Origin: Brachyspira sp.
Lineage (GTDB): Bacteria; Spirochaetota; Brachyspiria; Brachyspirales; Brachyspiraceae
Length of the DNA: 47,142 nucleotides
NCBI RefSeq assembly: GCF_029258575.1
Contig: NZ_JARHYI010000033.1
Location: 1-47,142, forward strand
Direction of reading: 5' to 3'
Shown: positions 1 through 47,142 of the stretch, piece after piece
How positions within the stretch are numbered: position 1 is the first letter of the stretch
Layout: each line of letters opens with the position of its first letter
Translations under genes and position numbers: made by a program
Notes under the pieces: model-generated
What the model was told of the DNA's origin: nothing
Database searches by the model: none
What the model saw: the letters and a program-made list of their open reading frames with translations, nothing else

Positions 1-80
1 TGTAATAATATTATTTGTAAAAATCATGCATTTCATTATATTATAAAAATATTTAATGTCAATTTTGATTTAAATAATAT

Positions 81-1925
81 TTATTTCATTTTAAAGAAAG
101 TCATAATATGTTTTAAATTTTGAGCATGTTCTAATAACTCTTTGGCTGAACTACTAGTTTCATCAACTAAAGTGGCATTTTGCTGCGTTATACCATCTAT
201 TTTTGATACTGCAATATTTACCTGATCAACACCTGTTTGCTGTTCTACTGCAGTGGTGCTTATCTCTTGCATTATCTTTGCCGTATTATCTATCTTAGAT
301 TGTATATCATTAAATATAGATTGAGATTCTCTAGCTGTTTCTGCTGATTTATTAATTTTCTCGTAAATATTTTCTATAAGTAATGTTATATTTTTAGCTG
401 ATGACTGAGAGTTTTGAGCCAAATTTCTAACCTCGCTAGCAACAACCGCAAAACCTCTTCCCTGATCTCCAGCTCTTGCAGCCTCTACTGAAGCATTCAA
501 AGCAAGTATATTAGTTTGAAAAGCTATATCTTCTATGGTTTTGGTTATACTTTTTATTTTTTCGCTGGATTCATAAACTTCTTCTATATTCTTAGTTGTT
601 TCAGATATTACATTTGCACCGTTTTCTACAGCTTTTTTAGATGATATCATCATATCATTTCCTTCTATGGAATGAGAAGCAGAAGATTTTATAGTCGAAG
701 CCATCTCCTCTATAGCTGATGAAGTTTCTTCAAGGCTTGCTGCCTGTGATTCAGTTCTTGCAGATAAATCATCACTTCCTTGTGTTAGCAATTCAGCTGC
801 CTCATGAATTTTTTCTGAAGTATCATTAACTTCATTTATAATTTTAGATAAAGCATTTCTCATATTTTTGAAAGAATAAGCTATATCACCTATTTCATTT
901 TTTTGAAATTTAAACTCCCTCAGTATAAATGCTCCCTTTGCCATCTCTTCAGATTCTTCTACAATTATTTTTAAAGGTTTTATAATTTTATTTATATATA
1001 AAAATCCTATAATTGAACTTAATATAAGCCCTATAATTCCTATTATAATTCCAACCATCAAAATTTTAGAACTTTTTTTATCAATGAAATTTAAAGGCAT
1101 AGAAAAAGCTAGATACCAAGGCTGATTTTTCATAGCATTGTATAAACATACTTCAGTCATATTATCATTTTGAAATTCCAATTTTCCTTCTTTACTATTT
1201 ACTATAGTTTTTACTTCAGAAGGAGCTAGTTTTCCAACTTCGCTAGGTACATTATGCATCACAAGTAAAGTATCTTTATTGAATACCCATAATCTTATCC
1301 AATGAGTTAATACATCTCCAGCTGTTGCAGATATTTCATCTATAATTTTCTGCCAATCCAATATAACAAGCATACCTCCCAAATATATATTATCATTTCT
1401 TGATCTAATAGGTGATATTATAGCAGTTATCCATTTTCCATCATCGGTTTTATATATAGAATCTGATAAACTAGGCTCTTTTACAGCATCATATTTTTGC
1501 CATAAATCAGGATATAGATCCGATACATTTTTACCTACATCTTTATTATTGTTTTCTGAATTATTTATTATTTTTCCATTAGCTTCTATTAAAGATAAGC
1601 TTTTTACATAAGGATTTTTTCCACTCATTAATTTTAAAATAGGAAACATGTTCTTTTCTGTTTCTATGTTTCTATTTTGCATATAATTAATTACAAATGT
1701 AAGAGAAGAGTAAGTATCTGATAAAATCAATTGATTTTCAACTAAAGATTCAAAAAAAGTACAATAGCCTTTTACTGTTGTAGCAAATCCGCTATATGAA
1801 GCATCATCTATTGCTTTTTTTGACATATTTACTAATGTAAATATTGAAACGAATAGAAGTAACGATATAAAAGTATTAACAACTAAAGGAATTTGAATAT
1901 TGAGGCTGTGAAATTTTTTCTTCAT
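81..1925 (-). CDS. Methyl-accepting chemotaxis protein
   Basis: A 614-residue transmembrane chemoreceptor that senses extracellular ligands and controls the CheA kinase. An N-terminal membrane segment lies at about residues 12-33. It is followed by a periplasmic sensor region of about 250 residues, probably dCache-like, and a second membrane segment at about 288-312. A HAMP domain follows, and then a long cytoplasmic coiled-coil signalling domain. The signalling domain contains the diagnostic hairpin tip [19 protein letters not shown] followed by [16 protein letters not shown]. The start is supported by AGGAG about nine bases upstream. The gene stands alone, divergent from the pyruvate oxidoreductase operon. 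The ligand cannot be deduced. Family assignment is very secure. Confidence 0.96.
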
Positions 1926-2129
1926 AATTATATTCTCCTAAATGCTGATATGATATAAAATTGATAATGTAATATTTATATACTTATATATATAAGTATA
2001 ATAATTTAAATATTCTATGTCAAATTTTGAATATTTTTTATTTTTGATAATTATGTATTTATGATTATAATTAATTTGTCTTTTAGCAAAAATATATATA
2101 ATAATATAGTTAAATAATTTATAATTAGT

Positions 2130-2157
2130 TTGACTTTTATATTATTTATAGTACAAT
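2130..2157 (+). promoter_or_regulatory. Candidate sigma-70 promoter of the pyruvate oxidoreductase operon
   Basis: TTGACT at 2130-2135 and TACAAT at 2152-2157 are separated by 16 bases, close to the sigma-70 consensus. The predicted start is near 2164, giving a leader of roughly 85 bases that contains the FNR-like boxes. Confidence 0.5.
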
Positions 2158-2165
2158 ATAAATAT

Positions 2166-2204
2166 ATTGATGTATATTAATTTTATGAATTGATATACAT
2201 CAAT
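2166..2204. promoter_or_regulatory. Two FNR/CRP-like boxes in a 12-bp inverted repeat
   Basis: Box 2 at 2190-2203 reads TTGATATACATCAA, a perfect match to the FNR consensus TTGAT-N4-ATCAA. Box 1 at 2167-2180 reads TTGATGTATATTAA, with one mismatch. Together they form a perfect 12-bp inverted repeat (2166-2177 with 2193-2204) around a 15-base loop. They lie just downstream of the candidate promoter, a position that suits repression of that promoter. They could also serve activation of another start. A plain RNA hairpin is the alternative reading. Confidence 0.5.
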
Positions 2205-2250
2205 GTTTATTCCCAAAATCTCATTTTAATTAAATAAAGGAGAAATAATT

Positions 2251-3288
2251 GTGAAACTCCCAAAAGTCAATGATTTAGGCTTTTTCGAGATTCGTCTCGA
2301 AAGTATAGGTGGAATGGGTGCTAATAGTGCTGGTAAAATGCTTGCTGAAGTAGGTGTTTTAACTCAAGGTTTCTATGGTGCTGCATTCTCAAGTTATGGT
2401 TCAGAAAAGAAAGGTTCCCCTGTTAAATCTTTCGTAAGATTTTCTGAGTCAGAAGTTAGAGTAAACTCTACGGTAGAAGAACCACATATTGTGGCAGTGT
2501 TCCATATGAATCTTCTTAAAAACCCGTTAACTTTAGCTGGTGTTAAGGAAGATGCTATTGTTATTTTTAACACTAATAAAACACCTGATGAGGCAAGAGA
2601 CTTTGCTAAATTACATGGCGGTAAAGTAGTATGTATTGATGCTATTAAAATTGCTAATGATTTGAAACTTCCTTCACAGGCTGCTAATACTATCATAATG
2701 GGTGCTATGGTTAATCAGCTTGATTTCATAGATTCTGCTAAATTTGAAGATCAAATCAGAAAACAATTTGGCGGAAGAAAAGCTGAATTAGTAGAGCCTA
2801 ATATCGAAGCTTTCAGAAGAGGCGGTAAAGATTCTGTTGTTAAAGAATTCGCTGCTGATGGAAAATATCCTTATATTCCTTATAAAAAACCAGAACCTGT
2901 ATATGGTAAAAACAATCAATTAACAGGTGGTTATATAAATGCTGCAGGTAACTCTACTTTGAAAGATTTACAAGTTACTCGTACTGGTAATATCCCTGTA
3001 TTCAATCCTAAAAATTGTATAGATTGTGCTCAGTGTGAATGTGTTTGTCCTGACCTTTGTATAGTTTGGGAAAGAGGTGTTGATAGAAAAGATGCTTCTA
3101 AGACAAATGTTATGAACATGATGGGTATAGATTATCAGTATTGTAAAGGCTGTTTGAAATGTGTTAGAGCTTGTCCTAAAGGACCTTATGCTCCTAAACA
3201 ACTTCCTAAAGAAGAACAAGCTTTAAGAATAGAAGTAGAAGCAGAATGTAATGTTGAAGAACTTACATACAAACGTTATAAAAATTAA
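2251..3288 (+). CDS. Pyruvate:ferredoxin (flavodoxin) oxidoreductase, fused gamma-delta subunits
   Basis: A 345-residue protein that works with the next gene to oxidise a 2-oxoacid, most likely pyruvate, to acyl-CoA and CO2, passing electrons to ferredoxin or flavodoxin. Residues 1 to about 200 are the gamma domain (start of the domain: IRLESIGGMGANSAGKML). About 250-345 form a delta-type ferredoxin domain with two 4Fe-4S motifs, CIDCAQCECVCP and CKGCLKCVRACP. The start is GTG at 2251, with AGGAG eight bases upstream. The gene lies 13 bases before the alpha-beta gene, so they form an operon. Gamma and delta are often separate polypeptides; here they are fused. Substrate could also be another 2-oxoacid, but pyruvate fits a fermentative anaerobe. 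Confidence 0.92.
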   Translation: MKLPKVNDLGFFEIRLESIGGMGANSAGKMLAEVGVLTQGFYGAAFSSYGSEKKGSPVKSFVRFSESEVRVNSTVEEPHIVAVFHMNLLKNPLTLAGVKEDAIVIFNTNKTPDEARDFAKLHGGKVVCIDAIKIANDLKLPSQAANTIIMGAMVNQLDFIDSAKFEDQIRKQFGGRKAELVEPNIEAFRRGGKDSVVKEFAADGKYPYIPYKKPEPVYGKNNQLTGGYINAAGNSTLKDLQVTRTGNIPVFNPKNCIDCAQCECVCPDLCIVWERGVDRKDASKTNVMNMMGIDYQYCKGCLKCVRACPKGPYAPKQLPKEEQALRIEVEAECNVEELTYKRYKN

Positions 3289-3301
3289 TAAGGAGCGATA
3301 A

Positions 3302-5566
3302 ATGGCTAACAAATATAATCTTGCTGAACAAGAAAATATACTTGAAAGTGGTAATGAATTAGCAGCCATTGCAGCCGCTCAAATCAATTATCACGTTATG
3401 GGTTATTATCCAATAACTCCTTCTACTCAGATTGCTGAGTACTTAGATGAAATGAAAGCTAATGGAAGACATAGTGTTTGTATGATTCCTGGTGACGGTG
3501 AACATGGTGCAGCTGGTATATGTTATGGTGCTACTACTGCTGGCGGTAGAGTATTCAATGCTACTTCTGCTAACGGTCTTCTTTATGCTATGGAACAATT
3601 ACCTGTTCAATCTGGTACTAGATTTCCTATGGTATTAAATGTTGTAAACAGAACTGTTTCTGGTCCATTAGATATTAAATGTGACCAATCTGATATTATG
3701 ATGGCTCTTAATACTGGTTGGATCATTATTATGGCTCATACTACTCAGATGGTTTATGACTTCAATATATTTGCTTTAAAAATTGCTGAGAGAGCTAAAT
3801 TACCTATCATAGTTTCTTCTGATGGTTTCTTTACTTCTCACCAAAAGAAAAAAATTCACCTCTTTAAAAATGATAAAGATGTTCAGGATTTCTTAGGTAC
3901 ATATACACCTGAAGTTACTTCTGTTGAACCAGGAAAAAATCCTGTTACAATCGGACCTTACATGAATGAAGATGAATTAACAGGAAGTAAATTACAGCTT
4001 TCTCAAGCTTTAGAAGATTCTAGACCTATTATTGAGGAAGTATTTGAAGAGTTCGCTTCTCTTTCTGGAAGAAAATATTCTCCTATAGAAACTTATAATA
4101 TGGAAGGTGCTGAAGTTGCTTTAATGCTTTGTGGTTCCGCTTATGAAACTGGTACTTTGGCTGTTGACGAAATGAAAAAAGTTAATCCTAATCTTAAAAT
4201 AGGTGCTTTTGCTATTACTCAGATTCGTCCTTTCCCTGAAAAAGAATTACAAAAATTACTTGCTAATGTTAAAGTTATTGTTGTTGGTGATAGACAGGAT
4301 ACTTATTCTGGTATGGGTGGTAATATGTCTACTGAAATAAGAGCCGCTCTTAAAAATGATGCTAATAACAAATCTACTATCGTTAGCAGAGTTTATGGTC
4401 TTGGTGGTACTGAGTTTACTCTTGACAAAGCTAAAGAATTATTTGATTTGGGTTTAAAAGAATTAGCTTCTGCTGGTTCTGTTTCTAAGCATGATTACTT
4501 AGAGCAATATATGGGTCATGCTGGTGTTGAAATGAAGCCTATTCATGAACCTCTTACTTTAGAGAGTCAAAAATCTGGTATTACTGTTACTATGAATGAA
4601 CAAACTCATAAACTTGAAGTTAAAGTTCCACCTCTTAGAGAGTTAACTGGTAAAGCTTATCGTTATGCTCAAGGTCATGGTGCTTGTAACGGTTGCGGTA
4701 TCTTCTCTGGTATTAATACTTTTATGAAAGGTATCGAGGGCGAGGTTGTTCTTTTAGTACATACTGGTTGTTCTATGGTTGTTACTACTGGGTATCCTTA
4801 CAGCTCTTATAGAACTACTTATGTTCACAACTTATTCCAAAATGGTGCTGCTACTCTTTCTGGTATTGTAGAAATGTATCATGAAAGAAAAAGAAGAGGA
4901 GAAATTCAGGGACCTGAAGATCCTACTTTCATAATGGTTACTGGTGACGGTGGTCATGATATAGGTATGGGACCTTCTATAGGTGCTGCTATTAGAAATC
5001 ACAAGATGATTATATTAGAATATGATAATGAAGGATACATGAATACTGGTAACCAATTATCATTCTCTACTCCTATAGGACATAGAACTTCTACTTCTAA
5101 TGTTGGTAAAGCTGAATTAGGTAAGCAGTTCAATCACAAAGATGTTGCTCAAATCTTTGCTGGATGTCATATACCTTATATTGCTACTGGATGTGAATCT
5201 TATCCTTTAGATTTAGTGAAAAAAGCTGCTAAAGCTCAATGGTATGCTAATCATCATGGTACTGCTTTTGTTAAGCTTCTTATAGCTTGTCCGTTAAACT
5301 GGAAATCTCCTGATGATATGGGTAAAGATGTTATTAAAGCTGCTGTTGACTCTTGTTTCTTCCCTCTATATGAGGTTGAACATGGGGTTACTACTATTAC
5401 TCAAATGGTAGCTGATGACAAAAAAATTCCTGTTTCTGAATGGTTAAAATTAATGGGTAAAACTAAACATATTCTTAAACATCAAGATTTACTTGAGGTT
5501 TTCCAAAAAGAAGTTGATAGAAGATGGATTAGATTAAAAGCTATGCATGAAAGTCCTGTTCTATAA
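3302..5566 (+). CDS. Pyruvate:ferredoxin (flavodoxin) oxidoreductase, fused alpha-beta subunits
   Basis: A 754-residue catalytic partner of the gamma-delta protein. Residues 10 to about 400 are the alpha domain (YYPITPSTQIAEYL near the N-terminus). About 440-754 form the TPP-binding beta domain. The beta part begins with a CNGCG cysteine pair and contains GDGGHDIGMGPS and EYDNEGYMNTGNQLSFSTP, the diphosphate/Mg binding region. Further cysteines that could complete the beta-subunit cluster are at HTGCS and ATGCES. RBS AAGGAG lies just upstream. Codon use is markedly biased, which suggests high expression. The gene ends at a strong hairpin terminator. Together the two genes give a two-polypeptide version of the usual four-subunit enzyme. 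Confidence 0.93.
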   Translation: MANKYNLAEQENILESGNELAAIAAAQINYHVMGYYPITPSTQIAEYLDEMKANGRHSVCMIPGDGEHGAAGICYGATTAGGRVFNATSANGLLYAMEQLPVQSGTRFPMVLNVVNRTVSGPLDIKCDQSDIMMALNTGWIIIMAHTTQMVYDFNIFALKIAERAKLPIIVSSDGFFTSHQKKKIHLFKNDKDVQDFLGTYTPEVTSVEPGKNPVTIGPYMNEDELTGSKLQLSQALEDSRPIIEEVFEEFASLSGRKYSPIETYNMEGAEVALMLCGSAYETGTLAVDEMKKVNPNLKIGAFAITQIRPFPEKELQKLLANVKVIVVGDRQDTYSGMGGNMSTEIRAALKNDANNKSTIVSRVYGLGGTEFTLDKAKELFDLGLKELASAGSVSKHDYLEQYMGHAGVEMKPIHEPLTLESQKSGITVTMNEQTHKLEVKVPPLRELTGKAYRYAQGHGACNGCGIFSGINTFMKGIEGEVVLLVHTGCSMVVTTGYPYSSYRTTYVHNLFQNGAATLSGIVEMYHERKRRGEIQGPEDPTFIMVTGDGGHDIGMGPSIGAAIRNHKMIILEYDNEGYMNTGNQLSFSTPIGHRTSTSNVGKAELGKQFNHKDVAQIFAGCHIPYIATGCESYPLDLVKKAAKAQWYANHHGTAFVKLLIACPLNWKSPDDMGKDVIKAAVDSCFFPLYEVEHGVTTITQMVADDKKIPVSEWLKLMGKTKHILKHQDLLEVFQKEVDRRWIRLKAMHESPVL

Positions 5567-5601
5567 TAAGTTAATTGCTTAGAAATAGAATATAAATAAA
5601 A

Positions 5602-5645
5602 AACGGCTGTTTATCTTAATATGGTAGGCGGCCGTTATTTTTTTA
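5602..5645 (+). terminator. Rho-independent terminator of the oxidoreductase operon
   Basis: AACGGCTG pairs with CGGCCGTT (8 bp, one G-U), followed by a T-rich run. It starts 36 bases after the stop codon. Confidence 0.8.
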
Positions 5646-5670
5646 TTTATTATCATTTATATATTTTGTA

Positions 5671-5836
5671 AGTTTTATTTTAATTATATTTTTTGCGTTA
5701 ACATAAATGTTAACAACTGACATAGCTTTATTCAAATTTTAAAATCTTTACTACGCACGCAGAGTGAAGTTAAAAATATAAACTTTATTTTAATTGCAAT
5801 TAGAATAATATTTTAAATTTTGTTTGTCGTGCGTTA
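5671..5836. repeat. Dispersed imperfect repeat, copy 1
   Basis: About 166 bases resembling 17486-17647. Shared blocks are the start (TTATATTTTTTGC), the central CGCACGCAGAGTRAAGTTA and the end CGTGCGT. In this copy ACGCACG (5753-5759) and CGTGCGT (5828-5834) form a perfect inverted repeat. There is no coding potential. It may be a small non-autonomous element or a decayed intergenic repeat; it sits beside a pseudogene. Confidence 0.55.
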
Positions 5837-6021
5837 AATTGATTAAAAATCTAAATAAAGTTTGGGTGGGTATGCTTTTATAATTTTAGTAAAAAGATAA
5901 ATATCAATTAAGAAAATTAAATTAAGATAGTAGGTTTAAAGGGTGGGATTTAAAGTGTATATAAAAAATCAAGGATATTTTTATAGTTGTCTTCTATTGT
6001 TTTTTATTTTATTATTTATAA

Positions 6022-6395
6022 ATGTATTATTCAAAAAATAAAAATTACAGATTTAGATGGGACTCTTCTCAATTCTAAAAAAGAAATTACAGATTATAGT
6101 AAAGAAATTTTATTAGAACTTATACATAATATGAATATTGAATTTGTAATATCTACAGTATGTCTTTTTGAAAGTATTGTACATTATAATGAGCTTTTAA
6201 ATAATAATAATTATTCTATAGTATTTAATGGAGTTTCTATATATGATAGTAAAGCCAATATCATATATTATAATAGAACTATAGAGTTGCTATGAGTAAT
6301 TCTGAAAAGGAACTAAAAAGTATGGCCAATTATACAACTTTATCAAATGATGAAAATGGGTAGGTAAATTTTTAGAAGATTTTTTTGAATTGTAA
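6022..6395 (+). pseudogene. Cof-type HAD phosphatase remnant, internally deleted and frameshifted
   Basis: The N-terminal part, read in the frame open from 5987, encodes ITDLDGTLLNSKKEITDYSK, the HAD motif I, and then residues like ESIVHYNELL and SIVFNGVSIYD typical of Cof hydrolases. After NIIYYNRTIE it jumps directly to AMSNSEKELKSMANYTTLSN, which belongs to the family's C-terminal end (GVAMGNA.ELK..A.YVT.SND). Most of the cap and core, perhaps 130-150 residues, is therefore missing. A further one-base loss in a G run near 6360 shifts the last residues (GKFLEDFFEL) out of frame. The usual TGR after motif I is TVC here. A dead gene. Confidence 0.8.
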
Positions 6396-6407
6396 TATTT
6401 TATAAAC

Positions 6408-6435
6408 TTGAAAAAAATACTATTTATAGTATACT
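6408..6435 (+). promoter_or_regulatory. Promoter with overlapping palindrome before the LUD gene
   Basis: TTGAAA (6408-6413), a 16-base spacer and TATACT (6430-6435). A palindrome, ATACTATTTATAGTAT, at 6417-6432 covers the spacer and part of the -10 element, so it is well placed to be an operator. The regulator is unknown. Confidence 0.5.
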
Positions 6436-6469
6436 TAAAATTAAGTTTATAAAATAAATGGGGGATTTT

Positions 6470-7102
6470 ATGACAGTTCAGGAAGAATATTTTCAAAAAT
6501 TATCTTTACTTTTAAAAGAAAAATTTACTAAAAAAGGCTTTGCTTTTGATAGTTTTAATAATAAAGAAGAAGCTAAGAAGTTTGTATTATCTCTTATAAA
6601 AGCAGATGATACTATCACTTTCGGCGGAAGCACTTCTGTTAATCAAATGGGTATATTGGAAGATTTAAAGAATTATAAAAATTTTATAGATAGAAATAAT
6701 AAAGATTTAAAAACTGAAGCTGAAATAAAAGCATTTACTTCAGATATTTATTTATGTTCTGCTAATGCTATAAGCAAAAATGGAGATATAGTTTCTACGG
6801 ATGGTTTTGGAAATAGAGTTGCTGCTATGACTTATGGACCTAAAAAAGTATTTTTGATTGTTGGAAAAAATAAAGTTTGTAATACAGAAAAAGAGGCATT
6901 AAAAAGAGTGAGAGATGTTGCTGCAGCTCAAAATTCAGTAAGATTTAAAGTTGATAATCCTTGTTGCATAGTAGATATGATTTGCGATGAAGAGAAATGC
7001 GATATAGAAAAGAGAATATGCTCAGCTACAGTCATAATCAATAAATGCAGTATCAAAGATAGAATACATATTATATTTATCAATGAGGAATTGGGTTTTT
7101 AA
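6470..7102 (+). CDS. LUD-domain (DUF162, YkgG-like) protein
   Basis: A 210-residue single-domain protein of the LUD family, related to LutC/YkgG of lactate utilisation. Recognisable parts are ITFGGSTSVNQMGI (about residues 55-70), ANAISKNGDIVSTDGFGNRVAAM and GPKKVFLIVGKNKV. I choose ATG 6470 because GGGGGA lies directly upstream. The earlier in-frame ATG at 6458 has no RBS and would place that RBS inside the coding region. There are no lutA/lutB neighbours, so a lactate role is not supported. Some relatives are stand-alone proteins of unknown function. The C-terminal part has several cysteines (CCIVDMICDEEKCDIEKRIC). The terminator stem overlaps the stop codon. Confidence 0.88.
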   Translation: MTVQEEYFQKLSLLLKEKFTKKGFAFDSFNNKEEAKKFVLSLIKADDTITFGGSTSVNQMGILEDLKNYKNFIDRNNKDLKTEAEIKAFTSDIYLCSANAISKNGDIVSTDGFGNRVAAMTYGPKKVFLIVGKNKVCNTEKEALKRVRDVAAAQNSVRFKVDNPCCIVDMICDEEKCDIEKRICSATVIINKCSIKDRIHIIFINEELGF

Positions 7103-7140
7103 GTTAATTAATATATAATTTTTTATATATTAATTAACTT
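7101..7140. terminator. Bidirectional terminator between convergent genes
   Basis: A perfect 17-bp stem (7101-7117 with 7124-7140) around a short T-rich loop. It fills the gap between the LUD gene and the minus-strand gene ending at 7141 and includes part of the LUD stop codon. All pairs are A/T except two G-C, but the placement between convergent stops is convincing. Confidence 0.65.
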
Positions 7141-7677
7141 TTATTTTAAAATTTGATTTTTATATTTTTCAAATAAAGTGCCAGAGAAGTCAGTTTTCTT
7201 AATGGCTTCTCTTAAACCTGTTATATCAATATTATATTGCTTCCCTTGATTATTTGGTTTTATTGATAAACTTTTACTGCCTATCAATTTTTGAAAGAAA
7301 TCTATAATTTCTTTTTCTTGAATAATGCCAAAAGCAGGAGATATTGTGTATAGTATATCAAATTTATCAGAAGAAGATCTCATAAAAGGTTCTACAGATC
7401 TATATGGTGCATTATTAAAACTATATTCCATAGGACTATTTTCATCTATATTTGTCTTGTACCAATTAATACTAACATTAAGTTGATTATTTCTTGATGC
7501 TATATATATTTCTACATCATTATTATTTTTTATAGTTATTGTTACAGCTTTAGTATCTGTATTATTATAAGTTATTGTTCTTACTTTCCAATTATTATAA
7601 TGTTTAGTTACAGCTGCTGGTAATGCCTGATAAGCAATTATCAATAATGATATAAATACAAATAAAAGTTTTTTCAT
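7141..7677 (-). CDS. Exported protein of unknown function
   Basis: A 178-residue protein with an N-terminal signal peptide (KKLLFVFISLLIIAYQALPA, probably cleaved near residues 21-23). The rest is a small soluble domain rich in Asn, Lys and beta-prone stretches. I do not recognise a family. The segment EIYIASRNNQ is nearly identical to a segment of the tandem-CAP protein at 17652-18476, but the rest does not match. It is probably periplasmic or secreted. Confidence 0.7.
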   Translation of the reverse strand: MKKLLFVFISLLIIAYQALPAAVTKHYNNWKVRTITYNNTDTKAVTITIKNNNDVEIYIASRNNQLNVSINWYKTNIDENSPMEYSFNNAPYRSVEPFMRSSSDKFDILYTISPAFGIIQEKEIIDFFQKLIGSKSLSIKPNNQGKQYNIDITGLREAIKKTDFSGTLFEKYKNQILK

Positions 7678-7774
7678 AATATTCTATATTCCTCTAATTT
7701 TTTTATTTAGCTATATATTATGTTTTCTATATCATTTTCGTTAAATGTTTGCAAATTATTAGAAATTAATATTT

Positions 7775-9457
7775 TTAATAAATAAGCGATTTTATATCAT
7801 TATACCAATTATTTATATAATTTTTAAGTTCTTCATAACTTATCATAGATTTTTCTATCTTTTCAACATGCCATGGTGATATTATATACGCCAATTTTTT
7901 TATAGAATCATTAATATTTTTGGTATTATTAATATGATATATAAAATCATTTATTTTTTCTATTAATTTTTCTTTCTCTATATCCTCTTTTATAAGATTA
8001 TTTATTTTTATATTTTCATAATTTTTTAATATAATGTTATCATCATATTTTTTTACATTTTTTATTTCAGCAGATTCATTTGTTAATGTAAAAATATCAG
8101 TCATACTTATAATTTCCTGTACTACAGATTCAAAATGATTTCTATAGCTTAGAAGGGTAGCTGATGTATTTCTATATATATTATCATAGCATTTTACTTT
8201 TTCTATATCATGGAGTCTTTTATATTTAGCCGATTCAAAAGTTTTTAACTTATTGCTGTTTATAAAGTCATAAGAGGAAGCATTTGAATATTTGGAATGC
8301 GTTTTATCATCAAGGTGGCAAAAATCGCATCCAGCAAGAAGTATATATTTAGGATTAAGCATATGAGCTACTCTCAATGCAGGCATTATGACGCTTCCTT
8401 CCATATAGAAAAATATATTGTTATTATCATCATTTATAGGGTAGAGTATATTTTCAAAACTTTCATCATGCGAGAAATAAAATATTCTTTTATTTTCTAT
8501 ATGAGTTAGAGGATAAGGATATGCTGTATGTGTAGTGAATATATTTATATCATTATTTTCTTTTTTTGTAATCTCTTTTAAGTGTATAGAAGAATAAAAT
8601 CCTCCGTCAGTAGTTATAACGGCATTTGGTTTTATATTATTTTTTATTAAAGTGTTAAAGGCATGAGATAAAACTATTATAAAATGAGTTTTTGATAATT
8701 CTTTTATTTTTTCTATATATTTATCTGTTGAAGATCCTGCTGATACAAGTAAAACAGGAATTTCTTTTTTTAATATATTATAAAAAGTTTTTATTGAATA
8801 TCCTTCATTAAAATGCATATTATATAATATATTTCTAGCCCATATAGGAGCAAAATAATAATTTGAAGTTAAAGACATTAACTTTTCTTTTATACTATTT
8901 GCAAGTGATATATTAATTTCATCATAATATCTACTTGTTTCATCATTTATATTTGAAGCTCTTACATGCCTTATATAAATGATTTTTTTAGTATCATGAT
9001 CATTCATATAAAAATTGAAGAAATCTAATATAGTTTTTATATCTTCATTTAAAATTATGATGATGTTTTTAACTATATTTTCATTTTCTATATTGAAATT
9101 TTCAAAGATGAGTTTAACTATTTCTATATCTTTTTCTATTATTATAGCTTTATTATTTTCATTCAATGATAAAAAATACTCTATATGAAAGAATGATGCT
9201 ATTGATAAAAATATCCCTATATGTTCACTTTCATCTCTTATAAATTGCGATATTAATCTTTTAGCCTCTTCAATAGGATTATATATTGATGTTAATGGCT
9301 TATCATTATATAAAACAGCAAACATATTATTTTTAGTCTGTTTTAATTTATATTTATTATTGTTAGAATTATATTCTATCAATTTTTTTACAGATCTAAA
9401 ATTATATTTATTTTTATTTAAAAGATTAATATTCTTATTGAATATATTATTATCCAT
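7775..9457 (-). CDS. DUF115 / motility-associated factor (Maf-like) protein
   Basis: A 560-residue protein of the DUF115 family (MptE-like fold, also called motility-associated factor glycosyltransferase). The core is clear at about residues 230-300: PVLLVSAGSSTDKYIEKIKE, then FIIVLSHAFNTLIKNNIKPN and AVITTDGG. A downstream segment ILLAGCDFCHLDDKTHSKYS fits the same family. In other bacteria, members link to flagellin glycosylation with nonulosonic sugars. The gene follows the M15 peptidase gene by eight bases and is probably co-transcribed. Codon use is very Asn/Ile/Lys rich, even for this genome. Exact substrate is unknown. Confidence 0.8.
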   Translation of the reverse strand: MDNNIFNKNINLLNKNKYNFRSVKKLIEYNSNNNKYKLKQTKNNMFAVLYNDKPLTSIYNPIEEAKRLISQFIRDESEHIGIFLSIASFFHIEYFLSLNENNKAIIIEKDIEIVKLIFENFNIENENIVKNIIIILNEDIKTILDFFNFYMNDHDTKKIIYIRHVRASNINDETSRYYDEINISLANSIKEKLMSLTSNYYFAPIWARNILYNMHFNEGYSIKTFYNILKKEIPVLLVSAGSSTDKYIEKIKELSKTHFIIVLSHAFNTLIKNNIKPNAVITTDGGFYSSIHLKEITKKENNDINIFTTHTAYPYPLTHIENKRIFYFSHDESFENILYPINDDNNNIFFYMEGSVIMPALRVAHMLNPKYILLAGCDFCHLDDKTHSKYSNASSYDFINSNKLKTFESAKYKRLHDIEKVKCYDNIYRNTSATLLSYRNHFESVVQEIISMTDIFTLTNESAEIKNVKKYDDNIILKNYENIKINNLIKEDIEKEKLIEKINDFIYHINNTKNINDSIKKLAYIISPWHVEKIEKSMISYEELKNYINNWYNDIKSLIY

Positions 9458-9465
9458 TTTGTACT

Positions 9466-10554
9466 CTAAAATATACCGTATTTTTCCACAAGTTCATAAG
9501 CAGCATCTTCATCATCTTTTAATTTATTATAAATTATGAGTTCAGGTCTATATTCAAAATGTATTGTATCATAATTATGCCATTTTCCTCCCCATATAAA
9601 ACCATATTTTTCAAATACTTTCACAACTTCTTTAGGAGGATGCCATCTTTTATCATAGGGCGTGGCATACCAAGCCTTATTATTAACCCTAGTCCAAGCC
9701 CAATATATCTGCTTCCCATAATTTTTTTTAGGCAATGTATCGAATGCCACTCCATAACTATGATAGCTTCTGCTTGAACTTTTTGATATAATTTTCCAAA
9801 CATATCCGCTTACTGTTTTTAATGAGTCTAAAAAATCTTCTACTTCTTTATTAGTTTGAGCTATAAGCCTTACTTCTACACTTACATTAGAAAGAGGTTC
9901 ATATACATAATCATGAACTCTCACTTTATATCCTAATATACTTTTTGTACTTATATGCTTAATCATACTTCTTTCACTCATTCCATCATAAAGAGTGTCT
10001 AAAAATTTATTATTTATATATTTTGTGTTATTAACCCTTTTTTTATAATATTCTTGAAGTTCCTGAGTTCTTTCAGGTGTTTCTTCCTGTATCTCTGGAA
10101 GCCCACTTATAGGATATGAATAAAATCCAAAGGGTATATATTTATCTTCATTTGTCATATCTTCATCGGTTAATAATTTTCCATTAGCCCAATTGAACCA
10201 TATTCCATCTAAATAAAAACCTAATTCTCTATTTTTTATAACAGGCTGAGATATTCTATTGGAGTATGCTAAATGCAAAGATATAGTTTCCAATGCTCCT
10301 GGTCTTATAATAAAATCTTTTCTTATTCTTTTTTTTTCCTCTTCAAGTTTCATTTTTTTTCTATCAATATTTGCCATTATATCTGTAGTATTATTTATAT
10401 ATATTATTCCCACAGCTGATATTGAAGAAATTATTATTGTTATTAAAGCTATAGTGAATATCTTATATTTAGAACCTGCTTTTACAATAAAACTTATGAT
10501 TGCAAGTACAATTAATATACTACTTATTACTAAAACATATCGCAGAACTGTCAT
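9466..10554 (-). CDS. Membrane-anchored M15-family D-Ala-D-Ala carboxypeptidase-like protein
   Basis: A 362-residue protein with two hydrophobic segments near the N-terminus (about residues 4-24 and 32-54). A basic linker follows, and then a periplasmic domain. The C-terminal third carries the zinc-peptidase motifs of family M15 (VanY/DdpX): YHSYGVAFDT supplies the first His and Asp, and DTIHFEYRPE supplies the last His. The aromatic GFIWGGKWHNYD between them is typical. It probably trims peptidoglycan stem peptides. It is the first gene of a pair with the DUF115 gene. Start at ATG 10554 is the only good candidate before the membrane segment. Confidence 0.82.
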   Translation of the reverse strand: MTVLRYVLVISSILIVLAIISFIVKAGSKYKIFTIALITIIISSISAVGIIYINNTTDIMANIDRKKMKLEEEKKRIRKDFIIRPGALETISLHLAYSNRISQPVIKNRELGFYLDGIWFNWANGKLLTDEDMTNEDKYIPFGFYSYPISGLPEIQEETPERTQELQEYYKKRVNNTKYINNKFLDTLYDGMSERSMIKHISTKSILGYKVRVHDYVYEPLSNVSVEVRLIAQTNKEVEDFLDSLKTVSGYVWKIISKSSSRSYHSYGVAFDTLPKKNYGKQIYWAWTRVNNKAWYATPYDKRWHPPKEVVKVFEKYGFIWGGKWHNYDTIHFEYRPELIIYNKLKDDEDAAYELVEKYGIF

Positions 10555-10706
10555 ATATTTTTTATTACTCTTAAAACAATATTTGTTTACATAATATTAA
10601 CACATATTAATATTAAACACAAATACATTATCGTTAAAAAAATTATATTTAATAGGAGGTTTTATTAAAAGAAAATATAATGTATTTATGTTTATGAAAG
10701 ATGAAT

Positions 10707-10779
10707 TGGGCGATGACGGGCTCGAACCGCCGACCTAGTGCTTGTAAGGCACCCGCTCTCCCAGCTGAGCTAATCGCCC
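10707..10779 (-). tRNA. tRNA-Val (anticodon UAC)
   Basis: Read on the minus strand, acceptor arm GGGCGAT pairs with ATCGCCC. The D arm is GCTC/GAGC. The anticodon stem GGTGC/GCACT encloses CTTACAA, giving anticodon TAC. The T arm contains GGTTCGAGCCC. It is 73 bases with an A discriminator, and CCA is not encoded. Confidence 0.95.
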
Positions 10780-10947
10780 TTTCATTTGAAATGATAAATT
10801 TATATGAACATAGCATAGAAAAAAAGTCAAGTAATTAATTGTAAAATTCTATATTTTGTAAAACTTTCTCAAATATATATTGCTAAAATAATAAAAAATG
10901 TTATTATACTATAGAAAAAATATTATATAAGTAGAATTTTTATAAAA

Positions 10948-12240
10948 ATGAATGTAGAGTTTTTGCTTTCAGCAGTATTTGATAATAGAAGGGTTATTCC
11001 TAGCCAAGATAGATTATTTAAAGCGATAGTATCATCTCTTAATGAAGTAAATATTAACCCTCTTGTAATGATATCCGAATTTTCTATAATAGAAGACGGA
11101 AGCACTCTTATATATTCATTTCATCCTTCTGCAGATCCTATATATTTTGAATTCAAAACAGATACTTTATTTATAACTATAAGTACAGGAAGTTTTGGAG
11201 CGGGCTACCATAAATTTATAGTAGGTGTTTTGGATAGAATAGCGAGAAGGCTTGATATAGAGTTAAAAGAAGATGCCGTTCATAAAGATCCAAGCGGGTA
11301 TTTTAGAAATAGAAATTTTGAAGAATTAAAGAAATTTTTTATAAATTCATTGGCTGATTATTCAAAAATGCTTATTACACATCATGATAATGGTTTCAGC
11401 AATTTTATGATATCAATGCCTTATGATTATCCTATAATAGAAAAAGAGTATTTTGCCTTATCTTCATTGGGATACTGGGGAAAAAATTGGTTTACTGATT
11501 TTATAGATGCAGATGAAACAGCAAGATTTGCAATGGCTGGCGATTTCTTTCTTTGGGATACTGAAGAGATGAATGCCAAATTTTGGTTTAAAAGTTTTAT
11601 TAGTATGATTTGGCTCTATTTCCCATTCAGAGAGGCTATAGGTGCCAAAGAAAAGACTATGTATAAAAAAATTATGTATTCTTTTCAGGAAGCATATAAA
11701 AAAGATGCTAATCTTCGTTATCCTTGGGATATACTTATTGATATTTCGCATTATTTAGATGATGTAAATTTAGCCAAGTTTATAGAAGGCAAGAAAAATA
11801 TACATCAGCCTAATATGGAAATAGGTTTCAGATTAGAGAATGCTAGATACTCTATAGCGGCAGGATTTACTATTGTTCTTCCTATGCGTATGAATGTATT
11901 TAAAAATGATAAATCTTTAATAGAGTTTAAAGATATCAATATGTATATAGCTATGCAGGTTTATTCTTTTGCCAATGAAGAAACGGATGTAATAATGGAA
12001 TATGTACTAAAGCAGATAGATATTGCAGGAGAAGATAAAGGCGAAAGATTGGATATTAAAGTAAAAAGCAGTGATATAGAAAGCATTATTTACGAAAAAG
12101 AATTAGAGGATAATGATCATATTATAACAGTAGCCTGTGCTGCCAAAAAATTATCACTTCTTGCATGGTTCACTTATTCCGAAGAAAAATATAGAGATAT
12201 TTGTTTGGAAGCTATAAAATCTATAAATATAGAAAATTAA
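10948..12240 (+). CDS. Conserved-looking protein of unknown function
   Basis: A 430-residue, apparently cytoplasmic protein. It has no signal peptide or membrane segment, and the open frame has normal codon use and genus-like amino-acid bias. I recognise no domain. Noticeable segments are FITISTGSFGAGYHKFIVGV (about 75-95), an aromatic-rich middle (YWGKNWFTDFIDADET, FWFKSFISMIWLYFPFREA) and a C-terminal ITVACAAKKLSLLAWFTY. Upstream is the tRNA, downstream the FlgN-like gene with its own promoter. Function cannot be assigned. Confidence 0.75.
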   Translation: MNVEFLLSAVFDNRRVIPSQDRLFKAIVSSLNEVNINPLVMISEFSIIEDGSTLIYSFHPSADPIYFEFKTDTLFITISTGSFGAGYHKFIVGVLDRIARRLDIELKEDAVHKDPSGYFRNRNFEELKKFFINSLADYSKMLITHHDNGFSNFMISMPYDYPIIEKEYFALSSLGYWGKNWFTDFIDADETARFAMAGDFFLWDTEEMNAKFWFKSFISMIWLYFPFREAIGAKEKTMYKKIMYSFQEAYKKDANLRYPWDILIDISHYLDDVNLAKFIEGKKNIHQPNMEIGFRLENARYSIAAGFTIVLPMRMNVFKNDKSLIEFKDINMYIAMQVYSFANEETDVIMEYVLKQIDIAGEDKGERLDIKVKSSDIESIIYEKELEDNDHIITVACAAKKLSLLAWFTYSEEKYRDICLEAIKSINIEN

Positions 12241-12382
12241 TTTATTAATTTTTACCTATATAAAAAATACTATACAGTTTATTTTTTAGCTGAAAATGTT
12301 TGATAAATAAGCATATAAAATTGAAAATATCAATTATAGTCATCAAAACACGAATTAACATAATATTTTTTAAAAAATTATG

Positions 12383-12409
12383 TAAAGTAATCATAATCCC
12401 AGCCGATAA
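12383..12409 (+). promoter_or_regulatory. Sigma-28 (FliA) promoter before flgN-like gene
   Basis: TAAAGTAA (12383-12390), an 11-base spacer and GCCGATAA (12402-12409). This matches the flagellar sigma-28 consensus TAAAGTTT-N11-GCCGATAA almost perfectly, with a perfect -10 and correct spacing. It lies about 55 bases before the FlgN-like start. Confidence 0.85.
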
Positions 12410-12463
12410 TTTAAATGTAGTTAAATTTTAAACAGATTGGCTATTAACTTAAAGGTGGTATTT

Positions 12464-12973
12464 ATGTTTAACTTATATGAAGAGCTTACAAAAATTGAGA
12501 TACTTCTTACTAAAGAAATAGAAGTATATAAAATAATATTGGAAGATGAAGAGAAAAAGGTTAATTCTATAATCAATACAAGATTGCAGGATATACATTT
12601 ATACTGTGATCATCAAAATGAAAAAATGACAGAGGCTAATGAGCTTAGAAAAATGAGAGAAAATGTTATTGATTTAATAGTATTGAATAAATTCCCTCAT
12701 CTATCGGAAACAGCAACATTATCAGATATTATAAGAAGAATACCTCTAAACAAAACTGCTAAAATATCAGCACTTCGTCTTGAATTAGTTACTTTAATGG
12801 CTAGATTAAAGCATCTTAATAAATTAGCCCCTAAACTTTTCGATGAGGCTTTAGATTTATTTGCAAATATGAAAGAAGTGCTAAATGAAAGTAAAAAAGT
12901 TGGATATAACAACAAAGGTAAAGAGCATGTTGTTAATAGGAAATTATCAGTATTAGTAAATAAGCAAGTTTAA
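12464..12973 (+). CDS. flgN: FlgN-like flagellar export chaperone
   Basis: A 169-residue, mostly helical protein. The first 75 residues (LYEELTKIEILLTKEIEVYK onward) resemble the FlgN family: an N-terminal coiled coil of LL..E...Y..L...E repeats, then an Ala/Leu-rich second helix bundle and a basic tail. FlgN proteins are chaperones for the hook-filament junction proteins FlgK and FlgL. Start ATG 12464 is chosen because AGGTGG lies six bases upstream; a TTG-based extension to 12437 would swallow that RBS. The sigma-28 promoter just upstream supports a late-flagellar role independently of the weak sequence similarity. Not next to flgK/flgL in this window. Confidence 0.7.
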   Translation: MFNLYEELTKIEILLTKEIEVYKIILEDEEKKVNSIINTRLQDIHLYCDHQNEKMTEANELRKMRENVIDLIVLNKFPHLSETATLSDIIRRIPLNKTAKISALRLELVTLMARLKHLNKLAPKLFDEALDLFANMKEVLNESKKVGYNNKGKEHVVNRKLSVLVNKQV

Positions 12974-12996
12974 TATAGAATATTTATATCTTAATT

Positions 12997-13034
12997 AAAC
13001 GTATGGCATAGTTTTATGTTATACGTTTTTTTTT
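12997..13034 (+). terminator. Terminator after flgN-like gene
   Basis: A 14-bp stem (12997-13010 with 13015-13028, two G-U pairs), loop GTTT, followed by a long T run. Confidence 0.85.
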
Positions 13035-13146
13035 ATATTTTGTTTTAATTTTTTTAAATAACTTAATAAAAAATATTGCAATAATATAAAAACGATATAA
13101 AGTATTACTCAAAATAATAATTTAAAAACTTAAACAGGACAAAATT

Positions 13147-14088
13147 ATGAAAAAAGTAAATTTATCAGGAAGAGATTTTATTAATTTGGAGGATTTTACA
13201 AGCGAAGAATTATCAGCTTTAATAGATTATACCTTTGAATTAAAATCAAAAGTAAAAAATAGAGAAGAAATTGATATTATGAAGAATAGAACTATGGTGA
13301 TGTATTTTTCAAAGCCTAGTTTAAGGACTCGTTTAAGTTTTGAAATAGGTATGAATAAATTAGGTGGAGATGCTTTCGTACTCAAGCAGGATGAAATTAT
13401 ATTGGGACAAAGAGAGAGTATTGAAGACAGTGCTAATGTTATTTCAAGATACTGCGATTTGATTATGATAAGAACATTTGCTCATAGTGATGTAGAAGAC
13501 TTTGCTAAATATTCAAAAGTGCCTGTAATAAATGCTCTTACAGATCTTTCACATCCTTGTCAGATTATGGCTGATTTATTCACTATGAAAGAATATTTCG
13601 GAAAATTAGAAGGGCTTACTTTAACATATATCGGAGATGGCAACAATGTATGCAATAGTCTTTTAATAGGCTGTACATCTCTTGGAGTTAATGTTAAAGT
13701 TGGAGTACCTAAAGGTTATGAGCCTGATGCTAAAACTATAGAAATAGCTAAGAAAATAGCAAAAGAGAAAGGATGCACTGTTGAAATTACAAATGATGTA
13801 AAAGAGGCAGTAAGTAGATCTGATGTAGTTTATACTGATGTATGGGCTTCTATGGGGCAGGAGAGTGAAAAAGAACAAAGACTTAATATATTCAAAGGCT
13901 TTACTCTTACTAAAGAATTATTTTCTCTAGCAAATAAAGGGGCTATAGCATTGCATTGTCTTCCTGCACATAAGGGGGAGGAGATAAGCGAAGAAGTATT
14001 CAATATGAATGCTCAGTATATTTATGAAGAGGCAGAAAATAGAATGCATGCTCAAATGGCTATAATGAGCAGTATAGTAAAAGAATAA
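13147..14088 (+). CDS. argF: Ornithine carbamoyltransferase
   Basis: A 313-residue enzyme that makes citrulline from ornithine and carbamoyl phosphate. It carries the carbamoyl-phosphate loop SLRTRLSFE (about residues 57-65), the HPCQ motif (about 137-140) and the ornithine-binding HCLPAHKGEEIS near the C-terminus. Length matches anabolic ArgF. The start has an AGGA-type RBS eight bases upstream. It is the first gene of an argF-argG-argH run on the same strand, although 383 bases separate it from argG. I cannot exclude a catabolic role, but the argG/argH neighbours favour biosynthesis. Confidence 0.93.
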   Translation: MKKVNLSGRDFINLEDFTSEELSALIDYTFELKSKVKNREEIDIMKNRTMVMYFSKPSLRTRLSFEIGMNKLGGDAFVLKQDEIILGQRESIEDSANVISRYCDLIMIRTFAHSDVEDFAKYSKVPVINALTDLSHPCQIMADLFTMKEYFGKLEGLTLTYIGDGNNVCNSLLIGCTSLGVNVKVGVPKGYEPDAKTIEIAKKIAKEKGCTVEITNDVKEAVSRSDVVYTDVWASMGQESEKEQRLNIFKGFTLTKELFSLANKGAIALHCLPAHKGEEISEEVFNMNAQYIYEEAENRMHAQMAIMSSIVKE

Positions 14089-14471
14089 TATTTAGTAAAT
14101 ATTAAATTAATTTTTGTTATTTGTGGAGTAATTTATACTAAAAGATTAATTTTTTAAAATTAGAATATTTGCATAGCTTTACACCTCTTCTTTTGCGACC
14201 TAAGGAAGTTAGTTATAGCATGGAACAAAGAAGTTAGGATAGGCTATATTTTAGAAATCCAATTTTAGTGTATCTAAATTGGATAATTTATCTTGTAAGA
14301 TATATTTAATATTATTTTACTTACACTTTTTGATTCGGAGAAAAAGAACAATAAAAAATTAAAATAACAATAGACTTAAAAATTTTTAGCATATATTTTG
14401 TAAATTTAGTTTAATCGAGGTAATCGAATATAAATAAAAACATTTTATAAGTTTTAAATAAGGGATTTATC
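14089..14471. other. argF-argG intergenic region with hairpins
   Basis: No open frame is evident. It contains a 9-bp-plus hairpin at 14257-14284 (ATCCAATTT/AAATTGGAT) without a following T run, and a small palindrome TATCTTGTAAGATA at 14289-14302. A slightly GC-richer stretch at about 14170-14250 has two GAAGTTAG repeats and resembles a decayed intergenic repeat. It could be a leader for argGH, but I recognise no riboswitch class. Confidence 0.4.
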
Positions 14472-15692
14472 ATGAAAAAAAAATTAGTATTAGCCTATTC
14501 AGGCGGTTTGGACACTACAGTTATTATACCATGGCTTAAAGAGAATTATGATTATGATGTAATTGCTGTTTGTGTCGATGTAGGTCAGGGAACTGAAACT
14601 GACGGTTTAGAGGAAAGAGCTTTAAAAACTGGTGCTGTTAAATACAGATTAGTTAAATGCGAAGATGAATTTGTTACTGATTATCTTTATCCTATAGTAA
14701 AGGCTGAGGCTACTTATGAGGATAAATATTTGCTTGGTACTTCTGCTGCAAGACCTTTAATAGCTAAAAAGTTAGTTGATGTGGCTTTAGAAGAAGGTGC
14801 TACTGCTATAGCACATGGAGCTACTGGTAAAGGTAATGACCAATTAAGATTTGAATTGACAGTTAAGGCATTAGCACCAAATTTTGAAATCATAGCTCCT
14901 TGGAGAGAATGGAATATAGCTTCAAGAGAGGAAGAGATTAAATATTTGGAAGACAGAAATTTAGAAGTACCTATGAAGAAAGATGATTCTTATTCAAGAG
15001 ATAAGAACCTTTGGCATTTATCACATGAGGGATTAGAGCTTGAAGATCCTGTTAATATACCTAATTATGAAAGACTTCTAAAACTCTCAAATACTTTAGA
15101 AAATGCTCCTAATGAGGGACAATTTGTGGAATTAGAATTTGAAAAAGGAATACCTACTAAAGTTGATGGAAAAACTTTATCGCCTTCTGATTTAGTTAAA
15201 TATTTAAATGAAATAGGTGGAAAGCATGCAGTTGGTATTGTTGATCTATTAGAAAACAGAGTAGTAGGAATAAAATGCCGTGGTGTATATGAAACTCCGG
15301 GAGGAACTATTCTTTATGCTGCTCATAGAGAAATTGAACATTTATGTTTAGACAGAGATACTTTATACTTTAAGCATATAGTTTCTCATAAGTTAACAGA
15401 TCTTGTATACAGCGGAAAATGGTTTACTCCTTTAAGAGAAGCTTTATGTGCCTTCATTGACAGCACTCAGCAAACTGTAACAGGAAAAGTAAAATTAAAA
15501 TTATATAAAGGAAATATCATACCTGCTGGAGTTACCTCTCCTTATTCTGTTTATAATCAGAGTTTGGCTAGCTTTACTACAGGTGAATTATATAACCATC
15601 ATGATGCTCAGGGCTTTATTACATTATTCGGTTTGCCTTTGAAAGTGAATGCTTTAATGAAGGAACGTGTTAAAAATAACGGAGTTAAATAA
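14472..15692 (+). CDS. argG: Argininosuccinate synthase
   Basis: A 406-residue ATP-dependent ligase joining citrulline and aspartate. The N-terminal PP-loop LAYSGGLDTTV is at residues 6-16. Further family segments are AHGATGKGNDQLRFE (ATP/citrulline site) and YETPGGTILYAAH. Length is typical. The start has GGG a few bases upstream (AAGGGATTTATC before ATG). argH follows after seven bases, with its RBS inside the end of this gene, so the two are translationally close. Confidence 0.97.
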   Translation: MKKKLVLAYSGGLDTTVIIPWLKENYDYDVIAVCVDVGQGTETDGLEERALKTGAVKYRLVKCEDEFVTDYLYPIVKAEATYEDKYLLGTSAARPLIAKKLVDVALEEGATAIAHGATGKGNDQLRFELTVKALAPNFEIIAPWREWNIASREEEIKYLEDRNLEVPMKKDDSYSRDKNLWHLSHEGLELEDPVNIPNYERLLKLSNTLENAPNEGQFVELEFEKGIPTKVDGKTLSPSDLVKYLNEIGGKHAVGIVDLLENRVVGIKCRGVYETPGGTILYAAHREIEHLCLDRDTLYFKHIVSHKLTDLVYSGKWFTPLREALCAFIDSTQQTVTGKVKLKLYKGNIIPAGVTSPYSVYNQSLASFTTGELYNHHDAQGFITLFGLPLKVNALMKERVKNNGVK

Positions 15693-15699
15693 TTAATTT

Positions 15700-17088
15700 A
15701 TGAAAGAAAAATTATGGGGGGGACGCTTTTCTAAAGAGCTTAACAAAGAAGCTAATGATTTTAATTCCTCATTATCTTTTGATTGTAAGATGTACAGAGA
15801 GGATATTTTAGGTAGCATAGCACATGCTAAAATGCTTGGGGAATGTTCCATTATTGCTCTTGATGAAAGCGTAACTATAATAAATGCTTTAAAACAGATT
15901 TTAGATGATATAGAAAATAATAAACTTCAATTTGATTTTGAATTGGAGGATATTCATACTCAGGTTGAAAGATGGCTTATTGACAGAATAGGTGAAATCG
16001 GTAAGAAAGTACATACTGGAAGAAGCCGTAATGATCAGGTTGCTCTTGATCTGAGAATGCATTTAAAAAACAAAATTGAAAATATAAAATCTTTAATACT
16101 GGATTTAATTTCTATATTAATAAGCATTCAAAAAGAGCATACAAAAACTTATATGAGCGGTTATACTCATCTTCAAAGGGCACAGGTTATTACATTTGCA
16201 CATTATTTAGGTGCTTATGTTGAGATGTTTAAAAGGGATTTTGACAGGCTTAATGATGCCTATAAGAGAATAGATGTTATGCCTCTCGGTGCTGGTGCTT
16301 TGGCTTGTTCTACTTATAGCATTGACAATAAGAAAACTGCTGAAACTCTAAACTTCAAGAATGTTATGCTAAACTCATTAGATGCTGTATCTGACAGAGA
16401 TTTTGTTATTGAAACTGAATCTGCATTAGCTATAATAATGATGCATTTAAGCCGTTTTTCTGAAGAGTTTATTTTGTATTCTACTTCCGAGTTTAAGTTT
16501 TTGGAATTTGATGATGAGTTTACTACAGGTTCTAGTTTAATGCCTCAGAAGAAAAATCCAGACATACTTGAGCTTATTCGAGGAAAGACTGGCAGAGTTT
16601 ACGGTAATTTATTTTCAATACTTACTGTAATGAAATCTTTGCCTTTAGCGTACAATAAGGATATGCAAGAGGACAAAGAAGGTATATTTGATTCTTTGGA
16701 AAATGTTAAAAATTGTTTATCAATACTTCCTAATGTATTAAAAACAATGAAAGTTAATAAAGATAATATGCTTAATTCTGTTAATGAAGGTTTTTTGAAT
16801 GCTACTGAGGTTGCTGATTATCTTGTAAGGAAGGGCATGGCTTTTAGAGATGCTCATGGTGTTTCTGGGCGTCTTGTTGTATACTCAATTAATAATAACA
16901 AGAATCTTTCTACTCTCTCAATAGAAGAATATAAAAAAGAGTCTAACCTTTTTGAAGATGATATTTATTCATGCATTACTCCAGAGGCTCAGGTTTCTAA
17001 CAAGACTATGATTGGAAGTCCTAGCGAGAATGCTGTTTTGGAAGTGATAAAGATAAATGAAGAATGGCTAAAATCAAATAAAAAATAA
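15700..17088 (+). CDS. argH: Argininosuccinate lyase
   Basis: A 462-residue fumarase/aspartase-superfamily enzyme that splits argininosuccinate into arginine and fumarate. It has the signature GSSLMPQKKNPDILELIRGK (about 279-298), the early HTGRSRNDQVALDLR motif (about 104-118) and the YTHLQRAQ segment with the catalytic His. Length is normal. The start is ATG 15700 (MKEKLWGGRFSKE, classical N-terminus); its RBS GGAG is in the final codons of argG. A terminator follows. Confidence 0.97.
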   Translation: MKEKLWGGRFSKELNKEANDFNSSLSFDCKMYREDILGSIAHAKMLGECSIIALDESVTIINALKQILDDIENNKLQFDFELEDIHTQVERWLIDRIGEIGKKVHTGRSRNDQVALDLRMHLKNKIENIKSLILDLISILISIQKEHTKTYMSGYTHLQRAQVITFAHYLGAYVEMFKRDFDRLNDAYKRIDVMPLGAGALACSTYSIDNKKTAETLNFKNVMLNSLDAVSDRDFVIETESALAIIMMHLSRFSEEFILYSTSEFKFLEFDDEFTTGSSLMPQKKNPDILELIRGKTGRVYGNLFSILTVMKSLPLAYNKDMQEDKEGIFDSLENVKNCLSILPNVLKTMKVNKDNMLNSVNEGFLNATEVADYLVRKGMAFRDAHGVSGRLVVYSINNNKNLSTLSIEEYKKESNLFEDDIYSCITPEAQVSNKTMIGSPSENAVLEVIKINEEWLKSNKK

Positions 17089-17107
17089 TATATCATTAAT
17101 AAAATAT

Positions 17108-17146
17108 AAAAAACAAGGATGCTAAAAAATAGTGTTCTTGTTTTTT
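17108..17146 (+). terminator. Terminator of argGH
   Basis: AAACAAGGATGCTA pairs with TAGTGTTCTTGTTT (several G-U pairs), followed by T-rich sequence, 20 bases after the argH stop. Confidence 0.75.
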
Positions 17147-17202
17147 ATTGCATTATTAATATTACAAAAACCATATATTAAAAACTAATGAAAAAATTAT
17201 AT

Positions 17203-17225
17203 CAACTTTTTTTGCCAAAAAGTTG
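17203..17225. repeat. Small inverted repeat CAACTTTTT/AAAAAGTTG
   Basis: A perfect 9-bp inverted repeat around TTGCC, in the non-coding stretch before the Mrr remnant. It might be a terminator-like or repeat-derived hairpin. Confidence 0.45.
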
Positions 17226-17240
17226 CAAAAAGACAAATTA

Positions 17241-17430
17241 TTATAATTGTATTATCACATCATAAATATTTCTTGTTTCAAGTACTTTAACTCCTACTTC
17301 ATATTCACGCATATATTTTGTAAGTCTGTATCCGTTTATTAAAATATTTTATATCTTTTGATTCATCAACAACTCTTTTAGCATGCGGAGTATAATCTGA
17401 AGTAGTTATAAAAATTCCTATGTTTATTCC
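17241..17430 (-). pseudogene. C-terminal remnant of an Mrr-type restriction endonuclease
   Basis: Minus-strand translation gives GINIGIFITTSDYTPHAKR followed by VVDESKDIKYFN. Then, after a one-base shift, it gives INGYRLTKYMREYEVGVKV and ends LETRNIYDVIIQL. This is the hallmark C-terminal pattern of the Mrr_cat domain (G.fiTTs.ft..A...a..i.LI.G..L...M.eY.vGV). The catalytic D-QxK part is absent and the frame is broken, so this is a decayed fragment. It shows that a restriction-type gene once sat here. Confidence 0.7.
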
Positions 17431-17485
17431 ATATTATAAAATTTATTCTCATTCCCCCCTCTCATTCTCTTTTACTTATTTTAAA

Positions 17486-17647
17486 AGTTTCATTTTAGTT
17501 ATATTTTTTGCTTTAATAGAAATAATAACACCCCCCTAGCTTTATTTCAATTTTATACATATTCACCGCACGCAGAGTAAAGTTAGAAATATTAATTTGA
17601 TGATAATATAATTTAAATTAAATATATGGTTTTATTTACCGTGCGTA
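17486..17647. repeat. Dispersed imperfect repeat, copy 2
   Basis: About 162 bases similar to 5671-5836. CGCACGCAGAGTAAAGTTAG is close to the centre and CGTGCG is at the end, again forming a short inverted pair (CGCACG/CGTGCG). It stops within a few bases of the stop codon of the CAP gene. Confidence 0.55.
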
Positions 17648-17651
17648 ATGT

Positions 17652-18476
17652 TTAGTCAGTGAATACCTGTACCCAATATATTCTGCCATTATACTCAAAG
17701 ACACCAATGCCTATTTTTCCAAATTTCTTTTGAAGTATATTGGCTCTATGTCCAGTAGAGTTAAGCCAAGATTTCATAACATCATCGGCATCAAATTGTC
17801 CGTTAGCTATGTTTTCTCCTGCAGTTTTATATGATATGCTGTACTCTTTTAGAACTGTTGAGAAGTCTGTACGGTTTGGTCTTGTATGCGAGAATAGTTT
17901 TATTAGTTCCTCTGCTCTTTTTTGTGCAGCTTCAGTTAATTTTTTATCAATAATTAAAGAAGATGATATGTTATTTTGTTTTCTAGCTTCATTGCATAAC
18001 TGAACAACTCTTTCTCTTTCTTTTTGTATATTCAATTCTTGTTTTACTATATTATTATTTCTTGATGCAATATAAATCATAACCCAATATTTTTGACCGT
18101 TATTTTCATATACAGAAACAGCGGCATGAGTAAAATTTTTATTTAATACCAAATTTTTCTTACTTTCTAATATTTGTTTGAATATATCTTTAGCATTCAT
18201 ATTTGCAATGATAGAACCTTCGGAATATGATGAAAACTGTATATTATTATCTTGTAATGCAGTGGATTTTTTTATTCTGTTTGCTATTTCTTTAGCTCTT
18301 TGATCTGCGGCATTTTGTAATTGAGTTTCTGTTTTATACTCGTTTAATCCTGATTTTTTTCTTTCATTATTTATTAAATTGAATATTTGATTGGCTTCAT
18401 TGTTTTGAGTGTATGATATTTGATTGAAAAGTACTAAAGTAAATAATGTTAAAAATATAATTTGAAAAAATTTCAT
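17652..18476 (-). CDS. Secreted protein with two CAP/SCP domains
   Basis: A 274-residue exported protein. Residues 1-23 are a signal peptide. About 28-145 form a degenerate CAP-like domain (IFNLINNERKKSGL, then YWVMIYIASRN) that lacks the GEN and GHR.NIL motifs. About 155-274 form a well-preserved CAP domain with FSHTRP, TAGENIANG, SWLNSTGHRANIL and GIGVFEYNGRIYWVQVF. It keeps the usual His, Glu and His positions of bacterial SCP/PR1-like proteins, whose role is generally unknown. The two domains probably arose by internal duplication with decay of the first. The gene is alone, flanked by repeats on both sides. Confidence 0.88.
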   Translation of the reverse strand: MKFFQIIFLTLFTLVLFNQISYTQNNEANQIFNLINNERKKSGLNEYKTETQLQNAADQRAKEIANRIKKSTALQDNNIQFSSYSEGSIIANMNAKDIFKQILESKKNLVLNKNFTHAAVSVYENNGQKYWVMIYIASRNNNIVKQELNIQKERERVVQLCNEARKQNNISSSLIIDKKLTEAAQKRAEELIKLFSHTRPNRTDFSTVLKEYSISYKTAGENIANGQFDADDVMKSWLNSTGHRANILQKKFGKIGIGVFEYNGRIYWVQVFTD

Positions 18477-18680
18477 TTTGAATTCCTTGAATGTATTATT
18501 TACAAAAATAATATTCTCTTATATAATTATAATACTACAAAACATAAAAACTGTTTAATTATAAAGTAAGTAAAATTTAAATTATATATATTTTATAATT
18601 AATTGATAAACAATTATTTATAGTTGATGTGATTAAGTTGTTAAAGTTTTTAAAGCTAGTTTATATTAGTAATATATTAA
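18477..18680. other. AT-rich spacer upstream of the CAP gene
   Basis: No gene or clear signal seen. It presumably carries the minus-strand promoter of the CAP gene. Confidence 0.4.
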
Positions 18681-19295
18681 AATGAATTTATTTGATTATT
18701 ATGAGCATTGAGAACATAACAAAATAATTAAGTTAGTGGAGCATTCGTTAATTTTAATTATTGATTAATTATATGCGTATGCGAACATAATAATAAAATT
18801 TAGTGATCCGAGCAGTTGATAATTTTAATTATTGATTAATTATATGCGTATGCGAACATAATAATAAAATTTAGCAAGCCGAGCAGTTGATAATTTTAAT
18901 TATTGATTAATTATAGGCGTATGCGAACATAATAATAAAATTTAGTGATCCGAGCAGTTGATAATTTTAATTATTGATTAATTATAGGCGTATACGAACA
19001 TAATAATAAAATTTAGTGATCCGAGCAGTTGATAATTTTAATTATTGATTAATTATAGGCGTATGCGAACATAATAATAAAATTTAGCAAGCCGAGCAGT
19101 CAATAATTTTAATTATTGATTAATTATAGGCGTATGGAACATAATAATAAAATTTAGTGATCCGAAGCAGCAAATAAATTTATTTATTTGCTTATTATAG
19201 GCGTAGGCGAACATAATAATAAAATTTAGTGAGCCGAAGCAGCAAATAAATTTATTTATTTGCTTATTATAGGCGTAGGCGAACATAATAATAAA
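18681..19295 (+). repeat. 71-bp tandem repeat array (eight units plus partial ends)
   Basis: The block GAACATAATAATAAAATTTA recurs at 18783, 18854, 18925, 18996, 19067, 19137 and 19209. A degenerate first copy starts at 18712, and a partial last copy at 19281. Periods are 71, 71, 71, 71, 71, 70, 72 and 72 bases. Each unit contains a hairpin with loop TTTA. Variable positions (GTGATCC, GCAAGCC or GTGAGCC) mix between units. The partial last unit runs into the RBS of the next gene. Confidence 0.95.
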
Positions 19296-19304
19296 GGAAG
19301 GAAT

Positions 19305-20864
19305 ATGAAATATATAGTAAGTTTAACAGGTGCCACAGGAAATATGGGGCTTGAAACATTAAGACAATTAATGGAAATAGAAGATATAGAAACAGTAAAA
19401 ATATTGGTTAGAAAAGAAAGTATAAAGGCATCAGAAAAATTAAAAAAGAAGTATGGTAATAGGTTAAAAGTTGTTATAGGTTATTTGTATGAGAGAGATG
19501 ACTGCGAAAAATTGATAAAAGACTGTCATTATGTACTTAATCTTGCAGCAGTAATACCTCCTAATTCTGATAAATATCCTAAACTTACACATCTTACAAA
19601 TTTTGTAGGTGTTAAGCATATAGTAGATATATTGGAAGGAATGGAAAAAGATAAGCGTCCGAAACTTGTTCATATATCAACAGTAGCACTTTATGGCAAT
19701 CGTAATGAAAAACATCCTTGGGGTAGAGTAGGGGATCCGTTATTGATAAGTTCTTATGATGTTTATTCATATTCAAAATTGAAAGGTGAGAGATATGTTC
19801 TTGATTCATCATTAGAAAATAGGGCTATAATAAGACAAACAGCAATGCTTCATGGCCGAATGCTTACTGATAATATGAGCGATGGGCTTATGTTTCATAC
19901 TTGTTATAATGCACCTCTTGAATGGGCTACTGCTAGAGATAGCGGACTTTTAATGAAAAGGATTATTGAAGAAGATATAAAAGGAAAATTGGACGATTAT
20001 TTTTGGAAGGGCTGTTTTAATTTGGGAAGTAAGGCAGAAAATAGACTTATAGGTTATGATACTTTTAATGATGGATTCAAACTTATAGGCGGTTCTACAA
20101 AAAAATATATGAAGCCTCATTGGAATGCTACAAGAAATTTCCATGGACTTTGGTATTATGACGGATATAAACTTGAAGAATTATTTTCCTATCAAAAAGA
20201 ATCTGTTACTGATTATTGGAATGAAATAGGCAAAACCCATTGGTATTATACATTCGGCAAAATAGTACCTCCTTCTTTAATATCATTCTTCGCTATACAA
20301 AGACTTTTACCTCATCCTAATTCGCCTGCATATTGGAGAAAAAACGGAGAGAAAGGAAAGATTATAGCTACATTCGGAAGTGAGGAGGCTTTTGATAATC
20401 TTCCTAAAAAATGGGAGAATTTTAATTTGCTTTTTGAAAATAAAGATTCTCAGGGTAATTATATAGATTATAAGGCTTTACTTGATATAAAAAATGCTAA
20501 ACTTCTTGATCATGGCTATGATGAAAATAAAAAAGACAGTGAAATAGATTTGGAAGATTTGAAAAAGGCTGCAGAGTTCAGAGGTGGAAAACTTTTAAGC
20601 ACTAGCATGACCAAAGGAGATTTGCATACAAAATTAAAATGGTCTTGTGCTGAAGGTCATGAATTTGAGGCTTCTCCATTTACTATAATAAAAGCTGGTC
20701 ATTGGTGCGAGGAATGTATACCTGATTATACCTGGAATTTCGATATGCTTGCTAAGAAAAATCCTTTCTTTGCTCAGGTTTGGTATGATTCGCATGAAAA
20801 AGATGAGAATATAATTTATTATTTTGATGAGGATTTCAAAGCCCATTATAAAAAGGTAGATTAA
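19305..20864 (+). CDS. Extended-SDR NAD-dependent epimerase/dehydratase with C-terminal zinc ribbon
   Basis: A 519-residue protein. Residues 1 to about 230 form an extended SDR Rossmann domain: VSLTGATGNMGLET near the N-terminus, the VLNLAAVIPPNSD region and the YSYSKLKGERYV catalytic Y-x3-K. The last third departs from the SDR fold. At about 455-495 it holds a treble-clef or zinc-ribbon-like unit with WSCAEGHEFEASP and GHWCEECIPDYTW (two CxH/CxxC pairs), more usual in nuclease-associated zinc-ribbon proteins. Start is ATG 19305, with GGAAGGA just upstream; the frame is open further up, but that part lies in the repeat array. Substrate is unknown, perhaps a nucleotide sugar. Confidence 0.8.
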   Translation: MKYIVSLTGATGNMGLETLRQLMEIEDIETVKILVRKESIKASEKLKKKYGNRLKVVIGYLYERDDCEKLIKDCHYVLNLAAVIPPNSDKYPKLTHLTNFVGVKHIVDILEGMEKDKRPKLVHISTVALYGNRNEKHPWGRVGDPLLISSYDVYSYSKLKGERYVLDSSLENRAIIRQTAMLHGRMLTDNMSDGLMFHTCYNAPLEWATARDSGLLMKRIIEEDIKGKLDDYFWKGCFNLGSKAENRLIGYDTFNDGFKLIGGSTKKYMKPHWNATRNFHGLWYYDGYKLEELFSYQKESVTDYWNEIGKTHWYYTFGKIVPPSLISFFAIQRLLPHPNSPAYWRKNGEKGKIIATFGSEEAFDNLPKKWENFNLLFENKDSQGNYIDYKALLDIKNAKLLDHGYDENKKDSEIDLEDLKKAAEFRGGKLLSTSMTKGDLHTKLKWSCAEGHEFEASPFTIIKAGHWCEECIPDYTWNFDMLAKKNPFFAQVWYDSHEKDENIIYYFDEDFKAHYKKVD

Positions 20865-20868
20865 TTTT

Positions 20869-21609
20869 ATGTATAATGATGTTATTTTATCTGATGTTAT
20901 CAAATCTTTTAATATGAATAATTTTAGTTCCATTCCTTTAGATTATTCTTGGTCTTTTTCTGATAAAACTATAAAAGATACAGCATACATTACTCATAAC
21001 TATTATACATATCCTGCCAAATTTATACCTCAATTAGTTTCAAGATTAATTAATACATATACTAATGAGAGAGAAATTATTGTTGATCCTTTTATGGGAA
21101 GCGGTACTTCTATTGTTGAGAGTCTTGTAAATAAAAGATATGCATACGGGGTTGATATAAATGAAATAGCATATCTAATATCTAAAGTGAAAAGTACTCC
21201 GCTTAATATTGAATTATTAAAAAAGGAATATTTAATACTAGAAGAAAAATTGACAAACTATAGTATTATGGTAGATAAAGATACTTTAATAAAAGCAAAA
21301 AATATTGTACCTAATAATGATAGAATAGATTGACGGTATTGCCAGATTTTTAATGAAGATATATTATTAACCGTATCTAAAGATGATTTTTTGAGCTTTA
21401 TGAAAAAATATAAGAGTCAGATTATAATACTTTGCATAAAGCTCTTAATGTATAAGATTATTGAACTTTCTTTATTAACTTCTAAAAATATTAAAGGATT
21501 AGATTATAAAGAAAATTATATCAATTACTATGTTGGTAATGATGCTGTACTTGTTTCTATATATAATGATATTAATGATAAGATAGCTATGTATATAATA
21601 GGTAAATGA
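20869..21609 (+). pseudogene. DNA methyltransferase, interrupted by a stop codon
   Basis: The first 154 codons encode the start of an N4/N6-type DNA methyltransferase. HNYYTYPAKFIPQLVSRLI precedes DPFMGSGTSIVES (SAM-binding motif I) and GVDINEIAYLISKVK. TGA at 21331-21333 then ends translation, but the same frame stays open to 21609 (RYCQIFNEDILLTVSKDDF onward). The expected SPPY-type catalytic motif is not visible in that continuation, so the gene is probably both interrupted and shortened. It begins four bases after the previous gene. Alternatively 20869-21333 may survive as a short inactive protein. Confidence 0.65.
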
Positions 21610-21715
21610 AAAATAGTGGGAATTGATGTAATAGCTTTATATAAGTATATAGGTATGCTCCATTGTGTTAGCCTAAATTAATTAAATAAAACAAATATAA
21701 ATTCGAAATAAAATT

Positions 21716-21744
21716 TTGACAAAATACTATCACTTTAGTATAAT
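21716..21744 (+). promoter_or_regulatory. Consensus sigma-70 promoter of the flavodoxin-ferredoxin gene
   Basis: TTGACA (21716-21721), a 17-base spacer and TATAAT (21739-21744), a perfect consensus. The expected start is near 21751. The leader of about 100 bases has a hairpin TACAATAT/ATATTGTA (21759-21766 with 21781-21788). Confidence 0.85.
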
Positions 21745-21852
21745 GTACAAACTATTTATACAATATTATTTTCATTAGTGATATTGTATACTTTACAAAA
21801 ATAGCAAATTAGCAAATATATTTTATTTATAATTAAATTGGGTTAATGAAAA

Positions 21853-22806
21853 ATGAATGAATATAAAAATAAAAAAGCTGTAATATACTCTTTCTCAGGT
21901 ACAGGAAACACTGAGAAGGTAGCAAGAGAATATAAAAGAATATTTGAAGAAAACAATGTTGAAACTTTATTATATAATGTAGGCGATTATTTTGATAATA
22001 TGCCTAATCCTGAAGATTATGATTATGTAGGTCTTGCTTATCCTATACATGGATTTAATGCTCCTTATCCTATTTTTGATTTGGTAAAATTATTTCCTAA
22101 ACTTGATAATAAGAAAATTTTTATCATAAAAAGTTCTGGGGAGCCTCTTACTATTAATAATATATCTTCCGAGCCAATAATGGCTAGACTTAAGCCTAAA
22201 GGTTATGTTCTTACTAATGAATATCATTATATAATGCCTTATAATATAATGTTCAGGCATACTGATGAGTTTGCTGCTAATATGTGGAAAACTGCAAAAG
22301 CATTATGTGTTATAGAGGCAAATGAGGTTTTACAAGGCAGAGAAAGTTTTTTGAAGAAATTTCCATTTGGAAGATTTATAGCGTTTTTGTTTAGAATAGA
22401 GCATCCTGCTATGAAGATTAATGGTAATTTATTTAAAGTAAAAAAGATTTGCACTCATTGTAATTTATGCGTTAAAAAATGTCCTGTTAATAATATTTAT
22501 AATGATGAAAAAGGCGATATTAAATTCAAAAATAAATGTGTTATGTGTACGAGTTGTGCATTCAGATGTCCTGTTGATGCCATCACTATAGGAATATTAA
22601 ACGGCTGGAGAGTTAATGGTATTTATAAATTTGAAAATCCTCCTAAAGCCGAGAAAAGTAAGTATGATAATTACTGTAAAAAGGCTTATGAGAGATATTT
22701 TTCTGAAGCTGATAAAAAAATACATTATTATTCTGATAATGCTAAAGAGGAATATAAACAAAAACTATATTATAAAAATATAGAAAATTACTTACTTAAT
22801 AAGTAA
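21853..22806 (+). CDS. EFR1-type flavodoxin-ferredoxin fusion protein
   Basis: A 317-residue electron carrier. Residues 8 to about 160 are a flavodoxin domain with the phosphate loop FSGTGNTEKVA and a YDYVGLAYPIHG segment. About 198-255 form a dicluster ferredoxin domain: CTHCNLCVKKCP and CVMCTSCAFRCP, the classic 2[4Fe-4S] pattern. FMN and two clusters in one polypeptide suit transfer between ferredoxin and other acceptors in anaerobes. A perfect promoter precedes it. The start is ATG 21853; an upstream ATG at 21846 is in another frame and stops after four codons. Physiological partner unknown; the oxidoreductase at 2251-5566 is a plausible donor. Confidence 0.9.
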   Translation: MNEYKNKKAVIYSFSGTGNTEKVAREYKRIFEENNVETLLYNVGDYFDNMPNPEDYDYVGLAYPIHGFNAPYPIFDLVKLFPKLDNKKIFIIKSSGEPLTINNISSEPIMARLKPKGYVLTNEYHYIMPYNIMFRHTDEFAANMWKTAKALCVIEANEVLQGRESFLKKFPFGRFIAFLFRIEHPAMKINGNLFKVKKICTHCNLCVKKCPVNNIYNDEKGDIKFKNKCVMCTSCAFRCPVDAITIGILNGWRVNGIYKFENPPKAEKSKYDNYCKKAYERYFSEADKKIHYYSDNAKEEYKQKLYYKNIENYLLNK

Positions 22807-22880
22807 ATATTATTCTAACGCTTTTTTTGAAATTTCCGAAAATGAAAAAAAACAATATAAAAAATAGTTTGGAGCGGAAA

Positions 22881-23828
22881 ATGATAAAGAAGTCTTTAGC
22901 AATATTAATAGTTATATTATTAACTTTTACAATATCATGTCGAAAACCTTCAGAAGGTAATATAGAAGATGATTATATTAATGAAATAGGGAAAGAATAT
23001 CAAAATTCATCTAGTAATGATGTTGTAGTAGAAACTAATAATGGCTTATCATCAGGCATTGATAATACTAATGGCACTAATAATAGCTTATCATCAGGTA
23101 TTGATAATACTAATGATATTTATATAGAAACAGAAAATAATAATACTCAAGTAAATAATGATAATCAATTTAATCAAAATGTTTCTCAAGAAAATAATAT
23201 ACCTGTATATACTGCAGAACCTGCTAAAAAAAGACCTTTAAAAGCTACTATAGATACTTTTTACAGTCCTTGGACTTCTAAAAATGATCCGCTAATGATT
23301 AGAGAGATAAGAGTTATGATAGCCAATAAAGAATATACTCAGGCTTTAAACTATATAAATAAATTAGACTTCAATAATTTGCCAGCTGATGTTGATATAG
23401 GACATTTATATCAATTCAAAGGTATAGTTCATTATTTCCTTTCCAAAAATGATAAATCAAATATAGCTTTAGCAGATGAATGCTTTAAAAAAGTTGAAGG
23501 CTTAACTAAAATAGAAAAATTCAAGCCTCTTTCATTATTATGGAATGGTATGTTATATCAAACTTATTCTACAGATGAAAATAAGCTTAAAGAGGCTATT
23601 ACTTTACTTGACAGAGTTATTACAGAGTATCCTAGAACTAGATTTGCTAATGATGCTGTATTCTATAAGGCTGTAACTATTAAAAAATTAGGTATGCCTG
23701 AAAATGAATATAATGATCTTTTCCTATCTATAAAAAGAGGCGGTTTTGTTGATACTTTGGTATTCTCTCAAGTTATAAATGACTATGTACCTGCTAATGA
23801 TTTAGTAGATAAAGAAATGGTTAAATAA
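22881..23828 (+). CDS. Lipoprotein with TPR-like C-terminal half
   Basis: A 315-residue probable lipoprotein. The signal sequence ends in the lipobox LLTFTISC, so Cys near residue 22 would be lipidated. An Asn/Ser-rich linker follows, containing a near-perfect duplication of about 14 residues (SLSSGIDNTN). The C-terminal half (about 145-315) is helical and TPR-like, with ALNYINKLDF, QFKGIVHYFL and RTRFANDAVFYKAVTIKKLG. This resembles the periplasmic TPR lipoproteins that assist outer-membrane assembly, but no specific family is certain. ATG 22881 has GGAG seven bases upstream; upstream in-frame ATGs have no RBS. Confidence 0.8.
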   Translation: MIKKSLAILIVILLTFTISCRKPSEGNIEDDYINEIGKEYQNSSSNDVVVETNNGLSSGIDNTNGTNNSLSSGIDNTNDIYIETENNNTQVNNDNQFNQNVSQENNIPVYTAEPAKKRPLKATIDTFYSPWTSKNDPLMIREIRVMIANKEYTQALNYINKLDFNNLPADVDIGHLYQFKGIVHYFLSKNDKSNIALADECFKKVEGLTKIEKFKPLSLLWNGMLYQTYSTDENKLKEAITLLDRVITEYPRTRFANDAVFYKAVTIKKLGMPENEYNDLFLSIKRGGFVDTLVFSQVINDYVPANDLVDKEMVK

Positions 23829-23924
23829 TTTTTACTTATTTTTATTTAATTAGTAGCTGCTTTTTTATTATATTATGGTTTTATAATTTAAATTAGACTT
23901 TAATGATTAAATGTTTTTTTATTT

Positions 23925-23964
23925 AAAAAGCGACAACTTATTTTTTATAGGCTGCCGCTTTTTT
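23925..23964. terminator. Bidirectional terminator
   Basis: AAAAAGCG pairs with CGCTTTTT (8 bp, plus two inner pairs after a mismatch), flanked by T runs on both strands. It serves the lipoprotein gene and the converging TPR gene. Confidence 0.8.
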
Positions 23965-23977
23965 ATTTTTATAAGTA

Positions 23978-25618
23978 TTATAATTTTTCTTCTTTAAGGA
24001 GATTATTGAATTGATTTCTTGAGTATACAGTTACTTTATCATTATATGAAACATAACTTTTAGCACTACTGCTCAATTTTACAGGCACTATTAAAATACC
24101 GTTTTTAGCTCCTGATTCATTAACCATCATTAAGAAATCTCTGATGATTAATTCTCCTATTTCTATTTTTTTCCATCTTTTAAAAGATATTAGAGTAGTA
24201 TCTTTTTTATTTCCTTTAGTATTATATGTGAGATAGTTAACTTCATCACCATAATCGCTTGTAGAAGCAGCATCTGTATATTCCTGTATGATAGAATGTG
24301 ATAATTTTGTGCGTATTAGATTTTGACATAGCTTTTTAAAATCTATTATATTCATATTATAAATCTTATCAACTTTTTGAACTATTTTAAGATTCATTTC
24401 ATTTGAATTAGTATTTTCTGATATTTTCAATTCATCTAATACTTTTTTAATATTTATATTATTTTGTATTTTTATTAAAGAAGTTAAGTAATTTATATCA
24501 ATAAATGATCCTTCCCATAAATCTACAGCTTTTTCCCAATTTTCTATATATTCTTTATCAACATACTTTTCATAATTATCATTTTTAGAATTATCTAATT
24601 TTATGAAATTTCTTAACTTATTAAGCTGCTCTGTAGCATTATTTATATCTGATAAATATTTAATTATATTTCCAATATTATATGAAGCGAATTCAGGTAA
24701 ATTGAGATTCTTTATATTTTGAAATAATTTTATTGATAATGATAAATCTCTCAAAAAATATGAATAGAAAGAATAATCCATAATCAAATCAGATATTTTT
24801 TTATCAGGACTAGCTATATTATATTTTTTATATAAATCATCATATAGTTCTTTAAACTTTTCATTATCAAGAATTTTATATAGTATGTGAAGATATATTC
24901 TGTCAAGGAAGAATTTATCTTTAACATTTTTATCAACAATGATTTTCTCTATAAAGCTTCTTGCAATATTTAATTCATCTGAAATCATATACATTGATAT
25001 CAAAGTACGATTTACAGAATCAATATCATTTATATTTTTTTCTTTTACAATTCTTTTTTGAAGTTCTTCCAAAAATACAATACATTTTTTATAATCTTTT
25101 GATTTGAAAAAACTGAATGCCGCCGCTTTAATAGAATCTATATCAAATTCATTTTTATTGAGTATAGCTTTATTAAAATGATCGCATGCAACTATATAAT
25201 ATCCTTCATTGCAAAGAACAGTACCAGCTTTTATATTATGAAGCATGCTTCCAGAATTTAGTTTAGCAATTTTTAGAGTATATTTGAAAGCCTCTTCTTT
25301 TTTTTCTATACTCTCATAATATTTTTCGAGTTTTAAGCATACTTCTAATTCCTCTTTTTCTTGATAAAAAGAAAGCGGAAGTAATTTTTCATACATTTCA
25401 AAAGCAATTTCAGTTTCTCCTATTTGTTCTTTGATTTTAGCCAATTGGTAAATAGATACATAATCTTTTTCATCTTCATTGATTTTATTTGTCAATTCTT
25501 CTATTTGTTTTCTGATATGTTTGTTTGAAATACCTTTTTTGTCTCTACATAAAATTTTCCTTATAATGAGAATAATTAAAATTATTAATACTGCGGATGC
25601 TGATATAATATAAAGCAT
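23978..25618 (-). CDS. Membrane-anchored TPR protein with C-terminal Mrr-like domain
   Basis: A 546-residue protein. It has one N-terminal membrane helix (MLYIISASAVLIILIILII), a basic/acidic stretch, TPR-like helices over about 45-300, and a C-terminal domain at about 440-546. The C-terminal domain follows the Mrr_cat pattern: DYGDEVNYLTY, then LISFKRWKKIEIGE and NGILIVPVKLSSSAK, ending TVYSRNQFNNLL. The usual catalytic D appears as N and the QxK motif reads SFK, so nuclease activity is doubtful. Start ATG 25618 has AGGAAAAGG at nine bases; an upstream extension to 25663 lacks an RBS. It may be a membrane-bound nucleic-acid-binding or degenerate nuclease-fold protein. Confidence 0.7.
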   Translation of the reverse strand: MLYIISASAVLIILIILIIRKILCRDKKGISNKHIRKQIEELTNKINEDEKDYVSIYQLAKIKEQIGETEIAFEMYEKLLPLSFYQEKEELEVCLKLEKYYESIEKKEEAFKYTLKIAKLNSGSMLHNIKAGTVLCNEGYYIVACDHFNKAILNKNEFDIDSIKAAAFSFFKSKDYKKCIVFLEELQKRIVKEKNINDIDSVNRTLISMYMISDELNIARSFIEKIIVDKNVKDKFFLDRIYLHILYKILDNEKFKELYDDLYKKYNIASPDKKISDLIMDYSFYSYFLRDLSLSIKLFQNIKNLNLPEFASYNIGNIIKYLSDINNATEQLNKLRNFIKLDNSKNDNYEKYVDKEYIENWEKAVDLWEGSFIDINYLTSLIKIQNNINIKKVLDELKISENTNSNEMNLKIVQKVDKIYNMNIIDFKKLCQNLIRTKLSHSIIQEYTDAASTSDYGDEVNYLTYNTKGNKKDTTLISFKRWKKIEIGELIIRDFLMMVNESGAKNGILIVPVKLSSSAKSYVSYNDKVTVYSRNQFNNLLKEEKL

Positions 25619-25721
25619 TTTAGATAACCTTTTCCTATGATAACTACATAAATAATATATCATTTTCTATATTTTTCAATCTTTATTACTTCTTTATTCT
25701 AAAAAAAATTATAGACTAAAT

Positions 25722-25765
25722 CATTAATTTAATATATTATATTATATTTATATATTAAATTAATG
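25722..25765. promoter_or_regulatory. 16-bp inverted repeat between divergent genes
   Basis: A perfect inverted repeat (25722-25737 with 25750-25765, 12-base loop) ends 11 bases before the transporter start and covers most of the spacer between the divergent TPR and transporter genes. It could be an operator or an RNA hairpin. No preQ1 riboswitch motif is seen. Confidence 0.5.
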
Positions 25766-25776
25766 GATTTTGGAAA

Positions 25777-26415
25777 ATGGAAAATATCAAAGAGAAAGAA
25801 TTCAGTATTTCATTTATTAGTATATTGCTTATTTGTTCTTATATAGCCTGCCAAATGATATCGAATATAGCAAGTGTAAAAATAGCGAATGTTTTAAATT
25901 TGGCAGTAGACGGTGGAACATTTTTATATCCTTTGGCTTTTACAATTAGGGATATGGCACATAAAACTATAGGTAAGAAAAATACTCAAAAGCTTATATT
26001 GGTTTCTGCCATTATAAATATATTTTCTCCTATATACTTTTATATGATATCTCAAATACCTGCAGATTCAACTTGGGAATTTAATGAGGCTTTTAAATTA
26101 ACATTAAGCCCTGTACTTAGAATAGCAATAGCTTCTATAGTAGCTTCTTCATTATCTGAGCTTGTAGATACTGAGATATATCATTTATTTGTTACTAAAA
26201 TTACAAAAAAATATCAATGGTTTAGAGTGCTTATTAGTAATGCATTCAGTATACCTGTTGATAATTTGATTTTTGTAGTTATAGCATTTTGGGGGGCATT
26301 GCCTTTTGATGCTTTAGTTGGTATATTTATATTTAATTTTATAGTAAAATATGCTGTTACTATTATAAGTGTTCCTATGATATATTTAGTAAAAGATAAA
26401 AATTATCATAATTAA
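25777..26415 (+). CDS. VUT/YhhQ-family queuosine-precursor transporter
   Basis: A 212-residue integral membrane protein of the VUT family (YhhQ), which imports queuosine precursors such as preQ0/preQ1. It has about six hydrophobic segments and the family's conserved VDGGTFLYPLAFTIRDMAHKT and IASSLSELVDTEIYHLF. Length is typical. The RBS is a weak GGA just before ATG. The inverted repeat upstream may control it. Which precursor is used cannot be read from the sequence. Confidence 0.85.
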   Translation: MENIKEKEFSISFISILLICSYIACQMISNIASVKIANVLNLAVDGGTFLYPLAFTIRDMAHKTIGKKNTQKLILVSAIINIFSPIYFYMISQIPADSTWEFNEAFKLTLSPVLRIAIASIVASSLSELVDTEIYHLFVTKITKKYQWFRVLISNAFSIPVDNLIFVVIAFWGALPFDALVGIFIFNFIVKYAVTIISVPMIYLVKDKNYHN

Positions 26416-26482
26416 TTAAAAGTTATTTACATAAAATAATATAATTGTTATATTTTGAATACAAAAATAGAGAGTTGATTTT

Positions 26483-27460
26483 ATGAGAGCTATTATAAAA
26501 TATTTATCATCATATTTACCTGAAAACATAATAACTAATTATGATTTAGAAAAAAAGTTGGATACTGATAATGATTGGATAGTTTCAAGAACTGGAATAG
26601 AAGAGAGAAGAATAGCAGATAAAAAGGAAAGTTCTGGAGATATGGCAATAAAAGCTGTAGAAAATTTAAAAGTAAAAGGTGCTGTAGTAGAAGATGCTGA
26701 TGCTATAATAGTTGCTACTTCTACAAAATCATATACTTTTCCTTCTACTGCAGGACTTATACAAAAGGCATTCAATATAAAAAATTCCTGCCTTGCTTTT
26801 GATATATCAGCAGCATGTTCTGGATATATATATGCTTTAAATACGGCTGCTTCTCTTATAGAGAGTAAAGAGTGTAAAAAGGTTTTGATAATTGCCACTG
26901 AAAAATGTTCTGATATACTTAATTGGGAAGACAGAACAACTGCTATATTATTTGGAGATGGTGTAAGTAGTGCTTTATTAGAGGCTTCTGATGATGATAG
27001 TAAGGGTATTATATCCACCGATATAGGTTCTGAGCCTAATGATGAAATACTTATAGTAAAGGGTGGAGGAAGTGTTTATCCTATTACGAAAGAGAATGTT
27101 GAGGATAATACTAATACTATATCAATGGCTGGTACTGAAGTTTTTAAGAAGGCGGTTAAGACTTTCGATGAAACTATAAATAAAACTGTACAAAATGTTA
27201 ATTTGGATTTGAATAATTTATCTCTTATAATAACACATCAGGCTAATACTAGAATAATGAATGTTGTTGCTAAGAATTTAGGTTTAAAAGATGATAAATT
27301 CTATGTTAATATACAAAAATACGGTAATACATCTGCCGCAAGTGTAGGAATAGCTTTTACTGAGGCTTTTGAATCAGGTTCTATAAAAGAGGGCGATTAT
27401 GTATTATTAACCGCTTTTGGGGCAGGACTTACTTGGGGTTCAACTTTAATAAAATTCTAA
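26483..27460 (+). CDS. fabH: Beta-ketoacyl-ACP synthase III
   Basis: A 325-residue condensing enzyme that starts fatty-acid synthesis by joining acetyl-CoA to malonyl-ACP. Catalytic Cys is in DISAACSGYIYAL (about residue 113), His in ITHQANTRIM (about 250) and Asn in KYGNTSAASVGIA (about 279). N-terminal WIVSRTGIEERR is typical. Length is normal. It is not in a fab cluster here, so it may be one of several FabH-like proteins in the genome. Confidence 0.93.
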   Translation: MRAIIKYLSSYLPENIITNYDLEKKLDTDNDWIVSRTGIEERRIADKKESSGDMAIKAVENLKVKGAVVEDADAIIVATSTKSYTFPSTAGLIQKAFNIKNSCLAFDISAACSGYIYALNTAASLIESKECKKVLIIATEKCSDILNWEDRTTAILFGDGVSSALLEASDDDSKGIISTDIGSEPNDEILIVKGGGSVYPITKENVEDNTNTISMAGTEVFKKAVKTFDETINKTVQNVNLDLNNLSLIITHQANTRIMNVVAKNLGLKDDKFYVNIQKYGNTSAASVGIAFTEAFESGSIKEGDYVLLTAFGAGLTWGSTLIKF

Positions 27461-27485
27461 TAATATAATATAGAGGTTTTTTATT

Positions 27486-27905
27486 ATGACATTGTATGAA
27501 TATTTATATTCTGGTTTTGGTAAGAAAGAGGATTTAAATTGTGCTGAAAAGATTCTTTATGGAGCTAATAAAGTTTATGAACTTGGTATAAATAAAAATG
27601 ATTTAAAATTGGCTGCTGGTTTTGGTGGTGGTATGGGTGTTGGAATTACATGCGGAATATTAACAGGCGGAATAATGGCACTTGCTAAAGCTTTTATAGA
27701 GGATAGGGGACATGAAGGTACTCTTTTAAAAGAAATAGAAGTTGAATATATAAATAAATTTAATGATAAAATGGAAAGTATCAATTGCGATACATTAGTA
27801 GAAAAATACAGACATCCAGAAGAAGGATGCAGCTATTTAATATTTGAAGCTGCTAAAATATTTGATGAATTAATGGAAAAATATAAAGATTATAGAAAAA
27901 ATTAA
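27486..27905 (+). CDS. C_GCAxxG_C_C family putative redox protein
   Basis: A 139-residue protein with the pattern of the C_GCAxxG_C_C family: NCAEKIL (Cys19), GFGGGMGVGITCGILTGGIM (Cys56) and paired late cysteines Cys101 and Cys115. The four cysteines suggest a metal or redox site, but no enzyme role is established. It begins 25 bases after fabH, and GAGG precedes ATG, so the two are probably co-transcribed. Confidence 0.85.
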   Translation: MTLYEYLYSGFGKKEDLNCAEKILYGANKVYELGINKNDLKLAAGFGGGMGVGITCGILTGGIMALAKAFIEDRGHEGTLLKEIEVEYINKFNDKMESINCDTLVEKYRHPEEGCSYLIFEAAKIFDELMEKYKDYRKN

Positions 27906-27912
27906 TTTTCAA

Positions 27913-27949
27913 GTTTTAAAAATACAGCAGAAATACTTATTTTTAAAAC
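27913..27949. terminator. AT-rich bidirectional hairpin between convergent genes
   Basis: GTTTTAAAAATA pairs perfectly with TATTTTTAAAAC (12 bp) in the 45-base gap between convergent stop codons. Confidence 0.55.
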
Positions 27950-27950
27950 C

Positions 27951-28241
27951 CTAAATAATATCGCATATAGAATTAATAATATTTAGTTTTTTTCTTTCTC
28001 TTTCACTTAAAGGTGCATATTTAGATTTGTATATTATATCATTAGCGAGTACTATAAATTGTTCTTTAAGCATCTCAGCCGCTTCTTTAGGTGTTTTTCC
28101 TGTAGATTTTATAGCTAAATCTTCATTGCCTATTACATAATGATCATCGGCTATTTTCATCATATAACCTTTTAATGGTTTTTTAAAATGAAAATCATCT
28201 ACATCATTAAAATTTAATTCTATTTTTTGTTTTTGTGCCAT
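27951..28241 (-). CDS. Small protein, weakly HicB-like
   Basis: A 96-residue protein, last of the alaS run. The segment HYVIGNEDLAIKSTGKTPKE followed by AAEMLKEQFIVL recalls the beta-strand/helix of HicB-type antitoxins (G.T.eEA...l), but the usual toxin partner is absent and the resemblance is weak. The stop of the upstream gene and this ATG overlap by one base (TAATG), so translation is coupled. Function unknown. Confidence 0.65.
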   Translation of the reverse strand: MAQKQKIELNFNDVDDFHFKKPLKGYMMKIADDHYVIGNEDLAIKSTGKTPKEAAEMLKEQFIVLANDIIYKSKYAPLSERERKKLNIINSICDII

Positions 28242-29023
28242 TAATATATACCCGCCTTTTTTGCATAATCTTCATTTGTTAAACTAAAAGTTTTCTGTGT
28301 AAATATAATATTATTAGTATTGAAGGCATAAGGAACTTTTCCTTTTAATCTGCTTACTGCATTTGATATAGCCTGATCTATAACTATATATAATTCTTCA
28401 GCATGTCTTTTTTGATACTTCATAACATCGGCAATAACTATCTCATAGGCAGTTTGTCTGGTAGGAGCACCAGTATCTCCTATTATATGATAAGAATCGC
28501 CATTTAAGGTATCTATCCATAAATAATTTTCCTCTAAATCATATATCTCAAAATTTATAGTAACCTTTTGAGACCAAAAAGACATAGTGGAATTAGCATA
28601 CATTATACCGTCTACCTTATCGGCAAGAGCAGATAAAGTTTTCTCACTCAATCTATTCGTTGCCAAAGTACCAGTAGCAGCTACATAATTAGCACCCAAT
28701 ATGGAGTGATTAGGCAATTCAGCAAAATCTTTATTTCCCATAGCTTCTTCTAAAGTTATGAGCCTAACCATTTCATTTTGGGAATTAAAATTACTAATAA
28801 AACTGTTCAATACAAAATCAGTATATATTTCAGTATTTAAATATTTTAATCTATCTAAATAATGATTAGTCATACTTTTAGTAAATGTAAAAGAAGCAAC
28901 AGCTATAGTTCTATTTTTTCCTATAATATCATCTACTTTCACATAAGAATATTTAGAAGCACATGATATAGTAATAAATAAAGATAATATTATAAATATA
29001 AAAAAATTAATTTTCCTATTCAT
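28241..29023 (-). CDS. Lipoprotein of unknown function (CsgG/LpoB-like features)
   Basis: A 260-residue protein with a signal sequence and lipobox (LFITISCAS, Cys near residue 21). Mature segments such as RTIAVASFTF, NYVAATGTLA and VTINFEIYDLEENYLWI recall the CsgG/LpoB fold (IAVlpF, GatGTl, ..rl.d..tG.i), but motif matches are loose. It probably sits on the periplasmic side of a membrane. Part of a minus-strand run alaS, HEAT lipoprotein, this gene, small protein. Confidence 0.65.
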   Translation of the reverse strand: MNRKINFFIFIILSLFITISCASKYSYVKVDDIIGKNRTIAVASFTFTKSMTNHYLDRLKYLNTEIYTDFVLNSFISNFNSQNEMVRLITLEEAMGNKDFAELPNHSILGANYVAATGTLATNRLSEKTLSALADKVDGIMYANSTMSFWSQKVTINFEIYDLEENYLWIDTLNGDSYHIIGDTGAPTRQTAYEIVIADVMKYQKRHAEELYIVIDQAISNAVSRLKGKVPYAFNTNNIIFTQKTFSLTNEDYAKKAGIY

Positions 29024-29042
29024 CTAATATATTTTCCTTAAA

Positions 29043-29699
29043 CTATTCTATTGTTTTTACAGTTTCTTCTTCATTAACTTCATTATTAACTTCATTTTTT
29101 CTGTACTCTATTACCTGATTAATAATAGATTTTACAGCATAATCTTTATCTGTAGAAGCAAGTAAATTTAAAGATCTATCAACTCTTATATCATCATAAT
29201 CTTTCAATGCTTCAACTGCGGCCATTCTAACCCATTTGTTTTTGCTTGATAAACTATCAAGTATAGAGTTTAAAAGTGCCTTTGCATTCATTTTTCCAGC
29301 TACTTTAAGCCCTTCTATTTGAACTTGTAAATCTGTATCAGATATAGATCTTTTTACCCTATCAATAGCTTCAGGATTATTGGCATCCAATCTTCCAAGC
29401 CCTAAAATAGCTAAGCATCTTACATTGAAATCAGGATCTTCAACACTTGCCCTAAGAAAATCGCTGTATGCAATATCTGCCTCTATCTTACCTAAAACCC
29501 ATATTGCCTCAGCACGCACCTCTCTTCCTCCATTTTGAGCTGCATTAAGAACCCTTAATATAACTTCCTCATTGTCTGGATTTTTAGCAAGTTTCTTTTC
29601 TGCTTTATTAACATCATCTAATCTTCTTAATGTAACATCTTTTTCAGAGCAAGATAAAAACAATAGAGATATTACAAAAGCCATTATAATTTTTTTCAT
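29043..29699 (-). CDS. HEAT-repeat lipoprotein
   Basis: A 218-residue protein with signal sequence and lipobox (SLLFLSCSE, Cys at about residue 17). About residues 50-190 form four or five HEAT-like repeats (AEAIWVLGKIEADIA, VRCLAILGLGRLDANN, WVRMAAVEALKDYDD). The C-terminal tail is acidic (NNEVNEEETVKTIE). Such solenoids bind proteins. Seven bases separate it from alaS, and 19 bases from the next lipoprotein, so it belongs to the same operon. Confidence 0.85.
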   Translation of the reverse strand: MKKIIMAFVISLLFLSCSEKDVTLRRLDDVNKAEKKLAKNPDNEEVILRVLNAAQNGGREVRAEAIWVLGKIEADIAYSDFLRASVEDPDFNVRCLAILGLGRLDANNPEAIDRVKRSISDTDLQVQIEGLKVAGKMNAKALLNSILDSLSSKNKWVRMAAVEALKDYDDIRVDRSLNLLASTDKDYAVKSIINQVIEYRKNEVNNEVNEEETVKTIE

Positions 29700-29706
29700 A
29701 TTATTT

Positions 29707-32310
29707 TTATAACCATTTACTCTTTAATTTATTAATTTCTTCTTTAGCCTTTTCTACATTTTCTATAGAGCCTTGAGCAAAAGTATCTTTTCCACCGCCT
29801 CTACCTCCGCTTACAGCTATAATATCTTTTATAATATTATTAGCGGATAATTTCTTTTCTTTCAAAGCATTTCCTGTTATCTGAACAAGTATAGAATTTG
29901 AAGAATCAGTTTTACTTATCATCACAGCAATACTGTCTTTTACTCTCTCTTTTATAGTGTCAGCATAAAGCCTAACTTCTTTAATATCTTCATAAAACTC
30001 TAAATTATAGAATCTAATTCCTTTTAACTCTTCATAGCTATCCATAAAAGAAACAGTAGCAGCACCTGAAGTTTTTAACTGCTTAATCTCTTTTTGAAGC
30101 TTTTTTACTTCATTTTGCAAACTCTCAGCTCTAACTGTAAGTTCATCAGTTTTTGAAGCATTAAGTATATGTGCTAAATTTTTCACTTTATTGAATAATT
30201 TACTAGCCTCATTAGCAGCCTTTAATCCAGTAATAGCCTCTATTCTTCTCACACCACTTGCCACAGAACCTTCGCTTACTATATGAAAATAACCAACTTC
30301 AGATGTATTTGTCAAATGACTTCCTCCGCATAGTTCCACAGAGAAGCCGTTTCCTATATCAAGTATTCTTACAGTATCAGGATATTTTTCACCAAATAAA
30401 GCCTTAGCACCGCAGGAAATAGCCTCTTCTTTAGGCATATATTTTATTACAGCAGGCATTGATTTGAATACAGCTTCATTAACTTGATTTTCTATATTCA
30501 TTAAAGTTTCTTCAGATATTGAATCAGGATGAGTAAAGTCAAATCTTAAATATTCATCTGATACAAAACTTCCAGCCTGATTAATATGATTTCCAAGTGT
30601 AAGCTCTAATACTCTTTGAAGTATATGTGTAGCTGTATGATTTTTTCTTATAGCACTTCTTCTATTAAAATTAACAAGCAGTTTAACTTCTTCTCCTACA
30701 TTTAAAGAATGCTCACTGCAGTCTGCTATATGTATAATAGTGTTTTCTTTCTTTTGAGTATCTATTATTTTTATCATTTCTTTTTTTGAGTTTTCTATAT
30801 ATCCATTATCTCCGATTTGTCCACCCATCTCACCATAGAAAGGAGATACATCAGTTATTATTACAGCCTTTGAAGATGAAGTTTTTTCTTTTTGATTATT
30901 ATCTTCATATATAGCTACAATTTTTGCATTTACTCCATTAATTAAACTATCAGTATCTTCGCCTACATATTTAGTTTCATAATTTTCAACATAACCAAAT
31001 TTTGATTTTTTATATTCGCCAGTTCCTCTGCTTCTTTTTTTCTGCTCTTCCATAGCCTCTTCAAATCCAGCCTTATCAACTGTCAATCCATGATCAGCAG
31101 CTTCTTCTTCTGTTATATCTATAGGAAGTCCGTAAGTATCAAAAAGCATAAATGCATCTTTTCCTGATATTACTTTACTCTCTTTGCTTTCTTCAAATAC
31201 ACTGTAAAGTTTATTCATACCAGCAGATATTGTATTTATAAATTTATTTTCTTCTTCTTTTAATATTTTTTTAACATTCTCTTCTTCTTTAGGAAGATAA
31301 TCATATACCTCTTTATAAACATTAACTACAGAAGAAGTAATTTCATTTAAGAAAGCAACCTTATGTCCTAAATCGCTTGCAGTTTTTAAAGCTCTTCTTA
31401 AAAGCCTTCTAAGTACATAACCGCGTCCATCATTTGAAGGAGTACAGCCTTCTGATATTACAAATACTAATGCCCTTAAATGGTCGGCTATTAAATTTAT
31501 TTTAGTTTTATTTTTATCTTCATATTTTACATTAAGTTTTTTAGCTATAGCATCAACTATAGGCTTCATCACATCAGTTTGATAATTGCTTTCAACACCT
31601 TGTGTAATATAGCATAATCTTTCAAGTCCCATTCCTGTATCTATACCAACATTAGGTAAAGGAGATAAATTACCATCAGTATCCTGAAAGAATTCATTGA
31701 ATACCAAATTCCAAAACTCTAAATATCTCTCACAATCGCATCCAACGAAACAATTAGGATTATCACATCCTTTCTCTTCTCCCATATCAATATAAAGCTC
31801 ACTACAAGGTCCGCAAGCTCCAGAATCTCCAGCAGGTCCCCAGAAATTATCCTTCTTTCCAAGTCTTACTATCTTTTCTTTAGGTATTCCTATATGTTCA
31901 TTCCAAATTTTAAAAGCATCATCATCTTTTTCATAAATGGAAACATATATTTTTTCAATAGGAAGTTTAATTACTTGAGTAGAAAATTCCCAAGCAAATT
32001 CTATAGCCTCTTTCTTGAAATAATCTCCCATAAAACAGAAATTACCAAACATTTCAAAAAAAGTATGATGTCTTGCTGTTTTTCCTATATTTTCTAAATC
32101 AGAAAGTCTGAAACATTTCTGTATAGTTGCAACTCTTGAATAAGGAGCTTTTTTTATACCCGCATAATATGGTTTGAATTGAAGCATTCCCGCTGTAGTA
32201 AATAATAGACTAGGGTCATCTATAGGTATAAGAGATGATGATTTCTCTATTGCATGCTGTTTGCTTTTAAAAAATTCTTTAAATTTTTCTCTCAATTCTA
32301 AATGTGTCAT
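29707..32310 (-). CDS. alaS: Alanyl-tRNA synthetase
   Basis: An 867-residue class II synthetase. N-terminal LREKFKEFFKSKQHAIEKSS and class II motif regions are present. The editing domain has KNHTATHILQRVL and CGGSHLTNTSEVG (zinc-type HxxxH and C-x3-H). The C-Ala region ends with GGRGGGKDTFAQGS. ATG 32310 is chosen because AGGAG lies five bases upstream; the frame extends eight codons further to 32334 without an RBS. No T-box leader is evident in the 5' region. Confidence 0.97.
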   Translation of the reverse strand: MTHLELREKFKEFFKSKQHAIEKSSSLIPIDDPSLLFTTAGMLQFKPYYAGIKKAPYSRVATIQKCFRLSDLENIGKTARHHTFFEMFGNFCFMGDYFKKEAIEFAWEFSTQVIKLPIEKIYVSIYEKDDDAFKIWNEHIGIPKEKIVRLGKKDNFWGPAGDSGACGPCSELYIDMGEEKGCDNPNCFVGCDCERYLEFWNLVFNEFFQDTDGNLSPLPNVGIDTGMGLERLCYITQGVESNYQTDVMKPIVDAIAKKLNVKYEDKNKTKINLIADHLRALVFVISEGCTPSNDGRGYVLRRLLRRALKTASDLGHKVAFLNEITSSVVNVYKEVYDYLPKEEENVKKILKEEENKFINTISAGMNKLYSVFEESKESKVISGKDAFMLFDTYGLPIDITEEEAADHGLTVDKAGFEEAMEEQKKRSRGTGEYKKSKFGYVENYETKYVGEDTDSLINGVNAKIVAIYEDNNQKEKTSSSKAVIITDVSPFYGEMGGQIGDNGYIENSKKEMIKIIDTQKKENTIIHIADCSEHSLNVGEEVKLLVNFNRRSAIRKNHTATHILQRVLELTLGNHINQAGSFVSDEYLRFDFTHPDSISEETLMNIENQVNEAVFKSMPAVIKYMPKEEAISCGAKALFGEKYPDTVRILDIGNGFSVELCGGSHLTNTSEVGYFHIVSEGSVASGVRRIEAITGLKAANEASKLFNKVKNLAHILNASKTDELTVRAESLQNEVKKLQKEIKQLKTSGAATVSFMDSYEELKGIRFYNLEFYEDIKEVRLYADTIKERVKDSIAVMISKTDSSNSILVQITGNALKEKKLSANNIIKDIIAVSGGRGGGKDTFAQGSIENVEKAKEEINKLKSKWL

Positions 32311-32463
32311 AATCACTCCTGTTTTTAAGAACATTTATATACATAAAAATTAATACTTCTTAATAAAAAAAATCATATCTTACTAATAATATATTAAATT
32401 AATTATGAATGCAAGTTAAAATTAAAAAATAGTAACATAACACAAAGAATCATATTGTGAATA

Positions 32464-32494
32464 AAAAAGAGGAGTGATTATTTTTTCCTCCTCT
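32464..32494 (-). terminator. Terminator of the HtrA gene
   Basis: On the minus strand AGAGGAG pairs with CTCCTCT (7 bp), followed by a T run, about 30 bases after the stop codon. Confidence 0.75.
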
Positions 32495-32523
32495 CTTCTA
32501 TTAAACTTATAAAAGTTAAAGCA

Positions 32524-34035
32524 CTATTCTATAATTATAACATAAGTCATTCTTGCACGTTTTATTGTTATGGTAAAGGACTTATCATTTCCATAAGATT
32601 TAACAAAGTTATTATAATCATCTATATTTGAAATAGTGATTCCATTAATAGCTTTAATAACATCTCCAGGTCTAAGTCCGTATTGATACGCCTTTGAGTT
32701 TTGAGTCATATTAAGAACTACAACTCCTCTCTCATTGCTTCTTATCTGAAGTCTTTGAGATATTTCAGGAGTAATATTAGAAACATCTAAACCCATCCAA
32801 GAACGAGTACCACTTTGTGAATTATTCTGCGACTGTCTAGTAGGTACAACATTTTCATCTTCAACTCTAGCTTCTATAGTGATTTTTGTAGTTCTTTCTC
32901 TTCCATTTCTCAAATATTTAACGGTAACTTCTTTTCCTACTTTTGTAGTTGCTACTTTATTAAATAAATCTCTTGATTTTGTCATTTTCTCATGATCATA
33001 TTCTATTATGATATCTCCGTCCTGTAAACCACCTTTATGAGCTGGAGAATCAGGTATAACCTCACTTACATATACACCGCTGTTTTGTCTTACATTAAGA
33101 CCTCTTGATAAATTTTCATCTATATCCTGTAAGTATATTCCTAAATATCCTCTTGTAACCTTTCCATTTTCTTTTAAATCATTCATAACAGAAGTAGCAA
33201 GATTGATAGGAGTAGCAAAACCTATTCCTATACTTCCACCTGAAGTAGAGTATATTAAAGTATTAATTCCTATTACCTGACCATGAATATTGAATAAAGG
33301 ACCTCCAGAATTACCAGGGTTTATAGCAACATCAGTTTGTATATATCTCTGATATTTATTTGCTCCAACATCGCTTCTACCTTTGGCACTTACAATACCG
33401 AATGTAACAGTATTATTAAGTCCGTATGGATTTCCTATTGCAATAGCAAATTCTCCTGGTTCTATAGCATCACTATCTCCCAAAGAAACATAAGGGAAAG
33501 TTCTGTTATTAGCCTCTATTTTTAATAATGCCAAATCATAAGCCTCATCATATCCTATTAATTTAGCAGGAAGTTCCACATCTTCACCATATAAAGTAAT
33601 CATTATTTTAGTAGCACCTTTTACAACATGATAATTAGAAAGTACATAACCTTCTTCATTAATAATAAAACCGCTTCCTAAAGATTTCTGACTTCTTTTT
33701 TGTCTAGGCATTTGATCTCCGAAGAAAAATCTGAAAAACTCATCAGCATATCTGTCTTCTTCTGTCTGACCTGCATCTATTTCTGTAGATATATTAACAA
33801 CAGCAGGCATATTTTTATCAACTACTTCTCTTATAGCACCTTCAACAGCTAAAGCTCCGTCTAAAGATCCAGAGAAAGAAGTTTTTTCAGGTGCCGCTTG
33901 AGCATGAACTAAAAAGTTATCTTTTTTATAATTTTTTTCATACGAAAATATTAAGAAAGAAATAATTATACCAACCAAAGTAAATGTAAGCCCAAGGTTA
34001 AAAAAGAACATAAATGAACGTTTTTTTTGCTCCAT
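32524..34035 (-). CDS. degP: HtrA/DegP-type periplasmic serine protease
   Basis: A 503-residue protein. The N-terminal anchor is a single hydrophobic segment (FMFFFNLGLTFTLVGIIISF). The trypsin-like domain carries LSNYHVVKGA (catalytic His), YDLALLKIE (Asp) and NPGNSGGPLFN (Ser). Two PDZ domains follow, at about 290-385 and 410-500 (GVVVLNMTQNSKAYQYGL). It degrades or refolds misfolded periplasmic proteins. ATG 34035 is chosen from AGGAGG 10 bases upstream; the frame is open a further 13 codons, but that part contains the RBS. degP/degQ-type cannot be separated, so the symbol is tentative. Confidence 0.9.
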   Translation of the reverse strand: MEQKKRSFMFFFNLGLTFTLVGIIISFLIFSYEKNYKKDNFLVHAQAAPEKTSFSGSLDGALAVEGAIREVVDKNMPAVVNISTEIDAGQTEEDRYADEFFRFFFGDQMPRQKRSQKSLGSGFIINEEGYVLSNYHVVKGATKIMITLYGEDVELPAKLIGYDEAYDLALLKIEANNRTFPYVSLGDSDAIEPGEFAIAIGNPYGLNNTVTFGIVSAKGRSDVGANKYQRYIQTDVAINPGNSGGPLFNIHGQVIGINTLIYSTSGGSIGIGFATPINLATSVMNDLKENGKVTRGYLGIYLQDIDENLSRGLNVRQNSGVYVSEVIPDSPAHKGGLQDGDIIIEYDHEKMTKSRDLFNKVATTKVGKEVTVKYLRNGRERTTKITIEARVEDENVVPTRQSQNNSQSGTRSWMGLDVSNITPEISQRLQIRSNERGVVVLNMTQNSKAYQYGLRPGDVIKAINGITISNIDDYNNFVKSYGNDKSFTITIKRARMTYVIIIE

Positions 34036-34269
34036 ATACTCATAACCTCCTAATTTATTAAGATGTATTTTCAAAACTAAAATTTAATAATTGCCTTAAT
34101 TATATTAAAGTAACAACAAATATAATATTTTTTTATAAAAATTATAATGAAAATGCTATTATATGAAAATTCTGTCCTATAGTTTTTAAAATAAAACATA
34201 TATACAATTATTAATTTTAGTAGATTTTATATAATATATAAACCTAGAAAAAAAATACAAAGTAAAAAA

Positions 34270-35202
34270 CTATTTATAATTATTATGCTTATAAAATATT
34301 TCGGGTTCGCCTTTAGGTCTGGTATTCCATCTAGGATGAATCCAAAGCCAATTTTCAGGATGTTTTGCTATTATTTCCTCTAATTTTTTTGTATATCTTT
34401 GAACATTATGTTTTATGGTTTCTTCTTTAGTTTCTTTTTCTTCTATATACATTATATCATGAACTATAACTTTATGATGTCCGTATCTATCTGGTAAACT
34501 ATAAATTATTGCCATTGGTGAACCTGTTTTCATGGCTATAGCAACAGGACCTACTGCAGTTGCACATGAATAGCCAAAAAAATCAACAAAAACACCATCT
34601 AAATAATTCTGATCGCATAAAAATGCTACAGGAGAATTATCATTTAAAACATAAAATATTTCTCTTAAATCTCCCCATCTGGATATGCTTCTCATTCCCC
34701 TTTTTTCACGCCAAGAACGCATATAGGTATCTAATTTTGGATTGTCAAGAGGTCTGAATATGACACCAGGATTATATCCTTTTATAGCAAAATAAAAAGC
34801 TATATATTCCCAATTTCCTATATGTCCAGTAATAGCTATAATTCCTCTTTTATTTTTATTCATAGCCTCATCAAACTTATCTAGACCTTCTATTTTTATT
34901 CTTTTTAATATTTGCTCATCTGACATTTTTGATGATTTAATAAATTCAGCAAATGTCATAATCATAGATTTTATAGATCTCTTTGCTATTCTCTTTCTTT
35001 CATGAAAACTTTTTTCTGGAAATGCCTGTTTCAAATTAATTAAAGCTACTTTCCTAACACTTGGTACAAGATAATACATCAATGCACCTATAAGTTTAGC
35101 AAACAATATTACAATAATATAAGGAGTAAATGCTATTATTTCCATCAATATACGAAGTGGAATATATTCAAGCATCACAACCTTCGGTGATTTATAAGCC
35201 AA
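34270..35202 (-). CDS. LpxL/HtrB-like lysophospholipid acyltransferase
   Basis: A 310-residue membrane-associated acyltransferase of the lipid A lauroyl/myristoyl transferase family. It has a hydrophobic N-terminus and the catalytic H-x4-E in TGHIGNWEYIAF (about 123-134). FRPLDNPKLD, FLCDQNYLDGVFVDFFG and WLWIHPRWNTRP near the end are all typical. The start is TTG 35202 with GAGG upstream; ATG 35175 with AAGG upstream is a reasonable alternative. It ends a three-gene run with the unknown protein and the SDR. Brachyspira makes lipooligosaccharide, so acylation of a lipid A-like molecule is plausible. Confidence 0.85.
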   Translation of the reverse strand: MAYKSPKVVMLEYIPLRILMEIIAFTPYIIVILFAKLIGALMYYLVPSVRKVALINLKQAFPEKSFHERKRIAKRSIKSMIMTFAEFIKSSKMSDEQILKRIKIEGLDKFDEAMNKNKRGIIAITGHIGNWEYIAFYFAIKGYNPGVIFRPLDNPKLDTYMRSWREKRGMRSISRWGDLREIFYVLNDNSPVAFLCDQNYLDGVFVDFFGYSCATAVGPVAIAMKTGSPMAIIYSLPDRYGHHKVIVHDIMYIEEKETKEETIKHNVQRYTKKLEEIIAKHPENWLWIHPRWNTRPKGEPEIFYKHNNYK

Positions 35203-35220
35203 ATGCCCCTCTCTCTTTTA

Positions 35221-37188
35221 CTACTTTGTATTTTCCTTATCAGATTCTTCTTCAACTTCATTTTTTTCTTCTTGAGATTCTATTTTTTCTTCTTTACTCT
35301 CATCTTCATCAGATAATTTTTCATCTTTCTCTTCATCAAATTCACTATTTGACAATTCCGCATCATTTTTATTTTCAGCAGAATCATCATTCATATCATT
35401 TACATTATTTTCATTAACATCTTTATTTTCTAAATTATCATTTTTATTTTCAGTAGTAGTTTTTTCTTTATCTTCTATAACTTCATCTTCAATGTCTGCT
35501 GTTTCTATTAATATTCCAGCACCTGATAATTCTCCTTGTGTAATCAAATAATTAAATCCAGAAATGAAATAATAAGCTTCAGTTAAAGCTTTCATTACAT
35601 TATATCCTTGTATTCTCTTTTTGCCCTTTCCTATTTCTGCTGAAAAGCTTAGTATATCATTAGGATTTTCTATTATTCTCTCTCTCTCTTCTTTATCTAA
35701 CAATAATTTATCAAGTTTTTTCTTAAAAGGAGATATTATAGATATAAAAGTATTTCTTAAATTTTTAGCTAAATAAGAACGTTGACCATTTTTGTCAGAA
35801 AGCATAGAAACTCTCTGTTCAAAACGCATAGTCTTATCTTCTTCTATTTTAGTGATTGTTTTGCAAAGCTCACTGTATTCATTTAATCTTGAATTGGTAT
35901 CTGATAATGATAAGAATATATTATTAAAATCATTTTTATAATCTGTTCTTATTTGATTATCATAAACCAAATTATATCTTACTTTATTGGAAACAAACAC
36001 GGCAGAATATTCTCTATCTAAGAAATCTATTAAAACTTTTATTCTGTAAATTTTATCTTTAACAGGTACAATGAAGAATGGATCTGCTTCATATTCTATA
36101 CCATTATCATCTTTGCTAAATGATACACATTTATTAATAAGTTTTACACCTATAGATTCAACTTTACTTAATTTTTCTTCTTCATTGTCTTTTTGTTTTC
36201 CTATATTTTCTTTAGCTTCTTCTATTTTAGTTTCCTGAAGTTTTTCTTTATCTTTTCTTAATTTAGTGTAGTATCCTAATATATCCTCATCAGTAATATT
36301 TAAATAACGGTTAAAATCACTAATAGTTTCTAATTTCTCTTTTGATGCATATTGTAATAGTATGAATAATTTAGGATAATATTTTGAATATATTAAATCT
36401 ACAGCTCTTTTAAAAGCGGATATTCTTGAATTTGCTATACCTTTACTTATATTATCAACCATAGCATATGCAAGCATAGCTTTTTCTCCTGCCAATTTCA
36501 TTCTTGAAGAATAAGCATGCAAAACATAAAGCGGTCTGAACATAGCTTTTATTTCTTTTACATAACTATCAGCCATAACATTGCTGTTTAATCTCTTATA
36601 TGGTCTTAAGAAATCTTTATATGTTTTTTCATTATATTGATCTTTTATTCTCTCTAAAAGTTCCAAATCATCTAACTCTTTAGAAAATTGCGATATTATT
36701 TTTTGATGTTTTGCTTTGGCATCTATATTTGAACCTTCACTTGGGTTTAAAGCATTAAAGATGAGAGTATCCATTTCTAAAAGTGCTGCTATAACATTTT
36801 TATCTATAAAGTTTAAGAATTTAGGATTAACATTTCCTCCAATAAAAGTTATAACGCCTGCACTAAAGGCATTAAACCATAATTTTATATTAAATAATAA
36901 TCCGTTATTCTTTTTGTTTTGAGTACTTACAGAAGAAGATTTACTAACATTTTCTTTAGTATTACTTTTTGTATTTGAGCCTTTTGAAGAATTTTTGTTT
37001 TCATTTCCACCTACCAATGTATTTGAAGATCTTCTAGATGATCCGCCTATTACACCTGTATTAACTTTTTTCTTATCAGCTGCAACTTCTCCGCCTGCAT
37101 CTACAAATTTATTAAATAAATCTTTTCTTGCATCTTTATTAAGTTCATCTAATTTTAATCTATCTCTAGTGTTATCTATATCTCCCAT
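35221..37188 (-). CDS. Large protein of unknown function with acidic tail
   Basis: A 655-residue protein without signal peptide. Residues 1-100 are charged and Ser/Asn rich. About 110-530 is a helical region with one moderately hydrophobic stretch (LWFNAFSAGVITFIGGNVN) and many Lys/Glu-rich helices. The last 75 residues are an Asp/Glu/Asn-rich low-complexity tail. I do not recognise a domain. Operon position between the SDR and the acyltransferase (gaps of 21 and 18 bases) hints at envelope function. RBS GGGAG upstream supports the start. Confidence 0.8.
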   Translation of the reverse strand: MGDIDNTRDRLKLDELNKDARKDLFNKFVDAGGEVAADKKKVNTGVIGGSSRRSSNTLVGGNENKNSSKGSNTKSNTKENVSKSSSVSTQNKKNNGLLFNIKLWFNAFSAGVITFIGGNVNPKFLNFIDKNVIAALLEMDTLIFNALNPSEGSNIDAKAKHQKIISQFSKELDDLELLERIKDQYNEKTYKDFLRPYKRLNSNVMADSYVKEIKAMFRPLYVLHAYSSRMKLAGEKAMLAYAMVDNISKGIANSRISAFKRAVDLIYSKYYPKLFILLQYASKEKLETISDFNRYLNITDEDILGYYTKLRKDKEKLQETKIEEAKENIGKQKDNEEEKLSKVESIGVKLINKCVSFSKDDNGIEYEADPFFIVPVKDKIYRIKVLIDFLDREYSAVFVSNKVRYNLVYDNQIRTDYKNDFNNIFLSLSDTNSRLNEYSELCKTITKIEEDKTMRFEQRVSMLSDKNGQRSYLAKNLRNTFISIISPFKKKLDKLLLDKEERERIIENPNDILSFSAEIGKGKKRIQGYNVMKALTEAYYFISGFNYLITQGELSGAGILIETADIEDEVIEDKEKTTTENKNDNLENKDVNENNVNDMNDDSAENKNDAELSNSEFDEEKDEKLSDEDESKEEKIESQEEKNEVEEESDKENTK

Positions 37189-37209
37189 AAATAATAACTC
37201 CCCATTATT

Positions 37210-37983
37210 TTACTGTTTTTTATATATTATAGTAGCACTTCCTTGATTTTCTGCCATAATAGTCATACTTGATATTTGTACATGGCTTTTTCTAGTCAAG
37301 GCATATTCTATATTATCGGCTATATCTTCAGCATATAAAGGGCTAAATCCTTTATAAACATTATCAGCCTTCTCTTTATCTCCTTTAAATCTTACGGTTG
37401 AAAATTCAGTATTTACCGCACCTGGTTTTATATTTGTTATTTTTATAGGCTTATCTATCAATTCTACTCTAAGACTGTTTCCAAATATTTCTACAAAGGA
37501 TTTAGTAGCACAATATACAGCTCCTCCGCTATAAACTTCATCTGCCGCAGTAGAGGAAAGATTTACTATATGTCCATGTTTGCTTTCTAATATATAAGGA
37601 AGAAGAATTCTAGTTAATACTATTAATCCTTCGCAATTAACTCTAAGCATTTGTATTGAATCTTCTATACTATTTTTATAATACAAATCCTTTTCCAAAG
37701 CTAAACCTGCATTATTTATAAGTATATCTATTTTTTTATCTTCAAGATTTTCTATAGCTTTTTTAATATCTTCTGATTTTGAAAAGTCTAATTTTATAGT
37801 TTTTACTTTTACACTATATTTCTCTTCCAATCCAGATTTTAACTTATCTAATTTTTCTATTCTTCTAGCAGCAAGTATAAGATTAACGCCATTAGATGCC
37901 AGCATTTTAGCAACTGCCTCTCCAATACCAGCACTAGCCCCAGATACAAAAGCTGTTCTCCCTTTAATATTTTCTGCATACAT
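37210..37983 (-). CDS. Short-chain dehydrogenase/reductase
   Basis: A 257-residue classical SDR. NAD(P) motif is VSGASAGIGEAVAKML (about 13-28); then INNAGLA, NLSSTAADEVYSGGAVYCAT with catalytic Ser and Y-x3-K (YCATK), and NIKPGAVNTEFS. It resembles YdfG/DltE-type oxidoreductases, but the substrate is unknown. It starts a minus-strand run with the two following genes. Confidence 0.9.
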   Translation of the reverse strand: MYAENIKGRTAFVSGASAGIGEAVAKMLASNGVNLILAARRIEKLDKLKSGLEEKYSVKVKTIKLDFSKSEDIKKAIENLEDKKIDILINNAGLALEKDLYYKNSIEDSIQMLRVNCEGLIVLTRILLPYILESKHGHIVNLSSTAADEVYSGGAVYCATKSFVEIFGNSLRVELIDKPIKITNIKPGAVNTEFSTVRFKGDKEKADNVYKGFSPLYAEDIADNIEYALTRKSHVQISSMTIMAENQGSATIIYKKQ

Positions 37984-38015
37984 AATATTGATTCCTAAAA
38001 CTATATTTTATTATA

Positions 38016-38516
38016 TCACTCATAAGTTCTTACTTTTCCAGCAACATCTTGAGCTGTATATTGCATACCAACCTCATTAAGATATTTACTTACCAAGCTA
38101 TCCATTTGATTTTTTAAACCTTTTGAATATAGTTCCATAACAACAGTACAATTTTGCTGAGAATCCCATTTAGTATCAACAACAGAAGCTCCTCTTATTC
38201 TTCCAGCAACTCTTTCTTGTATAACATATTCATCTATCATACCTTTTTCAGTAGAACTTAAAGATTCTATATATGAACCTACGATCTTAGCAACTATTTT
38301 ATTTTTGGCATCTAATTCTGCAGCTTGTTTAGAAGTAAGTTCTCTTCTAAATTTATCTGTAGTATCTATATCTTTAGCAGGAGAACCTAGTCCCATAACT
38401 CTAAAAGTATCATTATTAATCCAGCCTTCAGGTTTGCTCTTGTTTACACCATTTCCACATGAAATAAACAATAAAGATAATGTTATTGTCAATATAAATA
38501 ATTTTACAAATTTCAT
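38016..38516 (-). CDS. LPP20-like lipoprotein, copy 1
   Basis: A 166-residue lipoprotein. Lipobox LLFISCGN (Cys at about residue 20). The mature part has GWINNDTFRVMGLGSPAKD, RELTSKQAAELDAKNKI and YIESLSSTEKG, which fits the LPP20-type family (A..DA...l...). It is closely similar over its whole length to the protein at 38712-39209, so the pair is a tandem duplication. ATG 38516 has AGGAG seven bases upstream, so I prefer it over the longer frame to 38549. Confidence 0.85.
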   Translation of the reverse strand: MKFVKLFILTITLSLLFISCGNGVNKSKPEGWINNDTFRVMGLGSPAKDIDTTDKFRRELTSKQAAELDAKNKIVAKIVGSYIESLSSTEKGMIDEYVIQERVAGRIRGASVVDTKWDSQQNCTVVMELYSKGLKNQMDSLVSKYLNEVGMQYTAQDVAGKVRTYE

Positions 38517-38664
38517 TTTACATCTCCTTTCTTTATAGATGCATTTCATTATTTTTTAGTTTTATACTATAATAATATAAAAAAAATAATTTTATGCAAT
38601 AATCAAAATGCAAAATTTATTACTTTATTTTATTATCGATTATTGTATTTTTTTACTTTAAAAT

Positions 38665-38694
38665 AAAAAAGAGACTTTAAAAGCCTCTTTTTTT
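38665..38694 (-). terminator. Terminator between the two LPP20-like genes
   Basis: AAAAAAGAG pairs with CTCTTTTTT, with T runs on both sides, just after the stop of copy 2 on the minus strand. Confidence 0.7.
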
Positions 38695-38711
38695 ATGATA
38701 TATTTTAAATA

Positions 38712-39209
38712 TTATTCATAAGTTTTAACCATTCCCGCAATATCTTGAGCCGTATACTGCATACCTACCTCATTAAGATACTTACTTACCAAACTATCCA
38801 TCTGTTTTTTGAGATTTTTTGAGTAAAGCTCCATAACAATGGTACAATTTTGTTTGGAATCCCATTTAGTTTCTATAATAGAAGTTCCTCTTATTCTTCC
38901 AGCAACTCTTTCCTGTATAATATATTCATCTATCATACCTTTTTCAGTAGAACTCAAGGATTCTATATATGAACCTACGATTTTAGCTGCTATTTTATTT
39001 TTAGCATCTAATTCAGCAGCCTGTCTTGATATTACTTCTCTTCTGAATTTGTCATTTACATCATTTGAAGGAGAACCCATTCCCATAACTCTAAAAGTAT
39101 CATTATTAATCCAGCCTTCAGGTCTGTTTTTGCTTACTCCACTTCCGCATGAAACAATAAATAATAATGATATTGTAATTATAATAGCATTAAATATTTT
39201 TTTTCTCAT
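38712..39209 (-). CDS. LPP20-like lipoprotein, copy 2
   Basis: A 165-residue lipoprotein with lipobox LLFIVSCGS. The mature sequence closely parallels copy 1 (GWINNDTFRVMGMGSPSNDV, YIIQERVAGRIRGTS, YLNEVGMQYTAQDIAG). The few substitutions are mostly conservative, which points to a fairly recent or conserved duplication. A terminator separates it from copy 1, so the two genes can be expressed independently. Confidence 0.85.
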   Translation of the reverse strand: MRKKIFNAIIITISLLFIVSCGSGVSKNRPEGWINNDTFRVMGMGSPSNDVNDKFRREVISRQAAELDAKNKIAAKIVGSYIESLSSTEKGMIDEYIIQERVAGRIRGTSIIETKWDSKQNCTIVMELYSKNLKKQMDSLVSKYLNEVGMQYTAQDIAGMVKTYE

Positions 39210-39372
39210 AATTTCACTTAACCTCCATTTTGGATTATGTAAATATTATATATATTCAGTACTATATTGCAACATACACTATATAATTTTTTTTTATTCT
39301 AATTGACATAAAACTAACATTATATATAATTGTTAATTGAAAGTTATTTCTAAAATATAAAGGAATTCAAAA

Positions 39373-40848
39373 ATGAAACTTAAACATACAATTAATTTTA
39401 TTAAAAAACATACTGTGGCTGTATTTGTAAAAGTAGAAAAAGAAGAGCCTAAAGTTTGTACATTTAATGAAGAATATATAAAATTATTTAACAGCTTGGT
39501 AAAAGATAAATATTATACAATATCAACTCCTTTTGCTTTTGCATTTGCAAGTAATACAAGGGTAATTTTTATAACTTATAAAGAAGTAAAAAATTATATG
39601 TATGAAACTTGGAAAAATGCGGGTGCTTCATTAATAAAAATAATGAAAGATTTACATATTGATGATATAGAAGTGGATATGGCTGAATTATTTTCTGAAA
39701 TAGCTTCTGAAGAATCATATATTCAATTTTGTTTAGGTATAATACTTTCTTATTATAGTTTTGATAATTATTTAGGAGATAAGAGATTAAAAGAAAAGTC
39801 AAATATTAAAAATATACTTTTAGTTTCAGAACATAAAAAAGATACAGAAAATGCTATATTAAAGGCAAGTCAAATAGCAGATAATATATTTTGGGCTAGA
39901 GATATGGTTAATGAACCTAGTAATGTTATAAATTCATTAACATTTGTAGATAGAGCAAAAAAACAGGCTGAAAGCAGAAAGATACCAGTTACAATTCTTA
40001 CTGAAAAAGAATTAAAAACTTATGGTATGAATGGAATATTAGGTGTTAATGCTGGAAGTAAAAATCCTCCTAGAGTGTTTATAGCTCAATACAAGAAAGC
40101 TAAAGCTAAAAAGAATATTTTATTAGTTGGAAAGGGTGTAACATTCGATACAGGTGGCATGTCATTAAAACCTGCTGATAGCATGTTGGGTATGAAAGAT
40201 GATATGGCTGGAGCTGCTGCTGTTTGCGGTGCTTTATTCTTAATATCCGATATGAATTTAGATGCTAATGTTATTGTGGTATGTCCTTTAACTGATAATA
40301 AAACAGGAAGCGGTGCTATTAATCCAGGAGATGTATTAAAAATGCATAATGGTGTTACAGTTGAGGTTGTTAATACAGATGCTGAGGGAAGGCTTATACT
40401 TGCCGATGCACTTTCTTATGGAATAAAGAAATATAATCCTGATTTTGTAATAGATATTGCAACACTTACAGGGGCATGTTCTATAGCTTTGGGTAAAAAT
40501 GCTACAGGATTAATGTCTAATGATAAAGCATTGGCTTCAGCTTTGAAGGATGCAGGTGATGATACTTATGAAAGAGTATGGGAACTTCCTATGTTTGAAG
40601 AGTATAAAGAGCAGATAAAATCTGATATAGCTGATATTAAGAATACAGGCGGAAGATATGCAGGTACTATAACAGCTGCTCAATTCTTATCATATTTTAC
40701 CGAAGGAGCTAAATGGGCTCATTTGGATATAGCTTGCACTTCTATAAGCGATGTTAATAATAAATATATATCTAAAGGTGCTACAGGAGTGGGAGTTTAT
40801 TTACTTGCTAAAACAGTAGAAAAATTAGTTGATATAGATAAGTTTTAA
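39373..40848 (+). CDS. pepA: Leucyl aminopeptidase (M17)
   Basis: A 491-residue two-metal exopeptidase. The C-terminal catalytic domain has GKGVTFDTGGMSLKPADSML (metal-binding Lys and Asp), KDDMAGAAAV and VNTDAEGRLILADALSYG (the M17 signature, about 335-352). It ends in a normal C-terminus. The N-terminal part is divergent, as in many family members. RBS AAGGAA precedes ATG 39373. A terminator follows. Confidence 0.92.
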   Translation: MKLKHTINFIKKHTVAVFVKVEKEEPKVCTFNEEYIKLFNSLVKDKYYTISTPFAFAFASNTRVIFITYKEVKNYMYETWKNAGASLIKIMKDLHIDDIEVDMAELFSEIASEESYIQFCLGIILSYYSFDNYLGDKRLKEKSNIKNILLVSEHKKDTENAILKASQIADNIFWARDMVNEPSNVINSLTFVDRAKKQAESRKIPVTILTEKELKTYGMNGILGVNAGSKNPPRVFIAQYKKAKAKKNILLVGKGVTFDTGGMSLKPADSMLGMKDDMAGAAAVCGALFLISDMNLDANVIVVCPLTDNKTGSGAINPGDVLKMHNGVTVEVVNTDAEGRLILADALSYGIKKYNPDFVIDIATLTGACSIALGKNATGLMSNDKALASALKDAGDDTYERVWELPMFEEYKEQIKSDIADIKNTGGRYAGTITAAQFLSYFTEGAKWAHLDIACTSISDVNNKYISKGATGVGVYLLAKTVEKLVDIDKF

Positions 40849-40870
40849 TATTTATTATAGATAAAAATAG

Positions 40871-40903
40871 GGAAGTGTATTAATTGATGTGCTTCCTTTT
40901 TTT
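40871..40903 (+). terminator. Terminator after pepA
   Basis: GGAAGTGTA pairs with TGTGCTTCC (9 bp, some G-U), followed by seven T. Confidence 0.85.
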
Positions 40904-40937
40904 ATGAATAAAAAAGTATTATAATTAATTTTTAAAC

Positions 40938-40966
40938 TTGAAATTATTTGTGTAAAATGTTATAAT
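40938..40966 (+). promoter_or_regulatory. Sigma-70 promoter of the small basic protein gene
   Basis: TTGAAA (40938-40943), a 17-base spacer, TATAAT (40961-40966); start expected near 40973. The leader is about 26 bases, and GGGAG precedes the ATG. Confidence 0.8.
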
Positions 40967-40998
40967 AAATTTTCAAATTAGATAAAATGGGAGTGTAT

Positions 40999-41088
40999 AT
41001 GCCTTCAGGAAGAAAAAGACTTCGTCAAAAGATGGCTACGCATAAACGTAAAAAACGTTTACGCAAAAATAGGCATAAGAAAAAATAA
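40999..41088 (+). CDS. AURKAIP1/COX24-domain basic small protein (bS22/mS38-like)
   Basis: A 29-residue, extremely basic protein: MPSGRKRLRQKMATHKRKKR followed by LRKNRHKKK. The KMATHKRKKRLRKNRHKKK core is the AURKAIP1/COX24 motif. That motif is found in mitochondrial small-subunit protein mS38 and in the short bacterial ribosomal protein bS22 of actinobacteria. It has its own near-consensus promoter and RBS (GGGAG, five bases from ATG). It is probably a small ribosomal-subunit protein; this is by similarity of composition and motif. Confidence 0.8.
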   Translation: MPSGRKRLRQKMATHKRKKRLRKNRHKKK

Positions 41089-41158
41089 TATAAACTAACA
41101 TTATACATTTTAATGTTTTCGTCTCTTGAAGTATTATAGTTTTTAATGGGAAAATAAT

Positions 41159-41428
41159 ATGACAAGCAATGCTAAAACTGTCATAGAAGTATGTGTAGGA
41201 CTTCATTGCTCTATGAATGAATCCTATGCACTTTTAGAAACCATTCGTTCGCATTATGACTTACAAATAGGCATACTGTCTTCTGATGGTATGCTCCTTA
41301 AAGAGATGGAGTGTATGCATAATTGCCATAATGCTGTACCTGTCCTTATCAATGGTATGGAGTGTACAAAATCGTCTTTTAAAAGTATTATTAAGTATAT
41401 AGAAGCTATACATGTAAGAAAAAGATGA
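41159..41428 (+). CDS. NuoE/HndA-like [2Fe-2S] thioredoxin-fold subunit
   Basis: An 89-residue protein matching only the C-terminal thioredoxin-like half of NuoE. Cluster ligands are Cys12 and Cys17 (CVGLHC) and Cys52 and Cys56 (CMHNC), the C-x4-C and C-x3-C pattern, followed by AVPVLING. The N-terminal helical domain of full NuoE (about 70 residues) is missing. Its stop overlaps the start of the next gene (ATGA). With the two following genes it forms a Nuo-like electron-transfer module. Confidence 0.8.
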   Translation: MTSNAKTVIEVCVGLHCSMNESYALLETIRSHYDLQIGILSSDGMLLKEMECMHNCHNAVPVLINGMECTKSSFKSIIKYIEAIHVRKR

Positions 41429-42588
41429 AAAAGTTTGTACTGCATAATGAAAATGTTATAGAAAGTATTAAGTCATATATTGATCATTTCGGTGATTATT
41501 TAGCCGTTCAGAAAATTAATGAATCTTTTTTTGAAGATTTGAAGAATTATCCTATATTTAAAAGGGATATAACTCAAGATTCTATTTATAAAATATTAAC
41601 AGATGCTAATATTAAAGAAGATTTTATACTGATAAATGTTGCTTCTTTAGATTATTTAGTTTTTAAAGATAAATTTATTATAAAAAATAATCCACATTTA
41701 ATATTAGACGGAGTTCTATTTATAGCCAAAATTCTTAATATAAAAAAAATAGATATAGTATTAAAAAATTATTATTTAGAAGAAAAAGATATAATAATAA
41801 AAGCTATTGTAGAGGCAGAAGATTCCAATTTCACAAATGATACAAAAATAAATATATATGATGAAGATTCATACTATAATGAATTTAATATTAGAATAAT
41901 ACCTTCATTTTTTGAAAATAAAAAATACATATTCGATTTAGAAACTATTTCTCAAATTACATATTTAGCACATATTGGAGGATTTTCATTTAAAAATTAT
42001 GGCTCTGGAGAATATAAAGGTACTAATATACTTTCTGTTTCTGGGGATATTCTAAAGCCTAATTTATATGAATTTGAAATGTATACTCCTTTAAGAAATG
42101 TGGTAAAATCTATAGGCGGTACTGATAAGAATTATACTATAAAATGTGTATTTACAAATGGTTTTTTAAATCCTCCTGTAGATTTTAATACTTTTCAAAA
42201 AATGACTTTGGATTATGAATGCTTTGATAGTTTTAATATGAAATTTGGAAACGGTGGATTATGCTTTATACAGGAAAATAGATGTATGATAAGGGTGGTA
42301 TTAAAGATAATTCAATTTGCAAAAACTATATCATGTAAGAAATGTATGCCTTGCAGTTATGGATTTGATTTATGTGAATATTATATAAATAGAATGCTTT
42401 TGGGGAATTCTGATTTTAATGATTATGCTAATTTAAAAGAAGCTGTTGAAATGGTAGATATTGGTGCTTCATGTTTATATATAAAAAGTTTGGCTAAATG
42501 CATATCATCATCTATAGAGATGTTTAGTGATGAATTTTTGTATTTGATAGAAAATAGGGTAACATTATATAGTTTTATAAAAGATTAA
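41425..42588 (+). CDS. NuoF-like protein without recognisable FMN/NADH motifs
   Basis: A 387-residue protein that lines up with NuoF/HndC along most of its length. KDKFIIKNNPHLILDGVLF corresponds to the KD...M..DPH...EG region. GTNILSVSGDILKPNLYEFE leads into the SLBB domain. SCKKCMPCSYG plus GASCLY supplies the N3-type 4Fe-4S ligands. The GRGGAGFPTG segment (FMN) and the GAGAYICGEETAL segment (NADH/FMN) are not there: the first is replaced by unrelated sequence, the second appears deleted. NADH binding is thus unlikely. Start overlaps the NuoE-like gene by four bases. Confidence 0.75.
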   Translation: MKKFVLHNENVIESIKSYIDHFGDYLAVQKINESFFEDLKNYPIFKRDITQDSIYKILTDANIKEDFILINVASLDYLVFKDKFIIKNNPHLILDGVLFIAKILNIKKIDIVLKNYYLEEKDIIIKAIVEAEDSNFTNDTKINIYDEDSYYNEFNIRIIPSFFENKKYIFDLETISQITYLAHIGGFSFKNYGSGEYKGTNILSVSGDILKPNLYEFEMYTPLRNVVKSIGGTDKNYTIKCVFTNGFLNPPVDFNTFQKMTLDYECFDSFNMKFGNGGLCFIQENRCMIRVVLKIIQFAKTISCKKCMPCSYGFDLCEYYINRMLLGNSDFNDYANLKEAVEMVDIGASCLYIKSLAKCISSSIEMFSDEFLYLIENRVTLYSFIKD

Positions 42589-42610
42589 AAAATCTTAAGA
42601 GGCTTTATAA

Positions 42611-43993
42611 ATGATAGTAAAATTTAATGTTGATGGAAATACGGTATCGGCTCAGAAGGGATATACTATACTTCAGGCTTTATCTTACATTAATATAGAT
42701 ATACCTCATTTATGTTCATACAATAAAAATAATACTAATACATTTGAAAAAAAAAATAGTATTTTAAGATGCAAATTATGTTTGGTTAAGGTAAAGAAAA
42801 AAAATGAAAATTCATATTCTTATAGATATGCTTGTAATGAAATAGTTGAAAATGGAATGAGTGTTTTGAATGATAAAGATGAAGATATTATAAAGTATAG
42901 AACTTCTCTTCTTAAAGCTATACTTTATATGCATAAACCTATATGTGAAAGCTGCGGTGCTGATTATATTTGCAAATTGAAAAAGTATTTGGATATTTAT
43001 CATATTTCTATAGAGGCTTCAGAGAATGCATTTAATGAATATGATTTTAATATAAAAGAAATAAAAGATTATGTATCAAAAATGAATCTGCCTAATTATA
43101 TAAAGCTTAATTTTGAAAGATGTATTAATTGCGGTATATGTATTGATTATAAAGTTGTTGATGGATATAACTCTATGATAACAGATTTATGTCCTACTCA
43201 TGTTTTTGATGTTGAAAGAAGTATAGATAATAAAAATAGAGATGATATAAGCACTGTAAAAACTATAAGCAGTTTTTGTATAGGATGCAATCATTTATGC
43301 GAAGTTGATTATAGTTATATAAGTCATAGTATAAAGGATATATCATCACCTAATGGCAAGAAGTATGGTTTATGCGATTATGGAAGGAAGATGGATTATT
43401 ACTCTAATAATGTATTAGAGACGCCTTTTTTTAATGGAATGCAATGCGAATTTGATAGGGCTAAAGGGCTTTATCATGAATTTATAAATAATATTGATTT
43501 GGATTGCACTTTGGCTATAGGTTCAAGTATGTATCCTATAGAAGATATTAAGGCTTTTGATGATTTTGTTAATTGTATAGGGTTATCGAATTTGGCAGTA
43601 AAAAAAAATAGAATGGCTACAAATTCAGGAGTTATAAGAAATAATTATACTAATATTAATGATTATTCTATTAAGGATTTAAAGTATTCTATATTTTACG
43701 ATAATATAAATGATGAAAAATTCAAAAAATTTATTATATTGGGAGATGCTTTAGATGATAATGATGATATAATAAATTTTTCTAAAAGGAATAAAGGGAA
43801 TTACATAGTATTCAGTCCGAATTTTTCTGTTTTGGCTTATAATGCTTATTTAAGTTTTCCTATCTCATATATAGGAGAGTTTGATGGACATTATATAGAC
43901 AGACATGGAAAGGTTAAAGAGATAGTAGCTTTTTTGGATAAAAATAAAAATAGATTAAATTTAAGAGATTTATTAAAATATTTGTATTTGTAA
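42611..43993 (+). CDS. NuoG/HndD-like iron-sulfur protein
   Basis: A 460-residue protein. Residues 1 to about 85 are a [2Fe-2S] ferredoxin-like domain (CSYNKNN, then RCKLCLVKV and YACNEIV). About 95-130 has MHKPICESCGADYICKLKKY, the N5-type H-x3-C-x2-C-x5-C. About 170-205 has CINCGIC plus a later DLCP. About 220-265 has FCIGCNHLCEVDY and GLCDYGRKM, the N7-type motif before the molybdopterin-oxidoreductase-like fold. The remainder is a shortened version of that fold. HndD-type H-cluster motifs are absent, so it is not a hydrogenase. RBS AAGAGG precedes ATG. Confidence 0.75.
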   Translation: MIVKFNVDGNTVSAQKGYTILQALSYINIDIPHLCSYNKNNTNTFEKKNSILRCKLCLVKVKKKNENSYSYRYACNEIVENGMSVLNDKDEDIIKYRTSLLKAILYMHKPICESCGADYICKLKKYLDIYHISIEASENAFNEYDFNIKEIKDYVSKMNLPNYIKLNFERCINCGICIDYKVVDGYNSMITDLCPTHVFDVERSIDNKNRDDISTVKTISSFCIGCNHLCEVDYSYISHSIKDISSPNGKKYGLCDYGRKMDYYSNNVLETPFFNGMQCEFDRAKGLYHEFINNIDLDCTLAIGSSMYPIEDIKAFDDFVNCIGLSNLAVKKNRMATNSGVIRNNYTNINDYSIKDLKYSIFYDNINDEKFKKFIILGDALDDNDDIINFSKRNKGNYIVFSPNFSVLAYNAYLSFPISYIGEFDGHYIDRHGKVKEIVAFLDKNKNRLNLRDLLKYLYL

Positions 43994-44073
43994 TAATTTT
44001 GTTATATACTATATATATAGGCTTGCATATATACTAATTATTATTTTCTTATCAAAATATAGGAGAGGTATTT

Positions 44074-45624
44074 ATGGCAAAAACGAGAGCTGAGATACTC
44101 CATAATAATGAAAAATATGATATTATTATTATAGGAGGTGGAGTTATGGGGGCTACAATAGCATTAAAAACTTCGAGAGTAGGTCTTTCCACACTTTTGC
44201 TTGATAAGCATGATTTTTCTTATGGTTCTTCATCAAGAACTTCAAAGATGCTTTCGGGTGGCTTTAATGATATGAATAGCAAAAATCTAATAAATATAGC
44301 CCATAGAGTAAAAGAAAGAAATAATCTAATGTATAAAAGTTCTTCGCCTTATTTCGGTGTTGTCAGTCCCATATATGAATATAATGGTTCGGGTCTTTTT
44401 AGAGAAGAGCTTAAGGCTATACTATACGATATATTTTCTCTATTTGGAAAAACAAAAAAGCATATATCTCATAGCAGAAATGAAACATTAGATGATTTGC
44501 CTGATTTAATAAGTAATGATGTTATAGGTTCTATAGAATATTATGAGGGATTATTGGATGATTCAAGATATGTTATAGAATTATTATTGAAAGCTGAAAG
44601 CTACGGCACTGATTTATTGAATTATGCTGAAGTGAAGGCTTTTGAATATAATCAAAAAGAAATAGAAAATGTAGTATTTACCGATAAAATCACAGGAAAA
44701 GTTTATACAGCAAGTGCCAAAACGATACTTATAGCGGCAGGAGCTTGGGGACATAGTATAAGTTCATTGCTTCCTAATGGAAATTTTGAAGATGGTGTTA
44801 CTTATGTTAAAGGAAGTCATTTAGTTATAGATAATGATTTAATACATATAAATAAATCTGTGGTTTTACCAAAAATAAAATCAAGAGCAAATGTATTTTT
44901 AATGCGTTGGAAAAATAATACTATTATAGGTCCTACTGTTAAAAAAAATATTAATAATTTTGACTGTGTATATACTACAAGCGATGAGGCTGAGTATTTA
45001 CTTGATATATATAATACCTATTTCAGTTCTATAGTTAATAAAAATCATATAATTACAACTCAGTCTGGTATGATGCCTCTTAATCCTTCACAATTTAAAA
45101 TACATTCACATCCTCAATATAGATTATTTTTAGTGGAAGGAGGAAACTTTACTACTTCTTCTCATATTTCTATAAAAACTTTAATAAGGATGTATGGAAA
45201 ACCTTATAAATGGTTCAGCAATCAAAAAGTAATAAACGGTAAATTTGATAAAAATACAGAATTAGTTTTGAATGAAAAAATGCTTAAATTCCTTATAGAT
45301 TATTTTGGATCTGTGAATTTAATTTTAAAATTGAATGAACTTTGTAAGAATGATTCTTCCTTACTTGTAGAGGTAGGTTTAGATTATAGAATTAACAGAG
45401 GTCTTATCAAATATTTTATTGAAGTTGAGCATGCTATACATTTAGATGATATTATGATGCGAAGACTTAGATTTATACTTACCGAAAATGACTGCGGTAC
45501 TTTAATATCTGAACATATAGCAGAGGAAATGGCTAATATTCTTAAATGGGATAAACAGAGAACCGAATGGGAAATAAAAAGATACAGAACAGAAATAAAA
45601 AGATCTAGGGTTGCTTTATATTAA
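44074..45624 (+). CDS. FAD-dependent glycerol-3-phosphate dehydrogenase-like protein
   Basis: A 516-residue flavoprotein resembling GlpA/GlpD. N-terminal FAD motif is YDIIIIGGGVMGATIALKTS (about 14-33); SSSRTSKMLSGGFNDM and ILIAAGAWGHSI also fit. The C-terminal domain has VEHAIHLDDIMMRRLRF, like the DAO_C domain of this family. It likely oxidises glycerol-3-phosphate to dihydroxyacetone phosphate, passing electrons to a quinone or Fe-S partner. It lies 80 bases after the NuoG-like gene, with RBS AGGAGAGG. The last nine bases overlap the convergent hisH. I cannot prove the substrate from the sequence. Confidence 0.8.
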   Translation: MAKTRAEILHNNEKYDIIIIGGGVMGATIALKTSRVGLSTLLLDKHDFSYGSSSRTSKMLSGGFNDMNSKNLINIAHRVKERNNLMYKSSSPYFGVVSPIYEYNGSGLFREELKAILYDIFSLFGKTKKHISHSRNETLDDLPDLISNDVIGSIEYYEGLLDDSRYVIELLLKAESYGTDLLNYAEVKAFEYNQKEIENVVFTDKITGKVYTASAKTILIAAGAWGHSISSLLPNGNFEDGVTYVKGSHLVIDNDLIHINKSVVLPKIKSRANVFLMRWKNNTIIGPTVKKNINNFDCVYTTSDEAEYLLDIYNTYFSSIVNKNHIITTQSGMMPLNPSQFKIHSHPQYRLFLVEGGNFTTSSHISIKTLIRMYGKPYKWFSNQKVINGKFDKNTELVLNEKMLKFLIDYFGSVNLILKLNELCKNDSSLLVEVGLDYRINRGLIKYFIEVEHAIHLDDIMMRRLRFILTENDCGTLISEHIAEEMANILKWDKQRTEWEIKRYRTEIKRSRVALY

Positions 45625-46239
45625 ATCTTTGAATCCTCGTAATATATTAAGTCCTGTATTTCCGCTTTTTTCAGGATGAAATTGTATTGCGTATATATTA
45701 TCATTTTTTACAATAGCTGGTATTCTTATATCATATTCACTATCGGCTATTATACTATTATCACAATTTTTTCCATAATATGAATGCACAAAATAAACAT
45801 ATTCCATATTTTTAATATATTTAAATATTTTATCTTCTTTTTTTATATTGAGATTATTCCAGCCCATATGAGGAACTTTCAATTCTTTATTATTTAAATC
45901 TTTTTCTATAGGGCATATATTTCCGCTTATAAGACTAAGTCCATTATATTCTCCATATTCATAACTTTTATCAAAAAGCATCTGCATACCTAAACATATT
46001 CCCAAAATTAACTTGCCTTTTTTTGCTTCATCTATAATAGTATTTTTTAATATCCCATCATTTTTTTTCTCAAGTTTTTCTATAGCATCTCTAAAAGCTC
46101 CAACACCAGGAAGTATAATAAAATCAGAATTTTTGATAACTTTGTCATCATCTGTAAGTACAGCATCTATACCTATATATTTTAATGATGATATAAGAGA
46201 AAATAAATTTCCAACACCATAATCTATTATAACAGTCAT
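45616..46239 (-). CDS. hisH: Imidazole glycerol phosphate synthase, glutaminase subunit
   Basis: A 207-residue class I glutamine amidotransferase that supplies ammonia to HisF. Recognisable are IIDYGVGNLFSLISSLK, GICLGMQMLFDKS (nucleophile Cys) and IQFHPEKSGNTG (His and Glu of the triad). RBS AGGA lies upstream. It converges on and overlaps the G3P-dehydrogenase gene by nine bases. The neighbouring hisB, 107 bases upstream on the same strand, supports membership in a his operon. Confidence 0.95.
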   Translation of the reverse strand: MTVIIDYGVGNLFSLISSLKYIGIDAVLTDDDKVIKNSDFIILPGVGAFRDAIEKLEKKNDGILKNTIIDEAKKGKLILGICLGMQMLFDKSYEYGEYNGLSLISGNICPIEKDLNNKELKVPHMGWNNLNIKKEDKIFKYIKNMEYVYFVHSYYGKNCDNSIIADSEYDIRIPAIVKNDNIYAIQFHPEKSGNTGLNILRGFKDLI

Positions 46240-46346
46240 TTTTAATCCTATTTCTTTCGATAGATAATTATACTAAAATAAATTATAAAAGTCAAAATAT
46301 AAATATTTAATTTAATTTTAGCTAAAATAATAAATTTTATAATGAT

Positions 46347-46949
46347 TTAATTTTTATTATTTTCAAGCATACCCTTCGTAGATAGAACTTCATTTTTATA
46401 TTTTTCATCTATTTCACAAGCCTGTGCCAAAGACCTAGCTACACCTTTAAATATTGATTCTATTATATGATGAGTATTTTCTCCATAAAAAGTTTTTATA
46501 TGCAAGGTTATATTCATAGTATTTGTTAGAGCTGTAAAAAACTCTTTAACAAGTTCTGTATCGAATTCTCCTACTTTTTCATGTTTTAAATCGCTTTCAA
46601 AAACTAAATGACTTCTTCCGCATATATCAACTGCTACTAATGTTAAAGCTTCACACATAGGCATGCAGAAATTCCCATATCTTTTTATACCTTTCATATC
46701 TCCTAAAGCTTCAGAAAAACATTTTCCTAAAACTATAGCAGTATCTTCAACAGAATGATGATAATCAACATCGATATCGCCGTCGCATATAGTTTCTAAA
46801 TCGAATCTTCCATGTCTTGCAAATAAATCAAGCATATGATTAAAGAAACCTATTTTAGTGTTATTACTATATTTTCCGCTACCATCTATATTTAATTTAA
46901 TTTTTATTTTAGTTTCAGCAGTATTTCTTTCTATCTCGGAAGTTCTCAT
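46347..46949 (-). CDS. hisB: Imidazoleglycerol-phosphate dehydratase
   Basis: A 200-residue enzyme of histidine synthesis, the IGP dehydratase domain without a phosphatase fusion. Metal-binding motifs are DYHHSVEDTAIVLG (about 59-72) and THHIIESIFKG (about 158-168). RBS AGGAG precedes the ATG. The upstream operon genes are not in this window. Confidence 0.96.
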   Translation of the reverse strand: MRTSEIERNTAETKIKIKLNIDGSGKYSNNTKIGFFNHMLDLFARHGRFDLETICDGDIDVDYHHSVEDTAIVLGKCFSEALGDMKGIKRYGNFCMPMCEALTLVAVDICGRSHLVFESDLKHEKVGEFDTELVKEFFTALTNTMNITLHIKTFYGENTHHIIESIFKGVARSLAQACEIDEKYKNEVLSTKGMLENNKN

Positions 46950-47065
46950 GATTAAATCTCCTAAAAATAAATTATAATTATACTTTCATTTTTTGCAATA
47001 TTTATATAATTTTTTATATTGTTTAAGTTCCATAGATATTGCACACTTTTAGTTTAAAAAAAATG

Positions 47066-47114
47066 AGATATTCCTTATAATTTAAATTGCTAAAAAAAAC
47101 AAAAAGGAATATCT
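47066..47114 (+). promoter_or_regulatory. 11-bp inverted repeat that would mask an RBS
   Basis: AGATATTCCTT (47066-47076) pairs perfectly with AAGGAATATCT (47104-47114), which contains the RBS AGGA and ends directly at the ATG. A TATAAT at 47076-47081, with TTTAAA 17 bases upstream at 47053-47058, would start transcripts inside the loop, so only read-through transcripts could fold it. Confidence 0.55.
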
Positions 47115-47142
47115 ATGAAACAGTATAATACACAACAGAAAA
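47115..47142 (+). CDS. Partial gene at window edge, possibly transposase
   Basis: ATG at 47115 with an AAGGA RBS opens a frame that runs off the window (MKQYNTQQK, nine codons). The short N-terminus is the kind seen in helix-turn-helix (IS3-like) transposase ORFs, and the masked-RBS hairpin would fit. Nine residues are far too few for a firm call. Confidence 0.35.

Follow-up and report, generated by a model that had tools for sequence, protein, structure and literature searches.

The tandem array that precedes an epimerase/dehydratase gene of Brachyspira sp. consists of eight head-to-tail copies of a short element that is dispersed through the genus. The array lies in a stretch of 47,142 nucleotides, here called the window. 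With a probability of roughly 0.6, the array and its relatives represent a hairpin cassette of RNA leaders, mobile or amplifying, that was joined to the Shine-Dalgarno (SD) sequence of a gene and then tandemly duplicated. Across the family the stems covary, the units are oriented with the downstream gene and many of them directly adjoin its ribosome-binding site.

The array in the window

In a TRF analysis of the window, positions 18749-19295 received by far the highest score (period 71, 7.7 copies, 93% matches), and a covariance model resolved eight units at 18731-19294 with E-values from 2e-11 to 1e-20 (Table 1). A sequence-only reading of this DNA had reported a 71-bp tandem repeat at 18681-19295. 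The repeat is real, as is the array, but its core begins only at 18731; at most one decayed unit is contained in 18668-18725 (covariance model E 0.64). When anchored on GAACATAA, the units are 70-72 bp long, and their TTTA loop is constant. The stems quoted in that reading were found in their places, TCAATAAT-TTTA-ATTATTGA at 19100-19119 and AGCAAATAAA-TTTA-TTTATTTGCT at 19169-19192.

The stem of units 2-5, GTTGATAAT/ATTATTGAT, includes wobble pairs. Unit 6 differs from these units in the 5' arm alone (T.G to C-G, G.T to A-T) and is better paired, so that the step from units 2-5 to unit 6 is not a paired change. The inner stem of units 7-8 differs from that of units 1-6. The two groups are subfamilies of one dispersed element, and the paired difference between their stems is therefore a difference of type. 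Among the window units only unit 8 retains a complete outer stem, and the z-score of its RNA fold is -2.97, compared with -1.6 to +0.5 for the upstream units tested. The suggestion that the last unit merges with the leader of the next gene was confirmed, and such a junction is frequent across the family: the last base of unit 8 is 19294, the SD sequence (AGGAAGGA) follows from 19295 and the ATG is at 19305. The predicted accessibility of this SD sequence is nearly constant across unit numbers (0.71-0.98 unpaired).

Two further features of the window lie beyond the epimerase gene. A 154-aa ORF at 20869-21333 matches the N6_N4_Mtase DNA methylase profile in the C-terminal part only (positions 142-216) and resembles a methylase gene that has been broken or split. 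At 23034-23115, within the ORF at 22827-23828, a 42-bp repeat occurs in two near-identical copies, as a repeated SSGIDNTNGTNNS-type stretch.

Table 1. Coordinates of the hairpin units and of the neighbouring genes in the window
Feature	Position	Strand	Evidence
Divergent upstream gene, CAP (SCP/PR1) domain protein	17652..18476	-	ORF; PF00188 E 2.8e-28
Hairpin unit 1, SD-distal, decayed	18731..18796	+	R1 52.8 bits, E 2.4e-11
Hairpin unit 2	18802..18867	+	R1 56.6 bits
Hairpin unit 3	18873..18938	+	R1 64.1 bits
Hairpin unit 4	18944..19009	+	R1 55.9 bits
Hairpin unit 5	19015..19080	+	R1 60.8 bits
Hairpin unit 6, inner stem TCAATAAT/ATTATTGA	19086..19150	+	R1 59.0 bits
Hairpin unit 7, inner stem AGCAAATAAA/TTTATTTGCT; outer stem broken by head GATCC	19156..19222	+	R1 79.6 bits
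Hairpin unit 8, SD-proximal, outer stem GTGAGCC...GGCGAAC	19228..19294	+	R1 88.3 bits, E 1.1e-20; RNA fold -16.7 kcal/mol, z -2.97
Conserved unpaired tail CAUAAUAAUAA of unit 8	19284..19294	+	conserved alignment columns
Shine-Dalgarno region of next gene, adjoining unit 8	19295..19302	+	sequence
Downstream gene, NAD-dependent epimerase/dehydratase family protein	19305..20864	+	ORF; PF01370 E 2e-14

A hairpin family of the genus

The window array, used as a query, found matches in 20 of 26 Brachyspira genomes, chiefly as dispersed single or double copies. Model R1, applied to no more than 150 candidates per genome, extended this to at least 714 matches in 22 of the 26, with up to 84 in one genome, and had no match outside Brachyspira among 198 genomes sampled from the spirochaete phylum. 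Four Brachyspira genomes (G001, G012, G013 and G019) contain no detectable unit; their relatives contain more than 50. No curated Rfam model matched, positions 17000-19600 giving chance-level matches only (E 2-5), and no earlier description of Brachyspira hairpin repeats was found in the literature searched. The family is apparently undescribed so far. The sequence-only reading overlooked the family, its outer stem with tandem G.A, the adherence to the sense strand and the polar build of the arrays.

The unit, of about 68 nt, is a nested hairpin composed of a Y-R pair, a tandem G.A mismatch, a short outer stem and a variable inner stem of about 10 bp, with a 7-nt bulge on the 3' side and an unpaired tail, CAUARCAAUAA. 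The 5' consensus reads AG-Y-GA-GCC-GAA-GCC and is followed by the inner hairpin with its UUUA loop; the 3' consensus comprises the bulge NNUUAUA, GGC-GNA-GGC-GA-R-C and the tail AUARCAAUAA. A second type of outer stem is GAAAAAGCC/GGCTTTTTC. Of 128 distinct units, 108 retain the tandem G.A between the outer pairs, and within an array one unit type is repeated head to tail.

Hairpins repeated in intergenic gaps might be transcription terminators or attenuators. The subtype GAAAAAGCC...GGCTTTTTC does have A and T tracts, and unrelated hairpins adjacent to the units end in T runs. In the main type, however, the inner stem is followed by NNUUAUAGGCG instead of a U-run, and units are located 10-17 nt before start codons within operons and among prophage structural genes, so this reading deserves hardly any credence.

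Other nested-hairpin families, with a similar architecture and a YARCAATAA tail, share the same gaps. One neighbouring family, AAAAATTGTGAGC...GCGAACAATTTTTATTAGCAATAA, includes the GYGAG/CGARC core of the main family, and a further one is GCGATAAAC...GTTTATCGCTAGCAATAA. Loci with other nested-hairpin families are L121:9340-10250, L092:8920-9350, L125:8960-9250 and L103:12990-13170. Upstream of serA (L135, L138, L139, L140) small hairpins are inserted within units, forming hairpins in hairpins; the terminal loop contains, for example, CGCCTAAGGCGGACAAAGT, and the internal loop ACC..TAGGCACCTTAAAGGTG.

Covariation and its limits

In an alignment of 26 units, 96.7% of the cells are paired and 14 of 18 pairs are altered on both sides. 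The observed covariation was reached in none of 500 shuffles, and slid controls were 32-41% paired. A model-free test required AGxGAG and CGAyCATA to lie 30-70 nt apart and left x and y free. It yielded 102 matches, in which x-y was CG (41), TA (38), TG (18) or CA (5); the other 12 of the 16 combinations were absent, and shuffled sequence gave 2 matches. The excess of TG over CA, 18:5 in a small sample (14:4 when distinct), is expected for a sense-strand structure, since TG represents a G.U wobble there. In the columns aligned by the covariance model G.U outnumbers A.C by 96 to 29, a supportive asymmetry, though one that the model itself partly creates.

The arrays themselves present another picture. 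Median unit identity is 0.94 inside arrays versus 0.62 between arrays, and inside arrays paired sites change at about the same rate as unpaired sites. About half of the single stem changes break a pair, which means that many units are not under constraint and that the structure is kept at the family level and not in each unit. It is kept at the founding of copies or in privileged copies. The earlier proposal that paired stem changes imply selection on structure is thus supported for the whole family, where the covariation test over more units gave a strong result, but it is not borne out for the single units of an array, where recent changes go uncompensated. As looked for in structured cis-RNAs, the family has helices that covary and that lie in sense orientation to the adjacent genes.

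Orientation and position at genes

Placement relative to genes called from ORFs was determined in 1.17 Mb from ten genomes for the 89 arrays that scored 40 bits or more. Gaps between co-directional genes contained 75 arrays in sense orientation and 1 in antisense; counting one array per downstream gene family, the ratio was 38 to 1 (p 1.5e-10). Convergent gene pairs accounted for 7 of 48 non-redundant cases. When arrays of all scores were included, 48 of 100 ended no more than 30 nt ahead of a start codon in the same direction, with 10-17 nt as the usual distance, and in the closest arrays the tail adjoins the SD sequence (CATARCAATAA, then TAGGAG...ATG). Several arrays stop 40-400 nt short of the start codon, and the distance from the upstream stop codon is spread. 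The genes downstream include serA and those encoding ribulose-phosphate 3-epimerase, diol-dehydratase reactivase and a phage major capsid protein (Phage_cap_E), the last being preceded at 11 nt by a three-unit array.

Based on the coding-strand bias and the frequent location before the ribosome-binding site, the repeats most likely act as parts of mRNA leaders, and it may be as folded pieces of such leaders that they are kept or spread. The sense bias could also arise if antisense copies were selected against, even though the sense copies brought no benefit.

Units occur in very tight gaps between prophage structural genes at L120:7065-7433 and L098:8525-9820. Two IMG/VR contigs, L190 and L186, carry true units, which score 72.6 and 56.3 bits, and are probably proviral Brachyspira sequence. 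A search for named phages or plasmids that carry the unit gave no credible match.

Copy number and polarity of the arrays

The site of the window array is empty in other species: the orthologous gene has no unit nearby in any of 11 other Brachyspira records. Ahead of serA and rpe the number of units is 0, 1 or up to about 8, depending on the species, with differing inner-stem types, and the SD sequence that follows these arrays resembles that at empty sites. The hypervariability suspected for the window locus was thus encountered between species. Filled and empty pairs with flanks about 97% identical were also found at prophage gene junctions. At the cleanest of these the insert is about 100 nt long and the downstream SD sequence is intact. 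No target-site duplication was seen at this junction (L089 versus L127/L098/L099); other junctions were too diverged.

The empty sites, the range from 0 to more than 80 copies between species, the multi-copy dispersal that extends to prophage genes and the decay of in-array copies without compensation would all suit a purely selfish, MITE-like DNA repeat. Folded copies alone would then be copied by some transposase, the host would derive nothing from them, and sense orientation and SD adjacency would characterize the mere survivors of selection. Against such a repeat stand the cleanest junction, where no target-site duplication was seen, the lack of a Y1 transposase in all 26 genomes and the lack of a reverse transcriptase in most copy-rich ones. 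Moreover, the BOX, RUP and SPRITE repeats of Streptococcus pneumoniae, which are regarded as parasites, occur preferentially between convergent genes (PMC3049150), whereas the Brachyspira units are sense-oriented, lie in co-directional gaps and adjoin the SD sequence. A selfish origin of this kind is possible but rather unlikely.

Multi-unit arrays are polar. The SD-proximal unit scored above the SD-distal unit in 31 of 38 arrays (31:7, p 1e-4), and in 27 of the 38 no other unit scored higher than it, with 13.8 expected. The closely related serA arrays of genomes G009 and G025 are 94% alike in their SD-distal units and 59% alike in their SD-proximal units, which favours addition at the SD end. 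Judged from these sequences, the polarity could result either from growth at the SD end or from constraint on the last unit.

Locus L085:11420-11560 retains a hairpin-less GCGAGCATAACAATAATAGGAG where L125:12030-12260 has a full unit. The difference is consistent with a deletion between the GCGAG sequences at the unit feet. This apparent hairpin loss between direct repeats, the expansion of arrays by identical units and the hairpins nested within hairpins are what would be seen if replication itself made the repeat, with hairpin-templated copying (quasi-palindrome correction) and slippage making and mending the stems without selection. Such processes leave unexplained the 38:1 gene-sense bias, the conserved unpaired tandem G.A and tail, the dispersal over hundreds of loci and the excess of T.G over C.A. 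A replication-made repeat is disfavoured and very improbable.

Comparison with known repeat systems

The units belong to none of the tested families. By analogy, they may work like the small co-transcribed palindromic repeats BOX, ERIC and Correia. ERIC and Correia/NEMIS are palindromic, are co-transcribed and can alter mRNA decay by orientation-dependent cleavage. The Brachyspira units resemble them as palindromic repeats that are probably transcribed with genes; the sequences are unrelated, and SD adjacency and tandem arrays are not a hallmark of ERIC or Correia/NEMIS. Integron attC sites lie between co-directional genes in sense orientation and fold into structures whose terminal stem varies, and all of these traits recur in Brachyspira. 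However, attC precedes cassettes whereas the units precede dispersed housekeeping and prophage genes; attC was rejected, as both consensus and position are unfit and the RYYYAAC and GTTRRRY boxes are absent from the consensus. The PeSL (promoter-early stem-loop) cassettes of T4-type phages are mobile stem-loops between phage genes and carry a promoter. The units share with them the mobile stem-loops at phage genes but have no evident promoter. A promoter inside the unit, considered by eye, was set aside because there is no constant -35 where the stems vary.

BOX, RUP and SPRITE are likewise small, dispersed, intergenic and RNA-folding, with variable tandem modules (boxB in BOX), and they are co-transcribed (PMC3049150), as the Brachyspira units probably are. 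BOX is assembled from boxA-boxB(n)-boxC modules, whereas the Brachyspira units lack boxA and boxC and have stems that covary family-wide. The REP/BIME elements of the TnpA-REP/RAYT system are also short palindromes in many intergenic copies, sometimes clustered and with conserved stem mismatches, but they have a GTAG tetranucleotide 5' of the palindrome, in contrast to the feet AGYGAG and CATARCAATAA of the Brachyspira units (PMC8266576). A REP/RAYT system was rejected: PF01797 (Y1/TnpA-REP, IS200) was found in 5 of 14 controls and in none of the 26 Brachyspira genomes. A retro-element served by a resident reverse transcriptase was also rejected, with RVT_1 in only 7 of the 26 and absent from most of the copy-rich genomes.

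Proposed origin and role

The gene-sense orientation, the conserved unpaired motifs and the joint with the SD sequence point to action or propagation at the RNA level. According to the preferred model of an amplifying leader cassette, a copy would have been added immediately 5' of the SD sequence that serves the epimerase gene and then multiplied by tandem duplication or unequal recombination. A fresh copy of the other stem type, now units 7-8, would have joined at the SD end while the older upstream units decayed. In its most probable role, the RNA hairpin with its AU-rich unpaired tail would shield or separate the downstream ribosome-binding site: as a leader or intercistronic hairpin it would keep the SD region open, AU-rich and apart from upstream RNA. 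Alternatively, it might protect the transcript from decay. Only the SD-proximal unit would need to be intact.

A bolder version, which we regard as doubtful, assumes a novel type of mobile element, one inserted in sense orientation exactly at ribosome-binding sites, whose arrays grow polarly at the SD end. Such an insertion rule would explain the orientation, the head-to-tail arrays, the SD adjacency and the SD-distal decay. If true, it would point to targeting via RNA, or via the SD sequence itself, by some enzyme.

Members of Brachyspira are gut pathogens of pigs, poultry and humans, and the units would be the first intergenic hairpin-repeat family described for the genus. With covariation at the family level and a gene-oriented, SD-anchored position, the question of whether the element is a parasite or a regulatory RNA becomes directly testable. 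The arrays are candidate natural typing markers and candidate leader elements that may tune genes within operons.
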